From: Mageeibacillus sp.
GTDB lineage: Bacteria > Bacillota > Clostridia > Saccharofermentanales > Saccharofermentanaceae
DNA: 64,000 bases
Assembly: GCA_022484595.1 (NCBI GenBank)
Contig: JAKVLB010000001.1
Coordinates: 248,001 to 312,000, forward strand
Reading direction: 5' to 3'
The notes beneath the pieces were generated by a model. That model searched no databases and was not told the origin of the DNA. It saw nothing but the letters and a program-made list of their open reading frames with translations. Below are positions 1-64,000 of this stretch, one piece after another. A program made the translations under genes and the position numbers. The number at the start of each line of letters is the position of its first letter. Position 1 is the first letter of the stretch.

Positions 1-393
1 CGCCCTGTATCCGAGAATTGAATCACCGACATAGTTATAGTGAGGCACCTGTACGTTGTCGAAAAGTATCACATTCTTAAGTTCGGTTGAATTGCCTACG
101 ACGGCATTGGCTCCTATAATCACGCTTCCGCGGATAAACGCGCAGTGTCTGACAGTTGTATCCGGTCCTATAATCAAAGGTCCCTTGAGATAGGCGGAAT
201 CAAAAATATCCGCAGACTTTGCAACCCAGATATCTTCGCCGCGCTGTTCATAGATCTCTTTATCAAGTGTCGGACCGATTCTCATAATAAAATCCGATAT
301 TTCAGGCAGTACCTCCCACGGATACTGTTTGCCGTCCCAAAGCGGCGCTGCGATTGTATGCGTCAGATCAAGATAATCATTTACTTCAAACAT
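1..393 (-). CDS. Left-handed beta-helix (hexapeptide repeat) protein, partial
   Basis: The window edge cuts this gene; the visible 131 residues are its N-terminus. It starts MFEVNDYLDL and contains hexapeptide-type repeats with regular aliphatic positions (GPLIIGPDTTVRHCAFIRG, then VIIGANAVVG), typical of the left-handed beta-helix fold of GlmU C-terminal domains and related acyltransferases. No nucleotidyltransferase domain precedes the helix, so it resembles the short 'UDP-GlcNAc pyrophosphorylase-like' proteins of Clostridia. Its ATG overlaps the end of glmM by 8 bases, implying translational coupling and a role near amino-sugar nucleotide synthesis. The catalytic role is inferred only. 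Confidence 0.75.
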   Translation of the reverse strand, partial: MFEVNDYLDLTHTIAAPLWDGKQYPWEVLPEISDFIMRIGPTLDKEIYEQRGEDIWVAKSADIFDSAYLKGPLIIGPDTTVRHCAFIRGSVIIGANAVVGNSTELKNVILFDNVQVPHYNYVGDSILGYRA

Positions 394-1744
394 TTAAACC
401 CTCCACAACGGAGACGAGACTTTCAGCCATCTCTCCAATTCTGTCTATGTCCCTGCCTTCAAGCATCACACGGATTATCGGTTCTGTCCCTGACGCTCTG
501 ACAAGTATTCTTCCGTCTTCTCCGAGTTCTCGCTCAAACTGCTCAATTGCATCAGCAAGCACTTCGCTGTTCAGAATTCTCTCCTTTGAGGCCTCGCAGA
601 TCCTGGCGCTCCTGAGAACCTGCGGAAGCACCGTTACGCATCCTGACGCTTCATTGAGCGTCTGTCCGTCGTCAATCAGCGCCTTTGACAGCGTCAGCGC
701 CGTAAGCATTCCGTCACCTGTCGTCGCATGGTCAAGCAGAATTACATGTCCGCTCTGCTCTCCGCCGAGATTATAGCCTTCGGCGCGCATACGTTCGAGC
801 ACATAGCGGTCTCCTACCTTTGTCTTCGCCAGGTCAAGACCTTCCCTCTTCGCCATAATAGACACGCCGAGATTGCTCATTACCGTAACAACGAGGGTGT
901 CATTCTTAAGAATGCCTTTCTTCTTCATCGCCAGCGCGATAATACTCATAATCACATCGCCGTCAACAGTGTTGCCAAGGTTATCTGCCGCCAGAAATCT
1001 GTCGGCATCGCCGTCGAATGCAAATCCCATGTCACAGGACTCGCTGACAACAAGGCGTGACAGGTTCTCAAGATGCGTGGAGCCGCAGCCGTCATTTATG
1101 TTCGTACCGTCAGGCTTATTGCCGGTCATGACGCACGTAGCGCCCTTCTTCGAGAAAACAGACTCGGCGATAACAGACGAAGCGCCGTTGGCACAGTCAA
1201 TCGCAATCTTATATCCACTGAGATCACAGTCTACGCATCTTCCGAGATAATCCGCATAATCCGTGACCGCGTCTTTCCTCTCAAAGACTTTGCCGACGCA
1301 GTTTCCGGCCGGCAGGTTCTTATAATAATCATCAAAATTACTGATAACCTTCTCAATTTCATCTTCAACTTCGTCAGGAAGTTTGAAGCCCTCTGATGAG
1401 AAGAACTTGATTCCGTTGTATTCGTAAGAATTGTGAGAGGCAGATATCATGACTCCAGCGCCGCAGCCGTAAAGACTCGTAAGATAAGCAACACCGGGAG
1501 TAGGTAACACACCGACTGAAATAACATCGCATCCCGCCGAAGTAATTCCGGCGGAAAGAGCCGCTTCAAGCATTCCCGCGGATACTCTCGTATCATTGCC
1601 GATAAGGAAAACCGGCTTCACGGCATGGCTGCCATTCCCGGTGAGAACGAGAGCTCCGGCAAATCCAAGCCTGAATGCGAGCTGCGCAGTTAACTTCTCA
1701 TTCGCTATACCGCGAACTCCGTCTGTTCCAAATAATCTTGCCAT
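386..1744 (-). CDS. glmM: Phosphoglucosamine mutase GlmM
   Basis: Cytosolic enzyme that interconverts glucosamine-6-phosphate and glucosamine-1-phosphate on the way to UDP-GlcNAc and peptidoglycan. The 452 residues match the family length. The start MARLFGTDGVRG is characteristic; the phosphoserine loop SASHN puts the active serine at about S103; the metal loop is FDGDADRF; the C-terminal phosphate-binding loop is RASGTEPIIR. It lies 18 bases downstream of the c-di-AMP synthase gene and overlaps the next gene, the classical cdaA-cdaR-glmM arrangement of Firmicutes in which CdaA and GlmM interact. Nothing in the sequence looks degenerate. Confidence 0.97.
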   Translation of the reverse strand: MARLFGTDGVRGIANEKLTAQLAFRLGFAGALVLTGNGSHAVKPVFLIGNDTRVSAGMLEAALSAGITSAGCDVISVGVLPTPGVAYLTSLYGCGAGVMISASHNSYEYNGIKFFSSEGFKLPDEVEDEIEKVISNFDDYYKNLPAGNCVGKVFERKDAVTDYADYLGRCVDCDLSGYKIAIDCANGASSVIAESVFSKKGATCVMTGNKPDGTNINDGCGSTHLENLSRLVVSESCDMGFAFDGDADRFLAADNLGNTVDGDVIMSIIALAMKKKGILKNDTLVVTVMSNLGVSIMAKREGLDLAKTKVGDRYVLERMRAEGYNLGGEQSGHVILLDHATTGDGMLTALTLSKALIDDGQTLNEASGCVTVLPQVLRSARICEASKERILNSEVLADAIEQFERELGEDGRILVRASGTEPIIRVMLEGRDIDRIGEMAESLVSVVEGLNV

Positions 1745-1762
1745 ACGAATTCTTCCTGTCCC

Positions 1763-3226
1763 TTACGATACCGAATAGATAGTAACCGATACCGTCTCGG
1801 GCACCTGCCTTTCCACACGAAAATATACATTTGCCCCAGCACTTCTGACATTTACAGGAAGTTCGACGACTCCGGTCTCGTCTTTGCTTATGGCAGAATA
1901 ATCGATAGCAGCGACAACATCGCTACTCGTCAGATTTGTTATAACATCTTCACGTCCGATGACTTCAAATTCAACGGACGTAACCGGGTATGACACCTCT
2001 ATGTTGGCGGGCATGTTCTCGGTCGAATATGTAATCGGGACAGTAATTGTCTTGGAAATCACCGGATTGTTGTTTATCTGGATATAAAGCCACAGTGTCA
2101 GCGACAGTAAAAGCGAGACCATGATGAACAGGAGCCTCGTGCTGGCGCTTACGCGCATGGCGTTGCTCGTCTTGTCGGCTTCCCTTGTCTTGATTGTTAT
2201 CTCCTCAGCAACGCTTCCGACAGTCTGCGTGAGTGTCGCGGCACCGGTACCGGAATCTTCGGCCATAGCTCCGGAATCCTTATATCTTCTGTGACTGCGT
2301 CTCTTTATTTTGCCGAAAACCTTGACAAGACCCCTCGCATCCTTCCCTGAACGGTCAAGTCCGAGAAGATATGCGAGATTTGCTTCAAGTTCTTTGGCAT
2401 TAGACATCTCGAAAAGTCTTCCGTTTACAGCGATTGAAGTCTTTCCCCGTTCCTCCGACACAACAACCACGACCGTGTCGCCCATCTCACTGGCTCCGAC
2501 AGCGGCTCTGTGTCTTGTTCCGGTCCTCTCAAGAGAATGCATTGTAACCGACAGCGGGACATGACATCTCGCCGCGACAATTCTTCCGTCCCTTATCAGA
2601 AGACCTCCGTCATGCATAGGCGAGCCCTTGTAGAAAATACTCTGAAGCATAGTGCTTGTAACGGCGGCATCGAGTTTTACAACATTCTCCTGCACAAGCA
2701 GTTCATCAAGTCTTGTATTGCGTTCAATAAGGATCAACGCTCCCGTATAGGACCTGCTCATCTCCTTGCATGCGAGACATATCTCATTTATAAAAGTGGA
2801 CAGCTTGACATGATCGTCATCTTCGCTCCGCTTGATTGATCCGAACATCTTTACCGACGACTCGGACCGCAGACCGACAGTCTCCAGCACTCTTCTAAGC
2901 TCCGGCTGGAACAGCACGATGAAAAGTATGGCGAACACATAGAGAAATTTGTTGAAGATATATCCGACCATATCCAGACCGATAAGTCCGCAGACAGCCA
3001 CAAACAGCAAAATAAAGACTATTCCCTTGATCAGCTGCCATGCCCTCGTCTGCCGGACAAAAAGAAGAATCCAGTAAAAAAGAAAGGTTACAAGAATAAT
3101 ATCAAGAAGGTACCTGACGAAGTCCCACGGACTTCCGAAGAAAAGCACTCCGCTGTCAAGGCTGGCGATAAGCTCATTAACAAATTCAACAATCTGCTTT
3201 ATAAACGTCGAACCGCTCATCGTCAC
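1763..3226 (-). CDS. cdaA: Diadenylate cyclase CdaA fused to a YbbR (CdaR-like) domain
   Basis: Makes c-di-AMP from two ATP at the membrane. Residues about 39-108 form three membrane segments, followed by the DAC (DisA_N) domain at about 125-290, with MHDGG at 204-208 in place of the usual DGA triplet and GTRHRAAVG at 236-244. CdaA normally ends near here at about 270-280 residues. This protein continues through a basic, low-complexity cytoplasmic linker (about 300-360), a fourth membrane segment (364-383) and a single extracytoplasmic YbbR repeat (about 390-487), which is the architecture of CdaR. In most Firmicutes cdaA and cdaR are separate and CdaR has three or four repeats. The open frame is continuous, so this is a true fusion unless there is a sequencing error. 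It leads the glmM operon. Confidence 0.93.
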   Translation of the reverse strand: MTMSGSTFIKQIVEFVNELIASLDSGVLFFGSPWDFVRYLLDIILVTFLFYWILLFVRQTRAWQLIKGIVFILLFVAVCGLIGLDMVGYIFNKFLYVFAILFIVLFQPELRRVLETVGLRSESSVKMFGSIKRSEDDDHVKLSTFINEICLACKEMSRSYTGALILIERNTRLDELLVQENVVKLDAAVTSTMLQSIFYKGSPMHDGGLLIRDGRIVAARCHVPLSVTMHSLERTGTRHRAAVGASEMGDTVVVVVSEERGKTSIAVNGRLFEMSNAKELEANLAYLLGLDRSGKDARGLVKVFGKIKRRSHRRYKDSGAMAEDSGTGAATLTQTVGSVAEEITIKTREADKTSNAMRVSASTRLLFIMVSLLLSLTLWLYIQINNNPVISKTITVPITYSTENMPANIEVSYPVTSVEFEVIGREDVITNLTSSDVVAAIDYSAISKDETGVVELPVNVRSAGANVYFRVERQVPETVSVTIYSVS

Positions 3227-3256
3227 TACCTCCCTGCTGAAAAAAATAACAACTAA

Positions 3257-4429
3257 TTATATCATAATATCAGGTGTTACAAACTTTCCTCTGCAAATTA
3301 CATTCCTGAGCCGTCCGCTGCCGTCGATAACATTTATGTCGGCTCTGCCCCCGGCATCAAGCGTGGGGCACTTAATCCCGAGTCTGTCATACGGTGTCTT
3401 TGTCAGAGCGTCATATACTTCTGAATGCGGTATTCCGCAGCTGACAAGCTCACGGCATTCGCAGGCAAGCGAAGTAACAGAGCCTGCAAGACTGCCGCCT
3501 GGTCCGTAATAGGTTCTTCCGCAGCGGACTTCAACCTCAGTTCCGCCGAGATCGTAAAATCCGTCCGGCATACCGGCGCCGCGCATCGAATCCGACACGA
3601 CTATCACCCTGTCACCTATCAGTCTGCTGATTATTCTGAGCATGGCAGGCACAATGTGGTGACCGTCGCAGATAACTTCCGCGAAGACTCCGGGACTGTC
3701 AAATACCGCACCCAGGATTCCGGGCGCGCGCTTAAGACACGGTGACGTGGCGTTAAGAATATGTGTCACGGACTTCCCGCCTCTTGCAAAGAAATCCATA
3801 GCCGTATCATAATCGCAGTCTGTATGCGCGGCAGAGAGAACATATCTGCCGCTGAACTCTTCCGTAAACTGCATGGCGCCGTCAAGCTCCGGCGCGACAT
3901 CAATTATCTTAAGAAGCCCCGGGAACCTCTTTTCAAGATCTTCTATCAGCGCGGTCCCGTTTTTTGGCAGGATAAGATTACCGGTCTTCTGCACTCCGGA
4001 CATTGAAGGATTGAGGAACGGTCCTTCAAGATGAATGCCTGAGACAGCGGCGTGCGGCTTTATGTCCTTGTCAAGAATTTCTACGGCCCGGCTCACTGCG
4101 TCGAAAACTCTGTATATCCGCTCCTTCTCTATTGTCATTGTGGTGGGAAGAAATGCCGATACTCCGCATTCAGGCAGGCGGCGCGACAGACTGACAATGT
4201 CTTCTGCCGAAGCGTCAGAGCAGTCGTATCCGAATGCCCCGTGAATGTGACTGTCAAAGAATCCGGGGGTCAGATCACATCCCGTGCAGTCCAAATCCTG
4301 AACATCCGAGCAGCTTTCAGGCTTTGCCACTATCATGTTTATATCGCTGTCGAAAAACAGATCATTGCCTTCGCCGTCCGCTTTGAAGTCACGTCCGGAA
4401 ATGCTTCTCGCGTTGCTGAGTCTAATCAT
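3257..4429 (-). CDS. nagA: N-acetylglucosamine-6-phosphate deacetylase NagA
   Basis: Hydrolyses GlcNAc-6-phosphate to glucosamine-6-phosphate and acetate in amino-sugar recycling. It is an amidohydrolase-superfamily protein with the metal HxH motif in FFDSHIHGAFG, the LEGPFLNP loop, histidines in SAAHTDCDYD and THILNAT, CDGHH, and the catalytic aspartate in VVSDSMRGAG. ATG at 4429 is preferred over the GTG 12 bases upstream because an AGGAG site lies 10 bases before the ATG and would abut the GTG. The stop lies 30 bases before the cdaA fusion start, so co-transcription with cdaA-glmM is likely. No nagB is visible here. Confidence 0.93.
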   Translation of the reverse strand: MIRLSNARSISGRDFKADGEGNDLFFDSDINMIVAKPESCSDVQDLDCTGCDLTPGFFDSHIHGAFGYDCSDASAEDIVSLSRRLPECGVSAFLPTTMTIEKERIYRVFDAVSRAVEILDKDIKPHAAVSGIHLEGPFLNPSMSGVQKTGNLILPKNGTALIEDLEKRFPGLLKIIDVAPELDGAMQFTEEFSGRYVLSAAHTDCDYDTAMDFFARGGKSVTHILNATSPCLKRAPGILGAVFDSPGVFAEVICDGHHIVPAMLRIISRLIGDRVIVVSDSMRGAGMPDGFYDLGGTEVEVRCGRTYYGPGGSLAGSVTSLACECRELVSCGIPHSEVYDALTKTPYDRLGIKCPTLDAGGRADINVIDGSGRLRNVICRGKFVTPDIMI

Positions 4430-4516
4430 CGGCTGCTCCACTCCTGTTAATGTTTTTATCTGATTTTACACCAAGAGCCGAACATATTAACAATTTAAAA
4501 ATACCTCATTATCTTC

Positions 4517-4545
4517 TTGACTTAACCGGTCTTCAAAACTAATTT
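4517..4545 (+). promoter_or_regulatory. Putative sigma-A promoter of the alarmone synthetase gene
   Basis: TTGACT at 4517-4522, a 17-base spacer, and TAATTT at 4540-4545. The ATG at 4552 lies only 7 bases after the -10, and no Shine-Dalgarno sequence precedes it, so the transcript may be leaderless or translation may start further in. This was judged by eye only. Confidence 0.45.
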
Positions 4546-4551
4546 ATTGTT

Positions 4552-5187
4552 ATGGAAAATATATACGGACAATACAAAGAACGTGTGGAAGGCGTCATGG
4601 ACGACCTCCTTTATAAGCTTAACGGTTACAACAACGACATTATAAATGCCGGCGGTGATCCTGTTTTCGATCACATCAGCGCGAGGATCAAATCTGACAG
4701 AAGCATGCGGGAGAAGCTGGCGAGACTCGGCCTCGCGGTTACACCTGAGATGGCATTGTCGGAGAATGTGCACGATGCCGTGGGAGTCAGGATAGTAACC
4801 TGCTTCATAGACGACATTTTCGAGAACATAAAACAGATCAGGGCGCTTAAAGGCGTGACGGTACTTGAGGAGAAGGATTACCTTACCAACGCCAAGCCCA
4901 ACGGCTACAGGAGCTACCACCTGATTATCAGCATTGAGGAACCGTTTGAGGACGCGGCGGGAGCTACGCCGGGAATGTGGTACGCCGAGATTCAGCTGCG
5001 CACGATTGCGATGGATTCATGGGCAGCCCTCGAGCACAGACTCAAGTACAAGAAACAGATATCCGACACTGCCCTGATCGTAGCCGAGCTCAAGCGGGTT
5101 GCCGATGAACTCGCGTCGTGCGATGTATCAATGCAGACAATAAGGGACATGATAAAGGAGATTAAGCATGAAGATTCTGCTTGCTGA
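4552..5187 (+). CDS. Small alarmone synthetase (RelQ/RelP type (p)ppGpp synthetase)
   Basis: Transfers pyrophosphate from ATP to GTP or GDP to make the stringent-response alarmones. At 211 residues it consists only of the RelA/SpoT synthetase domain, with no HD hydrolase, TGS or ACT domain, as in the SAS family. Motifs seen: HISARIKS (41-48), HDAVGVRIV (74-82), the nucleotide loop NGYRSYHL (117-124), EIQLRT (146-151) and EHRLKYKK (161-168). No strong ribosome site precedes ATG 4552; an internal ATG (codon 16) follows GGAAGG, but the family-like N-terminus supports the first ATG. The 3' end overlaps the response-regulator gene by 20 bases, so the three genes to 7147 form one operon. Confidence 0.92.
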   Translation: MENIYGQYKERVEGVMDDLLYKLNGYNNDIINAGGDPVFDHISARIKSDRSMREKLARLGLAVTPEMALSENVHDAVGVRIVTCFIDDIFENIKQIRALKGVTVLEEKDYLTNAKPNGYRSYHLIISIEEPFEDAAGATPGMWYAEIQLRTIAMDSWAALEHRLKYKKQISDTALIVAELKRVADELASCDVSMQTIRDMIKEIKHEDSAC

Positions 5188-5836
5188 AGATGAGACAGAC
5201 CTCGCCAACGCCATTAAGGCGCTGCTTATACACTCCGGTTACAGCGTTGACCTGGCGGAAGACGGCCAGTACGCGGTAGATTTTGCGGCGCAGAACGGTT
5301 ATGACGCGATGGTTTTCGACATAATGATGCCCCGCAAGGACGGACTTGAAGCGCTTCGTGAGATCAGAGCCGCCGGAGATACAACGCCGGTGATTATGCT
5401 GACAGCAAAGTCCGAGATTGAAGACCGGATAACGGGGCTCGATTCGGGCGCAGACGATTATCTTACAAAGCCCTTCGCCATGGCAGAGCTGCTCGCGAGA
5501 CTCCGCGCGATGACGAGGCGCGCCAGACCTGAGGCCGCATCTGTCATAACCTACGCAAACATTGAGGTCGACCCTTCAAGTTCGGAACTGAGAGCCGTCA
5601 ATTCAATCAGCCTTGCATTCAAGGAACTCAAGCTCCTGGAACTGCTCGTGAAGGCCGAGGGCAAAGTCATTACCACGGAAGAGATATATGACAGAATATG
5701 GCAGGACGACCCCGATACCTCAACCAAAATCGTACTTATGTATATTTCTTATCTCAAGAACAAACTCAGGTCTGTCGGTGCATCGTGCGTTATAACAGGT
5801 TCACCCGAGTCAGGCTATACGCTGACGGAGGGATAA
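5168..5836 (+). CDS. OmpR/PhoB-family response regulator
   Basis: A 222-residue DNA-binding regulator. The receiver domain (1-118) has the acidic pair E7/D8 region, the phospho-acceptor D51 in MVFDIMMPRKDG, and the switch segment ending GADDYLTKPF. A winged-helix output domain (about 125-222) follows, including the recognition region around TSTKIVLMYISYLKNKL. It overlaps the alarmone synthetase gene and is followed 3 bases later by a histidine kinase, its obvious partner. The stimulus is unknown. Coupling to a small alarmone synthetase suggests an envelope or nutrient-stress signal, which is inference. Confidence 0.95.
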   Translation: MKILLAEDETDLANAIKALLIHSGYSVDLAEDGQYAVDFAAQNGYDAMVFDIMMPRKDGLEALREIRAAGDTTPVIMLTAKSEIEDRITGLDSGADDYLTKPFAMAELLARLRAMTRRARPEAASVITYANIEVDPSSSELRAVNSISLAFKELKLLELLVKAEGKVITTEEIYDRIWQDDPDTSTKIVLMYISYLKNKLRSVGASCVITGSPESGYTLTEG

Positions 5837-5839
5837 CCG

Positions 5840-7147
5840 ATGCTCCAGAAGGTCAGAATGCATTTCATACTTGTCGCGATGGCTGCGCTTGTGGCGGTTC
5901 TCGCGCTGCTTGAAGTTTTTTTCTGGTACACGGCGAAAACAAGTATCTCCGGCAGATACGACACTATAATCGACTACATCTACAACAACGACGGCAAGCT
6001 GCCGGGCTTCAGCGACCTTAAAGACTCCGGAAGCGACAGTCAAAGCGAGCTGGGCAATCTGATGTCTGATATTTTCGGCTTCGGGGATCAGCTTCTGTCG
6101 CCTGAGCTTAAATATCAGACAAGATTTTTCCTCGTGAATCTGTCAGAAGACGGCAGCATAGTTTCATATGACCTGTCGAATATCGCCGGCGTAAGCTCTG
6201 ATGATGTTGATGATTTCATAAATGACACATACGGAAGCGGCCGTGTCAGCGGCTTCTACGACAGCGATTCGTCGAGCTACACCTACAAGACATACCGGAA
6301 TTCTGACGGCACTCATACTTTTATCGCCGTAGACACATCGTCGGCGTCATGGCTTATCCGCGAGATATCCATGTATATTCTGCTGTGGGGATTCATCATC
6401 ATACTGATTTTCACATTTCTCGTCATTATTCTGTCCAAGCAGGCAATCGCACCGATGGCGGCAAATTTTGAGAAACAGAAACAGTTTGTGACAAACGCCT
6501 CGCATGAGCTCAAGACTCCGGTGGCTATTATTTCAGCAAACACCGAACTTATGGAGGCGATCAACGGCAGCAATGAATGGACCGAATCAAATATGAGGCA
6601 GGTCAAGAGACTCACCGCCCTCATCAATGACCTCGTAATTATGGCGCGCGTTGAAGAACGCCAGAGCATGGCGTTCGACAGGGTTGACCTTACAAAACTG
6701 GCACAGGATGTCCTTCCGGGATTCAAGGCTATCGCCGAGAATTCCAACAAGTCCTACAGCACTTCGATAGATGAAGGGGTTTTTGTATCGGGCGAAGAGC
6801 GTGCTCTTCGGGAAATCCTGTCAATCATCGCCGACAACGCCGTGAAGTACTGCGACGACAACGGCACGGTAAACATACAGGTATCGCCGAGATTGACCAG
6901 GAATGTCGGCACAGGAAAGATAACAGGAACAAAGACAACTTTCTCGAATACCTTTTCCGGCGGCAGCAAAGCTGACCTGCCGAAGTTTTTTGACAGATTC
7001 TACCGCAGTGAAGAATCACACAACAACAAGGAGAATCAGGGCTTCGGCATAGGTCTGTCAATGGCAAGGGAGCTGACGGAAAGACTCGGAGGCAAAATCA
7101 CTGTACAGCTTAAGGACGGTATAATTATCTTTACGGTGATTTTCTGA
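5840..7147 (+). CDS. Membrane sensor histidine kinase
   Basis: Partner kinase of the preceding regulator. TM1 spans about residues 8-30, followed by an extracytoplasmic sensor region to about 175 rich in Ser/Asp/Gly and without a recognised sensor fold, then TM2 at about 176-200. The HisKA dimerisation helix carries FVTNASHELKTP with the phospho-acceptor H222. The ATPase domain has ADNAVKYCDDN and GFGIGLSMARELTERLGG. No distinct HAMP domain is evident between TM2 and the H-box. The spacing of 3 bases after the regulator stop shows translational coupling. Confidence 0.94.
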   Translation: MLQKVRMHFILVAMAALVAVLALLEVFFWYTAKTSISGRYDTIIDYIYNNDGKLPGFSDLKDSGSDSQSELGNLMSDIFGFGDQLLSPELKYQTRFFLVNLSEDGSIVSYDLSNIAGVSSDDVDDFINDTYGSGRVSGFYDSDSSSYTYKTYRNSDGTHTFIAVDTSSASWLIREISMYILLWGFIIILIFTFLVIILSKQAIAPMAANFEKQKQFVTNASHELKTPVAIISANTELMEAINGSNEWTESNMRQVKRLTALINDLVIMARVEERQSMAFDRVDLTKLAQDVLPGFKAIAENSNKSYSTSIDEGVFVSGEERALREILSIIADNAVKYCDDNGTVNIQVSPRLTRNVGTGKITGTKTTFSNTFSGGSKADLPKFFDRFYRSEESHNNKENQGFGIGLSMARELTERLGGKITVQLKDGIIIFTVIF

Positions 7148-7176
7148 TATAATTCATCTCCATGGGGGATAATAAT

Positions 7177-8277
7177 ATGTCTGTTAAAAACAATCCGAGA
7201 GTAGTCTGGGTGGAACTGTTGAGAATTTTGGCCTGTCTGATCGTTATAGGACGCCATGTTTTCGCGAATTCCGCAAAAAGCGACAGTTTCTCATACGCAT
7301 TAATATGGTCTTTGGTCTCTGACGGTGTCACCATTTTCTGGTTCATATCGGGATTTTTCCTGTACGGAGAGAAATTCTCCTATAAGTCAAAGCTTAAGCA
7401 CCTTCTGACCGGAATAATTATTCCGATGGTAATCTTCAACGTTTTCTCAATAGGTCTGGACCACCTGGCAAGCGGCAAACCATTGTTCTGCACAGATGAC
7501 ATCTTCACCGAACTTTATTGTCTTCTTACGTTCAACCAGCCTATCAGATGCTTCCACCTGTGGTTCCTGAATATCTACATTTTGCTGATAATCTGTTCTC
7601 CGCTGATAAACGCCGCTGTATCTTACCTCGATACAAACAGGAAACGCGAGAATATTTTCCTTGCCATAACCGCTTCTTTGCTGTTTATAAACGACCTTAC
7701 TCTGAACTCCGCCATGAATTTTTCCTTCCACGGCGCAGGCGGACTCATTCCGGCTGTACTGCTCACCATATGCGGTCATATAATCTACAGGAGACTCCCT
7801 GAAGCAAAGACTGAATACGCAGCTGCCGGCGTGATCGGGGTTATTTTTATCAACATAGTAAGAAGCCTGATGCAGATAACTCTAGCCAGATCGTCACCCG
7901 ACTACGAAGACCACATTCTGTTCTGGTATGCTCTTCCCTCGGTGTTCGCGGCAATCTGTCTTACAGTTGCCGTGAGCAGAATCAGATTCTCTGACACAGG
8001 CAAAGTCTCATCGGCAATCAGGTTCCTGTCATCGCTGACTCTTTATATCTACCTCACTCATTTTGTAATTATCGACATTCTGGACAACACCGGCGTAACG
8101 CAGAGGATCAAGGATATCTTCCTCAATAAAGATTACAGCATCTTTGCAGGATACGGACTCTACACGCTGACTGAAAGCATCGCCGTATTCATACTGACCG
8201 CCGCGTTATCCTTACTTATAAAAATGGCAGCAGGCGCTGTCAGAGCATCAATCCGCCGTTGTTTCAGTCACACCTGA
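7177..8277 (+). CDS. Acyltransferase 3 family membrane protein
   Basis: Integral membrane protein with about ten hydrophobic segments and the acyltransferase-3 signature near its start (WVELLRILACLIVIGRHVF, arginine and histidine conserved). Members O-acylate extracellular sugars or lipids such as polysaccharides and peptidoglycan; the substrate is not deducible here. The start is set at ATG 7177 because GGGGGA at 7164-7169 sits 7 bases upstream; the earlier ATG at 7162 overlaps that ribosome site. It follows the two-component genes by 29 bases. Its last 30 bases overlap the 3' end of the convergent M28-like gene. Confidence 0.88.
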   Translation: MSVKNNPRVVWVELLRILACLIVIGRHVFANSAKSDSFSYALIWSLVSDGVTIFWFISGFFLYGEKFSYKSKLKHLLTGIIIPMVIFNVFSIGLDHLASGKPLFCTDDIFTELYCLLTFNQPIRCFHLWFLNIYILLIICSPLINAAVSYLDTNRKRENIFLAITASLLFINDLTLNSAMNFSFHGAGGLIPAVLLTICGHIIYRRLPEAKTEYAAAGVIGVIFINIVRSLMQITLARSSPDYEDHILFWYALPSVFAAICLTVAVSRIRFSDTGKVSSAIRFLSSLTLYIYLTHFVIIDILDNTGVTQRIKDIFLNKDYSIFAGYGLYTLTESIAVFILTAALSLLIKMAAGAVRASIRRCFSHT

Positions 8278-9498
8278 TTCAAGAGTACTTTCCGTTGGAT
8301 TGTTTATATAGGTCTGATACTCATCCGGCGTCATTCCGTCATCAGACCCCTTCATAAGAGTCTCCATAATAACGAATGCTATCGCGTTAATTCTGATCTG
8401 AAGCACATCACCTGACTTATCCGTAACGCCGTCGCCGTCTTCATCGGTATCTTCCGTCCTTAGCGCAGCGTCAAGTATGGAGGTTGAATCAAGCGGCGTG
8501 GATCTAACGGCTCCGCCGTAATCCTGCAGTGTAAGGTTCTTTGTGTCCTTCATCTCATCCATGGACTCGAAATTATAATCGTAGCTGTCAAAGAATACTA
8601 TCGGAATTCCCGCATCATCAAAAGGCACATAATCCGATTTGTTGGCGGAAACCTCATTATAAATGTCGGCATTTCCGTCTCCGTTCAAATCAGTCTCGAT
8701 ACCTGACTCGTTATACAGAATATCAAACCCGTATGTTGAATAGAGAGTGTTCGCGTAGCAGACATCATACGTCTGGTAGAGCTTGCGTCGCATGGCATAC
8801 TTGCTGCCCGGCACGAGCGAATTATATCCCGCTGAAGCATACACCTTGTCTCCGGCGTAAATGCTGTCTATGCAATACATCACTTCCACATTGCTTCTGT
8901 CCTCAACTGACAGGGAATTTAAGAATGCATTCGCTCCGGCATAGGAATCCGTTCCTGCTCCGAAGGCCACATAATAGACATCAAAGCCCATCTTCTTATA
9001 TGAAGATGCCTGCGCCAGTGCAGTCAGAAGACATCCTACTCCTGACGCATTGTCCGATATACCGTCAAAGGTACTGCCCGTCAGGTCAGATCTCATTGCC
9101 GCGTCATAATGCGCGCCTATCACCGCTATCTTCCTGCCGAGAGAATAGCTGCCGTCTGCCCCTTCGCTGTAGAAACCGGTTCCTTCAATCTTTACCACAT
9201 AATTGTTTGACGCCAGCCCGGAAGAATTAGTAAAGGTCTGAACCTGCGGCTCATAGCCCAGATCCTTCATTGCCTGCTGAACAAATTCTCCCGCCTGCTG
9301 CTCTCCCTGAGAATATGCGGTGCGGTCGGAATAAGTTCCGGCGAGCTGCCTTGCGATATCCGCCCCGTAGGTTCCGTAATCCGCCGGTATAACAGTCTGC
9401 TCCGTATCGTCGCCACAGGCGCAGAGAAGTCCCGCGCAAAACGATACCGCCAGAGTCAAAGCCGCTGTCTTAATTAATCTGTTCATAAATCTTCCCAT
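8248..9498 (-). CDS. M28-family peptidase-like lipoprotein, probably catalytically impaired
   Basis: The N-terminus is a lipoprotein signal with lipobox LLCAC, so it is exported and lipid-anchored. The fold is that of zinc aminopeptidases of family M28: GAHYDAA (metal His), GISDNASGVGCLL (bridging Asp) and CIDS (Asp) are present. The segment that normally reads FGAEE, carrying the catalytic and metal-binding glutamates, reads VAFGAGTDSYAGA, and the C-terminal ligand His after SDYVPFDDAGIPIVFF is not seen. It may therefore be a non-peptidase relative. ATG 9498 follows AGGAAG by 6 bases. It lies 13 bases downstream of the dehydroquinate-synthase-like gene. Confidence 0.82.
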   Translation of the reverse strand: MGRFMNRLIKTAALTLAVSFCAGLLCACGDDTEQTVIPADYGTYGADIARQLAGTYSDRTAYSQGEQQAGEFVQQAMKDLGYEPQVQTFTNSSGLASNNYVVKIEGTGFYSEGADGSYSLGRKIAVIGAHYDAAMRSDLTGSTFDGISDNASGVGCLLTALAQASSYKKMGFDVYYVAFGAGTDSYAGANAFLNSLSVEDRSNVEVMYCIDSIYAGDKVYASAGYNSLVPGSKYAMRRKLYQTYDVCYANTLYSTYGFDILYNESGIETDLNGDGNADIYNEVSANKSDYVPFDDAGIPIVFFDSYDYNFESMDEMKDTKNLTLQDYGGAVRSTPLDSTSILDAALRTEDTDEDGDGVTDKSGDVLQIRINAIAFVIMETLMKGSDDGMTPDEYQTYINNPTESTLESGVTETTAD

Positions 9499-9511
9499 TA
9501 CTTACTTCCTG

Positions 9512-10573
9512 TCAATTCTTATCCGCCGGCACTATTACGTCCATTCTCCGCGCGAAAAGTTCCATCGCGCTGTCCCTGTCCATACTTCTGATGACCCATT
9601 TGCCGCCGTCTCCGGCCTTCTCATAGTCGACAATCTCATAAGGTCCCATGCCCTTTCTTGTCAGCCCTTCCGACACGGAGCGCAGAATCATATTCCTTCC
9701 GACACCGTCAAGCTTCGTCGGAAGTCCGAGTCTGTTATAGACTGTCTCCAGAGCCATCCGTCCGGCCTCAGGCATACATGAATAAAGACTCAGCGCCAGT
9801 GCCTCTCCGTCTGAATAATTCATAAATCTGAAATATCCTTCTATCGCGGCAGCAATCTCGTCACCAAGCGTAAGAAGCTTCGGATTCTTTATCTCGACAT
9901 ACTTCCTCGCGGCATAAACCTCGTTGAGAAATTCTCTTAAGTTCGCGGAATCATTAATGCCGTCCAGCAGATGGATGTTACCGAACATTGCAAGCCTGAT
10001 CACCGGTGCGTATCCGTTCGACCTGTACTTGACGGGAACGCTCTGAAGGAACTGCGGATCGACAAAAACGGCATCCGGAAACACTTCAACTTCGGAAGTA
10101 TCCTTGTATTTGCCGGAATTGAGGCATGCTCTGTCTTCAATCGCTCCGCACGCCATCGCTCCCATGGTAGTCGGAACCAGAAGAAGCGAGCTTCTTCCGG
10201 AATATATGGACGCGGCAAATTCCGCCACATCTATAACTCCGCCGCCGCCCAGCGCGATAATCCAGTCGTTGCATCCGAGTCCCGTATCGGTAAGGTCAGC
10301 AACAATCTCAGACACGGTCTTGAGACTCTTTCCGCCTTCCTGTGCGTCGCATACGATAAGGCGCGGCTTGATATTCCTGAGAATGAACTGATTCTCGAAA
10401 ATGTTGTAATAATAGCCGCTGACCTGTCTGTCAGAAATAATGGCCACCTTAAACGGTGCCGAGTGTTCAAAGCAGAGATTATGCTTCTCCAAAATATATC
10501 CCGCCACGAAGTCGGCAGCGATACCGCTGCCGCAGAAGCAGTCATATTTCCTGTTGGCTTCAAGCCTGTCCAA
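9512..10573 (-). CDS. Dehydroquinate synthase/iron-alcohol-dehydrogenase-like protein lacking metal ligands
   Basis: Resembles 3-dehydroquinate synthase (AroB): a nucleotide-binding half with ALGGGGVIDVAEFAAS and LLVPTTMGAMA, then a helical half. The residues that hold zinc and substrate in AroB appear replaced: the GMAEVIK-type motif reads NGYAPVIRLAMF, no KNLIG loop is evident, and the HGEA-type segment reads SDGEALAL. It is therefore unlikely to be a working AroB and the true substrate is unknown. The start is called at TTG 10573 because AGGAGG (10580-10585) lies 6 bases upstream; the upstream in-frame GTG at 10612 would place that site inside the gene. It is divergent from gltX. Confidence 0.72.
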   Translation of the reverse strand: MDRLEANRKYDCFCGSGIAADFVAGYILEKHNLCFEHSAPFKVAIISDRQVSGYYYNIFENQFILRNIKPRLIVCDAQEGGKSLKTVSEIVADLTDTGLGCNDWIIALGGGGVIDVAEFAASIYSGRSSLLLVPTTMGAMACGAIEDRACLNSGKYKDTSEVEVFPDAVFVDPQFLQSVPVKYRSNGYAPVIRLAMFGNIHLLDGINDSANLREFLNEVYAARKYVEIKNPKLLTLGDEIAAAIEGYFRFMNYSDGEALALSLYSCMPEAGRMALETVYNRLGLPTKLDGVGRNMILRSVSEGLTRKGMGPYEIVDYEKAGDGGKWVIRSMDRDSAMELFARRMDVIVPADKN

Positions 10574-10598
10574 ATGCGGCCTCCTGAATAATAATAAT

Positions 10599-10626
10599 TT
10601 GTATATTACCACAAAAGTGCTAAAAT
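10599..10626 (+). promoter_or_regulatory. Putative promoter of gltX-glnS
   Basis: TTGTAT at 10599-10604, a 16-base spacer, and TAAAAT at 10621-10626, about 30 bases before the gltX ATG. No T-box leader fits in this short gap. Confidence 0.5.
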
Positions 10627-10656
10627 TAATCGATTGTCAAACAGAGGGAGAAACTT

Positions 10657-12114
10657 ATGAAAATACGCACAAGATTTGCTCCAAGCCCTACGGGGTTTAT
10701 GCATGTAGGTAATCTTCGCACAGCACTGTACGAGTATCTGACCGCCAGACACGACGGCGGCACGTTCGTTCTTAGAATTGAAGATACCGATCAGGAGCGC
10801 TTTGTTGAGGGTGCAACCCAGGTAATATATGATACTTTGAAGCTCGCCGGACTGAGTCACGATGAAGGACCGGACGTCGGCGGCGACTACGGTCCGTACG
10901 TCCAGTCCGAACGTCTCGGACTCTATAAGCCCTATGCCGAACAGCTTGTAAAAAACGGCAAGGCTTACAGATGCTTCTGTACAAAGGAACGCCTTGAGAA
11001 GCTTCGCAGCGAAGCTCCGGAAGGAACCGTGACCGGCTATGACCGCCACTGCCGCAACCTGTCCGAAGAAGAGATCGCGAAGAACCTGGCTGACGGAATT
11101 CCTTATGTTATCCGCCAGAAGATGCCCGAAGACGGCGTTACCACCTATAGAGATCTTGTATATGGCGACATATCTTTTCCGAATGCCGATCTTGACGACC
11201 AGATTCTTCTTAAGACCGATGGCTTCCCGACTTATAATTTCGCGAACGTAATAGACGACCACACAATGGGCATAACACACGTAGTCAGAGGCAGCGAGTA
11301 TCTGTCGTCCACTCCGAAGTACAACCTGCTCTATGAAGCTTTCGGCTGGGAGATTCCAACATATATCCACCTCCCTCTGATAATGGGCAAATCCACGGAT
11401 GAGAACGGCAAGGAGATTGTATCCAAGCTTTCGAAAAGACATGGTTCGACAGGATTCATGGATCTTGTTGCCGAAGGCTATCTGCCGGAGGCGATCATTA
11501 ACTATATCGCGCTTCTGGGCTGGGCTCCTGACAGCACGAAAGAGATCTTCACATTGAAGGAACTTGAAGAAGAGTTTGACATCAACCGCATCTCGAAATC
11601 ACCTTCGGTATTTGATTACGACAAGCTGACATGGGTTAATTCAGAGCACATCAAAGCAATGAGCTTTGACGATTTTCTTGCTCACGCGAAGCCCTTCTAT
11701 GACAAGGCCGGAATCAGAGAGGATTCCTACGCACTGCTTGACGAACTTCTGAAGCCGAGAATCACAAGATTCAACGAGATTGAGGAGAAGCTTGCATTTG
11801 TCAGGGAATACGGTGACTTTGACCTGTCGCTTTTCGAGCACAAGAAGAGCAAATCAACACTTGATACATCAAAGGCGATGCTTGAACCCGCACTCGCGAT
11901 AATTGAGACTGCAGACTGGAATCGCGAGGCTCTTGGCGCGGCAATGACAAAGCTTGCCGAAGATAACGGCGTTAAGAACTCCGTTGTAATGTGGCCTGTG
12001 AGAGTCGCTGCGGCGGGCGTGGCTGTAACTCCGGGCGGATGCTCTGAAGTGCTGCTGTTGCTTGGTCGTGATGAGTCTGTCAGAAGAATCAAAGCAGCCC
12101 TTAAGAGGCTTTAA
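10657..12114 (+). CDS. gltX: Glutamyl-tRNA synthetase GltX
   Basis: Class I aminoacyl-tRNA synthetase charging tRNA-Glu. At 485 residues the length is normal. The HIGH-equivalent is PSPTGFMHVGNLRTALYE (about residues 9-26) and the KMSKS-equivalent is KLSKRHG (about 257-263), followed by the helical anticodon-binding half. The ribosome site GAGGGAG lies just before ATG 10657. It is followed 15 bases later by glnS, so the organism carries separate Glu and Gln enzymes and this GluRS need not mischarge tRNA-Gln. Confidence 0.97.
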   Translation: MKIRTRFAPSPTGFMHVGNLRTALYEYLTARHDGGTFVLRIEDTDQERFVEGATQVIYDTLKLAGLSHDEGPDVGGDYGPYVQSERLGLYKPYAEQLVKNGKAYRCFCTKERLEKLRSEAPEGTVTGYDRHCRNLSEEEIAKNLADGIPYVIRQKMPEDGVTTYRDLVYGDISFPNADLDDQILLKTDGFPTYNFANVIDDHTMGITHVVRGSEYLSSTPKYNLLYEAFGWEIPTYIHLPLIMGKSTDENGKEIVSKLSKRHGSTGFMDLVAEGYLPEAIINYIALLGWAPDSTKEIFTLKELEEEFDINRISKSPSVFDYDKLTWVNSEHIKAMSFDDFLAHAKPFYDKAGIREDSYALLDELLKPRITRFNEIEEKLAFVREYGDFDLSLFEHKKSKSTLDTSKAMLEPALAIIETADWNREALGAAMTKLAEDNGVKNSVVMWPVRVAAAGVAVTPGGCSEVLLLLGRDESVRRIKAALKRL

Positions 12115-12129
12115 TTAAGGAGAGGAACA

Positions 12130-13791
12130 ATGGCTGAGAGTAAGAATTTCATTCATCAGATAATAGACGAGGAGCTTTTGCCGGAAGGAAGAGTCAACGG
12201 GAAAACGATTCACACAAGATTTCCGCCTGAGCCGAACGGCTATCTCCACATAGGTCACGCCAAAGCGCTTGAGATAGATTTCGGTACGGCCGAAGCCTAT
12301 AACGGCATGTGCAACCTCAGAATGGACGACACAAATCCTACAAAGGAAGATGTCGAATTTGTTGAAGCGATAATGGAAGACATACACTGGCTCGGACACG
12401 ACTGGGGCGACAGATTTTTCTATGCTTCTGACTATTTCGACAAGATGTATGAATACGCCGTAGAGCTTATAAGAAAAGGGCTCGCCTATGTATGTGAGCT
12501 TACTCCGGAACAGATGCACGAGATGCGCGGCGATACGCAGACACCTGCGACATCACCCTTCAGAGACCGCCCCGTTGAAGAGAGTCTCGATCTGTTCGCT
12601 CGTATGAAGGCCGGAGAGTTTGAGGACGGAGCGATGACACTTCGCGCGAGAATCGACCTGACTTCTGGAAACTTCAACATGAGAGATCCCGTAATCTACA
12701 GAATCAATCACCTTCCGCATCACAGAACCGGTAATAAATGGTGCATCTACCCGATGTATGATTTCGCTCATCCTATCGAAGACGCGCTCGAAGGAATCAC
12801 ACATTCCCTCTGCTCACTTGAGTTTGAATCCCACCGCCCTCTTTATGACTGGGTGGTAAACAACATTTCGGTTGAATGCAAACCGCGACAGATTGAGTTC
12901 GCGAGACTCGGAATCACACATACGGTCTTAAGCAAGAGAAAGCTTCGCGCGATGATTGAAGCCGGCACGGTAACAGGTTGGGATGACCCGAGAATGCCGA
13001 CACTTTGCGGTCTTCGCCGCCGCGGCTACACGCCTGAATCAATCCACAATTTCTCCGAGAAGAACGGTGTCGCAAAAGTTAATTCCGTTGTTGATTTTGC
13101 TTTTCTTGAGTATTGTCTTCGTGAAGATCTGAACGCCAACGCCAAGCGTGCAATGGCTGTAATTCACCCGATAAAGCTCATTATCGACAACTACCCGTCA
13201 GGTAAACGCGAGGAATTCGACGTTGAGAACAATCCGCAGGATGAATCCGCCGGAACACGCAAGGTTCCCTTCTCACGCGAACTCTACATAGAATCTGAAG
13301 ATTTCATGGAAGTTCCGGCGCAAAAGTATTTCCGTCTCTATCCGGGCAACGAAGTCCGTCTCAAGTCGGCATATATCGTTAAGTGCAAGGGATGCGACAA
13401 AGACTCGGACGGCAATGTCATAGCTGTTCACTGCGAATACGACGCATCATCACGAGGCGGCAACCCTGCCGACGGGCGTAAAATCAAGTCCACAATCCAC
13501 TGGGTTGACGCAAATGACTGCGTAGATGCCGAGATACGTCTCTATGACCGTCTCTTTACGACCGAACAGCCCGATCTGGCTGACTGCAACTACCTTGACT
13601 TCATCAACCCCGATTCGCTCACTGTCGTGACAGGCGCGAAGGTTGAACGTTCCCTCGCCAAAGCCGCTCCGTCCGACCGTTTCCAGTTCCTGAGAACCGG
13701 GTATTTCTGCGCGGACAGCAAGGATTCCGGGCCGAACCACCTGGTATTCAACCGCGCCGTATCGCTCAAGGACAGCTACAAGCCGCAATAA
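12130..13791 (+). CDS. glnS: Glutaminyl-tRNA synthetase GlnRS
   Basis: Charges tRNA-Gln directly with glutamine. 553 residues, the normal bacterial GlnRS length, with the HIGH motif in PPEPNGYLHIGHAKAL (about 31-46), the KMSKS-equivalent LSKRKL (about 266-271) and two C-terminal beta-barrels. The start has AGGAGAGG upstream. Most Firmicutes lack GlnRS and use GatCAB transamidation; those that have it are usually thought to have gained it by transfer, so its presence here in an operon with gltX is a lineage marker. A strong terminator follows. Confidence 0.97.
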   Translation: MAESKNFIHQIIDEELLPEGRVNGKTIHTRFPPEPNGYLHIGHAKALEIDFGTAEAYNGMCNLRMDDTNPTKEDVEFVEAIMEDIHWLGHDWGDRFFYASDYFDKMYEYAVELIRKGLAYVCELTPEQMHEMRGDTQTPATSPFRDRPVEESLDLFARMKAGEFEDGAMTLRARIDLTSGNFNMRDPVIYRINHLPHHRTGNKWCIYPMYDFAHPIEDALEGITHSLCSLEFESHRPLYDWVVNNISVECKPRQIEFARLGITHTVLSKRKLRAMIEAGTVTGWDDPRMPTLCGLRRRGYTPESIHNFSEKNGVAKVNSVVDFAFLEYCLREDLNANAKRAMAVIHPIKLIIDNYPSGKREEFDVENNPQDESAGTRKVPFSRELYIESEDFMEVPAQKYFRLYPGNEVRLKSAYIVKCKGCDKDSDGNVIAVHCEYDASSRGGNPADGRKIKSTIHWVDANDCVDAEIRLYDRLFTTEQPDLADCNYLDFINPDSLTVVTGAKVERSLAKAAPSDRFQFLRTGYFCADSKDSGPNHLVFNRAVSLKDSYKPQ

Positions 13792-13810
13792 AGTCAGTAT
13801 AAGCAATCGA

Positions 13811-13841
13811 AAAGCACCTGTTTGTCACAGGTGCTTTTTAT
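13811..13841 (+). terminator. Rho-independent terminator after glnS
   Basis: Perfect 8-bp stem AGCACCTG (13813-13820) and CAGGTGCT (13828-13835), a 7-base loop and a following run of T. It ends the gltX-glnS transcript. Confidence 0.9.
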
Positions 13842-13848
13842 ATGGTTA

Positions 13849-14172
13849 TTAAAATTTGATTTTCGTCAACTTTTGAAAAAGTTGACGAAAATCGTAAACC
13901 TTCATACAGCGTAATAACTTGCAACAATATACAGTCCCTTCGCCGCCGGCAGACTTGATTGACTCTGTCTGCTCCGCCGCTGTCTCTGAGGGTTCCGTTT
14001 CTCCGGAAGCCTCTGTTACTGTCTCAGAAGTCTCTGAGGTTGTTGTCTCGCTGACAGTTGTTTCCTGAGTGGAGCCCGTCTCATCGGCGCAAGTTATAAA
14101 ACCCGGCACCATTGGCGAGAAACCGATCAGGAACGCAAGCGCTGTCGCTAAAATTTTCTTACGTGTGTTCAT
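13849..14172 (-). CDS. Small secreted Thr/Ser/Glu-rich protein, probably truncated
   Basis: 107 residues: a signal peptide (MNTRKKILATALAFLIGF...) with a predicted cut near FITCA, then a low-complexity region of ETT, SET and SEP repeats to about residue 72, then a short cysteine-containing tail. The last dozen codons are made of a perfect inverted repeat (13858-13893), so the original C-terminus seems to have been lost or replaced. The Thr/Ser-rich part resembles cell-wall spacer regions. No function can be assigned, and it may be a gene remnant. Confidence 0.5.
   Translation of the reverse strand: MNTRKKILATALAFLIGFSPMVPGFITCADETGSTQETTVSETTTSETSETVTEASGETEPSETAAEQTESIKSAGGEGTVYCCKLLRCMKVYDFRQLFQKLTKIKF
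13858..13893. repeat. Perfect 17-bp inverted repeat (hairpin) at the end of a small gene
   Basis: Two 17-base arms with GA between them: GATTTTCGTCAACTTTT (13858-13874) and its exact complement at 13877-13893. It lies inside the 3' end of the small secreted-protein gene and just beyond the glnS terminator. It could be a terminator-like element or an interspersed hairpin that inserted and truncated the gene. I noticed no second copy in this window. Confidence 0.8.
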
Positions 14173-14204
14173 TAAAATTCCCTTTCAAAAATATTGTTTT
14201 GCAT

Positions 14205-14229
14205 TAAAAAAGCACTGTTTCCAGTGCTT
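14205..14229 (-). terminator. Rho-independent terminator, minus strand
   Basis: On the minus strand AAGCACTG, GAAA loop, CAGTGCTT and a run of T (arms 14222-14229 and 14210-14217). It lies between the lipoprotein gene and the small secreted-protein gene. A further hairpin, GCAGCC/GGCTGC, sits at 14246-14262. Confidence 0.8.
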
Positions 14230-14279
14230 CCAATGCGGGTAAAATGCAGCCAAACGGGCTGCGTGCTAAGTTGTTTCGA

Positions 14280-14301
14280 TTACATGTCAATCACCACCTT
14301 T
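14280..14301 (-). other. Shine-Dalgarno followed by a start-stop codon pair, possible small-toxin remnant
   Basis: On the minus strand AAAGGTGGTGATTGAC precedes ATG (14285-14283) that is followed at once by TAA. The pair is flanked by two terminator hairpins (14205-14229 and 14309-14338). The ribosome site resembles those of short holin-like type I toxins of Firmicutes, but no peptide remains. This is a suggestion only. Confidence 0.25.
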
Positions 14302-14308
14302 CAGGCAA

Positions 14309-14338
14309 TAAAAAAGGGCACCCGGAGGCGTCCTTTTA
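14309..14338 (-). terminator. Terminator after the Pro/Thr-rich lipoprotein gene
   Basis: On the minus strand AAAAGGACGCC, TCC loop, GGGTGCCCTTTT with a T run continuing. The stem has one mismatch and one G-T pair. It lies about 28 bases after the lipoprotein stop codon. Confidence 0.75.
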
Positions 14339-14365
14339 GTTTGTTTTTTGTTATAAATCAAATAT

Positions 14366-15115
14366 TCAGTCGTAGAGGTAGGTTATGTCTTGGTCTATCG
14401 CAGTGTAGGAATAAAGCCCATGACGATAGCCATACTCATCGAGTATTGCATCCGCTGCCGCATACATACGAGTGACCGCTGCGTCAGCATCGCTGGAATC
14501 AATCTCAGCGCCGCACTGATAGGGGGCATTAGGATCATAAGCGCAAATATCAACACCGCGCTCCACTGGAGCTATGGCGTCAAGGGCAGCTGTACGTATG
14601 CTATCGTCCCAAACAATCCGTAAGGTGCTGTACACAGAAACCTTTGTCGGTGTCGGCGTAGGCGTTGCCGTCGGTTTAGGTGTCGGCGTTGCTGTCGGCA
14701 CAGGTGTAGGAGTTGCCGCTGCCGCATTATTTGTACCTGCAGATACCGGCGTAGGTGTCTGTGTATTTGTACGACCCGTCGCTGTCGGCGCCGGTGTAGC
14801 TGTAACCTTCGGTGTACTTGTCGGCTTAGGCGTTGGCGTGGCTCGTCTTGCAGTCGAGGCAGAAGTTGATTCTGATGTTGTAGCTGTAGCAGAGCTTGTG
14901 GCAGGCTCTTCAAAAACAGACTCAGAACTCTCTGTCACTTCGGATACAGCAGATGCCTCTGATACTGCCGAAGCGGAACTGATAGCCGACGCTTCCGGAA
15001 CCGGGGTCTGCTCTGTCTTTACATCGCATGATGTGCAGGACATAAGCGAAAGCACCAGTGCAAAAGACATTATCATCACAAGTGTTGCCTTTGCACGATT
15101 ATTAAGATTCTTCAT
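14366..15115 (-). CDS. Pro/Thr-rich lipoprotein with a small C-terminal domain
   Basis: A lipoprotein signal ends at LSLMSC; a Ser/Ala/Val-rich stretch and a long proline-threonine spacer follow (repeats of the type TPTP, PTAT, KPTA to about residue 165). A compact C-terminal domain of about 85 residues carries two cysteines (around VDICAYD and PYQCGAE) and ends DQDITYLYD. The Pro/Thr spacer suggests that it spans the cell wall. I do not recognise the domain. ATG 15115 is preferred over upstream starts because AGAGGGGA lies 8 bases before it. It lies downstream of the ABC importer genes and could belong to their operon. Confidence 0.72.
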   Translation of the reverse strand: MKNLNNRAKATLVMIMSFALVLSLMSCTSCDVKTEQTPVPEASAISSASAVSEASAVSEVTESSESVFEEPATSSATATTSESTSASTARRATPTPKPTSTPKVTATPAPTATGRTNTQTPTPVSAGTNNAAAATPTPVPTATPTPKPTATPTPTPTKVSVYSTLRIVWDDSIRTAALDAIAPVERGVDICAYDPNAPYQCGAEIDSSDADAAVTRMYAAADAILDEYGYRHGLYSYTAIDQDITYLYD

Positions 15116-15178
15116 TGTTAATTCCCCTCTTTCCTCTGCTGTTCTGAATAACATTTGAATATCTCATCTTTTGACAGG

Positions 15179-15955
15179 TCAATATCCTGCAAGGAATTCC
15201 TTTGTTCTCTGAGCCTTGGGGTTGGTTACAAGATCATACGCGGGGCCTTCCTCGACAATTACACCGCCGTCCATAAAGACTATGCGGTCCGCGACATCTC
15301 TTGCAAACGACATCTCATGCGTTACTATTACCATCGTCATATTCTCGGCGGCAAGCTCCCTGATAACGCTCAGCACTCCCTTTGTAAGCTCAGGATCCAG
15401 CGCGGAAGTAGGCTCATCGAAAAATATAATCTCGGGATTTCCGGCAAGAGCTCTCGCTATTGAGACTCTCTGCTGCTGACCTCCGGATAAATTGCACGGA
15501 AAATAATCTGCCTTATCCGAGAGATCCATTTTCGCGAGCAGCGCGTCGCAAACAGCGTCTGCCTCGGCCTTTGGCTGCTTGTGGACATGAATCAGCGCCT
15601 CGGTAATGTTGCGGCGTACTGAGAAATGCGGGAAAAGGTTGAAGTTCTGAAACACCAGACCGAACTTGCTTCTGATATCCAGGAGGCTGTGCTTGTCGGC
15701 GTACACAGTCTTGGAACCGACGGTATCGCAGAGCGTCTGCCCTCCTATGACAATCTTGCCGGAATCTATCTTCTCAAGCGTTGTCGCACAGCGCAGAAGC
15801 GTTGATTTGCCACCGCCGGACGGTCCGATAACCGCCACGACCTCTCCTCTGGCAACAGTCAGACTGATTCCCTTCAGAACCTCAAGATCGTCAAAAGCCT
15901 TGCGGATGTTATCGATTATCAATATATTCTCGTCTGTATTCTCTTTGTCAGCCAT
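15179..15955 (-). CDS. Polar amino-acid ABC transporter ATP-binding protein
   Basis: ATPase of a GlnQ/HisP-type importer. It has Walker A GPSGGGKSTLLR, the Q-loop in VFQNFNLFPH, the signature LSGGQQQRVSIARAL, Walker B IIFFDEPTSALD and the H-loop VTHEMSFARDVADR. ATG 15955 follows GAGGTG by 5 bases, so this start is preferred over GTG 15967, which would overlap the permease stop. The preceding gene is the permease. No periplasmic-type binding protein is encoded next to it, so the substrate cannot be inferred beyond a polar amino acid. Confidence 0.93.
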   Translation of the reverse strand: MADKENTDENILIIDNIRKAFDDLEVLKGISLTVARGEVVAVIGPSGGGKSTLLRCATTLEKIDSGKIVIGGQTLCDTVGSKTVYADKHSLLDIRSKFGLVFQNFNLFPHFSVRRNITEALIHVHKQPKAEADAVCDALLAKMDLSDKADYFPCNLSGGQQQRVSIARALAGNPEIIFFDEPTSALDPELTKGVLSVIRELAAENMTMVIVTHEMSFARDVADRIVFMDGGVIVEEGPAYDLVTNPKAQRTKEFLAGY

Positions 15956-15963
15956 ATCGCACC

Positions 15964-16641
15964 TCACGAATAATAAGACATCGATTTCTCGATTCTGTTG
16001 AGCGAGACTTCGATAATCGCATTCATTATGTAATAGAAAACTCCTGCGACGACAAAAGGCATTACCGATACCTGAGCCGAAGCCAGTGCCTTGGCAACCG
16101 TAAACATCTCCGTCACCGCAAGAACCTGCGCGAGAGAAGTATCCTTTACGAGCGTTATCACTTCATTTGCAACAGAAGGCAGTACATTCTTAATGACCTG
16201 GGGAAGAATAATTCTGAAATATGTCTGTGACTTGGAGAATCCCAGAACCTGAGCCGCTTCGTACTGTCCCCTGGACATTGACTGAATTCCGCCTCTGAAT
16301 ATCTCTGCGAAATAAGCCGCGTAGTTGAGCGAGAAGCCGATAACGGTCGCTATAAACCTGTAGTTGAACGGACCTATAACGGCATTGCCGGTGCTGATTC
16401 CGAACAGATAATACGGTCCGAAATATACAAGCAGCAGCTGAAGCATCAACGGCGTACCGCGCATTATCGATATATATATGCGGACAACCGTTGATATTAC
16501 GGAATTGCGGGCCATTCTGCCGCGGGCAACAAGAAGTCCGAGCGGAAGCGAGAACAAAAGCGTAAACACAAAAATACCAAATGTGAATTCAAAACCGCGC
16601 AGAAGCTGAAGCATCGTTGACAGTATTAACTGCTTATCCAT
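15964..16641 (-). CDS. Polar amino-acid ABC transporter permease
   Basis: 225-residue HisMQ-type membrane subunit with about five membrane helices and the EAA loop in RGQYEAAQVLGFSKSQTYFR, which docks onto the ATPase. It pairs with the ATPase gene 8 bases downstream. The final residues NRIEKSMSYYS are typical of the family. Because only one permease is present, a homodimer is likely. The binding protein must be encoded elsewhere, or one of the small neighbouring lipoproteins has taken another role. Confidence 0.92.
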   Translation of the reverse strand: MDKQLILSTMLQLLRGFEFTFGIFVFTLLFSLPLGLLVARGRMARNSVISTVVRIYISIMRGTPLMLQLLLVYFGPYYLFGISTGNAVIGPFNYRFIATVIGFSLNYAAYFAEIFRGGIQSMSRGQYEAAQVLGFSKSQTYFRIILPQVIKNVLPSVANEVITLVKDTSLAQVLAVTEMFTVAKALASAQVSVMPFVVAGVFYYIMNAIIEVSLNRIEKSMSYYS

Positions 16642-16728
16642 TAATGAATTTATCCTCTTCGTATTCGTATTATCCGTTCAAACACTAAAAGTGTAGCACT
16701 TTAACGTTTTTTATGCATCATAAAGGTA

Positions 16729-17130
16729 TCAGTAACCCGGCATCGTCCATGAACCGCCGTATTCACACTGTGTAAAACGCCAGTTAAGCGTGTGCGTACT
16801 CTTGTCAAGCGAATAATCCCTGATAAAGCCGTACTGAATCGGTCCGTAGCTGTAGCTCTCAAGCACCTCGGCAATCGCCAGAACCTCCGTGCACCGTTCT
16901 TCATCGGTGGCGTCGGAGTAGAAATCACTATCGCCATATTCCTTGAACACTGTCTGCACATAATCCATACAGAACCCGTCAGTACCCTGCTTCTCATCAT
17001 AGGTCAGAAGCACATTGCACTGATCGACAAACTTCTTCGCGTCGAACGTCTCAGAATCAGTATGGCAGCCTGCGAAAACAGACAGCGACACAACAAAACA
17101 TAATAAGATGACCGATAACTTTTTGACCAT
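16729..17130 (-). CDS. Small lipoprotein of unknown function
   Basis: 133 residues with a lipoprotein signal and lipobox SVFAGC. The mature part is acidic and contains CNVLLTYDEKQGTDGF, a helix YVQTVFKEYGDSDFY, and a C-terminal beta-rich piece ending GGSWTMPGY. At about 110 residues it is far too small to be a solute-binding protein. It lies upstream of the ABC permease on the same strand with an 87-base gap. I do not recognise the family. Confidence 0.7.
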   Translation of the reverse strand: MVKKLSVILLCFVVSLSVFAGCHTDSETFDAKKFVDQCNVLLTYDEKQGTDGFCMDYVQTVFKEYGDSDFYSDATDEERCTEVLAIAEVLESYSYGPIQYGFIRDYSLDKSTHTLNWRFTQCEYGGSWTMPGY

Positions 17131-17257
17131 GCAGACATTATACTAGAAAAACAAATAAAAGGCAGACACCTGAGCTTATCAGTTTGCCTTATTTCTCATA
17201 AAATGATAGTATTTTTGTTATCAATTACAATAAAAGCATATTAGGTATCAAATACAC

Positions 17258-18520
17258 ATGGAACACGGCAAAAGCTGGTACAAGCTCGATAACGTCGCCA
17301 AACTGTTTCCTTCCTCGGCAAGAGGAGGTGACACGAGAGTATTCAGATTAATGTGCGAGCTTAACGAACCTGTCGATGAGAGAACTCTTCAGGAAGCGCT
17401 CGATGCTGTTATCGCTGATTTTCCGCATCTCAAATGCGTTCTGCGCAAAGGTCTGTTCTGGTATTACCTGGACTACCGCGACATCCGCGCCATTGTCAGC
17501 AATGAGAATCTCAACGCGTGCAGTGCGCTCTACTACGGCGGCCGCAAGAACCTTCTGTTCCGCGTCAACTTTTTCGGAAACAGAATAAATCTCGAGATGT
17601 TCCATGTTCTGGCCGACGGCACCGGCGCTTTCATTTTCTTCAAAGCCCTGATAACAAAGTATCTTTCACTTCGCCACAATTTTCTGATTACTGATGCGGT
17701 GACAGAGACCGCATCAGCTTACGGCATGGGTTCCGACGCCTTCGACCGCTTCTACGAGCCGAAGAAATTCAAGCGCAAGGCAAAGAAAGAGCGAATCAGG
17801 AACGCCTACCACATCAAAGGCACGACTGACGATAATCTTCTGCCGCACCTTGTCGAAGGCACCGTGTCCGTAAAAAGCTTCATCGACATTGCACATAAGT
17901 ACAACACAACCGTGGGAATTCTTGCAACTTCAGTCTATATCGCGGCCGTTATAGACGAGATGACTTTACAGGAACAGAGCAGGCCGATAGTTGTAAGCGT
18001 GCCGGTAAACCTGCGCAATTATTTCAAATCCGAGACGGCAAGGAATTTTTTCGGTGTAATAAGAGTCACTTACGACGCGCGTAACTACGACGGCGAACTC
18101 AGCACAATAATCAAGGCCGTAAAGCAATCCTTTGATTTTCAGCTTTCCAAAGACCGTATCGCCCAGACAATGAACAACTACTCGGCACTCGAGCACAATC
18201 TGGCAATAAAGATGGTTCCTCTGTGGATTAAGGACTTTTCGATGGGACGCTACAACAGACTCATCGCCAGGGGCGTAACAAGCACAATGTCTAACCTTGG
18301 CACCGTCGGCATGCCCGAGCCCGCAAGCTCATATATCGTAAAATTCGGAGCATTCATGACGGCGCCATTTGAGCAGGTCAGCATCGTCTCATTCAAAGAC
18401 CGAATGGTCATCGGTGAAGTCAGTTCCTTTGTAAACCACGAAGTCATGCTGCACTTCTACAGAAGACTCACAGAACTTGGACTGTCCGTCGAAATCGCCA
18501 CAAACGACAACGATAACTAA
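17258..18520 (+). CDS. Condensation-like acyltransferase (alcohol acetyltransferase/PapA type)
   Basis: 420 residues with the HxxxDG catalytic motif of CoA-dependent acyltransferases: MFHVLADGTGAF near residue 114. The N-terminal DERTLQEALDAVIADFPHLK and the later VSVPVNLRNYF and STMSNLG segments fit the two-lobed fold of condensation domains, wax-ester synthases and PapA-like enzymes. It probably moves an acyl group to an alcohol or amine; the substrate is unknown. It is followed 12 bases later by a zinc-ribbon membrane protein and then an esterase, a module of acylation plus deacylation. No clear ribosome site precedes ATG 17258. Confidence 0.82.
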   Translation: MEHGKSWYKLDNVAKLFPSSARGGDTRVFRLMCELNEPVDERTLQEALDAVIADFPHLKCVLRKGLFWYYLDYRDIRAIVSNENLNACSALYYGGRKNLLFRVNFFGNRINLEMFHVLADGTGAFIFFKALITKYLSLRHNFLITDAVTETASAYGMGSDAFDRFYEPKKFKRKAKKERIRNAYHIKGTTDDNLLPHLVEGTVSVKSFIDIAHKYNTTVGILATSVYIAAVIDEMTLQEQSRPIVVSVPVNLRNYFKSETARNFFGVIRVTYDARNYDGELSTIIKAVKQSFDFQLSKDRIAQTMNNYSALEHNLAIKMVPLWIKDFSMGRYNRLIARGVTSTMSNLGTVGMPEPASSYIVKFGAFMTAPFEQVSIVSFKDRMVIGEVSSFVNHEVMLHFYRRLTELGLSVEIATNDNDN

Positions 18521-18532
18521 GGAGGACACGTA

Positions 18533-19099
18533 ATGCAGTACTGCCCGAAATGCAGAATAAATATCCGCGGCAACAAAGCTCGCTGCCCGCTGTGTCAGGG
18601 GCACCTTGAAGGAATGCCTGAGAACGCCGCTTTCCCGAGCCTTCGCAAACCGGGAATCTCCGCGCGTTCCATAGTCAAGATGTCAACCTTCTGTTTTCTC
18701 ACCATCGAAATAATAATGTGCGCGATATGGTTTCTGACATCATACAATTACCACACCACATTGCCGTGGGTGCCGCTGGTTATAGCCGGCGCGGCTGTCC
18801 TGTGGCTCGACCTTCTGATAGCACTTTACATGCGCTACAACGTTCTCAAGATATTCACCACCGAAGCATACATAGCGATAATCCTCGATGTCATCATAGA
18901 CCTTGAGACAGGTTCTCACGGCTGGTCCGTCACATGGATGATTCCCTGCACTTTCGCGGCGCTCGCCATAGCAACCGTCATATTCGGAACCATTTCCCGG
19001 ATGAGCCTTGTTGAATACATCATCTATCTTCTTGCAGACACAGTCTTCTGCATGGTTCAGATATGGCCTATTGCAGCGCACTTCAATCATTTCGTCTGA
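18533..19099 (+). CDS. Zinc-ribbon membrane protein (DUF6320-like), shortened by in-frame TGA
   Basis: Begins with a zinc ribbon, MQYCPKCRINIRGNKARCPLC (two CxxC pairs, residues about 4-22), then several membrane helices (starting near STFCFLTIEIIMCAIWFL). The start is set by AAGGAGGACACGTA before the ATG. Translation stops at TGA 19097-19099, but the same frame continues for 34 codons after it with another hydrophobic helix and ends in an ATGA overlap with the next gene. The full-length protein would be 223 residues. It sits between the acyltransferase and esterase genes and is likely the membrane partner of that module. Confidence 0.85.
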   Translation: MQYCPKCRINIRGNKARCPLCQGHLEGMPENAAFPSLRKPGISARSIVKMSTFCFLTIEIIMCAIWFLTSYNYHTTLPWVPLVIAGAAVLWLDLLIALYMRYNVLKIFTTEAYIAIILDVIIDLETGSHGWSVTWMIPCTFAALAIATVIFGTISRMSLVEYIIYLLADTVFCMVQIWPIAAHFNHFV

Positions 19100-19204
19100 C
19101 CTGCGATTATCTGCATGACAGCGTATATGATTTTCGCCTTCTGGATAATCGTCTTTAAAACAAAGGATATCAGGAACGCTTCGGCGAAGTACTTCAACAT
19201 ATGA
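19100..19204 (+). pseudogene. Last membrane helix of the zinc-ribbon protein, beyond an in-frame TGA
   Basis: In the same frame as the gene before the TGA, this stretch reads PAIICMTAYMIFAFWIIVF then KTKDIRNASAKYFNI and stop. It is a convincing transmembrane helix with a positively charged tail. Its TGA stop (19202-19204) overlaps the esterase ATG as ATGA, the usual coupling in such operons. The TGA at 19097 probably replaced a TGG tryptophan codon. Confidence 0.75.
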
Positions 19205-20376
19205 AGAACGACAGCAACAGAATCAACCTCCGCAACGGACTGACGTTCTCAAGCCGCGTCGGAGAATTCGTCGACAACTCCATAAGCAGCGTCATAGCGT
19301 CCGCCTTTCTTGCGCCCCGGCTGGAAGGCGAGCCTTCGTCAGACACATGGTACCGTCTGCCCGTTCCGGAAGGAATATCAGGCGACGGTTCGGAATACTA
19401 CATCTATATCAAAAAAGGCAGCAGCAGCAATCTCTGCATCTTCTTTTCAGGAGGCGGCGTCGCATGGGACGAGTACACAGCGGCGCGCCCCATAACCGGA
19501 GCCAGACGCGCACGCGGCCTGCCAAACTTTTATTGGAACAACCTGAGACCGATAACACAGCTGATGAACATCAACACCGGGATAACTGACACAAACAACC
19601 CTGCCAATCCTTTTCGCGACTGGAGCTTCATCGTAATAGCATATGCCACCGGCGACCTTCACATAGGGAACAATGATTTTCCGTACACCGCAGAAGACGG
19701 CACCAGGCGGCTTGTCCATTTCCGCGGCCACAGCAATTTCCGCTACGCAATGAAACACGCCCTGCCGATGTTTCCGTCAGCAGATAAACTCCTTATAGCA
19801 GGCGACAGTGCCGGTGCCTTTGCCGTACCCGCCCTGACTGACGAGATTCTGAGCGACTTCTACCCCACCTGCCGCGACGTCACGGTATTATCCGACAGCG
19901 GCCAGCTGATGTACACCCGCTGGAAGCACACCGCGCGTGAGATCTGGGCCGCCGATCCTTCTTTCTGGAAACCGATACATACCCGTAATCTCACTATGGA
20001 CTGGTATGAAAGTCTCTACAGCAAACGCAAAGACACCATAAAGTATCTGTATGCCTGTTCAACGCACGACTATCTCCTCAGCGCCTACTACAACGACATC
20101 GTCAGCAAGAGGTACGCGACAAACGCCGCCGTGCGCGACGTCTTCAATGCACAGCTTATGGAAATGTGTGACCGCTTCAAAGCGATGACTCCCAAATCAG
20201 GAATCTATCTCAACTCCTGGCCCAACCTCATCGTAATCTACCCCGGTCTTCGCGGCGGCACGGTGCACACGGCTTTGCGCCGTCTCAACTTCTACTCAAA
20301 GCTTGACTGCGATGTCACAATGGCCAAATGGCTTGAGGACGCAGTGAACGGAGATATCTATGATGTTCGAAAATAA
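19201..20376 (+). CDS. Pectinacetylesterase-like alpha/beta hydrolase
   Basis: 391 residues with the layout of the pectinacetylesterase family: LCIFFSGGGVAWDEYT near residue 85, TGDLHIGNN, the nucleophile elbow AGDSAGAFAVP near residue 200, an aspartate region around YACSTHDYL, and a late histidine in RGGTVHTALRR. No signal peptide is evident, so it is probably cytosolic. It would remove acyl esters, which complements the acyltransferase two genes upstream. The ATG overlaps the stop of the (interrupted) zinc-ribbon gene. The true substrate is unknown and the family name does not prove pectin as substrate. Confidence 0.8.
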   Translation: MKNDSNRINLRNGLTFSSRVGEFVDNSISSVIASAFLAPRLEGEPSSDTWYRLPVPEGISGDGSEYYIYIKKGSSSNLCIFFSGGGVAWDEYTAARPITGARRARGLPNFYWNNLRPITQLMNINTGITDTNNPANPFRDWSFIVIAYATGDLHIGNNDFPYTAEDGTRRLVHFRGHSNFRYAMKHALPMFPSADKLLIAGDSAGAFAVPALTDEILSDFYPTCRDVTVLSDSGQLMYTRWKHTAREIWAADPSFWKPIHTRNLTMDWYESLYSKRKDTIKYLYACSTHDYLLSAYYNDIVSKRYATNAAVRDVFNAQLMEMCDRFKAMTPKSGIYLNSWPNLIVIYPGLRGGTVHTALRRLNFYSKLDCDVTMAKWLEDAVNGDIYDVRK

Positions 20377-20377
20377 C

Positions 20378-20544
20378 GCCGCTGCGAATTAATCTGCGAA
20401 GCAGATTGTTATATTCAGCCTGTTATTTCCAAAGCAAATAAATAAAGACGCTGCGAGTTAATTTGCGAAGCAAATTCATGTTCGAAGCAGCGTCTTATAT
20501 TTATTTGCGTACTTGTCCGAAGCAGCGTCTTATATTTACTTGCG
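20378..20544. repeat. Paired direct repeats forming alternative terminator hairpins
   Basis: Unit A, GCTGCGARTTAATYTGCGAA followed by GCARATT, occurs twice (about 20381-20406 and 20450-20476); each contains a small hairpin around GCGAAGC. Unit B, TYCGAAGCAGCGTC followed by TTATATTTAYTTGCG, occurs twice (20481-20509 and 20516-20544). AAGACGCTGC at 20445-20454 can pair with GCAGCGTCTT of either B copy. The block lies between convergent genes and probably terminates transcription in both directions. Confidence 0.75.
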
Positions 20545-20549
20545 ATATC

Positions 20550-21728
20550 TTAATGATGAAACAGTCTTATCCCCGTAAATGCCATAGCCATATCGTACTT
20601 GTTGCAGGTCATAATGACATGGTCATCACGGATTGAACCGCCCGGTTCCGCGATATACTTAACGCCGCTCTTGTAGGCACGCTCGATGTTGTCGCCAAAC
20701 GGGAAGAATGCGTCGGAGCCTAAAGCCACGTCAAAGTTTTTCGCGAGCCATGCCTTCTTCTCTTCCATTGTAAGAACCTCAGGCTTCTCCTTGAACAGTG
20801 TCTGCCACGTACCGTCGCGGAGAACATCGTCGTGTTCTTCAGAGATATAAATATCTATGGTGTTGTCGCGATCAGGTCTTCTGATACCGTCTACGAACTT
20901 GAGTCCCATGACCTTCGGATGCTGTCTGAGCCACCAGATGTCGGCCTTATTGCCCGCAAGACGGGTGCAGTGAATTCTTGACTGCTGACCGGCGCCGATT
21001 CCGATTGCCTGTCCGTCCTTGACATAGCAGACGGAATTGCTCTGCGTGTACTTCAATGTAATGAGAGAGATGAGAAGGTCAAGCTTCTTGTCCTCAGGGA
21101 TATTCTTGTTGTCGGTTACGATATTTGAGAGAAGGTCGCCGTTGATGCAAAGCTCGTTTCTGCCCTGTTCAAACGTAACTCCGAAAACCTGTTTTGTCTC
21201 AATGGGAGCCGGCTTATATGAAGGGTCAATCTTTACAACGTTATAGGTTCCCTTGCGCTTGGACTTCAGAATTTCAAGAGCTTCAGGAGTGTAATCGGGA
21301 GCGATTATTCCGTCTGACACTTCACGCTGAAGCATTGTGGCGGTAATGGCATCACATGTATCCGACAGCGAGACAAAATCGCCGTAAGATGACATTCTGT
21401 CAGCACCTCTCGCCCTTGCATATGCACAGGCGATAGGCGACAGCTCGCCAAGATCGTCAACGAAATAAATCTTCGCTTCCGTGTCACTCAGCGGTTTGCC
21501 TATTGCAGCGCCGGCAGGCGATACATGCTTGAAGGAAGCTGCCGAAGGAAGTCCGGTCGCCGTTTTCAGCTCCCTTACGAGCTGCCAGCCGTTAAAAGCA
21601 TCAAGAAGATTGATGTAGCCGGGCTTGCCGTTAAGTACCTCGATAGGAAGTTGTGAACCGTCGTTCATGTAGATTCTTGACGGCTTCTGATTTGGGTTGC
21701 AGCCGTACTTCAATGCCATTTCGTTCAT
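20550..21728 (-). CDS. Stand-alone AICAR formyltransferase (PurH C-terminal type)
   Basis: Transfers the formyl group from 10-formyl-THF to AICAR in the penultimate step of IMP synthesis. Only the AICAR transformylase part of PurH is present (no IMP cyclohydrolase domain): FKHVSPAGAA, the catalytic region SNSVCYVKDGQAIGIGAGQQSR, and DAFFPFGDNIERA. ATG 21728 is chosen because AAGGAG lies 7 bases before it. It is the last gene of the purE-purF-purN-purO-purH series, directly after a separate cyclohydrolase gene that supplies the missing step. Confidence 0.92.
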   Translation of the reverse strand: MNEMALKYGCNPNQKPSRIYMNDGSQLPIEVLNGKPGYINLLDAFNGWQLVRELKTATGLPSAASFKHVSPAGAAIGKPLSDTEAKIYFVDDLGELSPIACAYARARGADRMSSYGDFVSLSDTCDAITATMLQREVSDGIIAPDYTPEALEILKSKRKGTYNVVKIDPSYKPAPIETKQVFGVTFEQGRNELCINGDLLSNIVTDNKNIPEDKKLDLLISLITLKYTQSNSVCYVKDGQAIGIGAGQQSRIHCTRLAGNKADIWWLRQHPKVMGLKFVDGIRRPDRDNTIDIYISEEHDDVLRDGTWQTLFKEKPEVLTMEEKKAWLAKNFDVALGSDAFFPFGDNIERAYKSGVKYIAEPGGSIRDDHVIMTCNKYDMAMAFTGIRLFHH

Positions 21729-21745
21729 GTTGTTCTCCTTAAAAA

Positions 21746-22459
21746 TCAAACGTTCTTATTTACTATTCTTGTCTCAGCCTTGCCTGTTGCAATATCGATA
21801 AATCTTACAAACAGAGACACTTTGTTGTCTTCGTTGAGTGAATTCCATACAGAGTCGGTAAATTCATCGATGGAACCTGTGATTGCGACCTTCTCAGGTT
21901 CTCCTTCGAAAGACGGAAGCGGACTGCCGTCGCCCATGTACGTGTGGATAAATCTTCCGGCGCCGGCCTTCGGATTATTATAGGAGAATGTGTGTCTCTC
22001 GCACGAAGACGGGTCTCCGTCAGCACTCTTGATAATTGAAAGTGCGTAGTTGTAAGTTCCGTTTTCGACGTGAAGTATTCCGGAAATGCGCGGAGTATAG
22101 TTGGGCGCGTCATCCTCGAATTCCCTGCCGCGCAGCGACTGCTCGAATGTCTGCTGCTTGTCCATGAGCTCATAAATGGTATCGGTCTGATCGCCGTTTG
22201 TGACGATAGTCTTGTTGCCGAGAACTCTTACCGGAGAATAGATGATGAGATGCGGATCAGAGAGCTTCGACGGATCAAAAGCCTCGGTCTTGATTCCGTC
22301 AGCTGTTGCCGTAAACACTCTGTTGCGCGAATTGACGCTCCTGCCCATTATGAAATAGGCAGTAACCGCCTTGCTGCCGTCTTCGGACCTGCCGATCACG
22401 ATTCCTCTGCCCGGATAAGCGTTGCCTGAGAGAAGTTCACTGAGTTTTGCTGTTTGCAT
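21746..22459 (-). CDS. PurO-type IMP cyclohydrolase
   Basis: 237 residues resembling the archaeal-type IMP cyclohydrolase PurO, used in many Clostridia together with a stand-alone formyltransferase. Seen: the N-terminal NAYPGRGIVIGRSEDG, AYFIMGRSVNSRNR, and a later NYTPRISGILHVENGTY. It would close the ring of FAICAR to IMP. The ribosome site GGAGG lies 8 bases before the ATG. Position between purN and the formyltransferase supports the call; there is no similarity to the N-terminal half of bifunctional PurH. Confidence 0.85.
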   Translation of the reverse strand: MQTAKLSELLSGNAYPGRGIVIGRSEDGSKAVTAYFIMGRSVNSRNRVFTATADGIKTEAFDPSKLSDPHLIIYSPVRVLGNKTIVTNGDQTDTIYELMDKQQTFEQSLRGREFEDDAPNYTPRISGILHVENGTYNYALSIIKSADGDPSSCERHTFSYNNPKAGAGRFIHTYMGDGSPLPSFEGEPEKVAITGSIDEFTDSVWNSLNEDNKVSLFVRFIDIATGKAETRIVNKNV

Positions 22460-22477
22460 GGTTGTATCCTCCGTATT

Positions 22478-23101
22478 TTAATTAATTACGTACGCTATGT
22501 TATCTTTTATCTCAACCTTGCCATCGGCGATAAGCCTTATCGCGCGGGGAAGAATGTTCCATTCGCACTCACGCATAATGCGCTTCTGCAATACCTCCGG
22601 AGTATCGTCGGGCCTCACATCGACTGCTTTCTGAAGCAAGATCGGACCGGAATCGTATTTATCGTTGACGAAATGCACAGTCGCACCCGACACCTTGACG
22701 CCCCTTGCAAGCGCTGCCTCATGAGGCTTGATGCCATACATCCCTGCTCCGCAGAAAGACGGTATCAACGCCGGGTGGATATTTATAATCCTGTTGGAAT
22801 ACTCACGGACCGTCCGTGGCCCGATAAGCGAGAGATAACCCGCGAGCACTATCAGTTCCGCTCCGGATTCTTCGACGGCATGAAGTACCGCAAGATCCCA
22901 CTCGTCCCTTGTGGCGTAATCCTTTGCGTTTATAACAACAGACCTGAGGTTGTTGTCGGATGCTCTGGTAAGCGCATAGGCCCCGGACGAGGAAGAAAGT
23001 ACCAGTGATATCTCAATATCCTTGAGTATACCGACTTTGGTGTTATCTATAATTGCCTGAAGGTTGGTTCCTCCGCCTGATACAAAAACTGCTATCTTCA
23101 T
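22478..23101 (-). CDS. purN: Phosphoribosylglycinamide formyltransferase PurN
   Basis: Formylates GAR using 10-formyl-THF in purine synthesis. It has the phosphate-binding start AVFVSGGGTNLQAII, the catalytic Asn and His in INIHPALIPSFCGAGMYG, and the catalytic Asp in HFVNDKYDSGPILLQ. At 207 residues it has the family length. The GAGGAG site lies just before ATG 23101. It follows purF by 10 bases. Confidence 0.96.
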   Translation of the reverse strand: MKIAVFVSGGGTNLQAIIDNTKVGILKDIEISLVLSSSSGAYALTRASDNNLRSVVINAKDYATRDEWDLAVLHAVEESGAELIVLAGYLSLIGPRTVREYSNRIINIHPALIPSFCGAGMYGIKPHEAALARGVKVSGATVHFVNDKYDSGPILLQKAVDVRPDDTPEVLQKRIMRECEWNILPRAIRLIADGKVEIKDNIAYVIN

Positions 23102-23111
23102 TACTGTCTCC

Positions 23112-24518
23112 TCAAGAGTAAGTTACCTTATGTACTGAATCAATCGACTTATCCGGCCTGCCGGCTATAAAGCAGCCGTCGAAACAGGCTGAACATACGC
23201 CGCAGTCAATTGTGGAAAGCGATTCCTTAAGCGCTTCAAGGCTTATGTATCCGAGCGAATCGGCGCCTATCATGTCCCTTATCTCATCCACTGACTTGGT
23301 CGCTGCCGGAAGCTCCTCTTCTGCGGCGTTCACGCCGTAGCAGCAACCGAACCTGACAGGCGGCGACGCCAGTCTGACATGAACTTCAGCCGCTCCGTTG
23401 GCACGCAGAAAGCTGATAATGTGCCCGGTCGTAGTACCTCTTACAAGCGAGTCGTCGACAATTGCTATTCTCTTTCCGGCAATAGCCGTCCTTAATACCG
23501 CAAATTTCATCTTAACCGCAAGCTCTCTTTGCGTCTGGGTACTCTTGATAAATGTTCTCCCGACATAGCGGTTCTTCAGAAGCCCTGCTCCGTAATGAAC
23601 TCCGAGTCCCTGCGCAAATCCTTCGGCAGCGGCATTGCCGGAATCCGGCGCGCCGATAACGAGGTCGACATCGCAGGGCTGCTCTTTTGCAAGCGCGAGT
23701 CCGGCGCGATATCTCGAATCAAAAACGCTCATTCTGTCGATTACGGAATCAGGACGCGCGACATAAACATACTCGAAAAGACATACCTTTCCATCCGCCT
23801 TGTTCTCCGCGCCGCCGTTAAGCTTAACGGATGTAACCTTATCCCTGGAGATTGACACGACTTCTCCCGGTTCAAGATCCCTCACAAATTCTGCGTCAAC
23901 AGCATCAAGCGCACAGGTCTCTGACGACAGAAAATAGAAACTGCCCTTCCTTCCGAGCACAAGCGGTCTTAAACCGAACGGATCCCTAACGCCGATAAGC
24001 TTGTTATCCGTCATGAAAATCATGGAATAAACGCCCCTGATCTGCTTCATGGTCTCCAGAATCGCATGCTCGCAGTCTTCAGTCTTTATCCTGTTCCTTG
24101 AGAACAGTGACAAAATAATCTCCGAGTCGGTGTTTGTCTGGAAAATTGCGCCAAGGCCCTTGAGTTCCTCTCTGAGTGCGTCATCATTCATTATCACTGA
24201 ATCAGACGTCAGCGCAATGTTGCCGACACGGGACTTGATAACCGAAGGCTGTATCGCGTCAGAACCCGAAATTCCTGATGAACCGCCTCTGCAATGGGCA
24301 ATTGCTGAAGTTCCCTGAAGCGCAGACAGTGTCATATCGTCAAAGACATCAGCGACAAGTCCGTCGTTCTTATGACAAAGAAACGCACCGCCGTTATTTA
24401 CTGCAATACCGGCCGATTCCTGACCTCTGTGCTGCAATGAAAAAATACCGTAGTATGCGCTGCGCACCACGTTATCACAATTGCCGTCAACGTCAAAGCA
24501 ACCGAAAATACCACTCAT
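23112..24518 (-). CDS. purF: Amidophosphoribosyltransferase PurF with degenerate glutaminase site
   Basis: Commits PRPP to purine synthesis by adding ammonia, normally released from glutamine. The phosphoribosyltransferase half is intact: PRPP loop IAIVDDSLVRGTT, KNRYVGRTF, and the Fe-S cysteines (KVCLFEY, the CC pair near GCCYG, CGVCSAC). The glutaminase half looks inactive: the N-terminal nucleophile cysteine is serine (MSGIFG), the canonical AHNGN loop reads TSDSV (104-108), and HVRY reads HCRG (75-78), while the TDSE aspartate (131) remains. An in-frame TAA lies two codons before ATG, so no other start can restore a cysteine. Length and cluster position are otherwise normal. Confidence 0.9.
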   Translation of the reverse strand: MSGIFGCFDVDGNCDNVVRSAYYGIFSLQHRGQESAGIAVNNGGAFLCHKNDGLVADVFDDMTLSALQGTSAIAHCRGGSSGISGSDAIQPSVIKSRVGNIALTSDSVIMNDDALREELKGLGAIFQTNTDSEIILSLFSRNRIKTEDCEHAILETMKQIRGVYSMIFMTDNKLIGVRDPFGLRPLVLGRKGSFYFLSSETCALDAVDAEFVRDLEPGEVVSISRDKVTSVKLNGGAENKADGKVCLFEYVYVARPDSVIDRMSVFDSRYRAGLALAKEQPCDVDLVIGAPDSGNAAAEGFAQGLGVHYGAGLLKNRYVGRTFIKSTQTQRELAVKMKFAVLRTAIAGKRIAIVDDSLVRGTTTGHIISFLRANGAAEVHVRLASPPVRFGCCYGVNAAEEELPAATKSVDEIRDMIGADSLGYISLEALKESLSTIDCGVCSACFDGCFIAGRPDKSIDSVHKVTYS

Positions 24519-24560
24519 AAGTTATCTTTACCCGTTACCTTCCAAAACTTATTTTCGTAA

Positions 24561-25064
24561 TTACATCTGCGCTATCTTCGTCTGCAGAGCCTTATCCTTC
24601 TCCTCGACGGAATCAGCAAGTTCTTTCTTGTAATCATGAAGTCTCTTGCGCAGCTCTTCACTCTTAAGGGCTATCATCTGGCATGCAAGTATTGCGCTGT
24701 TCGCTCCGCCGTCAATTGCGACTGTAGCAACCGGGATTCCGGTCGGCATCTGAACCGTAGCATAAAGAGCATCGACGCCGTTAAGAGCTCCGCCCTTGCA
24801 CGGAACACCGATAACAGGAAGAATTGTATTTGCCGCAAGCACACCCGACAGATGTGCCGCAAGACCTGCCGCTCCGATAATAACGTCATATCCGCTGTCT
24901 TCCGCACTGCGCGCGAGAGCAATCGCCTTGTCCGGAGTTCTGTGCGCCGACGCAACCTTCACATCATATTTAACGTCGAATTTATCGAGCATTTTGAAAC
25001 ATTTCTCCATAATCGGAAAATCCGAATCTGAACCCATTACAATCAAAACTTTACCGTTAGCCAT
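24561..25064 (-). CDS. purE: N5-carboxyaminoimidazole ribonucleotide mutase PurE
   Basis: Class I PurE, converting N5-CAIR to CAIR. It has VMGSDSDFPIMEKC, the SAHRTPDKAI loop with catalytic His, GAAGLAAHLSG, VPCKGGALNGVDALYATVQM and GIPVATVAIDGGANSA. 167 residues is the normal length. It is the first gene of the pur cluster and has its own promoter just upstream. No purK is next to it. Confidence 0.96.
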   Translation of the reverse strand: MANGKVLIVMGSDSDFPIMEKCFKMLDKFDVKYDVKVASAHRTPDKAIALARSAEDSGYDVIIGAAGLAAHLSGVLAANTILPVIGVPCKGGALNGVDALYATVQMPTGIPVATVAIDGGANSAILACQMIALKSEELRKRLHDYKKELADSVEEKDKALQTKIAQM

Positions 25065-25088
25065 AAAACAGTGCCTCTTTCCTTATAA

Positions 25089-25116
25089 ATTATACTCTTA
25101 TACCCGTCTCTGTCAG
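25089..25116 (-). promoter_or_regulatory. Putative promoter of the pur gene cluster
   Basis: On the minus strand CTGACA (25116-25111), a 16-base spacer and TATAAT (25094-25089), about 25 bases before the purE ATG. The untranslated leader would be under 20 bases, too short for a purine riboswitch, so any purine control must act at this promoter or elsewhere. Confidence 0.6.
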
Positions 25117-25119
25117 TCT

Positions 25120-26259
25120 TTACTCGTCCTCACCGGACCATTTGAGCCTTGACAGAACCCTGTAGTAATCAGTGCTTCCCCAGTCGTAAGGCACAGGGCA
25201 ATAATCATTACCCGGTCTTGTCGACGTCTGCGAAAACGGAATCACGTTCAGCTTATAGTCTACGCAACCTGTGCCGCCCGCGTCCATGATAAATTCGCAT
25301 TGAATTATAGCAGAATCAGGGTCACTTAGTGAGGTATTTCCACCAAAACAAAAGTTCGAAAGTGAATAGCATATAAACTTTCCGTTGTACTGTTCTATAG
25401 GCTGAAGTCTGTGAGGATGCGTGCCGATGACGATGTCCGCGCCGTGATCAATGAGACCGTGCGCCAGAGCAACCTGGTCCTGATTCGGTTCGTATGTGGC
25501 CTCAACTCCCCAGTGGCATGAAGCAATAACGATATCCGCGCCTTCATCGCGAAGCTCATCTATGGCATCATAGCCTTTCTGGGCATCTCCGCCGTTGCCT
25601 ATTCCGAACATTCCTATCTTTACGCCGTTCCCGGTCTCATATATCGCAGTGTAATCGGAATCACTCCATGTGATTCCGTATTCATCAAGATTGTCGCGGG
25701 TCTCATTCAGGCCCTCCTGCAGATAATCTCTCGTATGGTTATTAGCGAGATTTACCGCTTCAATACCCGCGTTATTGAGCATGGCAAGCCCTTCCGGCGC
25801 CATCTTGAAAACATACTGCTTGTCAGCATGCTCAGTGTTGTCAGTAACCGCTGTCTCCAGATTTGCAAGCGTCATATCATCGTTCTCGAAAATATCCCGG
25901 CAGTTCTTGAAGCAGTAATCGTAATCATTTCCTACTACCTCGTCAAACCCTGTCGCCGCCTGGGCATTGACATCTTCCGTCAAAGTCAGATCGCCCACGA
26001 ATGACACAAGAACACTCTTTCCGCCTGCCGACAGCTGCGCCTGTGTCTCAGCCCCCGTATCTGACGTCTGTTCCGTCGGGCTCTCACCGGATTCGGATTG
26101 TCCCGAAACAGTGTCAAGCACAACGGTGGTCTGCTCACCCGAGATGACATTCTCCATTCTTCCGCAGCCGCAGAGAACGCCTGTCGCAACACAGCAGACA
26201 AGCGCGGCGGCGGGCACTCTCACAGACAGATTAAAAGGCAGACAGAAGTATCTATGCAA
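25120..26259 (-). CDS. CapA/PgsA-like metallophosphatase-fold lipoprotein
   Basis: Exported lipoprotein (hydrophobic N-terminus ending near VLCGC) with the PGA_cap/CapA fold related to calcineurin-like phosphoesterases: SFVGDLTLTEDV, LANLETAVTD, NLANNHTRDYLQEGL, SCHWGVEATYEP, DIVIGTHPHRLQPIE, SLSNFCFGG. Relatives take part in poly-gamma-glutamate or capsule production, but no capB or capC genes are nearby, so only an envelope role is inferred. The start is the TTG at 26259, with AAAGGAAA about 12 bases upstream; an internal GTG nearer the signal peptide is an alternative. The pur promoter begins just past its stop. Confidence 0.83.
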   Translation of the reverse strand: MHRYFCLPFNLSVRVPAAALVCCVATGVLCGCGRMENVISGEQTTVVLDTVSGQSESGESPTEQTSDTGAETQAQLSAGGKSVLVSFVGDLTLTEDVNAQAATGFDEVVGNDYDYCFKNCRDIFENDDMTLANLETAVTDNTEHADKQYVFKMAPEGLAMLNNAGIEAVNLANNHTRDYLQEGLNETRDNLDEYGITWSDSDYTAIYETGNGVKIGMFGIGNGGDAQKGYDAIDELRDEGADIVIASCHWGVEATYEPNQDQVALAHGLIDHGADIVIGTHPHRLQPIEQYNGKFICYSLSNFCFGGNTSLSDPDSAIIQCEFIMDAGGTGCVDYKLNVIPFSQTSTRPGNDYCPVPYDWGSTDYYRVLSRLKWSGEDE

Positions 26260-26341
26260 GTTAAGAAATTTCCTTTCGCATAATCATTTACATTATAACA
26301 AAAAAAACGATTTTCCACGGTACATTAGGAACTGAACACAT

Positions 26342-26372
26342 AAAAAATCGGGCGGTTCAGCTCCGCCCGACT
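26342..26372 (-). terminator. Terminator after the TrpB2 gene
   Basis: On the minus strand TCGGGCGG, 7-base loop, CCGCCCGA followed by a T run (arms 26363-26370 and 26348-26355). Strong GC-rich stem. Confidence 0.9.
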
Positions 26373-26395
26373 CAAATTCAGATATTAACAGGAAA

Positions 26396-27760
26396 TCAGA
26401 CCTTCGGGCACTTTGCGACCGAAGCGGCGATCTCTTCGTCTGTAGGAACATAGTCAGACATCTTGCCGTCGTTATACTGCTGATACGCGACCATATCGAA
26501 ATATCCCGTTCCTGTAAGGCCGAACACGATGTTCTTTGCCTCGCCTGTCTCCTTGCACTTGAGTGCCTCATCTATCGCCACTCTGATTGCATGTGAACTC
26601 TCAGGTGCCGGAAGAATTCCCTCAACTCTTGCAAACATCTCTGCTGCCTCGAAAACGTCCGTCTGCTTTACTGACCTTGCCGTAAGCAAGCCGTCATCAT
26701 AGAGCTGCGATACAATCGAGCTCATTCCGTGATAACGCAGACCGCCCGCATGGTTAGGTGCAGGAATATAGCCGCTGCCGAGAGTATACATCTTGGCGAG
26801 AGGGCAAACCTTGCCTGTGTCGCAGAAGTCATAAGTATATGTTCCGCGTGTAAGGCTCGGGCATGAAGCCGGCTCAACCGCGATGATGTCGTAATCTGCT
26901 TCGCCTCTCAGCATCTGACCGACAAACGGTGAGATAAGACCTCCGAGATTCGATCCGCCGCCGGCGCAGCCGATAATCATATCAGCTTTGATGCCGTACT
27001 TGTCGAGCGCGGCCTTCGTCTCAAGGCCTATGACCGACTGATGGAGCAGAACCTGATTAAGAACAGAACCGAGAACATATCTGTAGCCCTCCTGCGAAGT
27101 TGCCGCTTCCACAGCCTCGGAAATAGCGCAGCCGAGTGAACCCGTTGTGCCCGGGAACTCCTCGTTGATCCTGCGTCCGACATTTGTCTCCATTGAAGGC
27201 GAAGGTGTGACCTTGGCGCCGTATGTTCTCATAACTTCACGTCTGAACGGCTTCTGCTCATAGGAGACCTTAACCATATAGACCTGGCAGTCAAGTCCCA
27301 GATAAGCCGTTGCCATAGACAGAGCGGTACCCCACTGTCCGGCGCCGGTCTCTGTGGTAACGCCCTTGAGGCCCTGCTTCTTGGCGTAATATGCCTGAGC
27401 AATTGCGGAATTAAGCTTATGTGAACCTGATGTATTGTTGCCCTCGAATTTGTAATAAATGTGAGCCGGTGTGCCGAGTGACTTCTCAAGGCAGTAAGCT
27501 CTTACAAGCGGAGAAGGTCTGTACATCTTATAGAAATCAAGAACCTCACCCGGAATATCAATATAAGCATGAGTGTTGTCCATCTCCTGTTTTGAAAGCT
27601 CTTCACAGAAAATAGGATAAAGTTCTTCAACAGCAAGAGGCTTGCCCGTGCCCGGATTAAGGAGCGGAGCCGGTTTATTCTTCATATCGGCACGGACATT
27701 GTACCAGGCTGAAGGGATTTCCTTCTCGGAAAGATAGATTTTGTAAGGTATATCAGACAT
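26396..27760 (-). CDS. Tryptophan synthase beta-like protein, TrpB2 type
   Basis: PLP enzyme of the TrpB2 subfamily, longer at the N-terminus than TrpB1. It has the PLP lysine in NNTSGSHKLNSAIAQAY, ETGAGQWGTALS, the glycine-rich phosphate loop GCAGGGSNLGG, and GILPAPESSHAI. TrpB2 enzymes condense indole with serine, often without a TrpA partner; a role in indole salvage is proposed for the family. No other trp genes lie here, so it works alone or in salvage. ATG 27760 has GAGAGGAG upstream, and a terminator follows the gene. Confidence 0.93.
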   Translation of the reverse strand: MSDIPYKIYLSEKEIPSAWYNVRADMKNKPAPLLNPGTGKPLAVEELYPIFCEELSKQEMDNTHAYIDIPGEVLDFYKMYRPSPLVRAYCLEKSLGTPAHIYYKFEGNNTSGSHKLNSAIAQAYYAKKQGLKGVTTETGAGQWGTALSMATAYLGLDCQVYMVKVSYEQKPFRREVMRTYGAKVTPSPSMETNVGRRINEEFPGTTGSLGCAISEAVEAATSQEGYRYVLGSVLNQVLLHQSVIGLETKAALDKYGIKADMIIGCAGGGSNLGGLISPFVGQMLRGEADYDIIAVEPASCPSLTRGTYTYDFCDTGKVCPLAKMYTLGSGYIPAPNHAGGLRYHGMSSIVSQLYDDGLLTARSVKQTDVFEAAEMFARVEGILPAPESSHAIRVAIDEALKCKETGEAKNIVFGLTGTGYFDMVAYQQYNDGKMSDYVPTDEEIAASVAKCPKV

Positions 27761-27850
27761 ATCAAGTCTCCTCTCAAATTTTTACTTCAACATTATAACC
27801 GATTGAAATCAAATTTGTTAGATTGATATCCGGGATTGCAATAATATCGC

Positions 27851-28021
27851 TCAGAAACCCATTTTCGCTGTCAGGTCGCCAAGGCTCTTGTCGTGCTGTT
27901 CCCGTGATATCGCGTGATGCTCGAGAAAAGTATCGAGAAGCTCCTTCTCGTTTATATACAGCTGTCTGCGCTTGTCGTCATCGGAAAGACTGTCCCAATC
28001 TGCCTGTACAAAAGTGCCCAC
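27851..28021 (-). CDS. Small acidic helical protein with GTG start
   Basis: A 56-residue protein, starting MGTFVQADWDSLSDDDKR and ending SLGDLTAKMGF. It begins with GTG, preceded by GAGGGTGAGAAAC (ribosome site GAGGG 8 bases upstream). The sequence is strongly charged and predicted helical, with no cysteine or membrane segment. Codon use and the clear ribosome site argue for a real gene. It lies upstream of the TrpB2 gene on the same strand with a gap of about 90 bases. I do not recognise a family. Confidence 0.65.
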   Translation of the reverse strand: MGTFVQADWDSLSDDDKRRQLYINEKELLDTFLEHHAISREQHDKSLGDLTAKMGF

Positions 28022-28154
28022 GTTTCTCACCCTCTTCTAACCGGTATTTTGAACGTTATACCAAACAATCCAGATAAAAACAAACTAAAAGTGCTTATCC
28101 GGTGCAAATATGTTAAACTCATCATTTAATAAAACTATATACAGAAGGCAATAT

Positions 28155-29204
28155 ATGAAGACACATGACTTTTATTATGATTTACCCGAAGAACTGATAG
28201 CTCAGGTACCGATTAAGGAACGCACGGCTTCAAGACTTCTGGTGCTCGACAAGAACACCGGAGAGACAGAAGACAGGCATTTCTCTGACCTTCCGGAATA
28301 TCTTCACAAAGGCGACGTGCTCGTTATTAACAACACAAGAGTAATTCCTGCCAGACTTCTCGGCAGCCGCGCTGACACCGGAAGTCCGGTAGAGCTTCTG
28401 CTCCTGAAGAGAATCGACGACAACCATTGGGAGACGCTCGCGCGCCCCGGCAAGAAAATAAGAGAAGGCCGCAAAATGGTTTTCATAAAAGATGTACTTG
28501 AGGCCGAATGCGAGCAGGTCCTTGACAACGGCAACCGCATAATCAGATTCGACTATGACGGCATCTGGGAGGAAATCCTGGACAAAGCCGGCACTGTACC
28601 GCTTCCTCCGTATATTCACGAGAAACTCGATGACCCTGAGCGCTACCAGACGGTCTATAACAAGGATCCGGGTTCTGCCGCAGCACCTACTGCAGGGCTT
28701 CATTTCACCAAAGAACTCCTGCAAAGCCTTAAGGACAGCGGCATAGAGATTGCCGAGCTGACGCTCCATGTAGGTCTCGGAACATTCAGACCTGTCAAGG
28801 AAGACGACATAATGAACCACGAGATGCATTCAGAGTGGTACGATTTTCCTAAGGAAGCTTCAGATATTGTCAGGAAGGCACGCGCTGAAGGCAGACGAAT
28901 CATCTCTGTCGGAACCACATCAACAAGAACACTTGAGGCAGTAGCAAAGGATGACCCTGAGATGATGCCTCACTCCGGATACACACAGATTTTCATTTAT
29001 CCGGGATTTGAATTTAAGTGCGTGGATTCGCTCATCACAAATTTCCATCTTCCCGAATCGACTCTTATCATGCTGGTGTCGGCACTTGCCGGACGCGAGC
29101 ATGTCCTTGAAGCCTATAAACACGCGGTCGAGAACAGATACCGTTTCTTCTCTTTCGGTGACGCGATGTTCATAACAGACCTTCATTACGCAAAAAAAAG
29201 ATAA
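28155..29204 (+). CDS. queA: S-adenosylmethionine:tRNA ribosyltransferase-isomerase QueA
   Basis: Makes epoxyqueuosine in tRNA by moving the ribosyl part of SAM onto preQ1. It begins MKTHDFYYDLPEELIAQ, a family hallmark, with LVINNTRVIPARL, GSAAAPTAGLHFT, LHVGLGTFRPV and ISVGTTSTRTLE. ATG 28155 is chosen because the family start matches it and AGAAGG lies before it; the upstream ATG at 28110 gives an unrelated extension. It is followed by tgt, the enzyme that acts before it in queuosine synthesis. Confidence 0.96.
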   Translation: MKTHDFYYDLPEELIAQVPIKERTASRLLVLDKNTGETEDRHFSDLPEYLHKGDVLVINNTRVIPARLLGSRADTGSPVELLLLKRIDDNHWETLARPGKKIREGRKMVFIKDVLEAECEQVLDNGNRIIRFDYDGIWEEILDKAGTVPLPPYIHEKLDDPERYQTVYNKDPGSAAAPTAGLHFTKELLQSLKDSGIEIAELTLHVGLGTFRPVKEDDIMNHEMHSEWYDFPKEASDIVRKARAEGRRIISVGTTSTRTLEAVAKDDPEMMPHSGYTQIFIYPGFEFKCVDSLITNFHLPESTLIMLVSALAGREHVLEAYKHAVENRYRFFSFGDAMFITDLHYAKKR

Positions 29205-29235
29205 CAGCTGCGGCACTATCAAAAATAAGGATTAA

Positions 29236-30913
<1,678 letters not shown>

Positions 30914-30917
<4 letters not shown>

Positions 30918-31864
30918 AGAAAGCTTCTCTCCATTCTTATAAGAACTCCGGTGTAATTATCCTGTTTGGGATTCTTCTTAGACTTGATTGCAAGCTTTAA
31001 ACGTTGTGCCGAAGACGCGGCGGAATACTGAGAAGAGACCTGCTTGCAGAGTTTGCTCGCTGACACAGTGTCGGTAACGCCGTCGGAGCAGACCAGGATA
31101 ATATCATCTTCGTAAAGTCTTATCGGGGAATCAGTATGAAGAACCCTGCAGTTGACATTCCCGATGAAATCAACCAGTGCGCGGGCACGGTTGTTGATAT
31201 AGGCATCGTGAGTGCTCATACCGCCTTCAGCCATCTTGCGGATCAGAAGAAAAATATAGTTCTGCTTCGGATTAAGAACCGTCGCTCTGCCGCCTCTTAT
31301 CAGGATAATATTGCTGTCGCCGACGCTGTAAAAATTCATAAAATTGTCTTTGATCTGTACCATAACAAGAGTCGCACCGCTGCCGAGATGATAATTCTCA
31401 TACACCTCGTCTGATATCTTGCGGATAATTTCCGCGTTCTTCACGTTATCATCAAAATCAATAGGATGAAGTTCCCTGAGTCTGTCTGTCACATATCTGG
31501 ATATAACCTCACCGTAGGCAAGGCCTCCCATTCCGTCGGACACGGCGACAGCGACACCGTGATCCAGATAATCCGACATCGGTGATATGAGGATTGAATC
31601 CTCCTGCTCGTCTCTCCTGCCTTTCTCATAGAAATAGGCGATATCACATAGCAGGAAGTCATCGTTCTTACGGTCGATTTTGTTCTTAAGCTTGAGTACG
31701 TTTATGAGTATTACCATCACGATATACAGGAATGCGGCAAGTGCAACCATAAACAGCACACCTGCAACATTAAGCATCTCGGATAACCGCTCGGGTAATA
31801 TCGTAAAATCATACATCGCTTCCGGAACTGCCCTCCACATCATCTGCTGTTTTGCCGTCATCAC
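30914..31864 (-). CDS. Membrane-anchored PP2C-family protein phosphatase
   Basis: One membrane helix near the N-terminus (VLFMVALAAFLYIVMVIL) anchors a cytosolic PP2C domain. Metal-binding motifs are seen: GRRDEQEDS, AVSDGMGGLAYGE, SVGDSNIIL, LVCSDGVTD and PKQDNYTGV. It would dephosphorylate Ser/Thr on proteins, but no Hanks-type kinase is in the window. The longest frame overlaps the upstream membrane gene by 56 bases; ATG 31816 (MYDFTILPE) would give an 8-base overlap and is an equally good start. It belongs to the topA-trmFO transcription unit. Confidence 0.88.
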
Positions 31865-32783
31865 TTCCGCCGCTTTCCTCCGTATCGGCGGAAGGCATAT
31901 ATTTTCTTATAAGTCCGCCGGCGTAGTAAGCATTCATGTACTGAACGAAAGCTATCATGATAAAAAGATACAGGAAGACATAAAGTCCCAGCGTAAGATA
32001 AGACGTATACATCAGAAGAATAAACGGAACGACAAGGCACAGAATTATATCAAGAATGACAATAACCGCGCTCGTTCCAAAACTGAGCAGGAAGAAAATA
32101 AAAGCATTCCTGTATATTTTGCGCAGAGGCAGCGAGCGTGACACCATAATCTGATAAACCAGATTCTGGATAAACATAAACACTACAAGCAATACAATAA
32201 AGAGCGTTCCGATAAACCAGCCTGCCGCTGTACCGAGATTGACATAGAAACCTATTGCAAGAAGGCACACGGCTGTCACAACGAGAGAAACGAGCATTGC
32301 GCCAAGAGACTGCTTAACGTTCTCGGCGACACCCTGCTTGAAATCCTGGAAAACAGAGATACCGCTCTGTCTTCTTATGTTGCGGTAGATTTGAGAAAAT
32401 CCCGCCTGGAACGGGCCTACGCAGATAAGACAGCTCGACACAAAGAACATCACTACGCAAAGCACAAGCAGGAAATAGAGCTGATACGCGGCATCCTCGC
32501 CTGCTATATCGTTCGCCAGCGACTGCTGTCCGTAGATTCCGAGACTCACCATGTAGTTCACAAAATTATCAATCTCAAGGTTGGAACTTATCTTCGGCAG
32601 AAAGTAAACCGTATAGAAATAAGCTATGACCATAGCCGGTATATTGAATACCACCGTCAGCATGTTGGTCGCCATTATCTGAAGAATATGCGTCCAGAAC
32701 GTCGAAAAAAATGTGTAGACGCTTCCGTGTTCCTCTTCGACGTAATCAACGTCTGTAACCTTTTTTTGCTTGAAAATTGACAT
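31809..32783 (-). CDS. YesL/DUF624-like integral membrane protein
   Basis: 324 residues with about six membrane helices. The segment CVGPFQAGFSQIYRNIRRQ and VFQDFKQGVAENVKQ resembles DUF624 (YesL) proteins, which are often linked to carbohydrate uptake but have no proven activity. The C-terminal tail is Ser/Gly/Asp-rich and cytosolic. Its ATG directly follows the trmFO stop (TAAATG), and its end overlaps the PP2C gene, so all are translated together. A role as membrane partner of the phosphatase is inference. Confidence 0.78.
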   Translation of the reverse strand: MSIFKQKKVTDVDYVEEEHGSVYTFFSTFWTHILQIMATNMLTVVFNIPAMVIAYFYTVYFLPKISSNLEIDNFVNYMVSLGIYGQQSLANDIAGEDAAYQLYFLLVLCVVMFFVSSCLICVGPFQAGFSQIYRNIRRQSGISVFQDFKQGVAENVKQSLGAMLVSLVVTAVCLLAIGFYVNLGTAAGWFIGTLFIVLLVVFMFIQNLVYQIMVSRSLPLRKIYRNAFIFFLLSFGTSAVIVILDIILCLVVPFILLMYTSYLTLGLYVFLYLFIMIAFVQYMNAYYAGGLIRKYMPSADTEESGGSDDGKTADDVEGSSGSDV

Positions 32784-34139
32784 TTAAGATTTCTGCTCCT
32801 GATTTCTGATTTTACTTATTGTATCCGCAAATCTGTCTATTTGTTCAAGTGAACGTGTGGCAATCGCATAATTCTTATCTTTCTTCGAAGTTTTTCCGCG
32901 GAATTTACCTGCAATCGGCGCAACAATTCCGAAGTTCGCATTCATGGGCACGAATCTCTTTACGTTCGGGTCGGATACATAGAGCGCCATAGAGCCTATT
33001 ACGGTCTGCGCGTCCGGTTCAAACTCACATTCTTTTCCGAGTGCTTCGAGCCCGGCATAATAACCTGCCAGAAGTCCCGACGCTGTTGATTCAATATATC
33101 CCTCGACGCCTGTTATCTGTCCCGCGAAAAAAATACCCGGCATTCTGCGCAGAGAGTAATGCGGCGTAAGATTATCCGGCGAATTAAGATAGGTGTTTCT
33201 GTGCATAACTCCCATTCGGTAATACTCAGCATTCTCAAGTCCGGGAATCATTCCGAACACACGTTTCTGCTCCGGCCATTTAAGTCTTGTCTGGAACCCT
33301 ACGAGATTGTACATGGTTTTCGCACGGTCATCCTGCCTGAGCTGCAGGCAGGCATACGGCTCTTCGCCGGTATTAGGGTCAACAAGTCCGACCGGCTTGA
33401 GCGGTCCGAATCTCATGGTGTCTTCTCCGCGCGTTGCCATAGTCTCAATGGGCATACAGCCTTCAAAGACAATCTCCTTGTCAAAATTAGCAACATCTGC
33501 TCTCTTCGCCGTAACCAGTTCATTCCTGAAAGCAATGTACTCTTCCCTGTTCATCGGGCAGTTGATATAGTCATCGCCGCCTTTGCCATACCTTGAAGCC
33601 CTGAAAGCCTTGCTCATATCAATTGATTCAGCCTTGACGATAGGTGCTGCCGCATCAAAGAAATGAAGGTCATCCCCGCCGGTAAGTCTCACAATGTCTT
33701 CATAAAGATCGCCTGCAGTAAGAGGTCCTGTGGCAACAACCGTAATACCGTCTCTCGGAACCTGCTTTACCTCGCCGCTGATAACGGTTATAAGCGTGTT
33801 GCTTCTGATTCTCTCTGTTATATATCCTGAAAACTCATCTCTGTCCACCGCCAGCGCGCCTCCGGCCGGAACCTGCGCTTTATCTGCTGATTCCATAATG
33901 AGCGAGCCCAGTCTGCGAAGTTCCTCCTTGAGCAGGCCGACGGCATTCTCAATGTTCGCTGCACGAAGCGAATTGCTGCAGACCAGTTCGGCAAAGCCGT
34001 CGCTGTGATGTGCCGGACTCTTCATCTCCGGCTTCATCTCGTAAAGCTTCACCCGTATTCCGAATGACGCCAGAAGATTTGCGGCCTCACAGCCCGCGAG
34101 TCCCGCGCCGATTACATTGACTTCAGCAATATCACTCAT
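32784..34139 (-). CDS. trmFO: Folate/FAD-dependent tRNA m5U54 methyltransferase TrmFO
   Basis: Methylates U54 in the T-loop of tRNA using methylene-THF and FADH2. The FAD Rossmann start is VNVIGAGLAGCEAANLL; SPAHHSDGFAELVCSNSLRA is characteristic; VATGPLTAGDL and the late GIFFAGQITGVEGYIESTASGLLAG complete the flavoprotein signature. 451 residues is normal. The ATG overlaps the topA end by 8 bases, the common Firmicutes order topA-trmFO. Confidence 0.96.
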   Translation of the reverse strand: MSDIAEVNVIGAGLAGCEAANLLASFGIRVKLYEMKPEMKSPAHHSDGFAELVCSNSLRAANIENAVGLLKEELRRLGSLIMESADKAQVPAGGALAVDRDEFSGYITERIRSNTLITVISGEVKQVPRDGITVVATGPLTAGDLYEDIVRLTGGDDLHFFDAAAPIVKAESIDMSKAFRASRYGKGGDDYINCPMNREEYIAFRNELVTAKRADVANFDKEIVFEGCMPIETMATRGEDTMRFGPLKPVGLVDPNTGEEPYACLQLRQDDRAKTMYNLVGFQTRLKWPEQKRVFGMIPGLENAEYYRMGVMHRNTYLNSPDNLTPHYSLRRMPGIFFAGQITGVEGYIESTASGLLAGYYAGLEALGKECEFEPDAQTVIGSMALYVSDPNVKRFVPMNANFGIVAPIAGKFRGKTSKKDKNYAIATRSLEQIDRFADTISKIRNQEQKS

Positions 34140-36306
34140 TTACTTCAGCTCCGTCTCCATCATCCTTTTTCTTCCTCTGATTTGTAATGCAGTCCCTGTT
34201 GGAACACTTTGGATAAGCTTTCTTTCCATAATGCTTCAATACCATATACGCGCCGCAGGTCGGGCAGGTCTTGCCTTCAATCGGAAGATCCCACGATATG
34301 AAACCGCATTCCGGATCACTCCCCTTCTTGTCGCATGTGTAGAACAGCTTGCCCTTATACTTCTTGGAACGGTGAGACAGAAGTCCGGAACCGCATATCG
34401 GGCACTTGCCCTTGGCTGCAATCTCAATATTCTTGGTGTAATTACATGTCGGAAAATTTGAGCACGCAATAAACTTGCCGTAACGACCTTCCTTGATTAC
34501 CAGTTCCCCGCCGCAAAGCGGGCACTCTTCGCCGGTCTTCTCCGGTTCTATCTCAATCTTGGCGATAGACTCTGAAGCAGCCTTAAGCTGTTCTTCGAAT
34601 CTGGGATAAAAATCACTCAGGACCTTCTCCCACCTTACTTCTCCCTCTTCAACCTTATCAAGACTGCTCTCCATGCCGGCCGTAAAGCTGACATCCACAA
34701 TCTCCGAAAAGTTCTCCGCAAGCATATTTGTCACGAGCTTCCCCAGGTCGGTAATCTTAAGCATCCTGCCTTCCTTCTCAATATACTGTCTGTCAAGTAT
34801 TGTAGAGATGGTAGGCGCATATGTTGAAGGACGGCCAATACCGTTCTCTTCCATCGCCTTGATAAGCGTTGCTTCGGTGTAATGTGAAGGCGGAGTCGTA
34901 AACTTCTGAGTACCGGTAACGTCAAGGTTTCTAAGCTGCTGATTATCATTCAGCGCCGGCAGCTTTGCTTTGGAATTGTCCTCGTCATCGGCCTTCTCGC
35001 TTCCTTCTTCTTCAATATCCGAGTATAGAACAAGGAATCCCTTGAACGTGATCGTCTCTCCGTTAGTCCTGAACACCTGTCTACCGCAGACAGCCTCAAC
35101 TGAAACAGTATCAACCCTTGCTGCCGCCATCTGTGTCGCAAGGAATCTGTCCCAGATAAGCGAATAGAGCTTGAACTGATCCGATGTCAGAGAATCTCTG
35201 ATATCCTTCGGATCCAGATCAAAATGCGTCGGACGTATTGCCTCGTGCGCATCCTGCGCAGTGTTCTTGTTCTTATATGTCCTTCTGTAGCCGGCGAGAT
35301 ACTCCTTACCGAATCTCTCGGCGATAAGACTCTTCGCCGACTCGTAAGCCTCGTCAGAAATTCTGACGGAATCTGTTCTGATATATGACACAAGCGCTGT
35401 CTGTCCTGCGCCCTTTACCTCAACGCCCTCATAAAGCTGCTGCGCCACCGACATTGTCTTCTTTGATGAGAACCCCAGTCTCCTGGAAGCTTCCTGCTGC
35501 AGAGTTGATGTGGTAAACGGCGGATAAGGATTGCGCTCGCGATTGCCTTTCTTTACCGAAGTAACGACAAAATCGTGTCCCTTTACTTCACTCAGCACTG
35601 CATTCGCTTCATCTTCACAAGTCAGCTTGACTCTTGATGTCTTACCCTTGCCGCCTTCAGATTCATTAACGCCGTAGTAGCTCATGAGAAATTTGTCCGC
35701 TGCCTTATCAGGCGTAACAAGTGCCTTAACAAGCCAGAATTCCTCGGGCTGGAATCTGTCTATCTCGGCGTCTCTGTCCATAACAATCTTGGTGGCAACC
35801 GACTGTACTCTTCCGGCTGACAGACCCTTTCTGATTTTCTTCCAGAGAAGCGGGCTTAACTGATAACCTACAAGTCTGTCAAGAATTCTTCTTGCCTGCT
35901 GCGCGTCCGCCAGATTCATATTAATGGTTCTCGGATGTTCAATTGCTTCCTTGACCGCATGCTTCGTAATCTCATTAAATGTTATTCTGCAGCAGGAATC
36001 AGGATCAATCTTCAACACCTTCGCCAGATGCCATGCAATCGCTTCTCCCTCACGGTCGGGGTCGGTCGCGAGGAAAATCTCGTCGCTGTCCGCAGCCAGA
36101 GTCTTAAGATCCTTTACAACCTTCTCCTTTCCTTTCATTGTGATATACAGAGGTTTGAAATTATTCTTAACATCAACTCCCAGGTTGCTTGAAGGCAAAT
36201 CCCTTATATGTCCAAGCGACGCGGTAATCTGATAATCCGGACCAAGGTATCTTCCTATAGTCTTTGACTTCGCCGGAGACTCCACTATAACTAACTTTCT
36301 TCCCAT
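34132..36306 (-). CDS. topA: DNA topoisomerase I
   Basis: Type IA topoisomerase that relaxes negative supercoils. The TOPRIM domain starts KLVIVESPAKSKTI and has DPDREGEAIAWH; the active tyrosine is about Y308 in VSYIRTDSVRIS; GRPSTYAPTI follows. Three C-terminal zinc fingers are visible (CPLCGG...C-C, CPICGSG..., CPTCGAY...CSNRDC) and the tail is Lys/Asp-rich. 724 residues is typical. It heads an operon with trmFO, a membrane protein and two PP2C-like genes, and has a good promoter upstream. Confidence 0.97.
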   Translation of the reverse strand: MGRKLVIVESPAKSKTIGRYLGPDYQITASLGHIRDLPSSNLGVDVKNNFKPLYITMKGKEKVVKDLKTLAADSDEIFLATDPDREGEAIAWHLAKVLKIDPDSCCRITFNEITKHAVKEAIEHPRTINMNLADAQQARRILDRLVGYQLSPLLWKKIRKGLSAGRVQSVATKIVMDRDAEIDRFQPEEFWLVKALVTPDKAADKFLMSYYGVNESEGGKGKTSRVKLTCEDEANAVLSEVKGHDFVVTSVKKGNRERNPYPPFTTSTLQQEASRRLGFSSKKTMSVAQQLYEGVEVKGAGQTALVSYIRTDSVRISDEAYESAKSLIAERFGKEYLAGYRRTYKNKNTAQDAHEAIRPTHFDLDPKDIRDSLTSDQFKLYSLIWDRFLATQMAAARVDTVSVEAVCGRQVFRTNGETITFKGFLVLYSDIEEEGSEKADDEDNSKAKLPALNDNQQLRNLDVTGTQKFTTPPSHYTEATLIKAMEENGIGRPSTYAPTISTILDRQYIEKEGRMLKITDLGKLVTNMLAENFSEIVDVSFTAGMESSLDKVEEGEVRWEKVLSDFYPRFEEQLKAASESIAKIEIEPEKTGEECPLCGGELVIKEGRYGKFIACSNFPTCNYTKNIEIAAKGKCPICGSGLLSHRSKKYKGKLFYTCDKKGSDPECGFISWDLPIEGKTCPTCGAYMVLKHYGKKAYPKCSNRDCITNQRKKKDDGDGAEVNE

Positions 36307-36377
36307 GACATCTGCCCTTCTGTCACTTCATGCCTTTATGGCGCAAGCAACGTATCGAAAATGTATTTTGCTACTTA

Positions 36378-36406
36378 TATATAAAACATCATTATACAAT
36401 TGTCAA
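36378..36406 (-). promoter_or_regulatory. topA: Putative promoter of topA
   Basis: On the minus strand TTGACA (36406-36401), a 17-base spacer and TATATA (36383-36378), about 70 bases before the topA ATG. The -35 and spacing match the consensus; a second TATAAT lies within the spacer. Confidence 0.6.
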
Positions 36407-36481
36407 AGGACATTTTGTCTTCACCAGACGCATAAATGGCGATAAACACAATGTACGGCGCATGACGCGGTCTTAGCATCC

Positions 36482-36510
36482 TTTCAAAATTCCTCCCGTT
36501 ACTGTAAAAT
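36482..36510 (+). promoter_or_regulatory. larA: Putative promoter of larA
   Basis: TTTCAA at 36482-36487, a 17-base spacer and TAAAAT at 36505-36510, about 52 bases before the larA ATG. Confidence 0.45.
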
Positions 36511-36562
36511 AGTCGCGGTGCCGGGCATACCGGCATTAATAAATTCAAAAGAGAACCGGCAT

Positions 36563-37816
36563 ATGATAGTAGAATTCGGATTTGGCAACGGCACACAGAA
36601 GGTTGATATTCCTGACAGCAATCTTCAGGAGATTCTTATGAGCAATCCCATAGAGCATGAGCGTCACGGCGCGGCTGCCGTAGACTATGCTCTTGACAAT
36701 CCTGTAGGCTCTGCGAAGCTTGAAGAACTGGCAAAGCCGGGGCGGAAAATTGCAATCATAACCAGCGATATATCCAGACCTCTTCCGAGCTTTGACGTCA
36801 TTCCCTCAATTCTTGACAGACTGTATGCCGCGGGCTGCAGCAAAAGCGACATCAAGGTTGTCTTCGCACTGGGTTCACACAGACATCACACCGACGAAGA
36901 GAAACGCAAGCTTGTAGGCGACAGAGTCTATAGCGAAGTCAGCTGCGTTGACAGCGAGCCTGACGACTGCATACATATGGGTGACACAAGCCGCGGCACT
37001 CCGGTCGACATCACAAGAAGCGTAGCGGAAGCTGATTTCAGAATCGGCGTAGGCAACATTGAGTTCCACTACTTCGCCGGATATTCCGGCGGTGCCAAGG
37101 CACTGATGCCAGGAGTCTCTACTCCGCGGGCGATACAGGCCAACCACACAATGATGGTTGACGAGAACGCGTGCGCAGGCAAACTTGATGGCAATCCTTT
37201 GCGCGCCGACATTGAAGAATCCGAGACATTCTGTCATCTTGACTTCATCGTCAATCCTATACTTGATGAACACAAGCACATAGTATTTTGCGTCGCCGGT
37301 GACGTCACCAAAGCTCACCGCGCCGGCTGCCGTTATCTCGACAAGATGTACCGCAAACCTTTAAAATCGCGCGCCGATATTGTCATCGTCGCCCAGGGCG
37401 GTGCACCCAAAGACGCCAACCTGTATCAGACTCAGAAAGCTCTCGACAACTCAAAGTACGCTGTAAAAGACGGCGGAACCATCATTCTTATCGGTGCCTG
37501 CAACGAAGGCCTCGGGAGCAAAATCTTCGAGGAATGGCTCACACAGGCTCCTACAGCTGAATCATTGATTACCAGAGTCAAAGAGAACTTCCAGCTCGGC
37601 GGACACAAAGCCGCAGCTATCGCAATGGTTCTTCAGCATGCCCGCATCAGGCTCGTATCGGAGATGGATGACGATTTTGTCAGGAGCATATTCCTTGACC
37701 CCGCACCAAGCGCCCAGGAAGCCTTCGACGAAGCAATGGAACGCTACGGCAAGGACGCCACAGTTATCTGCATGCCATTTGGCGGTGCGACTCTGCCGAT
37801 GCCTCCGGAAGCCTGA
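36563..37816 (+). CDS. larA: Nickel-pincer-dependent lactate racemase-like protein LarA
   Basis: 417 residues related to LarA, which racemises lactate or related 2-hydroxyacids using a nickel-pincer nucleotide. Seen: LGSHRHHTDEEKRK with catalytic-type histidines, VGNIEFHYFAGYSGGAKALM carrying the cofactor-binding lysine region, and a C-terminal substrate-domain. The cofactor enzymes LarB, LarC and LarE are not here. ATG 36563 fits the family start better than the ATG at 36518. LarA relatives act on many substrates, so the exact one is open. It stands alone, divergent from topA and convergent with dprA. Confidence 0.88.
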   Translation: MIVEFGFGNGTQKVDIPDSNLQEILMSNPIEHERHGAAAVDYALDNPVGSAKLEELAKPGRKIAIITSDISRPLPSFDVIPSILDRLYAAGCSKSDIKVVFALGSHRHHTDEEKRKLVGDRVYSEVSCVDSEPDDCIHMGDTSRGTPVDITRSVAEADFRIGVGNIEFHYFAGYSGGAKALMPGVSTPRAIQANHTMMVDENACAGKLDGNPLRADIEESETFCHLDFIVNPILDEHKHIVFCVAGDVTKAHRAGCRYLDKMYRKPLKSRADIVIVAQGGAPKDANLYQTQKALDNSKYAVKDGGTIILIGACNEGLGSKIFEEWLTQAPTAESLITRVKENFQLGGHKAAAIAMVLQHARIRLVSEMDDDFVRSIFLDPAPSAQEAFDEAMERYGKDATVICMPFGGATLPMPPEA

Positions 37817-37930
37817 ATTCTGATATCAAACATTTTAAGTAATACGGCTGAAGCATGACACGCTAAGTTCGATGCCTTTATAAAGCCGTGCGGTAATAAT
37901 TCAGTCTCACAGGACGTTTCCAGATTATTG

Positions 37931-39151
37931 TCACTGCTTTATAAGCTCATATTTGCCCCCTTTCTGCTTAAGTGTTCCGGACATCTGCATATCCACCAGA
38001 AGCTTGGATACCCTGTAGAACGGAAGCTCCAGAGCATTGCAGAGTTCATCAGCATTGCGCGGCATTACCGTAAGTTCGTCGGCAATGATCATCTGCCATT
38101 CAATGTCACTTATCTCCTCCGGAGAAGCCTTTGCTTTCTTCCTGAGTTCTATCATTCCCAAACGCATGTCATTCCCGTCAGGGCTTCTCTCCTGCGGCAG
38201 CATCAGTTCCGGATTATCGAGTCTTCTGTATATCAGAGCCTGCGCGACCGCGTCAATTACACCGTCAGTTGATATAAGAATATGACAGCCGTCTTCCAGC
38301 AGCTTAAGACCTCCCCTGGCATTGTCGAAATAAATACTGTTCGGCAGCACAAACACTTCTTTACCCTGTGCAGCTGCGAAGGATGCGGTGTGCAAAGTTC
38401 CTGATACTTCACCTGCCTCCATTATCATCACGCAGTCACCAAGTCCTGCGATCAATCTGTTGCGCGCCGGGAAGTACTGTCTTAATACCGTCTGACCGGG
38501 CGGCATCTCGGACACAACGAGCCCGTTGCCTCCATCAGTCATCATGTCATATATGTCGCGGTTCCCCGGCGGATAACAGATATCCGGACCTCCTGCAAGT
38601 ACAGCTACTGTCCCTCCTGACCGGTGCAGCGCTGACCTGTGTGCCTGACTGTCTATTCCGAGAGCCATCCCCGACACTATCACTATTCCTTTCCGGCTCA
38701 GTTCACTGCAGAATGAATCAGTTGCGAACATCGAGTACCTGCTGGCTTCACGGGATCCTACCACTGCTGCGCTGCCGCGGTTTATCATGCCGGCAAGAAG
38801 CTTACGGCTGCCCCGGGCGTAAATAACATTCGGCATACCTGCCAGATGTCTCCAGTGCGGCGGATAGTCATCATCTTCAGAAGACACCGTAAAAATCTTA
38901 TTATCTTCGGATAACTTCCTGTAACCGTCCGCAAGCTCAAGAATCTTCCTCACGGAATTATTCATGGTATTGAGCTTCTGCCTTGTAAGATCACTGACTT
39001 CAATCCTGTCGGTATCTCTGAACCGTTCGAATTCCGCCAGCTCGCGGTAGCCGGATATGATACCTTTGCCCATAAGCTCTCTTATCGCCTTGTAATCAAC
39101 CTTTGAAGCCATTCTTATCGCGGAATATATATAGTCTCTTGTATCAGTCAT
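37931..39151 (-). CDS. dprA: DNA-processing protein DprA/Smf
   Basis: Loads RecA on incoming single-stranded DNA during transformation. A helix-hairpin-helix/SAM-like N-terminus (1-100) is followed by the Rossmann-like core: VVGSREASRYS, SGMALGIDSQAHRSAL, FPARNRLIAGLGD, EVSGTLHTASFAAAQGKEVFVLP; a winged helix (about 340-405) ends the protein. ATG 39151 (MTDTRDY) is chosen because GGGGGA lies 9 bases upstream. It follows the ComM-like gene by 35 bases. These two genes alone do not show that the organism is transformable. Confidence 0.93.
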   Translation of the reverse strand: MTDTRDYIYSAIRMASKVDYKAIRELMGKGIISGYRELAEFERFRDTDRIEVSDLTRQKLNTMNNSVRKILELADGYRKLSEDNKIFTVSSEDDDYPPHWRHLAGMPNVIYARGSRKLLAGMINRGSAAVVGSREASRYSMFATDSFCSELSRKGIVIVSGMALGIDSQAHRSALHRSGGTVAVLAGGPDICYPPGNRDIYDMMTDGGNGLVVSEMPPGQTVLRQYFPARNRLIAGLGDCVMIMEAGEVSGTLHTASFAAAQGKEVFVLPNSIYFDNARGGLKLLEDGCHILISTDGVIDAVAQALIYRRLDNPELMLPQERSPDGNDMRLGMIELRKKAKASPEEISDIEWQMIIADELTVMPRNADELCNALELPFYRVSKLLVDMQMSGTLKQKGGKYELIKQ

Positions 39152-39186
39152 AGCATTACTTCCCCCAATAATCACAAAACCGGTTC

Positions 39187-40833
39187 TCAGAGCTCATGTG
39201 TCCTGAATACCGCCGCTTCAGCAACATCCGCTGCGGTTACATCATCGCGGCCGCCCATATCCGCAATGGTTCTCGCGACTCTAAGGATTCTCGAGTATCC
39301 TCTCGCGGAGAAAAATCCCTTCTGCGACAGCTCAGAACCATATCGCAGAACATCGTCGGGTATTCTCATGATGTCACCAAGATCAGGCGCATCTACAGTC
39401 GCGTTATAGATACCTTCGCCGTAGCGTGAAGCCTGCCGCTGCCAGCATTGGGCAACTTCATCTCGGATTCTTATAGATTCCCCGTTCTTCGCGCATAGAT
39501 GAAATCCCGCTTCATGTTCTCTCAAAGGTTCACTAGATATTTCAGCCGCACTTCCGCCCGAGTCTCCTGATAGACCAAGAGATAAAACATGTCCGGAAGT
39601 CCGCCTGCCCGCTGCCCCGTACATCTCTTCCATGGCACTCCCGGATATCGCATGCATCTCACTGAACAGATCTATCCGCTCGAGAAAAGGTCCCGACAGC
39701 TTGTTCAGATACCGCTGCCTTACTCCGGGACTGCACCTGCACTTGTGACCCGGTTCATAATACATACCGCACTTACACGGATTGCCTGTCCCGACAAAAA
39801 TGAAGTTAGCCGGGAACTCATAGCTTCTTCCGTTCCTTGTAAGTCTCACCGCACGTTCTTCAAGCGGCTGTCTTAGCGACTCGATAACTTCAGATTTATA
39901 TTCAAGAATCTCATCTGCGAAAAGAACCCCGTTATTGGCAAGCGTAAGCTCCCCCGGTGTCAGCTTGACCGAACTTCCGTACAGCTTTGAGGTCGTAACC
40001 TGTGGTCCTATGTATCTGCATGGCCTTGTCCCTGTAAGCTTTGCTCCGGGCAATACTCCAACCGCTTCACTCACCGCATAAGCAGCAGATATCTCGCTTC
40101 TTGCAAGCGGCGGAAGAATTCCTGTAAGAATCCTTCCGGCCATGGTCTTACCGGAACCCGGACTTCCGAGAAGCAGAAGATTGTGGAATCCTGAAGCACT
40201 GATAATCAGTGCTCTCTTCGTCTTCTCCTGACCCTTGAGCAGCGATATATCAATATATTCAGAATCTTCGTCAGGCAGCGTCTCAAGCTGATACTGAAGC
40301 GGCACATATCCCGTCACCGAGAACAGCCGGGTCAGATCCTCAAGACAACCGACAGCCTGCGCGCTTGTCCCGGTACATCTGGCGCTAAGCACTTCTTCCT
40401 TCGGAATGAGTTTGATGTCCATCTTCTCATCGCGCAGACGGTTGAGTCGCAAGGCAGCTCCGGGAGTCCCCTTAACCGCGCCTGTCAGCGTCAGCTCACC
40501 CTCCGCATACACCTTCATCCCTCCGGGATCATGAAGTTGTCCTGAAGCAAACAGTATCGCCGCCGCCATCGCCAGGTCAAAACCTGACCCAGACTTTCTC
40601 AGATATGCCGGACTTATGCTTACAGTCACATGCCCCTTTGGCATTCTGAACCCGGCACCTGCAAGCGCCGAACGAAGCCTTCCCTGTGACTCTCTAATTG
40701 ATGAATCGCATAAACCTATGACCGAGAACGTTGGAATTCCCGGACTTACCGACACTTCAATCTCAGACAACACCCCCTGCATGCCATCGTTGAAGCACGA
40801 ATAAACCTTAGCTACTCTCGGTCTTACAGCCAT
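39187..40833 (-). CDS. YifB/ComM family AAA ATPase
   Basis: 548 residues: an N-terminal Lon-like domain (PTFSVIGLCDSSIRESQGRLRSAL and VTVSISPAYLRKSGSGFDLAMA), an AAA core with Walker A LLLGSPGSGKTMAGR and Walker B VLFADEILEY, a zinc-type segment (CKCGMYYEPGHKCRC), and a C-terminal Mg-chelatase-like lid. ComM in transformable Gammaproteobacteria is a helicase that extends DNA uptake heteroduplexes; the Clostridia proteins are assumed similar. GGGGGAAAACGAT lies before the ATG. It is operonic with dprA. Confidence 0.92.
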   Translation of the reverse strand: MAVRPRVAKVYSCFNDGMQGVLSEIEVSVSPGIPTFSVIGLCDSSIRESQGRLRSALAGAGFRMPKGHVTVSISPAYLRKSGSGFDLAMAAAILFASGQLHDPGGMKVYAEGELTLTGAVKGTPGAALRLNRLRDEKMDIKLIPKEEVLSARCTGTSAQAVGCLEDLTRLFSVTGYVPLQYQLETLPDEDSEYIDISLLKGQEKTKRALIISASGFHNLLLLGSPGSGKTMAGRILTGILPPLARSEISAAYAVSEAVGVLPGAKLTGTRPCRYIGPQVTTSKLYGSSVKLTPGELTLANNGVLFADEILEYKSEVIESLRQPLEERAVRLTRNGRSYEFPANFIFVGTGNPCKCGMYYEPGHKCRCSPGVRQRYLNKLSGPFLERIDLFSEMHAISGSAMEEMYGAAGRRTSGHVLSLGLSGDSGGSAAEISSEPLREHEAGFHLCAKNGESIRIRDEVAQCWQRQASRYGEGIYNATVDAPDLGDIMRIPDDVLRYGSELSQKGFFSARGYSRILRVARTIADMGGRDDVTAADVAEAAVFRTHEL

Positions 40834-40930
40834 ATCGTTTTCCCCCTTGCATGACTAAATCATACTAGGAAAAACAGCTTAAAAACCCGACAAAAAACTA
40901 CAAAAACCGACAAAGAATATCCCTTAAGGA

Positions 40931-41419
40931 TTATCTCTTCCCGCCGCCATTCTCACTGCTGTTGCCGGCATCATCAGACTGTTTGTCTGCGACATTCTCC
41001 GCTGCACTTCCGGAATCTTTCCAGCCCTTGGCATGCGAACGCAATGCATCAGAGTATGCGTTTATTCTGTGATAATAATTCAACACTCTCAATCGCTGTA
41101 ACACAGCTTCAAGTTCCTTATTACTCTCTTTAGCCTCAGTTATTGTATTAGATTCTGTCAATATCAGATCATTTACCGCACTTGAAAACAATTCGAGCTC
41201 ATTAACATCATTCACCGGAACAATACTCAAACAGAATCCAAACGAATTCAGATAGGATACAAACGTGTCAAGCTTAGGCGCATGTTTCCCGGATTCAATC
41301 CTGGACACCTGCGGCTGAGACACCTCAATTCTATTGGCAATTTCCGTAACAGTCAGCCCGCTTTTCCTGCGCAAACTGGCTCCCTGCCTGATAAGTTCCT
41401 GATAATCAGACTCAACCAT
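40931..41419 (-). CDS. XRE-family HTH protein next to the CRISPR array
   Basis: 162 residues from ATG 41419, which follows GGAGG by 5 bases (an upstream frame adds 24 unsupported residues). The HTH domain is LRRKSGLTVTEIANRIEV followed by SQPQVSRIESGKHAPKL, and the next part, SYLNSFGFCLSIVPV, resembles HigA-type antitoxins. The C-terminal half is charged and low-complexity (ends SENGGGKR). No toxin gene is adjacent. The promoter region holds an imperfect inverted repeat (AATATATC-TTTTTT-GGTATATATT, 41437-41460) that could be an operator. A link to CRISPR control is possible but unproven. Confidence 0.8.
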   Translation of the reverse strand: MVESDYQELIRQGASLRRKSGLTVTEIANRIEVSQPQVSRIESGKHAPKLDTFVSYLNSFGFCLSIVPVNDVNELELFSSAVNDLILTESNTITEAKESNKELEAVLQRLRVLNYYHRINAYSDALRSHAKGWKDSGSAAENVADKQSDDAGNSSENGGGKR

Positions 41420-41520
41420 ATATACCTCCAAAATGAATATATCTTTTTTGGTATATATTATCCTATCGAAAAGAAGATTACCATAATTCAAGTGTATCCC
41501 CGAGTCTCAATCTGTATCAG

Positions 41521-43926
41521 AAATCAAATCAGACTACGCGGGGGACACTCGTTGCCATTATTGATGATAAGACCTTACTTAGGATCACCCCCGCCTACGC
41601 GGGGAACACATATTATTATGTATTTTGATTTTTCCTTTTGTGGGTTCACCCCCGCCTACGCGGGGAACACTAAGGCTCTATCTTGGCCATCAGGTGCGGC
41701 ACAGGATCACCCCCGCCTACGCGGGGAACACCAAAATCGTCCGTTATGCTCGGATGCACTGTATGGATCACCCCCGCACATACGGGGAACACCAGATCTT
41801 CCGACCGCATTTGTTATCTTGGTCAGGATCACCCCCGCACATACGGGGAACACTATCCGCGTCCGCTAACATACGAGCATATCTTGGGATCACCCCCGCA
41901 CATACGGGGAACACAGGGAATTTGTACGTACATTCCCGTTTTCTTGGGATCACCCCCGCACATACGGGGAACACATTGAGTCCACAAGTTTTACTAAAGG
42001 TTATTTGGGATCACCCCCGCACATGCGGGGAACACAGAAAAGCCTGTATCATCTAACTATGATCTGGGGGATCACCCCCGCACATGCGGGGAACACAGTC
42101 CGCGCAGAATCTCTACAGGAACGTTTTTAGGATCACCCCCGCACATGCGGGGAACACTCTAAGACCGGACGCAACGCCTGCTCCTCGTTGGGATCACCCC
42201 CGCACATGCGGGGAACACTCCTGTCAGCCCTACGATGTGCCTCGCCTCCGGGGATCACCCCCGCACATGCGGGGAACACGTACTCCTTTGCGCGTCTCCG
42301 CGCGGGTAAATAGGATCACCCCCGCACATGCGGGGAACACGCGGATGCAGAGCTTGGCGCTTTCGCGCTCATGGGATCACCCCCGCACATGCGGGGAACA
42401 CGTAATAGAACGACTATCTTGAACAAGGTCGTAAGGATCACCCCCGCACATGCGGGGAACACTCTCTTTAGTCTCATCAATCGCGGTCGCCAGTGGGATC
42501 ACCCCCGCACATGCGGGGAACACAAATAAATTTGCCCCCTATACGCAACAATAGTAGGATCACCCCCGCACATGCGGGGAACACTGTTGCGCTCCCCAAG
42601 TTTAAAGAATTGCCATAGGATCACCCCCGCACATGCGGGGAACACGTTTGAAGTTCATTCGCAGCTGTGTTAATTTCTGGATCACCCCCGCACATGCGGG
42701 GAACACCCTTGAAACCCGCGTGTGAGTTGAGCGTACCGGGGATCACCCCCGCACATGCGGGGAACACCGCGGGAGGCTATCAGGTCAAGGGCGACTTTGG
42801 GGATCACCCCCGCACATGCGGGGAACACATTTGATTAGCACACCTCGCTGTGTCAGTTCAAGGATCACCCCCGCACATGCGGGGAACACTACACGCATTA
42901 CAGTAAAACGCAATCCTGTTTAGGATCACCCCCGCACATGCGGGGAACACCTTTACGGGAAGTAGGAGATGCATCGGTGTTAAGGATCACCCCCGCACAT
43001 GCGGGGAACACGGACAGGCTTAGAATTTATCTGCTTGCGGACTAGGATCACCCCCGCACATGCGGGGAACACTCTCTTTAGTCTCATCAATCGCGGTCGC
43101 CAGTGGGATCACCCCCGCACATGCGGGGAACACTGCAAAGGTTAAGTTTGACAACGCAACACGTGAGGATCACCCCCGCACATGCGGGGAACACAGCTGT
43201 AGCGCCGTTTAGGATGTTACAGGGGCAGGATCACCCCCGCACATGCGGGGAACACGGATGCGCTATGAGAAGTCTTATCTTCCCCGCGGGATCACCCCCG
43301 CACATGCGGGGAACACACTATGAACTTGGGAAGCAATCCTTTGCTTCAGGGATCACCCCCGCACATGCGGGGAACACCCGTCACTTTATGCCCAACTTGG
43401 TCTCAAAAAGGGATCACCCCCGCACATGCGGGGAACACAAATTGTCGCCCACGTCCACGACGAGATGATTAGGATCACCCCCGCACATGCGGGGAACACT
43501 CAGCCAGCTTACGCAGAGTCTCTGCAGGTGTAGGATCACCCCCGCACATGCGGGGAACACCCTGACCTGAGTCCATCCTTGCCCTTCGGGTTGGGATCAC
43601 CCCCGCACATGCGGGGAACACTTGTGCGCTCTGCACAAACAATCTCATAATTTGGGATCACCCCCGCACATGCGGGGAACACGCACTTAAAATAACAATT
43701 ATCAGAGTTTTGTTGGAATCACCCCCGCACATGCGGGGAACACTCAGCCAGTTCGCGCAGAATATCTGCCGGGGCAGGATCACCCCCGCACATGCGGGGA
43801 ACACCAATCTCTTTTGACAGGGATTCCTTTTCTTTGCGGATCACCCCCGCACATGCGGGGAACACTATCTTCGGGATGGTATCTTCGGGTATCGCGTGGG
43901 ATCACCCCCGCACATGCGGGGAACAC
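41521..43926 (-). CRISPR. Type I-E CRISPR array, 40 repeats and 39 spacers
   Basis: A 28-base repeat recurs every 61 bases with spacers of 33 bases (one of 32). Read on the minus strand it is GTGTTCCCCGCATGTG followed by CGGGGGTGATCC, a hairpin-forming type I-E repeat. Repeats begin at 41582, 41643, 41704 and so on to 43899; a badly decayed one lies at about 41521-41548. From left to right the stem loop changes in blocks: CCTACG (41582-41731), ACATACG (41765-41974), then ACATGCG to the end. Decay at the left and uniformity at the right place the leader at the right, with transcription on the minus strand. Spacers at 42463-42495 and 43073-43105 are identical. Confidence 0.98.
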
Positions 43927-44010
43927 ACTAAGATTATAGCGCAAATACAGCGTTTCTGTTTTGATTATGTATTTAAATTTATTAATTTCTCATACAATGA
44001 GTATGTAGCA
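43927..44010 (-). promoter_or_regulatory. Probable CRISPR leader overlapping the 3' end of cas2-dnaQ
   Basis: AT-rich sequence next to the leader-proximal repeat, containing on the minus strand TATAATCTTAGT directly before the first repeat. Only 38 bases separate the repeat from the cas2 fusion stop codon, so a leader of normal length must extend into that gene. The boundary is inferred. Confidence 0.5.
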
Positions 44011-44834
44011 TGACAGTCAGCAAGAGCTCTATGACGTTGATCAGCAACTATATCAAAATATTTTAATAAAGTGTCCATTCGATAATTCTCGATATCCTTG
44101 ATGACTGATCTTGCCATTGACAAAGTATCGGTAATAGAGTTACCTGTAATAGCCATTCCATATCTTTGATATGCGTTATTAATAAAGCTCATAGCGAACT
44201 TTGCATTATGAGCAACAACAGGATAAATACCGACGAAATCCCTAATCTTAATTAGCGCCTCTTTCTCAGGGAATCCTCTGTCAATTAAATCAGTATCTGA
44301 AATTCCCGTTAAAGCAACAATCGTCTCAGATAATTTGTTTTCGCAATGAACAAGCATATTCAATGAGTCAGTTATTTTCCCATTTGTTATCTTTATTCCG
44401 CCGAATTCAATAATTCGATCATTAATCCTGTCAAGTCCGGTTGTTTCGATATCAAGAACAATATACTCATCAGGTTCAAAAAACTTCTGTTCAGGTTCAC
44501 TGCGCTTCAGTTTTACTGCTGCACGGACAACTGTTTTGCTCTTCCTTTTACAGACTTCCTTTGGCAGCGGTCTCATAATAAGTTTCAGTCCATCATAATC
44601 AACAGGATTCCATTTGGTGTTCAACGTACGGAATTCAAAGCCCTGTTCATTCTTCGCACTGTAGACCAGAAATGCGCTTCCGCCGTTAGCGTTCTTCTCT
44701 ATTTTCTTCCATAACTCATCCCTAATTCGAGCTGTAACACGACCTACATAAACGCCTGTATCTATCTCAAGCAGCCACTTGGTTAAATCACCGCGTAATG
44801 ATGCTGAACATTTGGACAATGAGATTACTATCAT
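43965..44834 (-). CDS. cas2: Cas2 fused to a DnaQ-like DEDDh exonuclease, motif II mutated
   Basis: 289 residues. Residues 1-90 are type I-E Cas2: MIVISLSKCSASLRGDL, TGVYVGRVTARIRDELWKKI, EQGFEFRTLNTKWNPVDYDG. After a basic linker (91-118) comes a DnaQ-type exonuclease (122-289) with motif I YIVLDIETTGLD (D128, E130) and motif III HRALADCHA (H268, D273). Motif II, normally HNAxFD, reads VAHNAKFAMSF, with alanine (codon GCT) where the catalytic aspartate should be (214). Such fusions are known in Streptococcus thermophilus type I-E, where the exonuclease trims prespacers. This copy probably cannot cut. It directly follows the cas1 fragment. Confidence 0.93.
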   Translation of the reverse strand: MIVISLSKCSASLRGDLTKWLLEIDTGVYVGRVTARIRDELWKKIEKNANGGSAFLVYSAKNEQGFEFRTLNTKWNPVDYDGLKLIMRPLPKEVCKRKSKTVVRAAVKLKRSEPEQKFFEPDEYIVLDIETTGLDRINDRIIEFGGIKITNGKITDSLNMLVHCENKLSETIVALTGISDTDLIDRGFPEKEALIKIRDFVGIYPVVAHNAKFAMSFINNAYQRYGMAITGNSITDTLSMARSVIKDIENYRMDTLLKYFDIVADQRHRALADCHATYSLYEKLINLNT

Positions 44835-45250
44835 TGGATATTCTCATCATCATCATCGGGAAGATATAATTTACCTGAATCGATTTCACCATCTTTATCG
44901 TCCCATAATTTAAGTATCGATACATCAGGATTCTCAAAATCACTTTCTCCGTCTTCTGACAACAAAAAGCAGATATCACTGACCATACGTTGAAGTATAT
45001 CTCCGGAAGCGAAAAGATCTCGCATGCAATGTCTCACATCATTCTCAACATTTGATGATCCTCTGGCAACCACTTCAAATGAGATAGGTATTGATGTCTC
45101 AGCCTTATATAAATCTGCTACATCATATACAAAGGATCGTTCATGTCCTACATGAACAAATCCAAGACCGGCAGACAGCCCCAGAGCGACAATTACACTG
45201 TGCGCTAATCCATATAGGCAGATATTAGCTGATGACAATGCTATAAATGC
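44831..45250 (-). pseudogene. cas1: cas1 C-terminal fragment (type I-E integrase), 5' part deleted
   Basis: About 139 residues of Cas1 remain: AFIALSSANICLYGLAHS, LGFVHVGHERSFVYDVADLYK and a helical end that finishes DDDDENIQ. The catalytic His and Asp of the second half are kept, but the N-terminal half with the catalytic Glu is gone. The frame runs upstream without a natural start into the cas3 remnant; a TTG at 45238 is the only in-frame start-like codon. The end overlaps cas2 by 4 bases (ATGA), the original operon coupling. It cannot be a working integrase subunit. Confidence 0.9.
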
Positions 45251-45321
45251 GTGTAAAGCGGAAGCCAGTCATTATCATTCTTCTTAGCCCAAAGTAATTT
45301 TGTATTGTCAGATAATCCCAT
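45241..45321 (-). pseudogene. cas3: cas3 5' remnant (first 26 codons)
   Basis: From ATG 45321, with GGAG 8 bases upstream, the frame reads MGLSDNTKLLWAKK then NDNDWLPLYTHL and stops at TAG. The pattern WAKK...WLPL..HL is the conserved start of type I-E Cas3 helicase-nucleases. It runs out exactly where cas1 sequence begins, in a different frame. The shared bases GCATTTA (45250-45244) fit both genes (cas3 T-H-L and cas1 A-F-I), marking the deletion junction. Everything from cas3 through the first half of cas1 is therefore missing. Confidence 0.85.
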
Positions 45322-45350
45322 AAATCAGCTCCGAGAATGTATTTGAGTAG

Positions 45351-45379
45351 ATTATATCAAACTTTAATTGCATTAATCG
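45351..45379 (-). promoter_or_regulatory. Putative promoter of the former cas operon
   Basis: On the minus strand an extended -10, TGATATAAT (45359-45351), lies about 30 bases before the cas3 remnant ATG; the -35 region (CGATTA at 45379-45374) is weak. It would now drive the cas3-cas1 remnant and cas2-dnaQ, and possibly read into the array. Confidence 0.5.
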
Positions 45380-45505
45380 GACTGAACCCTGACTTTTCGA
45401 TATCTGATAAAGTTTTTACTGACAATGTCGCGGCTTATGCGGTGAGGTCTTTCCGCCCAAAATCCACAAACTGATCCGCAATGCATCCTCTTTCCTGACT
45501 TCAAG

Positions 45506-45514
45506 TGCTATAAT
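45506..45514 (+). promoter_or_regulatory. ychF: Extended -10 promoter of ychF
   Basis: TGCTATAAT at 45506-45514, an extended -10 about 38 bases before the ychF ATG. No good -35 is seen. Confidence 0.5.
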
Positions 45515-45551
45515 GCAATAGCTTAAAAAATGTAATCAAGAGGTATTTAAA

Positions 45552-46643
45552 ATGAAACTCGGAATCGTAGGTCTGCCGAATGTCGGCAAGAGCACACTTT
45601 TCAATGCGATAACAAAGGCAGGAGCCGAGTCGGCGAACTACCCGTTCTGCACAATCGAGCCGAATGTCGGCGTTGTTGCGGTGCCGGATGAGAGACTGGA
45701 CAAGCTTGCCGAGATGTATAATCCAGAGAAGTACACACCGGCGGTCGTTGAGTTCGTTGATATTGCCGGACTTGTAAAGGGCGCGAGCAAGGGCGAAGGA
45801 CTCGGAAACAAGTTTCTGTCGAATATAAGGGAGTGCGACGCGATCGTTCATGTCGTGAGATGTTTCGATGACCCGGACGTTATACACGTTAACGGACATG
45901 CCGATCCTGAGAGTGATATCGAGACTATCGATATCGAGCTGATTCTGTCGGACATAGAGATTATGGAGAAGCGCATTGAGCGCACGCAGAAGATGATGAA
46001 AGGCGGCGACAAGTCGTTCGGCGCGGAGCTTGCGTGCTACCAGAGAATTATGGATTGTCTGACTGCGGAGAAAGCCGCGAGAACATTGGAATTCAGCGAT
46101 GAAGAGCTTGAATTTACAAGAGATTTGCAGCTTATTTCGATGAAGCCGGTGCTCTACTGCGCGAATATTGCTGAAGATGATATAAAGAAGACGGATATTC
46201 CATACGTTAAGACCGTTGAGGAGATTGCCGCCAAAGAGAATTCCGGAGTCGTCGTGATTTCCGCAAAGATTGAAGACGAGCTTGGACAGCTTGAGCCTGA
46301 AGACCGCGAGATGTTCCTTTCTGACCTTGGTATTGAGAGCGCAGGCCTCGATAAGATGATAAAAGCTTCGTATAAGCTTCTCGGACTTATCTCATATCTT
46401 ACGGCAGGCCCCAAGGAAGTTCGTGCGTGGACAATCACCAAGGGTACAAAGGCACCGCAGGCCGCAGGCAAGATTCATTCGGACTTTGAACGCGGATTCA
46501 TACGCGCGGAAATAGTCGGATTTGACGACCTGATTGCATGCGGAACCTACAACGCAGCCAAAGAGAAAGGTCTTGTGCGCTCCGAGGGCAAAGAATACGT
46601 CATGCGTGACGGAGACATCGTGCTCTTCAGATTCAACGTATAA
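45552..46643 (+). CDS. ychF: Redox-regulated ATPase YchF
   Basis: Obg-like P-loop NTPase that binds ATP rather than GTP and associates with ribosomes. It has MKLGIVGLPNVGKSTLFNAIT (P-loop), SANYPFCTIEPN, VDIAGLVKGASKGEGLGNKFL, a coiled-coil insertion (about residues 130-195), and a C-terminal TGS domain (AWTITKGTKAPQAAGKIHSDFERGFIRAE). 363 residues is the family length. The ribosome site AGAGG precedes the ATG and a terminator follows the gene. Confidence 0.97.
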   Translation: MKLGIVGLPNVGKSTLFNAITKAGAESANYPFCTIEPNVGVVAVPDERLDKLAEMYNPEKYTPAVVEFVDIAGLVKGASKGEGLGNKFLSNIRECDAIVHVVRCFDDPDVIHVNGHADPESDIETIDIELILSDIEIMEKRIERTQKMMKGGDKSFGAELACYQRIMDCLTAEKAARTLEFSDEELEFTRDLQLISMKPVLYCANIAEDDIKKTDIPYVKTVEEIAAKENSGVVVISAKIEDELGQLEPEDREMFLSDLGIESAGLDKMIKASYKLLGLISYLTAGPKEVRAWTITKGTKAPQAAGKIHSDFERGFIRAEIVGFDDLIACGTYNAAKEKGLVRSEGKEYVMRDGDIVLFRFNV

Positions 46644-46680
46644 TTATTATTGCGTATTCGGAAGGAACGGCTTCCGTCAG

Positions 46681-46716
46681 AGCAGCTTCGGATATTGTCT
46701 GAAGCTGCTTTTTTAT
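46681..46716 (+). terminator. Terminator after ychF
   Basis: AGCAGCTTC (46681-46689), 11-base loop, GAAGCTGCT (46701-46709) and a T run. Confidence 0.88.
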
Positions 46717-46801
46717 TGTCGTCTTTTATATGTTAACGGGGTTATGATGATATCTGCCGTAATCCGGCAAATCTATTCCTGTAAATCTTTTCCGGCAAAC
46801 C

Positions 46802-47347
46802 TTATTTTGTAAACCAGATTACAAGTGACTCGATACCGCTCGCAATGAAGCACAGACCGGAAAATACCACCACTGCCCGCGTTCCGCTGAAAGGATAGAG
46901 AATAATTGCCAGACCGGCGACCATGATAGCGAGCGACAGGAGAAGCATTGCCCACCAGAAGATACTCTTCACGTTCGGGACAAGAGTTGCCTCACGAAGC
47001 TTCACCACACCGTCTATAAGGAAGAACACGCCAATTATGAGCGACAGAATAGTCAGGACAAGCTGCGGTCTGATAACGAAAATGAAGCCAAGAATCATGG
47101 CTATCACCGAATAGACAAGGATTACCTCGGCACCGCCGGACTGTCCGTAGCCTTCTGCCCTGCATGCGCGCACCGTCATGATATAGTTGGCGCAGCCGGA
47201 TACTCCTGCCACGAGAAGAACCAGCCCGAACAGCAGACCTGCCACGCCTGCAACGCTGTCAGGAAAGACGATGAACAGAAGTCCCGTCAGTATGGTAAAA
47301 AAGCCTTTGATGTATGCGGGTATTCCGCTGATTCCGTTACTTTGCAT
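46802..47347 (-). CDS. HdeD/DUF308 family membrane protein
   Basis: 181 residues in six membrane helices arranged as short hairpins: GLLFIVFPDSVAGVAGLLFG and MILGFIFVIRPQLVLTILSL with the Pro-containing turn typical of DUF308. In E. coli the relative HdeD helps acid resistance; the function in Clostridia is unknown. The ATG overlaps the stop of the preceding gene by one base, so the genes are co-translated. Confidence 0.85.
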   Translation of the reverse strand: MQSNGISGIPAYIKGFFTILTGLLFIVFPDSVAGVAGLLFGLVLLVAGVSGCANYIMTVRACRAEGYGQSGGAEVILVYSVIAMILGFIFVIRPQLVLTILSLIIGVFFLIDGVVKLREATLVPNVKSIFWWAMLLLSLAIMVAGLAIILYPFSGTRAVVVFSGLCFIASGIESLVIWFTK

Positions 47348-48069
47348 CAGTTATGGTCCTCGTAATAACCGGCGCTCTGCGTCTCAAGTCCGCTGCCTCC
47401 GATATCATACTCCTCATTATGGTCTTTTATGTCAGGCTTTACAATGTCGAAAATCAGGTCTTTCGGTCTCGCGAGCATCTCCCTCAGGTAGTTGTGAAGT
47501 CCGATCACATAGCCGGAATTGCCGGCAGACACACCTGCAGCATCGATTCCGAACGCCCGCGCGTCATAGACGGAACGCGCCAGATGGTAATGCTGCGTCA
47601 CAACCACGGCGCTTTTTACGTTAAATACAGTAGCCGCACGCATCATGGTCTCATACGTCGAATAACCGAAGTGATCGAGGAAAATGTCTTCTTCCGGTAC
47701 GCCGGCATCGACACAGTAATTGAACATTACTCCGACTTCGTTATAACCGCCGCCGGAATTATCTCCGCTTAGCAGAATTCGCGGCGCGATGCCGCTGTTA
47801 TACAACTCTATCGCGGTCTTCAGACGATCCTCCAGGAACGGGCTCGGAGTCTTGTCTTCAAGTACGGAACACCCGAGAACTATAATGCAGTCATAGCTGC
47901 CGCCGCTGTTGTCCTTATCCAGATACTTCTCTGTTCTGCATATTACATACAGGTTTGTCAAAGCAAGCAGCACAGCTGCCGAGCATGCGGCTGTAAGAAT
48001 CACCTTCAGCGCAATCCCGGCTGCTCTCTTAATTGTCTTTGTTATCTTCGTTACTGTCGATATTGTCAT
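47347..48069 (-). CDS. YdcF/SanA-family (DUF218) membrane-anchored protein
   Basis: 240 residues: one N-terminal membrane helix (VILTAACSAAVLLALTNLYV), then the DUF218 core with DCIIVLGCSVLEDKTPSPFLEDRL, ILLSGDNSGGG, DHFGYSTYETMMRA and VVTQHYHLARSV. Members (SanA, ElyC, YdcF) affect envelope barrier function, and SanA is linked to vancomycin resistance; the enzymatic activity is not settled. The start overlaps the upstream gene by 41 bases, and no better start is evident. Confidence 0.87.
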   Translation of the reverse strand: MTISTVTKITKTIKRAAGIALKVILTAACSAAVLLALTNLYVICRTEKYLDKDNSGGSYDCIIVLGCSVLEDKTPSPFLEDRLKTAIELYNSGIAPRILLSGDNSGGGYNEVGVMFNYCVDAGVPEEDIFLDHFGYSTYETMMRAATVFNVKSAVVVTQHYHLARSVYDARAFGIDAAGVSAGNSGYVIGLHNYLREMLARPKDLIFDIVKPDIKDHNEEYDIGGSGLETQSAGYYEDHN

Positions 48070-48442
48070 CCTTAAATCGTCCTTCGTATTCCGCGTCTTC
48101 CTTCGCCACCTGTTCTGCGGAGCGGGCCTTGCCCTGCGCTATCGCTTCCATAATGTCGTCTATCTGCCGTGACATTCTGTAAAGTATCGCGAGCGTAAAG
48201 AAAAACACGAACATGATCGTAAGCTGGGATATGACGGCGAATATTGTAGGCAGTCCCTTGAGAAATATCGTGAGACACAGTATAAGCACGCTTCCTGAAA
48301 GATATACTCCGGCAGAGCTTGCGAAATACTTCTTGAATTTATGGGTGGACAACGGATTGTGCCTGCCGAAAATAATCACAAGCAGCACCGCAAGTGAGAT
48401 CACAACAAAAACTGCCGAGAAAATTACCGCCGCTGCATTCAT
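48029..48442 (-). CDS. Small membrane protein of unknown function
   Basis: 137 residues with three or four membrane helices (AVIFSAVFVVISLAVLLVII, GVYLSGSVLILCLTIFL, VISQLTIMFVFFFTLAILY) and an acidic, cytosolic tail ending DNIDSNEDNKDN. It is translationally linked to coaE by ATGA and overlaps the YdcF-type gene. I do not recognise a family; the tight coupling suggests a shared envelope role with the next two genes. Confidence 0.75.
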   Translation of the reverse strand: MNAAAVIFSAVFVVISLAVLLVIIFGRHNPLSTHKFKKYFASSAGVYLSGSVLILCLTIFLKGLPTIFAVISQLTIMFVFFFTLAILYRMSRQIDDIMEAIAQGKARSAEQVAKEDAEYEGRFKDDNIDSNEDNKDN

Positions 48443-49044
48443 ATTCTTATACCCCGCTCGTGAAGCTGTTCCTTTATGAGCTTCTCCACCTTCTCTTCAA
48501 GTGCCGCCCTGTCCCACGAATTATCTATCGAGAAGTCTCCGAGCGAACAATACTCGTCATCGCTCATCTGCATCTCTATCCGCCTTCTTGCTTCCTCGCG
48601 GTCCAGTCCGCGCGCCACAAGTCTCGCAAGCCTCACTTCTTCATCACATGTAACTACCCATATCTGGTTGCACATGTCGGTGAATTTATTCACAGGTATC
48701 GGAACGTCGAGCACCACGCATTTGGTTCCTTTATCACGTTCCCTGACTGTCCGTTCTTCAATCTCATCGAAAACGAACCTGTGGACAATCGTGCTGAGCA
48801 GATCGAGATCCGCTTTGTCATTGAAGACCAGCTGCGACACATACCTGCGGTTCATAGATCCGTCCGTGTTTATTGCCCGCGGTCCGAAGGTCTCGCTTAT
48901 CAGCGGCAGCGCACGTCCGCCTGCAGAAGTAACCTGACGCGATATCTCATCAGCATCCAGCACCGTAAGTCCGCGTTCCCGCAATATAGAGCTGACTGTG
49001 CTCTTTCCGCTTCCTATTCCGCCTGTAATTCCGAGTATAAACAT
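48439..49044 (-). CDS. coaE: Dephospho-CoA kinase CoaE
   Basis: Last step of coenzyme A synthesis: ATP-dependent phosphorylation of dephospho-CoA. The P-loop is FILGITGGIGSGKSTVSSIL; VLDADEISRQV, RRYVSQLVF and VVLDVPIPV are family landmarks, and the lid contains ARLVARGLDREEARRR. 201 residues is normal. It starts 3 bases after the polA stop, the usual polA-coaE order in Firmicutes. Confidence 0.96.
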   Translation of the reverse strand: MFILGITGGIGSGKSTVSSILRERGLTVLDADEISRQVTSAGGRALPLISETFGPRAINTDGSMNRRYVSQLVFNDKADLDLLSTIVHRFVFDEIEERTVRERDKGTKCVVLDVPIPVNKFTDMCNQIWVVTCDEEVRLARLVARGLDREEARRRIEMQMSDDEYCSLGDFSIDNSWDRAALEEKVEKLIKEQLHERGIRI

Positions 49045-49047
49045 ATC

Positions 49048-51798
49048 TTACTTGGCACTGCGCCAGTCCTTTCCTGTATGAACATCCGCGATAAGAGGCA
49101 CACTGAGCGTTATAGCGCTCTCCATCTCGCATTTGAGTATAGACGCGGCTTTCTCGCTGTCGCAGATATCGCACTCGACTATCAGCTCGTCATGCACCTG
49201 CATCACCAGAAGTGCCCCGGGAAGATTGCGTCTGAGCGAATCTGCCACGCGGTTCATCGCTACCTTGATGATATCCGCTGCCGTTCCCTGGATAGGCGTA
49301 TTCATCGCTGCCCTGAGCCCGAAATTCCTGATGTTACGGTTCTGGCTCTTAAGCTCTGCAAGCACTCTTTTTCTTCCGAACAGAGTCTCGACATAGCCGT
49401 TCTTCTCGCCATCACGTTTGAGGGAATCGAGATAATTCATAATTCCCGGGAACTGATTTGAGTATTCCTTTATGAGGTCGCCCGCTTCCCTGAAAGATAT
49501 ATCAAGGTCATTGGACAGACCGTAGTCCGAGATTCCGTAGATTATGCTGAAGTTGACTGTTTTCGCGCTCGCACGCATACGGTTTGTAACCATAGCCTCG
49601 TCAACTCCGTAGATTCGCGCCGCTGTGCGTCTGTGGATGTCCTTGCCTTCGATGAAGGCGCTGCTCATCGTCGGGTCATTGCTCAGCGCAGCGAGCAGAC
49701 GAAGCTCTATCTGCGAGTAATCTGCATCGACAAGGATGCGTCCCTCCGGCGCCGTAAAGGCCTCGCGAAGTCTCGCACCCTCCTCCGACCTGACAGGAAT
49801 ATTCTGCAGATTCGGGTCAGTTGACGAGAGCCTTCCGGTATTGGTCATGGCCTGCGTGAAAGTAGTGTGTATCCTGTCGTCCGGACCGATTGTCCTCGTA
49901 AGCCCGTCGGCATATGTGAAATCGAGCTTGGACAGCTCGCGGTATTCAATCAGAAGGTCAATCACAGGATGAAGATGCTTCATGCGGTTAAGCTCATCTA
50001 TCCCCGTGGAAAACGCCCCGCTCTTGCCTTTCTTTCCGTGCGGCAGTCCGAGCCTGTCGGCATCGTAAAGCACCTGAGCGAGCTGCCTTGGAGAATTGAT
50101 ATTGAACTCTTCACCGACAATATCGTAGATTCTCGCGCTTATATCTTCAAGTCGTCTCGAATACTCAAGGTGGAGCGCATTGAGGCGTTCGCGCGCCACA
50201 TGCATACCGTTGCGCTCAATTGTGTCGAGCGTTACAACAAGCGGAAACTCAATGTCGCAGAGCAGTCTGCGAAGCTTGTCATCCTTGTATATCTCCTCTT
50301 CCTGAATTATGGCGATAACAAGCGTCGCATAAAGCCTTACTGCTGCCTGCGCGCCTGCCTTGGAGATGCTTTCTGAACCTGAAGCCAGGTCTTCTATAGA
50401 CATCTGCTTCTCTTTACTGTCTTGCGTTATGTCCGGGCAGTTCCTTCCTGTGACGGAAGCGAAAAGTCTGTCATAATCGGGTTTCCCCTCTATAGTATTC
50501 ATGACAAATCCGGCGAGCTCAACGTCGTGAACCGCGGTGACAACGCGAAGCGGCGCTTTACATAGCTTTGATCTGAGCTTGTACTCAAATCCCGCGACCG
50601 TTATCCCGCCTTCCCTGTCACACAGTCTTATTGCCTCATCTTCGCCGAGCAGATAAAATTTACTGTGTTCCGCATCGCAGAAAACAACTCCGGTCACATC
50701 GCTGACTCTGACAAAATCAACTCCGAATCTGATCTTGTCATTTCCTGACATATCAAGATCCGGAAGGCTTCCTGCCGGCTCAAAGATTCCGTCCGGGTCT
50801 TCATTCAGCCTCTTGACCAGTTCATCCAGTCTGCCGCACAGCTCATCCGCAAGATCGTTGCGGCTGTCATCACTGCCGGCAAACGCCGGACTTACACTTC
50901 CGGCAGACATTCTGATTCCTTCAATTCCGAATTTCTTTATAAGAGACCTGAGCTGCAAAGACCCGAGTCTGTCGGCAAGGCCCTGAGTGTCCCTGATGCC
51001 GCCGCTGTATGAAGTACCGTCAATCCCGTAAGGGACGGGCACTTCGCGATCAATTGCGCAAAGCTTTAAATTTAAGTCCAGAAGATCCTTTGACGCGGAG
51101 ATTTTGGTCTTCAGCGCCGGCGGCAGATTCGCGGCATTCTCATAAACTCCGGCGACGCTTCCGTATTCTGCGATAAGTCTGAATGCCGTCTTCTCTCCTA
51201 CTTTGTCAATACCTGTGATGTTGTCAGACTTGTCGCCCATAAGCGCTTTAACCTGAACGAACACTTCAGGACTTACTCCGTAAGTATCTTCGAAAAGCTG
51301 TCTGTCATACAGAACACGGGAAGGCTTATCCTTTCCGCTCTGCGGCATAATGACCGAGACTTTGTCCGATATGAGCTGGAAATCATCGTGGTCTCCGCTG
51401 TAGATATATACCGTCATTCCGGATTGCTCGCCCTGCCTTGACAGCGTTCCAATAAGATCGTCGGCCTCATAACCCGTGAGCTCCATTCGCGCTATGCCGA
51501 TAAGGTCAAGAATCTCCTTGACAACAGGCATCTGTGCGGCAAGGTCATCCGGCATTCCGTGGCGTGTTGCCTTATAATCCGCACTCATCTTATGGCGGAA
51601 CGTAGGCTCTCTTCTGTCGAAAAGAACACACACATGATCCGGCGCGTACTCCTTGACAATTCCTGTCACGGAATTGAAGAAACCGTTTACGGCTCCTGTA
51701 GGCGTACCGTCCGGTGCAGTCATCGGAGCCCTTCCGACGGTTGCATAATAAGCGCGGTTTATGATGGAATTGCCGTCAACGAGTAACAAACTGCTCAT
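49048..51798 (-). CDS. polA: DNA polymerase I
   Basis: Repair and Okazaki-fragment polymerase. The 5'-3' exonuclease domain (about 1-300) has LLVDGNSIINRAYYA, GYEADDLIGTL, SGDHDDFQL and MGDKSDNITGIDKVG. The middle domain lacks the DxE motif of proofreading exonucleases, as in many Firmicutes. The polymerase core has motif A VDADYSQIELRLLAAL, the O-helix RMRASAKTVNFSIIYG and motif C MQVHDELIVE. ATG 51798 (MSSLLLVDG) is preferred to a TTG two codons earlier that overlaps the upstream stop. Confidence 0.97.
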   Translation of the reverse strand: MSSLLLVDGNSIINRAYYATVGRAPMTAPDGTPTGAVNGFFNSVTGIVKEYAPDHVCVLFDRREPTFRHKMSADYKATRHGMPDDLAAQMPVVKEILDLIGIARMELTGYEADDLIGTLSRQGEQSGMTVYIYSGDHDDFQLISDKVSVIMPQSGKDKPSRVLYDRQLFEDTYGVSPEVFVQVKALMGDKSDNITGIDKVGEKTAFRLIAEYGSVAGVYENAANLPPALKTKISASKDLLDLNLKLCAIDREVPVPYGIDGTSYSGGIRDTQGLADRLGSLQLRSLIKKFGIEGIRMSAGSVSPAFAGSDDSRNDLADELCGRLDELVKRLNEDPDGIFEPAGSLPDLDMSGNDKIRFGVDFVRVSDVTGVVFCDAEHSKFYLLGEDEAIRLCDREGGITVAGFEYKLRSKLCKAPLRVVTAVHDVELAGFVMNTIEGKPDYDRLFASVTGRNCPDITQDSKEKQMSIEDLASGSESISKAGAQAAVRLYATLVIAIIQEEEIYKDDKLRRLLCDIEFPLVVTLDTIERNGMHVARERLNALHLEYSRRLEDISARIYDIVGEEFNINSPRQLAQVLYDADRLGLPHGKKGKSGAFSTGIDELNRMKHLHPVIDLLIEYRELSKLDFTYADGLTRTIGPDDRIHTTFTQAMTNTGRLSSTDPNLQNIPVRSEEGARLREAFTAPEGRILVDADYSQIELRLLAALSNDPTMSSAFIEGKDIHRRTAARIYGVDEAMVTNRMRASAKTVNFSIIYGISDYGLSNDLDISFREAGDLIKEYSNQFPGIMNYLDSLKRDGEKNGYVETLFGRKRVLAELKSQNRNIRNFGLRAAMNTPIQGTAADIIKVAMNRVADSLRRNLPGALLVMQVHDELIVECDICDSEKAASILKCEMESAITLSVPLIADVHTGKDWRSAK

Positions 51799-51800
51799 AA

Positions 51801-54800
51801 TCAATCGGCCCCGCTGAGATCTCTTGATTCGGCTTCTTCAATTTCCTTGTCCCGGACAGCATGAGCCGTCGAGATCATAAGCTTGATTCTGTTGAGCTGG
51901 TTGGCCTCCGAAGCGCCCGGGTCATAGTCTATCGGGATAATATTGGAATTAGGATACTGACGTCTCAGTTCTTTAATCATTCCCTTGCCGGTTACATGGT
52001 TTGGCAGGCAGGCGAACGGCTGGGCGCAGATGATATTCGGTACGCCGTCCTGAATAAGCTCAATCATCTCGGCAGTAAGGAACCACCCCTCACCGCATGA
52101 ATTGCCGCAGCTTAGGACGCTTGAAGACTTCTCCGCAAGCTCCTGGATCTTTTCAGAGAGCATGAACTTACCGCCGGTCTTTAAAAACTTTTTATTTATA
52201 GGCTTGCGAAGTGACTCCAGGAACCTTATGCCCTGCGTCATTATGTAAGCCGTCTTTTTTGACTGACCGAGATTCTCCGCCTTCCATACCGGGTTATAGG
52301 CACAGTACAGGAAGAAATCAAGGACACCGGGGAGAACGCCTTCACAACCCTCCGATTCAATTACGTCTATCGCGTTATTGTTGGCGTCAGGCTGGAACTT
52401 GACAAGAATCTCGCCCACAAGCCCTACGCGCGGCTTTCTCGGAATGTCCCTTAACGGAAGCTTGTCAAACTTCTCAACAGCAAACTTAATGAAAGCCTTG
52501 TATTTCCTGATATCCGGGATATCTTCAAGGTCAACTCCGATATCTGCGAGGCAGTCACGTATTTTTTTCTTCTGCTCAGGTGTTCTGGAATAATAGCTGT
52601 TCGGCATTATAACGTCGTAACGCTCTGTCAGGTCATCAGACACAGACTTCGGATTAATCATCTTTCTTCCTATCTGGTTGATATAGGAATACAGAGCATT
52701 GGCCGAACCTTCGACCTTCTCATAAGGTCTTGTGCGAAGCAGCATTGTCGTAAGCATATCGCCCATGCAAAGAGCCTTGATCGCGTCAAGAATAAACGAA
52801 GGTGTGTATTCAAATCCGGCATTCTTCTCGAACTGCTGCGCAGATATCGTCAGAACCGGAATCTGAGGGTATCCGGCTTCCTTCAGAGCCTTGCGCATAA
52901 ATGCCACATAATTCGTGGCGCGGCAGCCGCCGCCCGTCTGCGTAATCGCGAGAGTCGTGTTGTCAGGATCAATGTCTCCGTTAAGTACGGCATTTATCAT
53001 CTGACCGACAACGATTATTGTCGGAAAGCACGCGTCGTTATTGACATATTTGAGACCGCACTCGATATCTGCTCTGCTGGCCTGCTTCAGGAGCTTAAGC
53101 CTGTATCCGTGTTTATGGAACACAGCCTCGACAAACTCAAACTGAACAGGTGCCATCTGCGGAGCCAGAATTGTGTGATTCTTCTTGTCTTCCTTTGTAA
53201 ATTCAACGCGCTTCAAAGTATATGCGGCAGCACTGTCAGAAACGCTGCCATCCTTATCTGATCCGTCGCTTACGCCGGATTGTCCCGCATTAAGCTTATC
53301 ATCACGCTCATTCATCGCCACAACAAGAGATCTCATTCTGATTCTGGCGGCGCCGAGATTGGATACTTCGTCAATCTTAAGCAGCGTGTAGAGCTTTCCG
53401 GAAGATTCAAGAATCTCCTGAACCTGATCTGACGTCACCGCGTCAAGACCGCATCCGAAACTCGTGAGCTGAACCAGCTCCAGATCCGGTCTGGTGATTA
53501 CAAAAGCCGCAGCCTCATACAGTCTGGTATGGTACATCCACTGGTCGATAACCCTTATGGGGCGCTGAAGCATTCCGGCTCTTGCTACTGAATCCTCAGA
53601 CAATACAGCAAGTCCCAAAGCATTTATCATCTCCGGGATACCATGGTTTATCTCGGGGTCTGTATGATAAGGTCTTCCTGCGAGCACAACGCCCTTGAGA
53701 TGCTTCTCTTCCATAATCTTAAGCACTCTGTCGCCTTCAGCCCTTATGTCTTCTTTAAATCTGAGATACTCTTCCGCGCCGGCATCAACCGCAGCCTGCG
53801 CTTCCTCAAGAGTTACCGCGCAGTAATCGAAACACTTCGTCAGATTCTGTGCGACAGACTTCAGATTATCAAGCGGCATGAAAGGATTGATATACCTTAT
53901 GCTGTACTCCTGCAGGTTCTCGACATTATTCTTGATAACCTCGGGATAAGAACATACAATCGGGCAGTTGAAATGGTTGTTGGAAGCCTTGTTCTCGACA
54001 TGTTCATACGGGATATCAGGATAGAATATCGTCTTGATTCCGCGCGAAATAAGGTTCTCTATATGCCCGTGAACGAGCTTTGCCGGATAGCATACAGACT
54101 CCGACGGAATAGTCTCCATACCGCTCTCATAGATCTTGTGAGACGACCGCGCCGACAGCATAACCCTGAACCCGAGCTTTGTGAGCACGGTAAACCAGAA
54201 CGGGAAATTCTCGTACTGATTGAGTACACGCGGTATTCCTATCTCGCCGCGAGGCGCTTCCTCCGCCTTGAGAGGAACATATGCGAATGTCTTTCTATAC
54301 TTATACTCGAAAATGTTCGGCAGCTTCTCCTTGTCTTTCTCAGGAGTCTTGTCTAAAGCAATATCTTCGCCTCTCTCGCACCTGTTGCCTGAGACAAAAC
54401 GCTGACCGTTGGAGAAACTGGCAATAGTCAGTCTGCAATGGTTTGTGCATCCCGGACACTGGGTATTCTCCGTAGTCATGGAGAATGACTCAAGGTCTTC
54501 GCGCGCAAGTACGCCTGACCTTGACTCTGACTCTTTGCCGGCCTTTGCAAGAGGACACCTCTTTTTCGCGATCAGCGCGGCACCGAACGCACCCATCAGT
54601 CCGGCTACATTCGGTCTTATGACCTCGCGGTTGGACACCAGCTCAAAGCACCTCAGAATAGCGTCGTTGAGGAATGTGCCGCCCTGTACGACTATGTTCC
54701 TGCCGAGCTGCTCCGTATCTCTTATCTTGATAACTTTGTAAAGCGCGTTTCTTACGACAGAATAAGACAGTCCCGCCGAAATATCCCCGACGGAGGCGCC

Positions 54801-56288
54801 TTCCTTCTGAGCCTGCTTTACCTTGGAATTCATAAATACCGTGCATCTTGTTCCAAGATCCACAGGCTTCCTTGAATTCAGCGCCGCCTTTGCAAACTCC
54901 GGAGTTGTAAGGTTAAGTGTCTGGGCGAAAGTCTGGATGAATGAACCGCATCCCGAAGAACAGGCCTCATTGAGCATAATTGAATCAATGACGCCGTTCC
55001 TTATCTTCATACACTTCATATCCTGACCGCCGATATCGATTATAAAATCTACATCCGGGCAGAAAAATTTCGCCGACTGGAAGTGCGCCATAGTCTCTAT
55101 CTCACCGATATCTATACCGAGCGCAGCCTTGATTATATTCTCTCCGTAACCCGTCACGCACGAATACGCAATGTGACAGTCATCGGGAATAACAGAATAA
55201 ATATCCTTAAGAATGGTTACCGCCGACATGACAGGGTTGCCCTTGTTGCTTGCGTAATAGGTATACACAAGCTGCCCTTCGGTATTCATAACTACAGCTT
55301 TTGTAGTTGTCGAGCCGGCATCAAGACCCAGATAAAGCGGGCCGTGCTGCGTCTTAATATCCAGCACCGGAATCTGTGCCCTGGCATGACGCTCATCGAA
55401 AGCGGCCTTCTCTTCTTCATTCGCGAAAATAGGGTCAATTCTTATAATGTCCGGCACAAAGCCCTCGCGGTTCTTGAGCTTTGCAAGCAGGTCCTCAAGC
55501 TTTACAGGGTTTGCCCCGTCTGCACTTAATGCCGCGCCGAGCCCTACATAAATCTGTGCTTCGTCAGGCATCCAGAAAGAATCCACCTTCTCGGCAAGCG
55601 TTCTCTCAAAAGCATTTCTGAGTTCAGAATTGAAGAACAGCGGACCGCCAAGAAAAGCGACGTTGCCCTTGATAGGTCTTCCGCAGGCGAGACCTGATAT
55701 AGTCTGATTTACCACAGACTGATAGATTGACGCAGCGAGATCTTCTCTCGCTGCACCCTCGTTTATGAGAGGCTGCAGATCACTCTTGGCAAACACGCCG
55801 CACCTGCTGGCAATCGTATATAAAGATCTGTAATCCTTGGCGAAATTATTGAGACCGTCGGCATCAGTCTGAAGGAGCGATGCCATTTGATCGATAAAAG
55901 CACCCGTTCCGCCCGCGCAGGTACCGTTCATGCGCTGCTCCAGAACCGGGTGCATATATGTTATCTTGGCATCCTCTCCGCCGAGTTCGATGATTACATC
56001 TGTCTCCGGATGATACTTCCTGATTGCGACAGTCTCCGCCATGACTTCCTGCGTAAACTTAAGTCCGAGCCAGTTGGCTACCGACAGTCCGCCGGAGCCT
56101 GTAATTACAACGTCTACAAGAATACCGGGATATTTTGCGCCGAGTTCTTCGAAAAGCTCATTGAGCAGCCCCGAAACATCCGAATGATGTCTCTTATATT
56201 CACTGTAGACAATCTCTTCACCGTCAAGCAAAACCACCTTGATGGTTGTGGAACCGATATCAAGTCCCAATCTATAGACCTTATCCAT
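51801..56288 (-). CDS. 2-hydroxyacyl-CoA dehydratase activase-type multidomain protein
   Basis: 1,495 residues. Two BcrA/BadF/HgdC ATPase modules: first MDKVYRLGLDIGSTTIKVV with the Fe-S cysteine C124 in NGTCAGGTGAF; second YLGLDAGSTTTKAVV (about residue 327) with C443 and C447 in EACSSGCGSF. Then come a cysteine segment CPGCTNHC, a DUF2229-type region, and a HgdB-like dehydratase-type C-terminal half ending in a GVPNIICAQPFACLPNHVTG stretch. Such giant proteins are common in anaerobes but of unknown substrate; HgdC relatives drive ATP-dependent electron transfer. ATG 56288 follows GGAGG by 8 bases; a longer frame to 56474 would overlap the next gene. Confidence 0.88.
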   Translation of the reverse strand: MDKVYRLGLDIGSTTIKVVLLDGEEIVYSEYKRHHSDVSGLLNELFEELGAKYPGILVDVVITGSGGLSVANWLGLKFTQEVMAETVAIRKYHPETDVIIELGGEDAKITYMHPVLEQRMNGTCAGGTGAFIDQMASLLQTDADGLNNFAKDYRSLYTIASRCGVFAKSDLQPLINEGAAREDLAASIYQSVVNQTISGLACGRPIKGNVAFLGGPLFFNSELRNAFERTLAEKVDSFWMPDEAQIYVGLGAALSADGANPVKLEDLLAKLKNREGFVPDIIRIDPIFANEEEKAAFDERHARAQIPVLDIKTQHGPLYLGLDAGSTTTKAVVMNTEGQLVYTYYASNKGNPVMSAVTILKDIYSVIPDDCHIAYSCVTGYGENIIKAALGIDIGEIETMAHFQSAKFFCPDVDFIIDIGGQDMKCMKIRNGVIDSIMLNEACSSGCGSFIQTFAQTLNLTTPEFAKAALNSRKPVDLGTRCTVFMNSKVKQAQKEGASVGDISAGLSYSVVRNALYKVIKIRDTEQLGRNIVVQGGTFLNDAILRCFELVSNREVIRPNVAGLMGAFGAALIAKKRCPLAKAGKESESRSGVLAREDLESFSMTTENTQCPGCTNHCRLTIASFSNGQRFVSGNRCERGEDIALDKTPEKDKEKLPNIFEYKYRKTFAYVPLKAEEAPRGEIGIPRVLNQYENFPFWFTVLTKLGFRVMLSARSSHKIYESGMETIPSESVCYPAKLVHGHIENLISRGIKTIFYPDIPYEHVENKASNNHFNCPIVCSYPEVIKNNVENLQEYSIRYINPFMPLDNLKSVAQNLTKCFDYCAVTLEEAQAAVDAGAEEYLRFKEDIRAEGDRVLKIMEEKHLKGVVLAGRPYHTDPEINHGIPEMINALGLAVLSEDSVARAGMLQRPIRVIDQWMYHTRLYEAAAFVITRPDLELVQLTSFGCGLDAVTSDQVQEILESSGKLYTLLKIDEVSNLGAARIRMRSLVVAMNERDDKLNAGQSGVSDGSDKDGSVSDSAAAYTLKRVEFTKEDKKNHTILAPQMAPVQFEFVEAVFHKHGYRLKLLKQASRADIECGLKYVNNDACFPTIIVVGQMINAVLNGDIDPDNTTLAITQTGGGCRATNYVAFMRKALKEAGYPQIPVLTISAQQFEKNAGFEYTPSFILDAIKALCMGDMLTTMLLRTRPYEKVEGSANALYSYINQIGRKMINPKSVSDDLTERYDVIMPNSYYSRTPEQKKKIRDCLADIGVDLEDIPDIRKYKAFIKFAVEKFDKLPLRDIPRKPRVGLVGEILVKFQPDANNNAIDVIESEGCEGVLPGVLDFFLYCAYNPVWKAENLGQSKKTAYIMTQGIRFLESLRKPINKKFLKTGGKFMLSEKIQELAEKSSSVLSCGNSCGEGWFLTAEMIELIQDGVPNIICAQPFACLPNHVTGKGMIKELRRQYPNSNIIPIDYDPGASEANQLNRIKLMISTAHAVRDKEIEEAESRDLSGAD

Positions 56289-56304
56289 TGATGATACCTC
56301 CGTA

Positions 56305-57078
56305 CTACTTGTTCTTTCCGGGTGTCGGCGTCCCCTTAGGCTGAACCTTCTGCTTTGATGTCTGCCTTCCGGATGTCTGATAATTGCCGTCACCTGCCAC
56401 TGCCGAGCTCGATTTTCTGTTTGGCAGGGTCTTCTTGCGTGTTGTCTTAGATCCGAATATCTTCGACGAAGCATCCTTCAGATCCTTAAGCCACTGCAGC
56501 TGTTCGAGTCTCAGACTCTCCCTGAAGTCTCTGTTTGTAAGAGATTTCTTGAAATCATCATTGAGAGATACTCTCAGAAGCTCATCCGGTACGCCGAGCC
56601 GCAAATCAAATTCCTTGCCGAAGCAGTCATAAACGACTATCTGCAAAGGTCCCAGAAGATTTATAACGTTGCGCTCATACACCTCTATGTCACACCTTAT
56701 ACCGAGCGGCAGCATCAATCCGACAAAATTAAGATTGATATACGGCATATTGCCGGAGAAAATCAGATGAAGACATATAAGCTTCATATACGACTCAAGA
56801 TTTATACAGTCCTGATCGCAGATAAGCGACAGCTGTCCGTCTGCCGCCATAGCGGAAATATCGGACTTCTCACCGTCAAATCCGTTGGACCACAGGAAGT
56901 AAAGCTCCCTGTAGACTTCGTCCTTGAAGTGTTCAAAGTCTCTCGTCAACGGCTCGGCAAGAACATGTCTGCCGAGATTGAAAATATACTGCATGTATGA
57001 TACCTCAAGGTGACTCGGCACCGAGAAGTACTTGAAATATGCCGCTACATCGCGGGCGTTATAATAATACTTACGCAA
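56305..57078 (-). CDS. Conserved-looking hypothetical protein with basic tail
   Basis: 257 residues. A globular part (1-200) contains ARDVAAYFKYFSVPSHLEV, a region of mixed hydrophobic strands (YINLNFVGLMLPLGIRCDIEV) and LRLEQLQWLKDLKDASSKIF; the last 50 residues are Lys/Ser/Thr-rich and probably disordered (ends GTPTPGKNK). No signal peptide or membrane helix is evident. It lies 16 bases upstream of the giant activase gene on the same strand, suggesting co-expression. I do not recognise a family. Confidence 0.75.
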   Translation of the reverse strand: MRKYYYNARDVAAYFKYFSVPSHLEVSYMQYIFNLGRHVLAEPLTRDFEHFKDEVYRELYFLWSNGFDGEKSDISAMAADGQLSLICDQDCINLESYMKLICLHLIFSGNMPYINLNFVGLMLPLGIRCDIEVYERNVINLLGPLQIVVYDCFGKEFDLRLGVPDELLRVSLNDDFKKSLTNRDFRESLRLEQLQWLKDLKDASSKIFGSKTTRKKTLPNRKSSSAVAGDGNYQTSGRQTSKQKVQPKGTPTPGKNK

Positions 57079-57217
57079 GATTTTCTCCTTATGAGCCTTT
57101 TACTACAGATTAAAATTATAGCATAAGGCATGGGCCATGCTTTGATTAATTTGTGCTATTTAGGTCCAAAAACGGAGGTGTTTTGGCAATTCGGTTTGTT
57201 AAAACTGATTACCCCGC

Positions 57218-58372
57218 CTACATATCGTCATTATTGTCTGACTTGAATCTGCGAAACAGATTCTTAATCCTGTCACCCGAAGATTTCAGCTCAGGATCAT
57301 TGTCATATGAAGACTTGCGGGAATCATCAGGCCGTTTAACTGACTCCATCTGATCTAACGCAATCGATGAACTGGCCGGCGCTCCGCAATGCGGACAGAT
57401 ATTTCCCGTCTGCGATCTCACGTAGATTCCGCCGCAGTAGTTGCAGCATATCTCCATCTGCTTGGCTTCCTGCTTATTCTTCGCCATATCCACCTCTACT
57501 GCATTTGCAGCATGCAGAACAGCCGGCAGACCCTTAATCATGCCAAAAATCACATATCCGATTATTCCGTACCAGACCACGAAAAAAATAACCATTGGAA
57601 TAATGTTGCTGTCAAAATTCATAACAGTCTCATTTAAGTCCTCAAAAGACGTATTGAAAGCCTCTCCGACTCCGACGTCATTATCTGTAAGCAGCTTCTG
57701 CACCTCTTCATTGAAGTCGCCGACCTTGTTCTCGGTTAGTATATTGTCGGTATCGTTACCCTGCATGCCCTCCCACTGCCAGTTATTGAATCCGGATGAA
57801 GAACTCGAAGCTGACGTCGGCTCTGAATAAATAAACAGCCAGTGGCACTCGTCATCAAATGTGTTTACATAATAATCATATGCATAGTTCTCAAGGGTCG
57901 AATAATTAGCTGCCCACTCTTCAGTTTTCACTGTGACTATGCATGGTGTAATTCCGGTCTTATCCCTGAAATCCTTAAGTGTCTTCTTAAGCTCGCGTTC
58001 GTCATCAATTACGCCTATGTTGTCTTCAATTACTACTGATGTATCCCCATAATCCAGCTTGATCGGTTTCGAGACTGCGATAACCGGCACAATACTCATC
58101 AGCGGTGTCACAATGAACGGAATCATGAACAGAATCATAAAAATACAGCCGAAAATCTGACCCTTTGCACTTCTACGGAAATCATCCAAGTCATAATTGG
58201 AATAGACATAATGCGGAACATTTCTTCTGTAATACACATAACGATGTTTGGCGCCGGGGAAATAACGGTTCCGGAAGGCCGATAAATTCCCGCCGCCGGA
58301 GCTGTGTGATGATGAGAAAGATCCTGAATGTGAACCGCCGCCGTGTGAACCGCCGCCTGATGAATGTGGCAT
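57218..58372 (-). CDS. TPM-like membrane protein with Gly/Ser/His N-terminus and zinc ribbon
   Basis: 384 residues from ATG 58372, preceded by GGGGGA 7 bases upstream. The N-terminus is a Gly/Ser/His-rich tract (SSGGGSHGGGSHSGSFSSS). A first membrane segment (FGCIFMILFMIPFIVTPLM) leads to an extracytoplasmic TPM-like part (GVIDDERELKKTLKDFRDKT, ITPCIVTVKTEEWA, CHWLFIYSEP). A second helix (IPMVIFFVVWYGIIGYVIFG) is followed by a zinc ribbon CCNYCGG...CPHCGAP in the cytosol. The layout recalls TPM-domain proteins of unknown function in Clostridia. Confidence 0.78.
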   Translation of the reverse strand: MPHSSGGGSHGGGSHSGSFSSSHSSGGGNLSAFRNRYFPGAKHRYVYYRRNVPHYVYSNYDLDDFRRSAKGQIFGCIFMILFMIPFIVTPLMSIVPVIAVSKPIKLDYGDTSVVIEDNIGVIDDERELKKTLKDFRDKTGITPCIVTVKTEEWAANYSTLENYAYDYYVNTFDDECHWLFIYSEPTSASSSSSGFNNWQWEGMQGNDTDNILTENKVGDFNEEVQKLLTDNDVGVGEAFNTSFEDLNETVMNFDSNIIPMVIFFVVWYGIIGYVIFGMIKGLPAVLHAANAVEVDMAKNKQEAKQMEICCNYCGGIYVRSQTGNICPHCGAPASSSIALDQMESVKRPDDSRKSSYDNDPELKSSGDRIKNLFRRFKSDNNDDM

Positions 58373-58748
58373 ACTGTATTCCCCCGTGAATTGCATTGTA
58401 ACGTGCTCAGTAAATGAAGTATATCATATTATATGCGGTTCTTCACATATTATTTGGAAAAACCGTGCGTAAATGACAGAACTGAAGCAATGCGTTTACA
58501 GCCGCTTCGCTGCGGGCAGTCTGACTGTCCTGCTTTGTCCGGCAATTTTTTCCGTCCGGATCCGGCAATTCGCCTCAACGTCAAAGAAGAAATCGGGATC
58601 GGTTGTGCGCAACTTTTTCGCATACCACCATAAAAGCGCGCAAAAAAAAGGCCGTCTGCGCAAACAGACGGCCATAAACTCTTTTTTATCCCCCTAACAG
58701 ATAAAAGACTTTTGTAAATAACAGCAGATGGCTGTCAAGCCGTCGCTA
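58373..58748. other. Intergenic region, 376 bases
   Basis: Apart from the terminator at 58642-58673, I see no supported gene here. A minus-strand frame beginning at an ATG near 58625 (MRKSCAQPIPIS...) and overlapping plus-strand frames lack ribosome sites and protein-like composition. Confidence 0.5.
58642..58673 (-). terminator. Terminator of the small HPr-like gene
   Basis: On the minus strand GGCCGTCTG, 6-base loop, CAGACGGCC and eight T (arms 58665-58673 and 58650-58658). Confidence 0.9.
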
Positions 58749-59000
58749 TTACTCATCGACCTTTCCGAACAGATTGAGTCTGAAAAGCATTGCCTCATCG
58801 TCCGGATCCGAGCATGAAATCTTTGCGTTGCAAAGAATACCACCCTCGATCAGCTTCATGATGCCTGTAATCTGGCTGAGCTTACTCTTAAGGTTGAAGC
58901 GGTCACCTTCATCCGTAAGAAGTATTACGCTGCCCTTACACTCATCAAGCGCCTTCATAAGTGTCGCCACATCTACGTTATCCAAATAAAAAGCTTTCAT
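58749..59000 (-). CDS. Small protein with weak HPr-like pattern
   Basis: 83 residues from ATG 59000, which follows AGGAGGT by 7 bases; longer upstream frames lack such a site. The part FNLKSKLSQITGIMKLIEGG followed by AKISCSDPDDEAMLFRLNLFGK has the spacing of the helix-strand-helix of HPr-fold phosphocarriers, but the active histidine segment is missing: the corresponding start reads MKAFYLDNVDVATLMKALDE. If related, it is a non-phosphorylated variant. It stands alone with its own terminator. Confidence 0.65.
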   Translation of the reverse strand: MKAFYLDNVDVATLMKALDECKGSVILLTDEGDRFNLKSKLSQITGIMKLIEGGILCNAKISCSDPDDEAMLFRLNLFGKVDE

Positions 59001-59230
59001 AAGTAATACCTCCTTCATTGGTATTGATTTTTTTATCCACGGAATTCTTTCTTCCTTGGACAGCCTCATATTACTAATTTTCCAATTTCTGCGCAAGCGG
59101 TTTTTTATACTATTTACATAAATTTTACCTGCTTGATTTGTGCATTATGACAATAGAATAGAATGATTACCGTTTGAGCCAGAATATAGAAAAAATAGAA
59201 TTATCAACGCTTCTGTGCTTTAATAACTCT

Positions 59231-59722
59231 ATGAATATTTATATTGTATCAGACACTCACTTCGGTGACAACAACATCAATCTTTACGAGCACAGACCTC
59301 TCCCCGTTCATGAGATGGACGAGAGAATGGTTGAGCTTTGGAATACGGCTGTAACCTGCAATGATATCGTCTATCACCTGGGTGACTTCGGACTTCCTTC
59401 ATATGCGGGCCGCCTTAACGGCCGCAAGTATCTTATAATGGGCAATCACGACCGCGAATTGTCACCGGAGCAGTGGCGCGAAGCAGGTTTTGAGAACGCC
59501 AGTGAGCTGCCCTGTATTCTTGATAAATACATTATTCTGCAGCATGAACCGCCTGAGTACTACCGCAATGACACGCCGTACTGCTGGCTTTACGGTCACG
59601 TCCACAGCACCGACATGTACCGGACAATTACAAGAAGAACCGCCTGTATGTGCGCCGAACGCTGGGATTACCGTCCGCAGCTTTTGAGCGACATTATCGC
59701 GAAAATGAATACGGAGGAGTAA
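59231..59722 (+). CDS. Calcineurin-like metallophosphoesterase
   Basis: 163 residues from ATG 59231 (MNIYIVSDTHFGD); the upstream extension from 59174 is unsupported. All metal motifs of the family are present: SDTHFGD, YHLGDFG, MGNHDR, ILQHEPP and YGHVHS. It would hydrolyse a phosphate ester, but the substrate (nucleotide, protein or lipid) cannot be told. It is followed 4 bases later by the dipeptidase gene, so both are co-expressed. Confidence 0.9.
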   Translation: MNIYIVSDTHFGDNNINLYEHRPLPVHEMDERMVELWNTAVTCNDIVYHLGDFGLPSYAGRLNGRKYLIMGNHDRELSPEQWREAGFENASELPCILDKYIILQHEPPEYYRNDTPYCWLYGHVHSTDMYRTITRRTACMCAERWDYRPQLLSDIIAKMNTEE

Positions 59723-59726
59723 TACC

Positions 59727-61019
59727 ATGGGCTACGAGAAACAGTTTCTGCAAAACCTTATAGCAATGCAAAGCGTTGGCAGCGCGCCGGAGGAAGGATT
59801 CCCTTACGGCCGCAAATCAAAAGAGGTTCTTGATTTTTTCCTTGAGGAAGCCGCATCGCAGAACATGCGCTGCCACATAACGGACAACAAGGCAGGCTAC
59901 GTTGAATTCGGTCCCGAAGATTCGGAGAAACTGTTCGCGATGGTGTGTCACCTCGATGTAGTACCGGCCGGAGACGGATGGGTCAGCGACCCGTTCACTC
60001 TGACGGTAAAGGACGGAAAATACTTCGGCCGCGGAATAATTGACGACAAGGGACCGGCCGCTGCATGCTTTTTCGCGATGCGAAGACTTATGGCTGAAGG
60101 ATTTGAGCCAAAAACAAGGGTACGGCTCATACTGGGGACCGATGAAGAGCGCACATGTTCATGCATCGAATGCTATGCGGATAAAGAAGAAATACCGACA
60201 TTCGCAATTACGCCCGATGCCGAATTCCCGGTAATATATGCCGAGAAAGGCATACTGAACGTTAAGATTTACAGCGATAGACCTTCAAAGATAGAAGCAA
60301 ACGCCGGTTCTGCGACAAACATGGTCCCTGCCGGTGCGCAGCTTACAACGGGCGGCGTAACATACAAAGCTTCTGGAGTCACGGCGCACGCCTCACGCCC
60401 CGAGCTGGGAATAAATGCTGTGTACAGGCTGATTGAAGTACTTCATAATGCCGGATCCGATATTAAACAGTCACCTCTTTTTACATATATAGAACGCGAG
60501 CTGTACGGAAAAGAAGCCGGAGAATACACAGGATGCCGTTTATCTGACGAGTCCGGCCGAATTACCGCCAACCCGGCTATAATATGCTGTTCGGCGGACG
60601 GAGAATCTCTTGTGACAGACATCCGTTACCCTGTAACCGCCGACAAGGACAGTATCGTTTCATATATGGCCGGCAGGGCCGCTTCCTACGGGCTTAGTGT
60701 CTGCGAAACAAACCATATGCCCCCGCTTTACAAGGAGAAGAACACTTCCGGGATTAAGCTTCTGACAGACATCTGGAACAGTCACATGGCAAACTATTCA
60801 GGCTACAGGCCTGAATACGCAAAGCAGTATTCAAAGCCTCTCGCGATAGGCGGCGGAACCTACGCTCGTCACCTTCCGAATACGATAGCATTCGGACTTC
60901 AGGCGCCCTGGCAGACAGACCAGTGTCATCAGGCTAACGAGAGTTTAAGTATCAGTGATTTCGAAGAAGACATCAATGTCATAAGGGAAGCGATCGTAAG
61001 ACTTACGGACGTCATCTGA
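59727..61019 (+). CDS. PepV-like M20 dipeptidase
   Basis: 430-residue zinc hydrolase. Metal and catalytic motifs: VCHLDVVPAGDGW (His and Asp), FGRGIIDDKGPAAACFF (bridging Asp), LILGTDEERTCSCI (catalytic Glu pair) and AITPDAEFPVIYAEKG; a late histidine appears in GGGTYARHLPN. It likely cleaves dipeptides in the cytosol. ACGGAGGAG precedes the ATG. Its last 8 bases overlap the end of the convergent NlpC/P60 gene. Confidence 0.92.
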   Translation: MGYEKQFLQNLIAMQSVGSAPEEGFPYGRKSKEVLDFFLEEAASQNMRCHITDNKAGYVEFGPEDSEKLFAMVCHLDVVPAGDGWVSDPFTLTVKDGKYFGRGIIDDKGPAAACFFAMRRLMAEGFEPKTRVRLILGTDEERTCSCIECYADKEEIPTFAITPDAEFPVIYAEKGILNVKIYSDRPSKIEANAGSATNMVPAGAQLTTGGVTYKASGVTAHASRPELGINAVYRLIEVLHNAGSDIKQSPLFTYIERELYGKEAGEYTGCRLSDESGRITANPAIICCSADGESLVTDIRYPVTADKDSIVSYMAGRAASYGLSVCETNHMPPLYKEKNTSGIKLLTDIWNSHMANYSGYRPEYAKQYSKPLAIGGGTYARHLPNTIAFGLQAPWQTDQCHQANESLSISDFEEDINVIREAIVRLTDVI

Positions 61020-62370
61020 CGCGTCTTATCGTGGTAATGCAGGTCATCGCCGAGAAACTCGAGCTTGTGACCTGACCGCGCGAACTTGAAGCATGGATTA
61101 CCGTGTTGTTGCCGATATAAATACCCGAATGGTCTATTCTTCCGTCACTGTTGTAATCAAAACAAACTATGTCGCCGGCGCAGATATCCGATACTGAGAC
61201 GGCCGTTCCCAGCTGTGACTGCGAATGGGCGCTGTGCGGCAGAGTTATTCCATAATAAGTGAGATAGCAGTATCTGACAAAACCGGAGCAGTCAAAGCCG
61301 CTCGGTGAGCTTCCCGCATATACATAAGGAACACCGATAAATCCTGATACAAACGATGCAAAATCTGAACCTGAAACAGCAGTCGTTGCAGCTGACTCAG
61401 TTTCAGACGGCGCAGTCTCAGATGCGGTTGCTGTTGCTGCTGCCGTCGGATCTTCTGAGGCAGCCTGCGACTGAGACTCCGTCTGATTGTCAGCACTTGC
61501 CGCGGTTGTCTCGGAAGCTGCAGGCGTCTCCGTCGGGAGCGCGGCAGCGGTCGGTGCGGGCGTTGCAGCCGGCGCCATAGTCTGACACAGATCCGCTTTT
61601 ACATAAAAACCCGAATCGGATTTATACCATCCGTTGTCGGTCTGAGCCACGATGTTGATAAGGGTTCCCGTAGGTATCGTCGATATTCTGGTATAAGTTA
61701 TCCCCGGACCCGTTCTCGTATTTATGCAGCAGCCGGCATACATGGCAAGACTGCATTGTGTCTCAGTATAATTGCCGGCATCTGCGGTCTCATCAGGCGC
61801 ATCACCGGCCGCGTCCTCCGTGTCATCTTTTGCGGAAACGGCTGCACCGGATGACAATTCTTCTGAGGCAGTGTTCACAAATTCGGATGAATCAACGGTC
61901 TCGTCACTTAAATACTGCGTGGGGACATATCCTTCTGTTCCGCTTTGAGTTCTTATGTAAGACCATTCTCCGTCAAAGGATATGCGAAGTATACAGTCAC
62001 CCTGGTCTGCCTCGTCAACAGTCTCGGCATCCGCAGCAGCCTGCTCAAGAATCTTCGTATTATCTTCAGTTATCAGATAAGAGTTGCCGTCGTAGACCAG
62101 GTCATCCAAAACCGGGCATTCATCTCCGGCCGACGCGACATAAGTATAATCGTCTATAGAAATTGTTCTCGCGGCATTGTCACGTTCTTCGTCGTAATCT
62201 TCGGTAACAACGCGCTCAGACGGCTGTGCCTGAAGGTCAACAGATTCATCGCTTCCGCAGTTTCCCGCATTAACCGCTCCTATGCACACAAATGCACCGA
62301 CAACCAGCGTTATCAATCTGATCGAACATTTCCTCGCTATCAAGCTGTCTTTAATGACATTTGTATCCAT
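61012..62370 (-). CDS. NlpC/P60 cell-wall hydrolase with SH3-type domains
   Basis: Secreted peptidoglycan endopeptidase, 452 residues: a signal peptide or anchor near 15-36 (SIRLITLVVGAFVCIGAV), two SH3b-like modules (about 75-150 ending GEWSYIRTQSGTEGYVPTQY, and about 200-260 with INTRTGPGITYTRISTIP), a Thr/Ala/Glu/Ser linker (about 265-335), and the NlpC/P60 domain (about 335-452). The catalytic cysteine is about C361 in FDCSGFVRYC; histidines lie in RIDHSGIYIG and VIHASS. Such enzymes cut D-Glu-diaminopimelate-type bonds during growth or separation. Confidence 0.93.
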   Translation of the reverse strand: MDTNVIKDSLIARKCSIRLITLVVGAFVCIGAVNAGNCGSDESVDLQAQPSERVVTEDYDEERDNAARTISIDDYTYVASAGDECPVLDDLVYDGNSYLITEDNTKILEQAAADAETVDEADQGDCILRISFDGEWSYIRTQSGTEGYVPTQYLSDETVDSSEFVNTASEELSSGAAVSAKDDTEDAAGDAPDETADAGNYTETQCSLAMYAGCCINTRTGPGITYTRISTIPTGTLINIVAQTDNGWYKSDSGFYVKADLCQTMAPAATPAPTAAALPTETPAASETTAASADNQTESQSQAASEDPTAAATATASETAPSETESAATTAVSGSDFASFVSGFIGVPYVYAGSSPSGFDCSGFVRYCYLTYYGITLPHSAHSQSQLGTAVSVSDICAGDIVCFDYNSDGRIDHSGIYIGNNTVIHASSSRGQVTSSSFSAMTCITTIRRVR

Positions 62371-62449
62371 ACTGAGATTTTATCATCGCGAAAAGCATAA
62401 AATAAGCTCCCCGAAGCTGTGAATCTCTTTTGTAACCGTAATGTAAAAC

Positions 62450-64000
62450 TTACCTTGCCTTATCGGTTCCTTCAAAAGTCTCATAGAGCGCGACAATATC
62501 GTCCTTCATCGACAGAAAAACCCTGCCGAGCATAGGGTCGAAATGAGTGCCGATATCCTTCTTAATTATCTCGAAGCACTGATCATAAGGCATCTGCTCC
62601 TTGTAAGATCTCTTGCTCGCGAGAGCATCGAAAACGTCAACAATCGCCATAATTCTCGCCTCAAGCGGTATCTTCTCACCCCTTAGGTGATCCGGATATC
62701 CGGTTCCGTTGTACTTCTCATGGTGATAATGCGCGACATTGGCCGCAACCTTGATAAATTCCTTATCATCTACATCCTTAAGAACCTTATGAACTATGTC
62801 TGAACCCACTGTAGCATGAATCTTCATCTTCTCATACTCTTCATCGGTAAGTCCCGTCGTCTTGCGCAAAATAGCGTCATCTACCGCAATCTTGCCAAGA
62901 TCATGAAGCACCGCCGCCTGCTTTACCGCGTACCAGTAAGATTCTGACATATTGAATTCCGGCAGAGTCTTAAGATGATCGACAAAAAGGGAGGCACACG
63001 CCGATGTTCTGTTGATGTGACCGCCTGTTGAGTTGTCACGGGATTCAATCATAGAGGCCATACCCAGAATTGTCGATTCCTGAAGGTTCTTAACCTTCGC
63101 GGTCTGCCTTGACACCTCACGCTGCGATCTGGAATCGCTGAATTTGAGCTGTTCAATCATGTTGTGCTGCTGAGTGATATCTTCCATCTCTATCAGATAT
63201 CCCATAACCCTGCGGTTTATTCCGAAATGAATATAGCTGAGCTCACACTCAAGGAACCGTCTCTTCTCCGGATCCCTGTCGTTTATGATAATACTCTTCG
63301 TAGACCTCTGCAGAACATCTTCAGGTTTGGAGTTCTCCTTTATCCAGTTGATAAGGTTCTTCACCGCATAATTGTCAATCTTGAGCGGAAAATCTATTCT
63401 GGCATCCTTTAGCTCAGGAAAATACTTCACTGCGGCGGCATTGCTTCCGGCATAATTGAGCTTACCGTCGAAAACGATATAGGCGTAGTTGCTGAGTTCA
63501 TCTATCTTCTCCTGAACACTCAGGTTTACATCATAAAGCATCGACCTTGTAGTGATATATATCAGAACCAGAGAACATCCTATGTAAAAGAACGGAACAA
63601 TATCATAATCAAGATTCGTTATCTTCTCTATTATGTAGGCGATAACACCGAATAACAGAGTTGACGCATAAAGAAGCATGGTCTTGAACGAAGCAGTCTT
63701 GCGGCCTATATATGTTAAAACCGTAAAGAACACCGACAACACCATCTCAACACCGAGAACCACAAGCCTTATGTAGTACAGGAATCCTCCCGTCTTTTTG
63801 AGTCTTGCAAAGTCTCCGTCGTAGACAAAGCGGATTGACTTATAGTAAAGCGGCACCTTTCCCGCGAACATCACGGCGAAGAACAGAATAACATTGATTA
63901 CAAGTATAAAATAAACAAACCATTTCGGCAGTTTGGACTTGGAAAAATCAGCAAGAATAAACATCACTATCATCGGCAGGAAAATACCGCCTATGTAGGC
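62450..64000 (-). CDS. HD-GYP c-di-GMP phosphodiesterase with N-terminal membrane sensor, partial
   Basis: The window edge cuts the N-terminus: the frame continues upstream of the first visible ATG as AYIGGIFLP, typical of the histidine-kinase-type 7TM domain. Several membrane helices (to about residue 150 of the visible part) precede a PAS-like region (YIVFDGKLNYAGSNAAAVKY) and an HD-GYP domain with HDLGKIAVDD, HATVGSDI, HYHHEKYNGTGYPDHLRGEKI and DVFDALASKRSYK. It would degrade c-di-GMP in response to a membrane signal, lowering the sessile signal. Confidence 0.93.
   Translation of the reverse strand, partial: AYIGGIFLPMIVMFILADFSKSKLPKWFVYFILVINVILFFAVMFAGKVPLYYKSIRFVYDGDFARLKKTGGFLYYIRLVVLGVEMVLSVFFTVLTYIGRKTASFKTMLLYASTLLFGVIAYIIEKITNLDYDIVPFFYIGCSLVLIYITTRSMLYDVNLSVQEKIDELSNYAYIVFDGKLNYAGSNAAAVKYFPELKDARIDFPLKIDNYAVKNLINWIKENSKPEDVLQRSTKSIIINDRDPEKRRFLECELSYIHFGINRRVMGYLIEMEDITQQHNMIEQLKFSDSRSQREVSRQTAKVKNLQESTILGMASMIESRDNSTGGHINRTSACASLFVDHLKTLPEFNMSESYWYAVKQAAVLHDLGKIAVDDAILRKTTGLTDEEYEKMKIHATVGSDIVHKVLKDVDDKEFIKVAANVAHYHHEKYNGTGYPDHLRGEKIPLEARIMAIVDVFDALASKRSYKEQMPYDQCFEIIKKDIGTHFDPMLGRVFLSMKDDIVALYETFEGTDKAR

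Follow-up and report, generated by a model that had tools for sequence, protein, structure and literature searches.

A type I-E CRISPR-Cas locus of Mageeibacillus sp. reduced, very probably by one almost blunt internal deletion, to a cas3 start, a cas1 remnant, cas2-dnaQ and a long array

Introduction

Orphan CRISPR arrays left behind by the loss of cas genes are a known kind of locus. The nearest intact operon that we found to the locus described here is a type I-E operon (L154) in a genome of another genus of the same family (G099), where a complete set of genes ends in the same cas2-dnaQ fusion and is followed by its own array. The window that we analyzed, a stretch of 64,000 nucleotides from a Mageeibacillus sp. 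genome, resembles L154 in its Cas2-DnaQ protein (52-53% identical), in the C terminus of Cas1 (65%) and in its array, which lies after cas2-dnaQ, has a 61-base period and uses a 28-base repeat differing at 2 positions. Unlike L154, the window is without cas3 beyond codon 26, without the Cascade genes and without the N-terminal part of cas1, and its DnaQ domain has lost the motif II Asp. Here we describe what is left of the system, what is missing from it and how the loss probably came about.

Results

The frame that opens with the ATG at 45321 on the minus strand reads MGLSDNTKLLWAKKNDNDWLPLYTHL and ends at an in-frame TAG (45243-45241). The first-pass annotation had taken 45321-45244 to be the start of a type I-E cas3. 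For comparison we used 80 named I-E loci, the best 80 of 113 in a scan with the cas1 remnant as query. When the 26-residue peptide was searched against these best 80 loci by tblastn, the top matches were cas3 gene starts, with E values of 3e-7 (L044 and L093) and 6e-7 (L077). The best score, 40.9 bits, was reached by none of 300 shuffled peptides, the highest of which scored 30.8. The peptide also matched the start of L154 Cas3, a protein with both HD and helicase domains, by blastp (E 3e-5 in a search of 8 proteins). A pattern search for cas3 starts returned only the window's own locus and L077 in its narrow form and 14 of the 80 loci in a looser one. The tblastn, shuffle and blastp results bear the assignment out. 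The annotation had also given this cas3 start a ribosome site and a promoter. The GGAG site is there, and a TATAAT (45356-45351, read as TGATATAAT) lies upstream of the ATG, but a -35/-10 consensus scan listed no promoter at 45351..45359, and a promoter ahead of the remnant is plausible only. The features of the locus are collected in Table 1.

Table 1. Positions of the remnant and its surroundings in the window
Feature	Coordinates	Strand	Basis
Putative promoter element of the former cas3, extended -10-like (TGATATAAT)	45351..45359	-	Read from sequence; putative function
GGAG ribosome-binding site, 7 nt upstream of the cas3 ATG	45329..45332	-	Sequence
cas3 remnant, codons 1-26 of type I-E cas3	45244..45321	-	tblastn to cas3 starts, shuffles, blastp to L154 Cas3
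Seam	45241..45244	-	Columns of 81 cas1 relatives and 33 cas3 starts
cas1 remnant, last 136 codons of cas1e with the stop, in another frame than the cas3 piece	44831..45241	-	TIGR03638, L154 Cas1
cas2-dnaQ fusion, open over 289 codons	43965..44834	-	PF09707 E 2.7e-32, PF00929 E 2.6e-30
Short leader from cas2-dnaQ to the first repeat, 38 bases, TATAAT at 43938-43933	43927..43964	-	Sequence; putative function
CRISPR array, 39 repeats and 38 spacers, leader end at 43926	41582..43926	-	Repeat reading
XRE-family HTH gene past the trailer end of the array	40931..41491	-	Domain search
Native ychF promoter/leader, right limit of the inserted CRISPR-cas block	45503..45551	+	blastn

Beyond the seam, the minus strand was said to continue, in another frame, with the second half of cas1, and this too held up. 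The stretch 45241-44831 matches positions 175-268 of the 269 positions of the TIGR03638 profile (E 7e-34), and no other part of the profile is matched at the locus. Because the protein is partial, its score of 117 bits falls below the whole-protein cut-off of 216 bits; it is also below the cut-off of the Pfam Cas1 model. With L154 Cas1 as query (65% identical to the remnant), residues 182-311 matched the window and the match began exactly at 45241. The stop codon of the remnant overlaps the start of cas2-dnaQ in the sequence ATGA (44834-44831), and the Cas2e part of the fusion was recognized by TIGR01873 as well (E 1.9e-17, above cut-off).

We then compared all eight cas proteins of L154 with the window at E 0.01. 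Only Cas1 and Cas2-DnaQ matched, whereas all eight matched a control locus (L052); the five Cascade proteins (Cas8e, Cse2, Cas7e, Cas5e and Cas6e) thus had matches in L052 and none in the window. The 26-codon cas3 piece is too short for this search and was tested separately, as described above; it is all that the locus retains of the Cas3 helicase-nuclease. The source genome is assembled in 12 contigs and is 99.13% complete. No Cas7e was found in any of 85 genomes of the genus, the source included, with a model that was positive in 2 of 14 controls and negative in E. coli, and that scores L154 Cas7e at 2.9e-111. A second Cas1e was likewise not found in the source genome (model positive in 9 of 14 controls; full L154 Cas1 scores 1.1e-20). 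L154 Cas3 as query had no match in the source genome; that search included no positive control, but cas3 in the named loci had been matched with the same protein in a slightly longer form. For Cas8e, Cse2, Cas5e and Cas6e, absence refers to the 64-kb window. Together with the 39-repeat array, the window and genome searches agree with the earlier claim that cas3, Cascade and half of cas1 were removed while cas2-dnaQ and a long array were left.

Perhaps the missing half of cas1 lies elsewhere in the genome? The genome has one Cas1 match, a fragment of type II on contig C6, and we rejected it as the missing half. This N-terminal piece (L002 17739-18089, minus strand; PADLOC Cas1_II, E 3.5e-30) has two stops in read-through; judged by eye, phage-like genes lie close by, where the contig ends. 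A search of the source genome for Cas9 gave no match, with a model that reached its cut-off in 0 of 14 controls. On its sequence, we read the C6 fragment as a second CRISPR fossil in this genome.

Intact operons are the rule among the comparison loci: Cas3, Cas8e, Cas7e, Cas5e, Cas6e and Cas1 were all matched in 69 of the 80 named loci (best 80 of 113). Eight of the 11 incomplete loci (L029, L030, L035, L037, L047, L069, L084 and L098) have a contig end upstream. The other three, L082, L075 and L089, have no contig end as the reason. They resemble the window in that effector genes are wholly or partly absent while cas1-cas2 is kept, and they differ from it in having a full-length cas1. In L082 (uncultured Clostridia MAG Lapin-011), a piece of cas8e corresponding to residues 132-200 of the L095 protein stands 46 bases before the end part of cas7e (residues 305-360), at 3517-3946; cas5e-cas6e-cas1-cas2 follow, and an inverted cas3 lies at 10.9-13.6 kb. 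As its sequence reads, this is another internal loss of effector genes. L075 (6521-7849) and L089 (9440-11290) hold type I-E cas1-cas2 with no effector match in the 6.5 and 9.4 kb upstream, respectively, and we read them as lone adaptation modules.

Within the family, Cas2e was found in 2 of 115 genomes, the source genome and G099. The operon of G099 has 7,759 bases of cas3, Cascade and cas1 between the points homologous to the two ends of the window's seam. None of the window's neighbor-gene markers matches L154, so the G099 system occupies a different site. No closer intact parent was found in the 85 genomes of the genus or, besides G099, in the 115 of the family; among 188 genomes of the order, five more carry Cas2-DnaQ relatives, at 34-37% identity. 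In the genus, 31 genomes besides the source matched the Cas2-DnaQ query, either in the exonuclease part or weakly, and the Cas2e model found none of these. Relatives with the same short arrangement, to which the first-pass annotation had pointed as evidence against its reading, did not turn up: the source genome is the only one of the genus with a Cas2e match, and the family adds just G099, whose operon is intact.

The site itself was compared in 16 of the 84 other genomes of the genus. TopA, DprA, YifB and YchF are neighbors in 14 of these; in the remaining two, only YchF matched in the stretch taken. Ten of the 14 have 126-250 bases between yifB and ychF; in three the gap is about 1.1 kb and includes another gene, and in one it is 2.4 kb. 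None of the 14 gaps matched Cas1 or Cas2-DnaQ (E 1e-4), and no repeat-like palindrome was seen in the four long ones. In the window, the sequence shared with relatives restarts at 45503 (45503-45547 is 85% identical to L136 by blastn, E 2e-9, with weaker matches to L137-L140). Since relatives have no cas match between yifB and ychF, the CRISPR-cas block would have been gained in this lineage, and it is probably an insertion that, of the genomes compared, only this one carries. As for an intact operon at the same locus, for which the first-pass annotation had proposed to look, none of the 14 relatives has a Cas1 or Cas2-DnaQ match there, and a complete operon exists in G099 elsewhere. The deletion would be later than the insertion, because the remnant starts with the start of cas3 and ends with an array. 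None of the other loci compared has a homologue (E 1e-3) of the XRE-family gene beyond the array.

The array consists of 28-base repeats (GTGTTCCCCGCATGTGCGGGGGTGATCC) separated by 37 spacers of 33 nucleotides and one of 32, and so has the 28-29-base palindromic repeats and spacers of about 33 bases that mark type I-E. On the leader side, 31 of 32 repeats are identical to the consensus and the other differs from it at one position; the seven at the far end carry variants. These trailer-end repeats, 33-39 (41582-41974), form two variant blocks, four repeats with one change and three with three or four, suggesting that the repeat changed stepwise as the array grew.

Several spacers can be read as short peptides. 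Spacer 8 (43471-43439) reads IVAHVHDEMI, which we take to be close to motif C of family A DNA polymerases. Six different spacer sequences of the 38 were searched against viral contigs. Exact 20-22-base parts of spacers 1, 2, 3, 7 and 14 found no match; a part of spacer 8 found one, L161, which agrees at 27 of 33 bases and, read by eye, lies where a DNA polymerase-like frame codes for VHDEM. With 27 of 33 bases only, L161 was rejected as the source itself; it fits an origin in a phage polymerase gene, from which spacer 8 probably derives. Spacers 3 (43776-43744) and 7 (43532-43500), which are unlike at 8 of their 33 positions, both translate as (A/T)PA(D/E)(I/T)LR(E/K)LA, and spacer 30 (42129-42097) reads PVEILRG; by these readings, related phages may have supplied all three from one gene. 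Spacer 24 has the same sequence as spacer 14. When 50,697 phage records were searched with the array, 12 of them matched at E <= 0.1, with 60-80% identity in the best places and 11 of them in several pieces, a pattern such as would be expected of repeat matches. In the source genome (blastn, E <= 1), the only match outside the array was a 25-base stretch with 88% identity (E 0.6). No self-target was seen there, and we set aside self-targeting as a cause of the loss.

In the intact systems treated in a published account of Cas2-DnaQ, the fusion processes pre-spacers ahead of integration (PMC13034035). An active DEDDh exonuclease has four catalytic acids and a His. The DnaQ domain of the window has D and E of motif I and H and D of motif III, whereas the Asp of motif II is Ala (HNAKFA). 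Among 56 relatives, motif I has D in 50 and E in 51, motif III has H in 49 and D in 51, and the motif II position is D in 52 and E in 1. The change removes one metal-binding Asp and should weaken exonuclease activity. The motif II Asp is also replaced, by H, T or V, in L024, L080 and L051, all with complete I-E operons. The loss may thus be older than the deletion, and it does not prove decay; a DnaQ domain may be allowed to be inactive.

We read the seam codon by codon against the relatives. On the cas1 side, we took the three codons ahead of A-L-S in the 80 named loci (best 80 of 113) and L154, shifting L098 by one codon because its match began one residue earlier. The first is V or I and the second N (AAT or AAC) in all 81, and the third is Q or K in 79, with one R and one M. 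The window has GCA-TTT-ATA, or A-F-I, at these codons. The third codon ends in A in 23 of the 81, and the A at 45242 could be the third base of CAA, AAA or CGA. On the cas3 side, 33 of 81 loci fitted the search pattern and were tabulated. H is followed by L or M in all 33, partly by construction, since the pattern demanded H and then L, M or I. Codon 26 of the window, TTA (45246-45244), agrees with the L/M column; at codon 27, T is the first base in three of the 33 (L154 included), and none begins with TA. The cas3 homology thus ends at 45244 (or 45243) and the cas1 homology begins at 45242 or 45241, so that the parental overlap compatible with the conserved codons is about 0-1 base. The simplest reading is that cas3 up to 45244/45243 was joined to cas1 from 45242/45241, with an overlap of 0-1 base and 0-2 added bases; the T at 45243 would be either from cas3 or added.

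These columns bear on how the ends were joined. The first-pass annotation had placed the switch in GCATTTA (45250-45244), held that these bases fit the coding of both genes and proposed a microhomology-mediated deletion. GCATTTA does adjoin the seam, and ACG-CAT-TTA (T-H-L) fits the cas3 columns, again partly by construction of the pattern. The cas1 half of the claim is not borne out: in that frame GCATTTA gives A-F-(I), against [VI]-N-[QK] in the relatives, all 81 of which have V or I followed by an Asn codon (AAT/AAC), so these bases are cas3 and not cas1 sequence. Pairing through GCATTTA would need a parental cas1 deviating at at least 3 bases across the two codons, and we regard it as very improbable. 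Judged by the relatives' codons, the two parental ends would have shared at most about 1 base rather than several, and the microhomology proposal is not supported. A near-blunt join with 0-1 shared base points instead to illegitimate Ku-independent joining or replication slippage as the likely route; Ku had no match in the source genome, with a model positive in 1 of 14 controls.

Neither remnant protein is unusually eroded. The cas1 remnant breaks 1 of 35 near-invariant columns, a count equaled or exceeded in 29 of 80 sequences (the remnant among them); Cas2-DnaQ breaks 1 of 23, equaled or exceeded in 18 of 57. A length filter kept 80 of 82 Cas1 sequences (the window included), and 57 of 80 Cas2 sequences were long enough for DnaQ. 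With no excess of broken columns, erosion was discarded as a clock, being uninformative beyond recency. The loss looks recent, in that the leader-end repeats are uniform, the frames are open and the conserved residues are not unusually eroded. The deletion had been called cleanly dated; these are signs of recency and nothing in them gives a date.

Discussion

We are confident, from the sequence comparisons above, that a type I-E operon was gained between yifB and ychF and was then cut by one internal, almost blunt deletion from cas3 codon 26 to the C-terminal part of cas1. A complete operon (cas3-cas8e-cse2-cas7e-cas5e-cas6e-cas1-cas2-dnaQ and array) would have been acquired at this site. A single internal deletion, about 7.8 kb long if measured by the nearest intact operon, would then have joined cas3 codon 26 to the sequence for the last 136 residues of Cas1, sharing 0-1 base at the join and leaving at most 1-2 extra bases. 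The size and the exact seam are read from relatives no closer than 65% (Cas1 C terminus), as the parent allele was not found. A single deletion is the best explanation, and several nested deletions would look alike. Of the one microhomology-mediated deletion first proposed, the single deletion is supported, with homology on both sides of the seam, and the microhomology is not.

Could the remnant still serve some function? Ribosomes that load at the cas3 site and pass through the 26-codon frame and then the cas1 remnant might keep cas2-dnaQ expressed, and cas2-dnaQ or the array RNA might serve in a non-CRISPR role. The frames are open, the cas1 remnant and cas2-dnaQ overlap in ATGA, -10-like elements precede both cas3 and the array, and conserved residues are not lost in excess. 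A recent deletion accounts for the same facts, however, the Ala in DnaQ motif II should weaken the exonuclease and no partner gene was identified, all of which makes such retention very unlikely. We give slightly less credence still to its stronger form, in which cas2-dnaQ and the array would be a new minimal unit under selection, the cas3 promoter having been rewired onto cas2-dnaQ via the 26-codon leader frame and an exonuclease-weakened Cas2-DnaQ or the array RNA having a job outside immunity. That the join is an assembly or library chimera and the operon intact in the cell is hardly credible: the junction was seen in one genome only, in its assembled sequence, but Cas7e, Cas3 and a second Cas1e were found on none of the 12 contigs of this nearly complete assembly, a k-mer assembler would be unlikely to invent a join sharing 0-1 base, and the seam, at about base 293,240 of contig C1, is inside a long contig.

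A single near-blunt deletion would have ended both activities of the system. Interference would have been lost with Cas3 and Cascade, which the locus no longer has, and adaptation because Cas1 is without its N-terminal part; in E. coli Cas1, that part holds one catalytic Glu. The array may still be transcribed, with nothing to read it as far as searched: with Cas1 and Cascade missing, it could be neither extended nor read by this system.

The window is an unusually legible case of CRISPR-Cas death, in which one near-blunt deletion would have taken interference and adaptation together and left the spacer record almost pristine. The seam is a concrete marker for typing strains, and it lets the recency of effector loss and a possible role of selection in it (autoimmunity, cost or gene uptake) be tested. 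A gutted locus alone alters no concept: the lesion is clear and its kind is known. The description of the locus as an orphan array beside a deletion is sound, with 39 repeats and no effector found as far as searched. Like other orphan arrays that arose by cas gene loss, it is long and, within the searches made, has no effector in its genome; unlike them, it has a lesion readable to within 2-3 bases and still carries cas2-dnaQ at its leader end.
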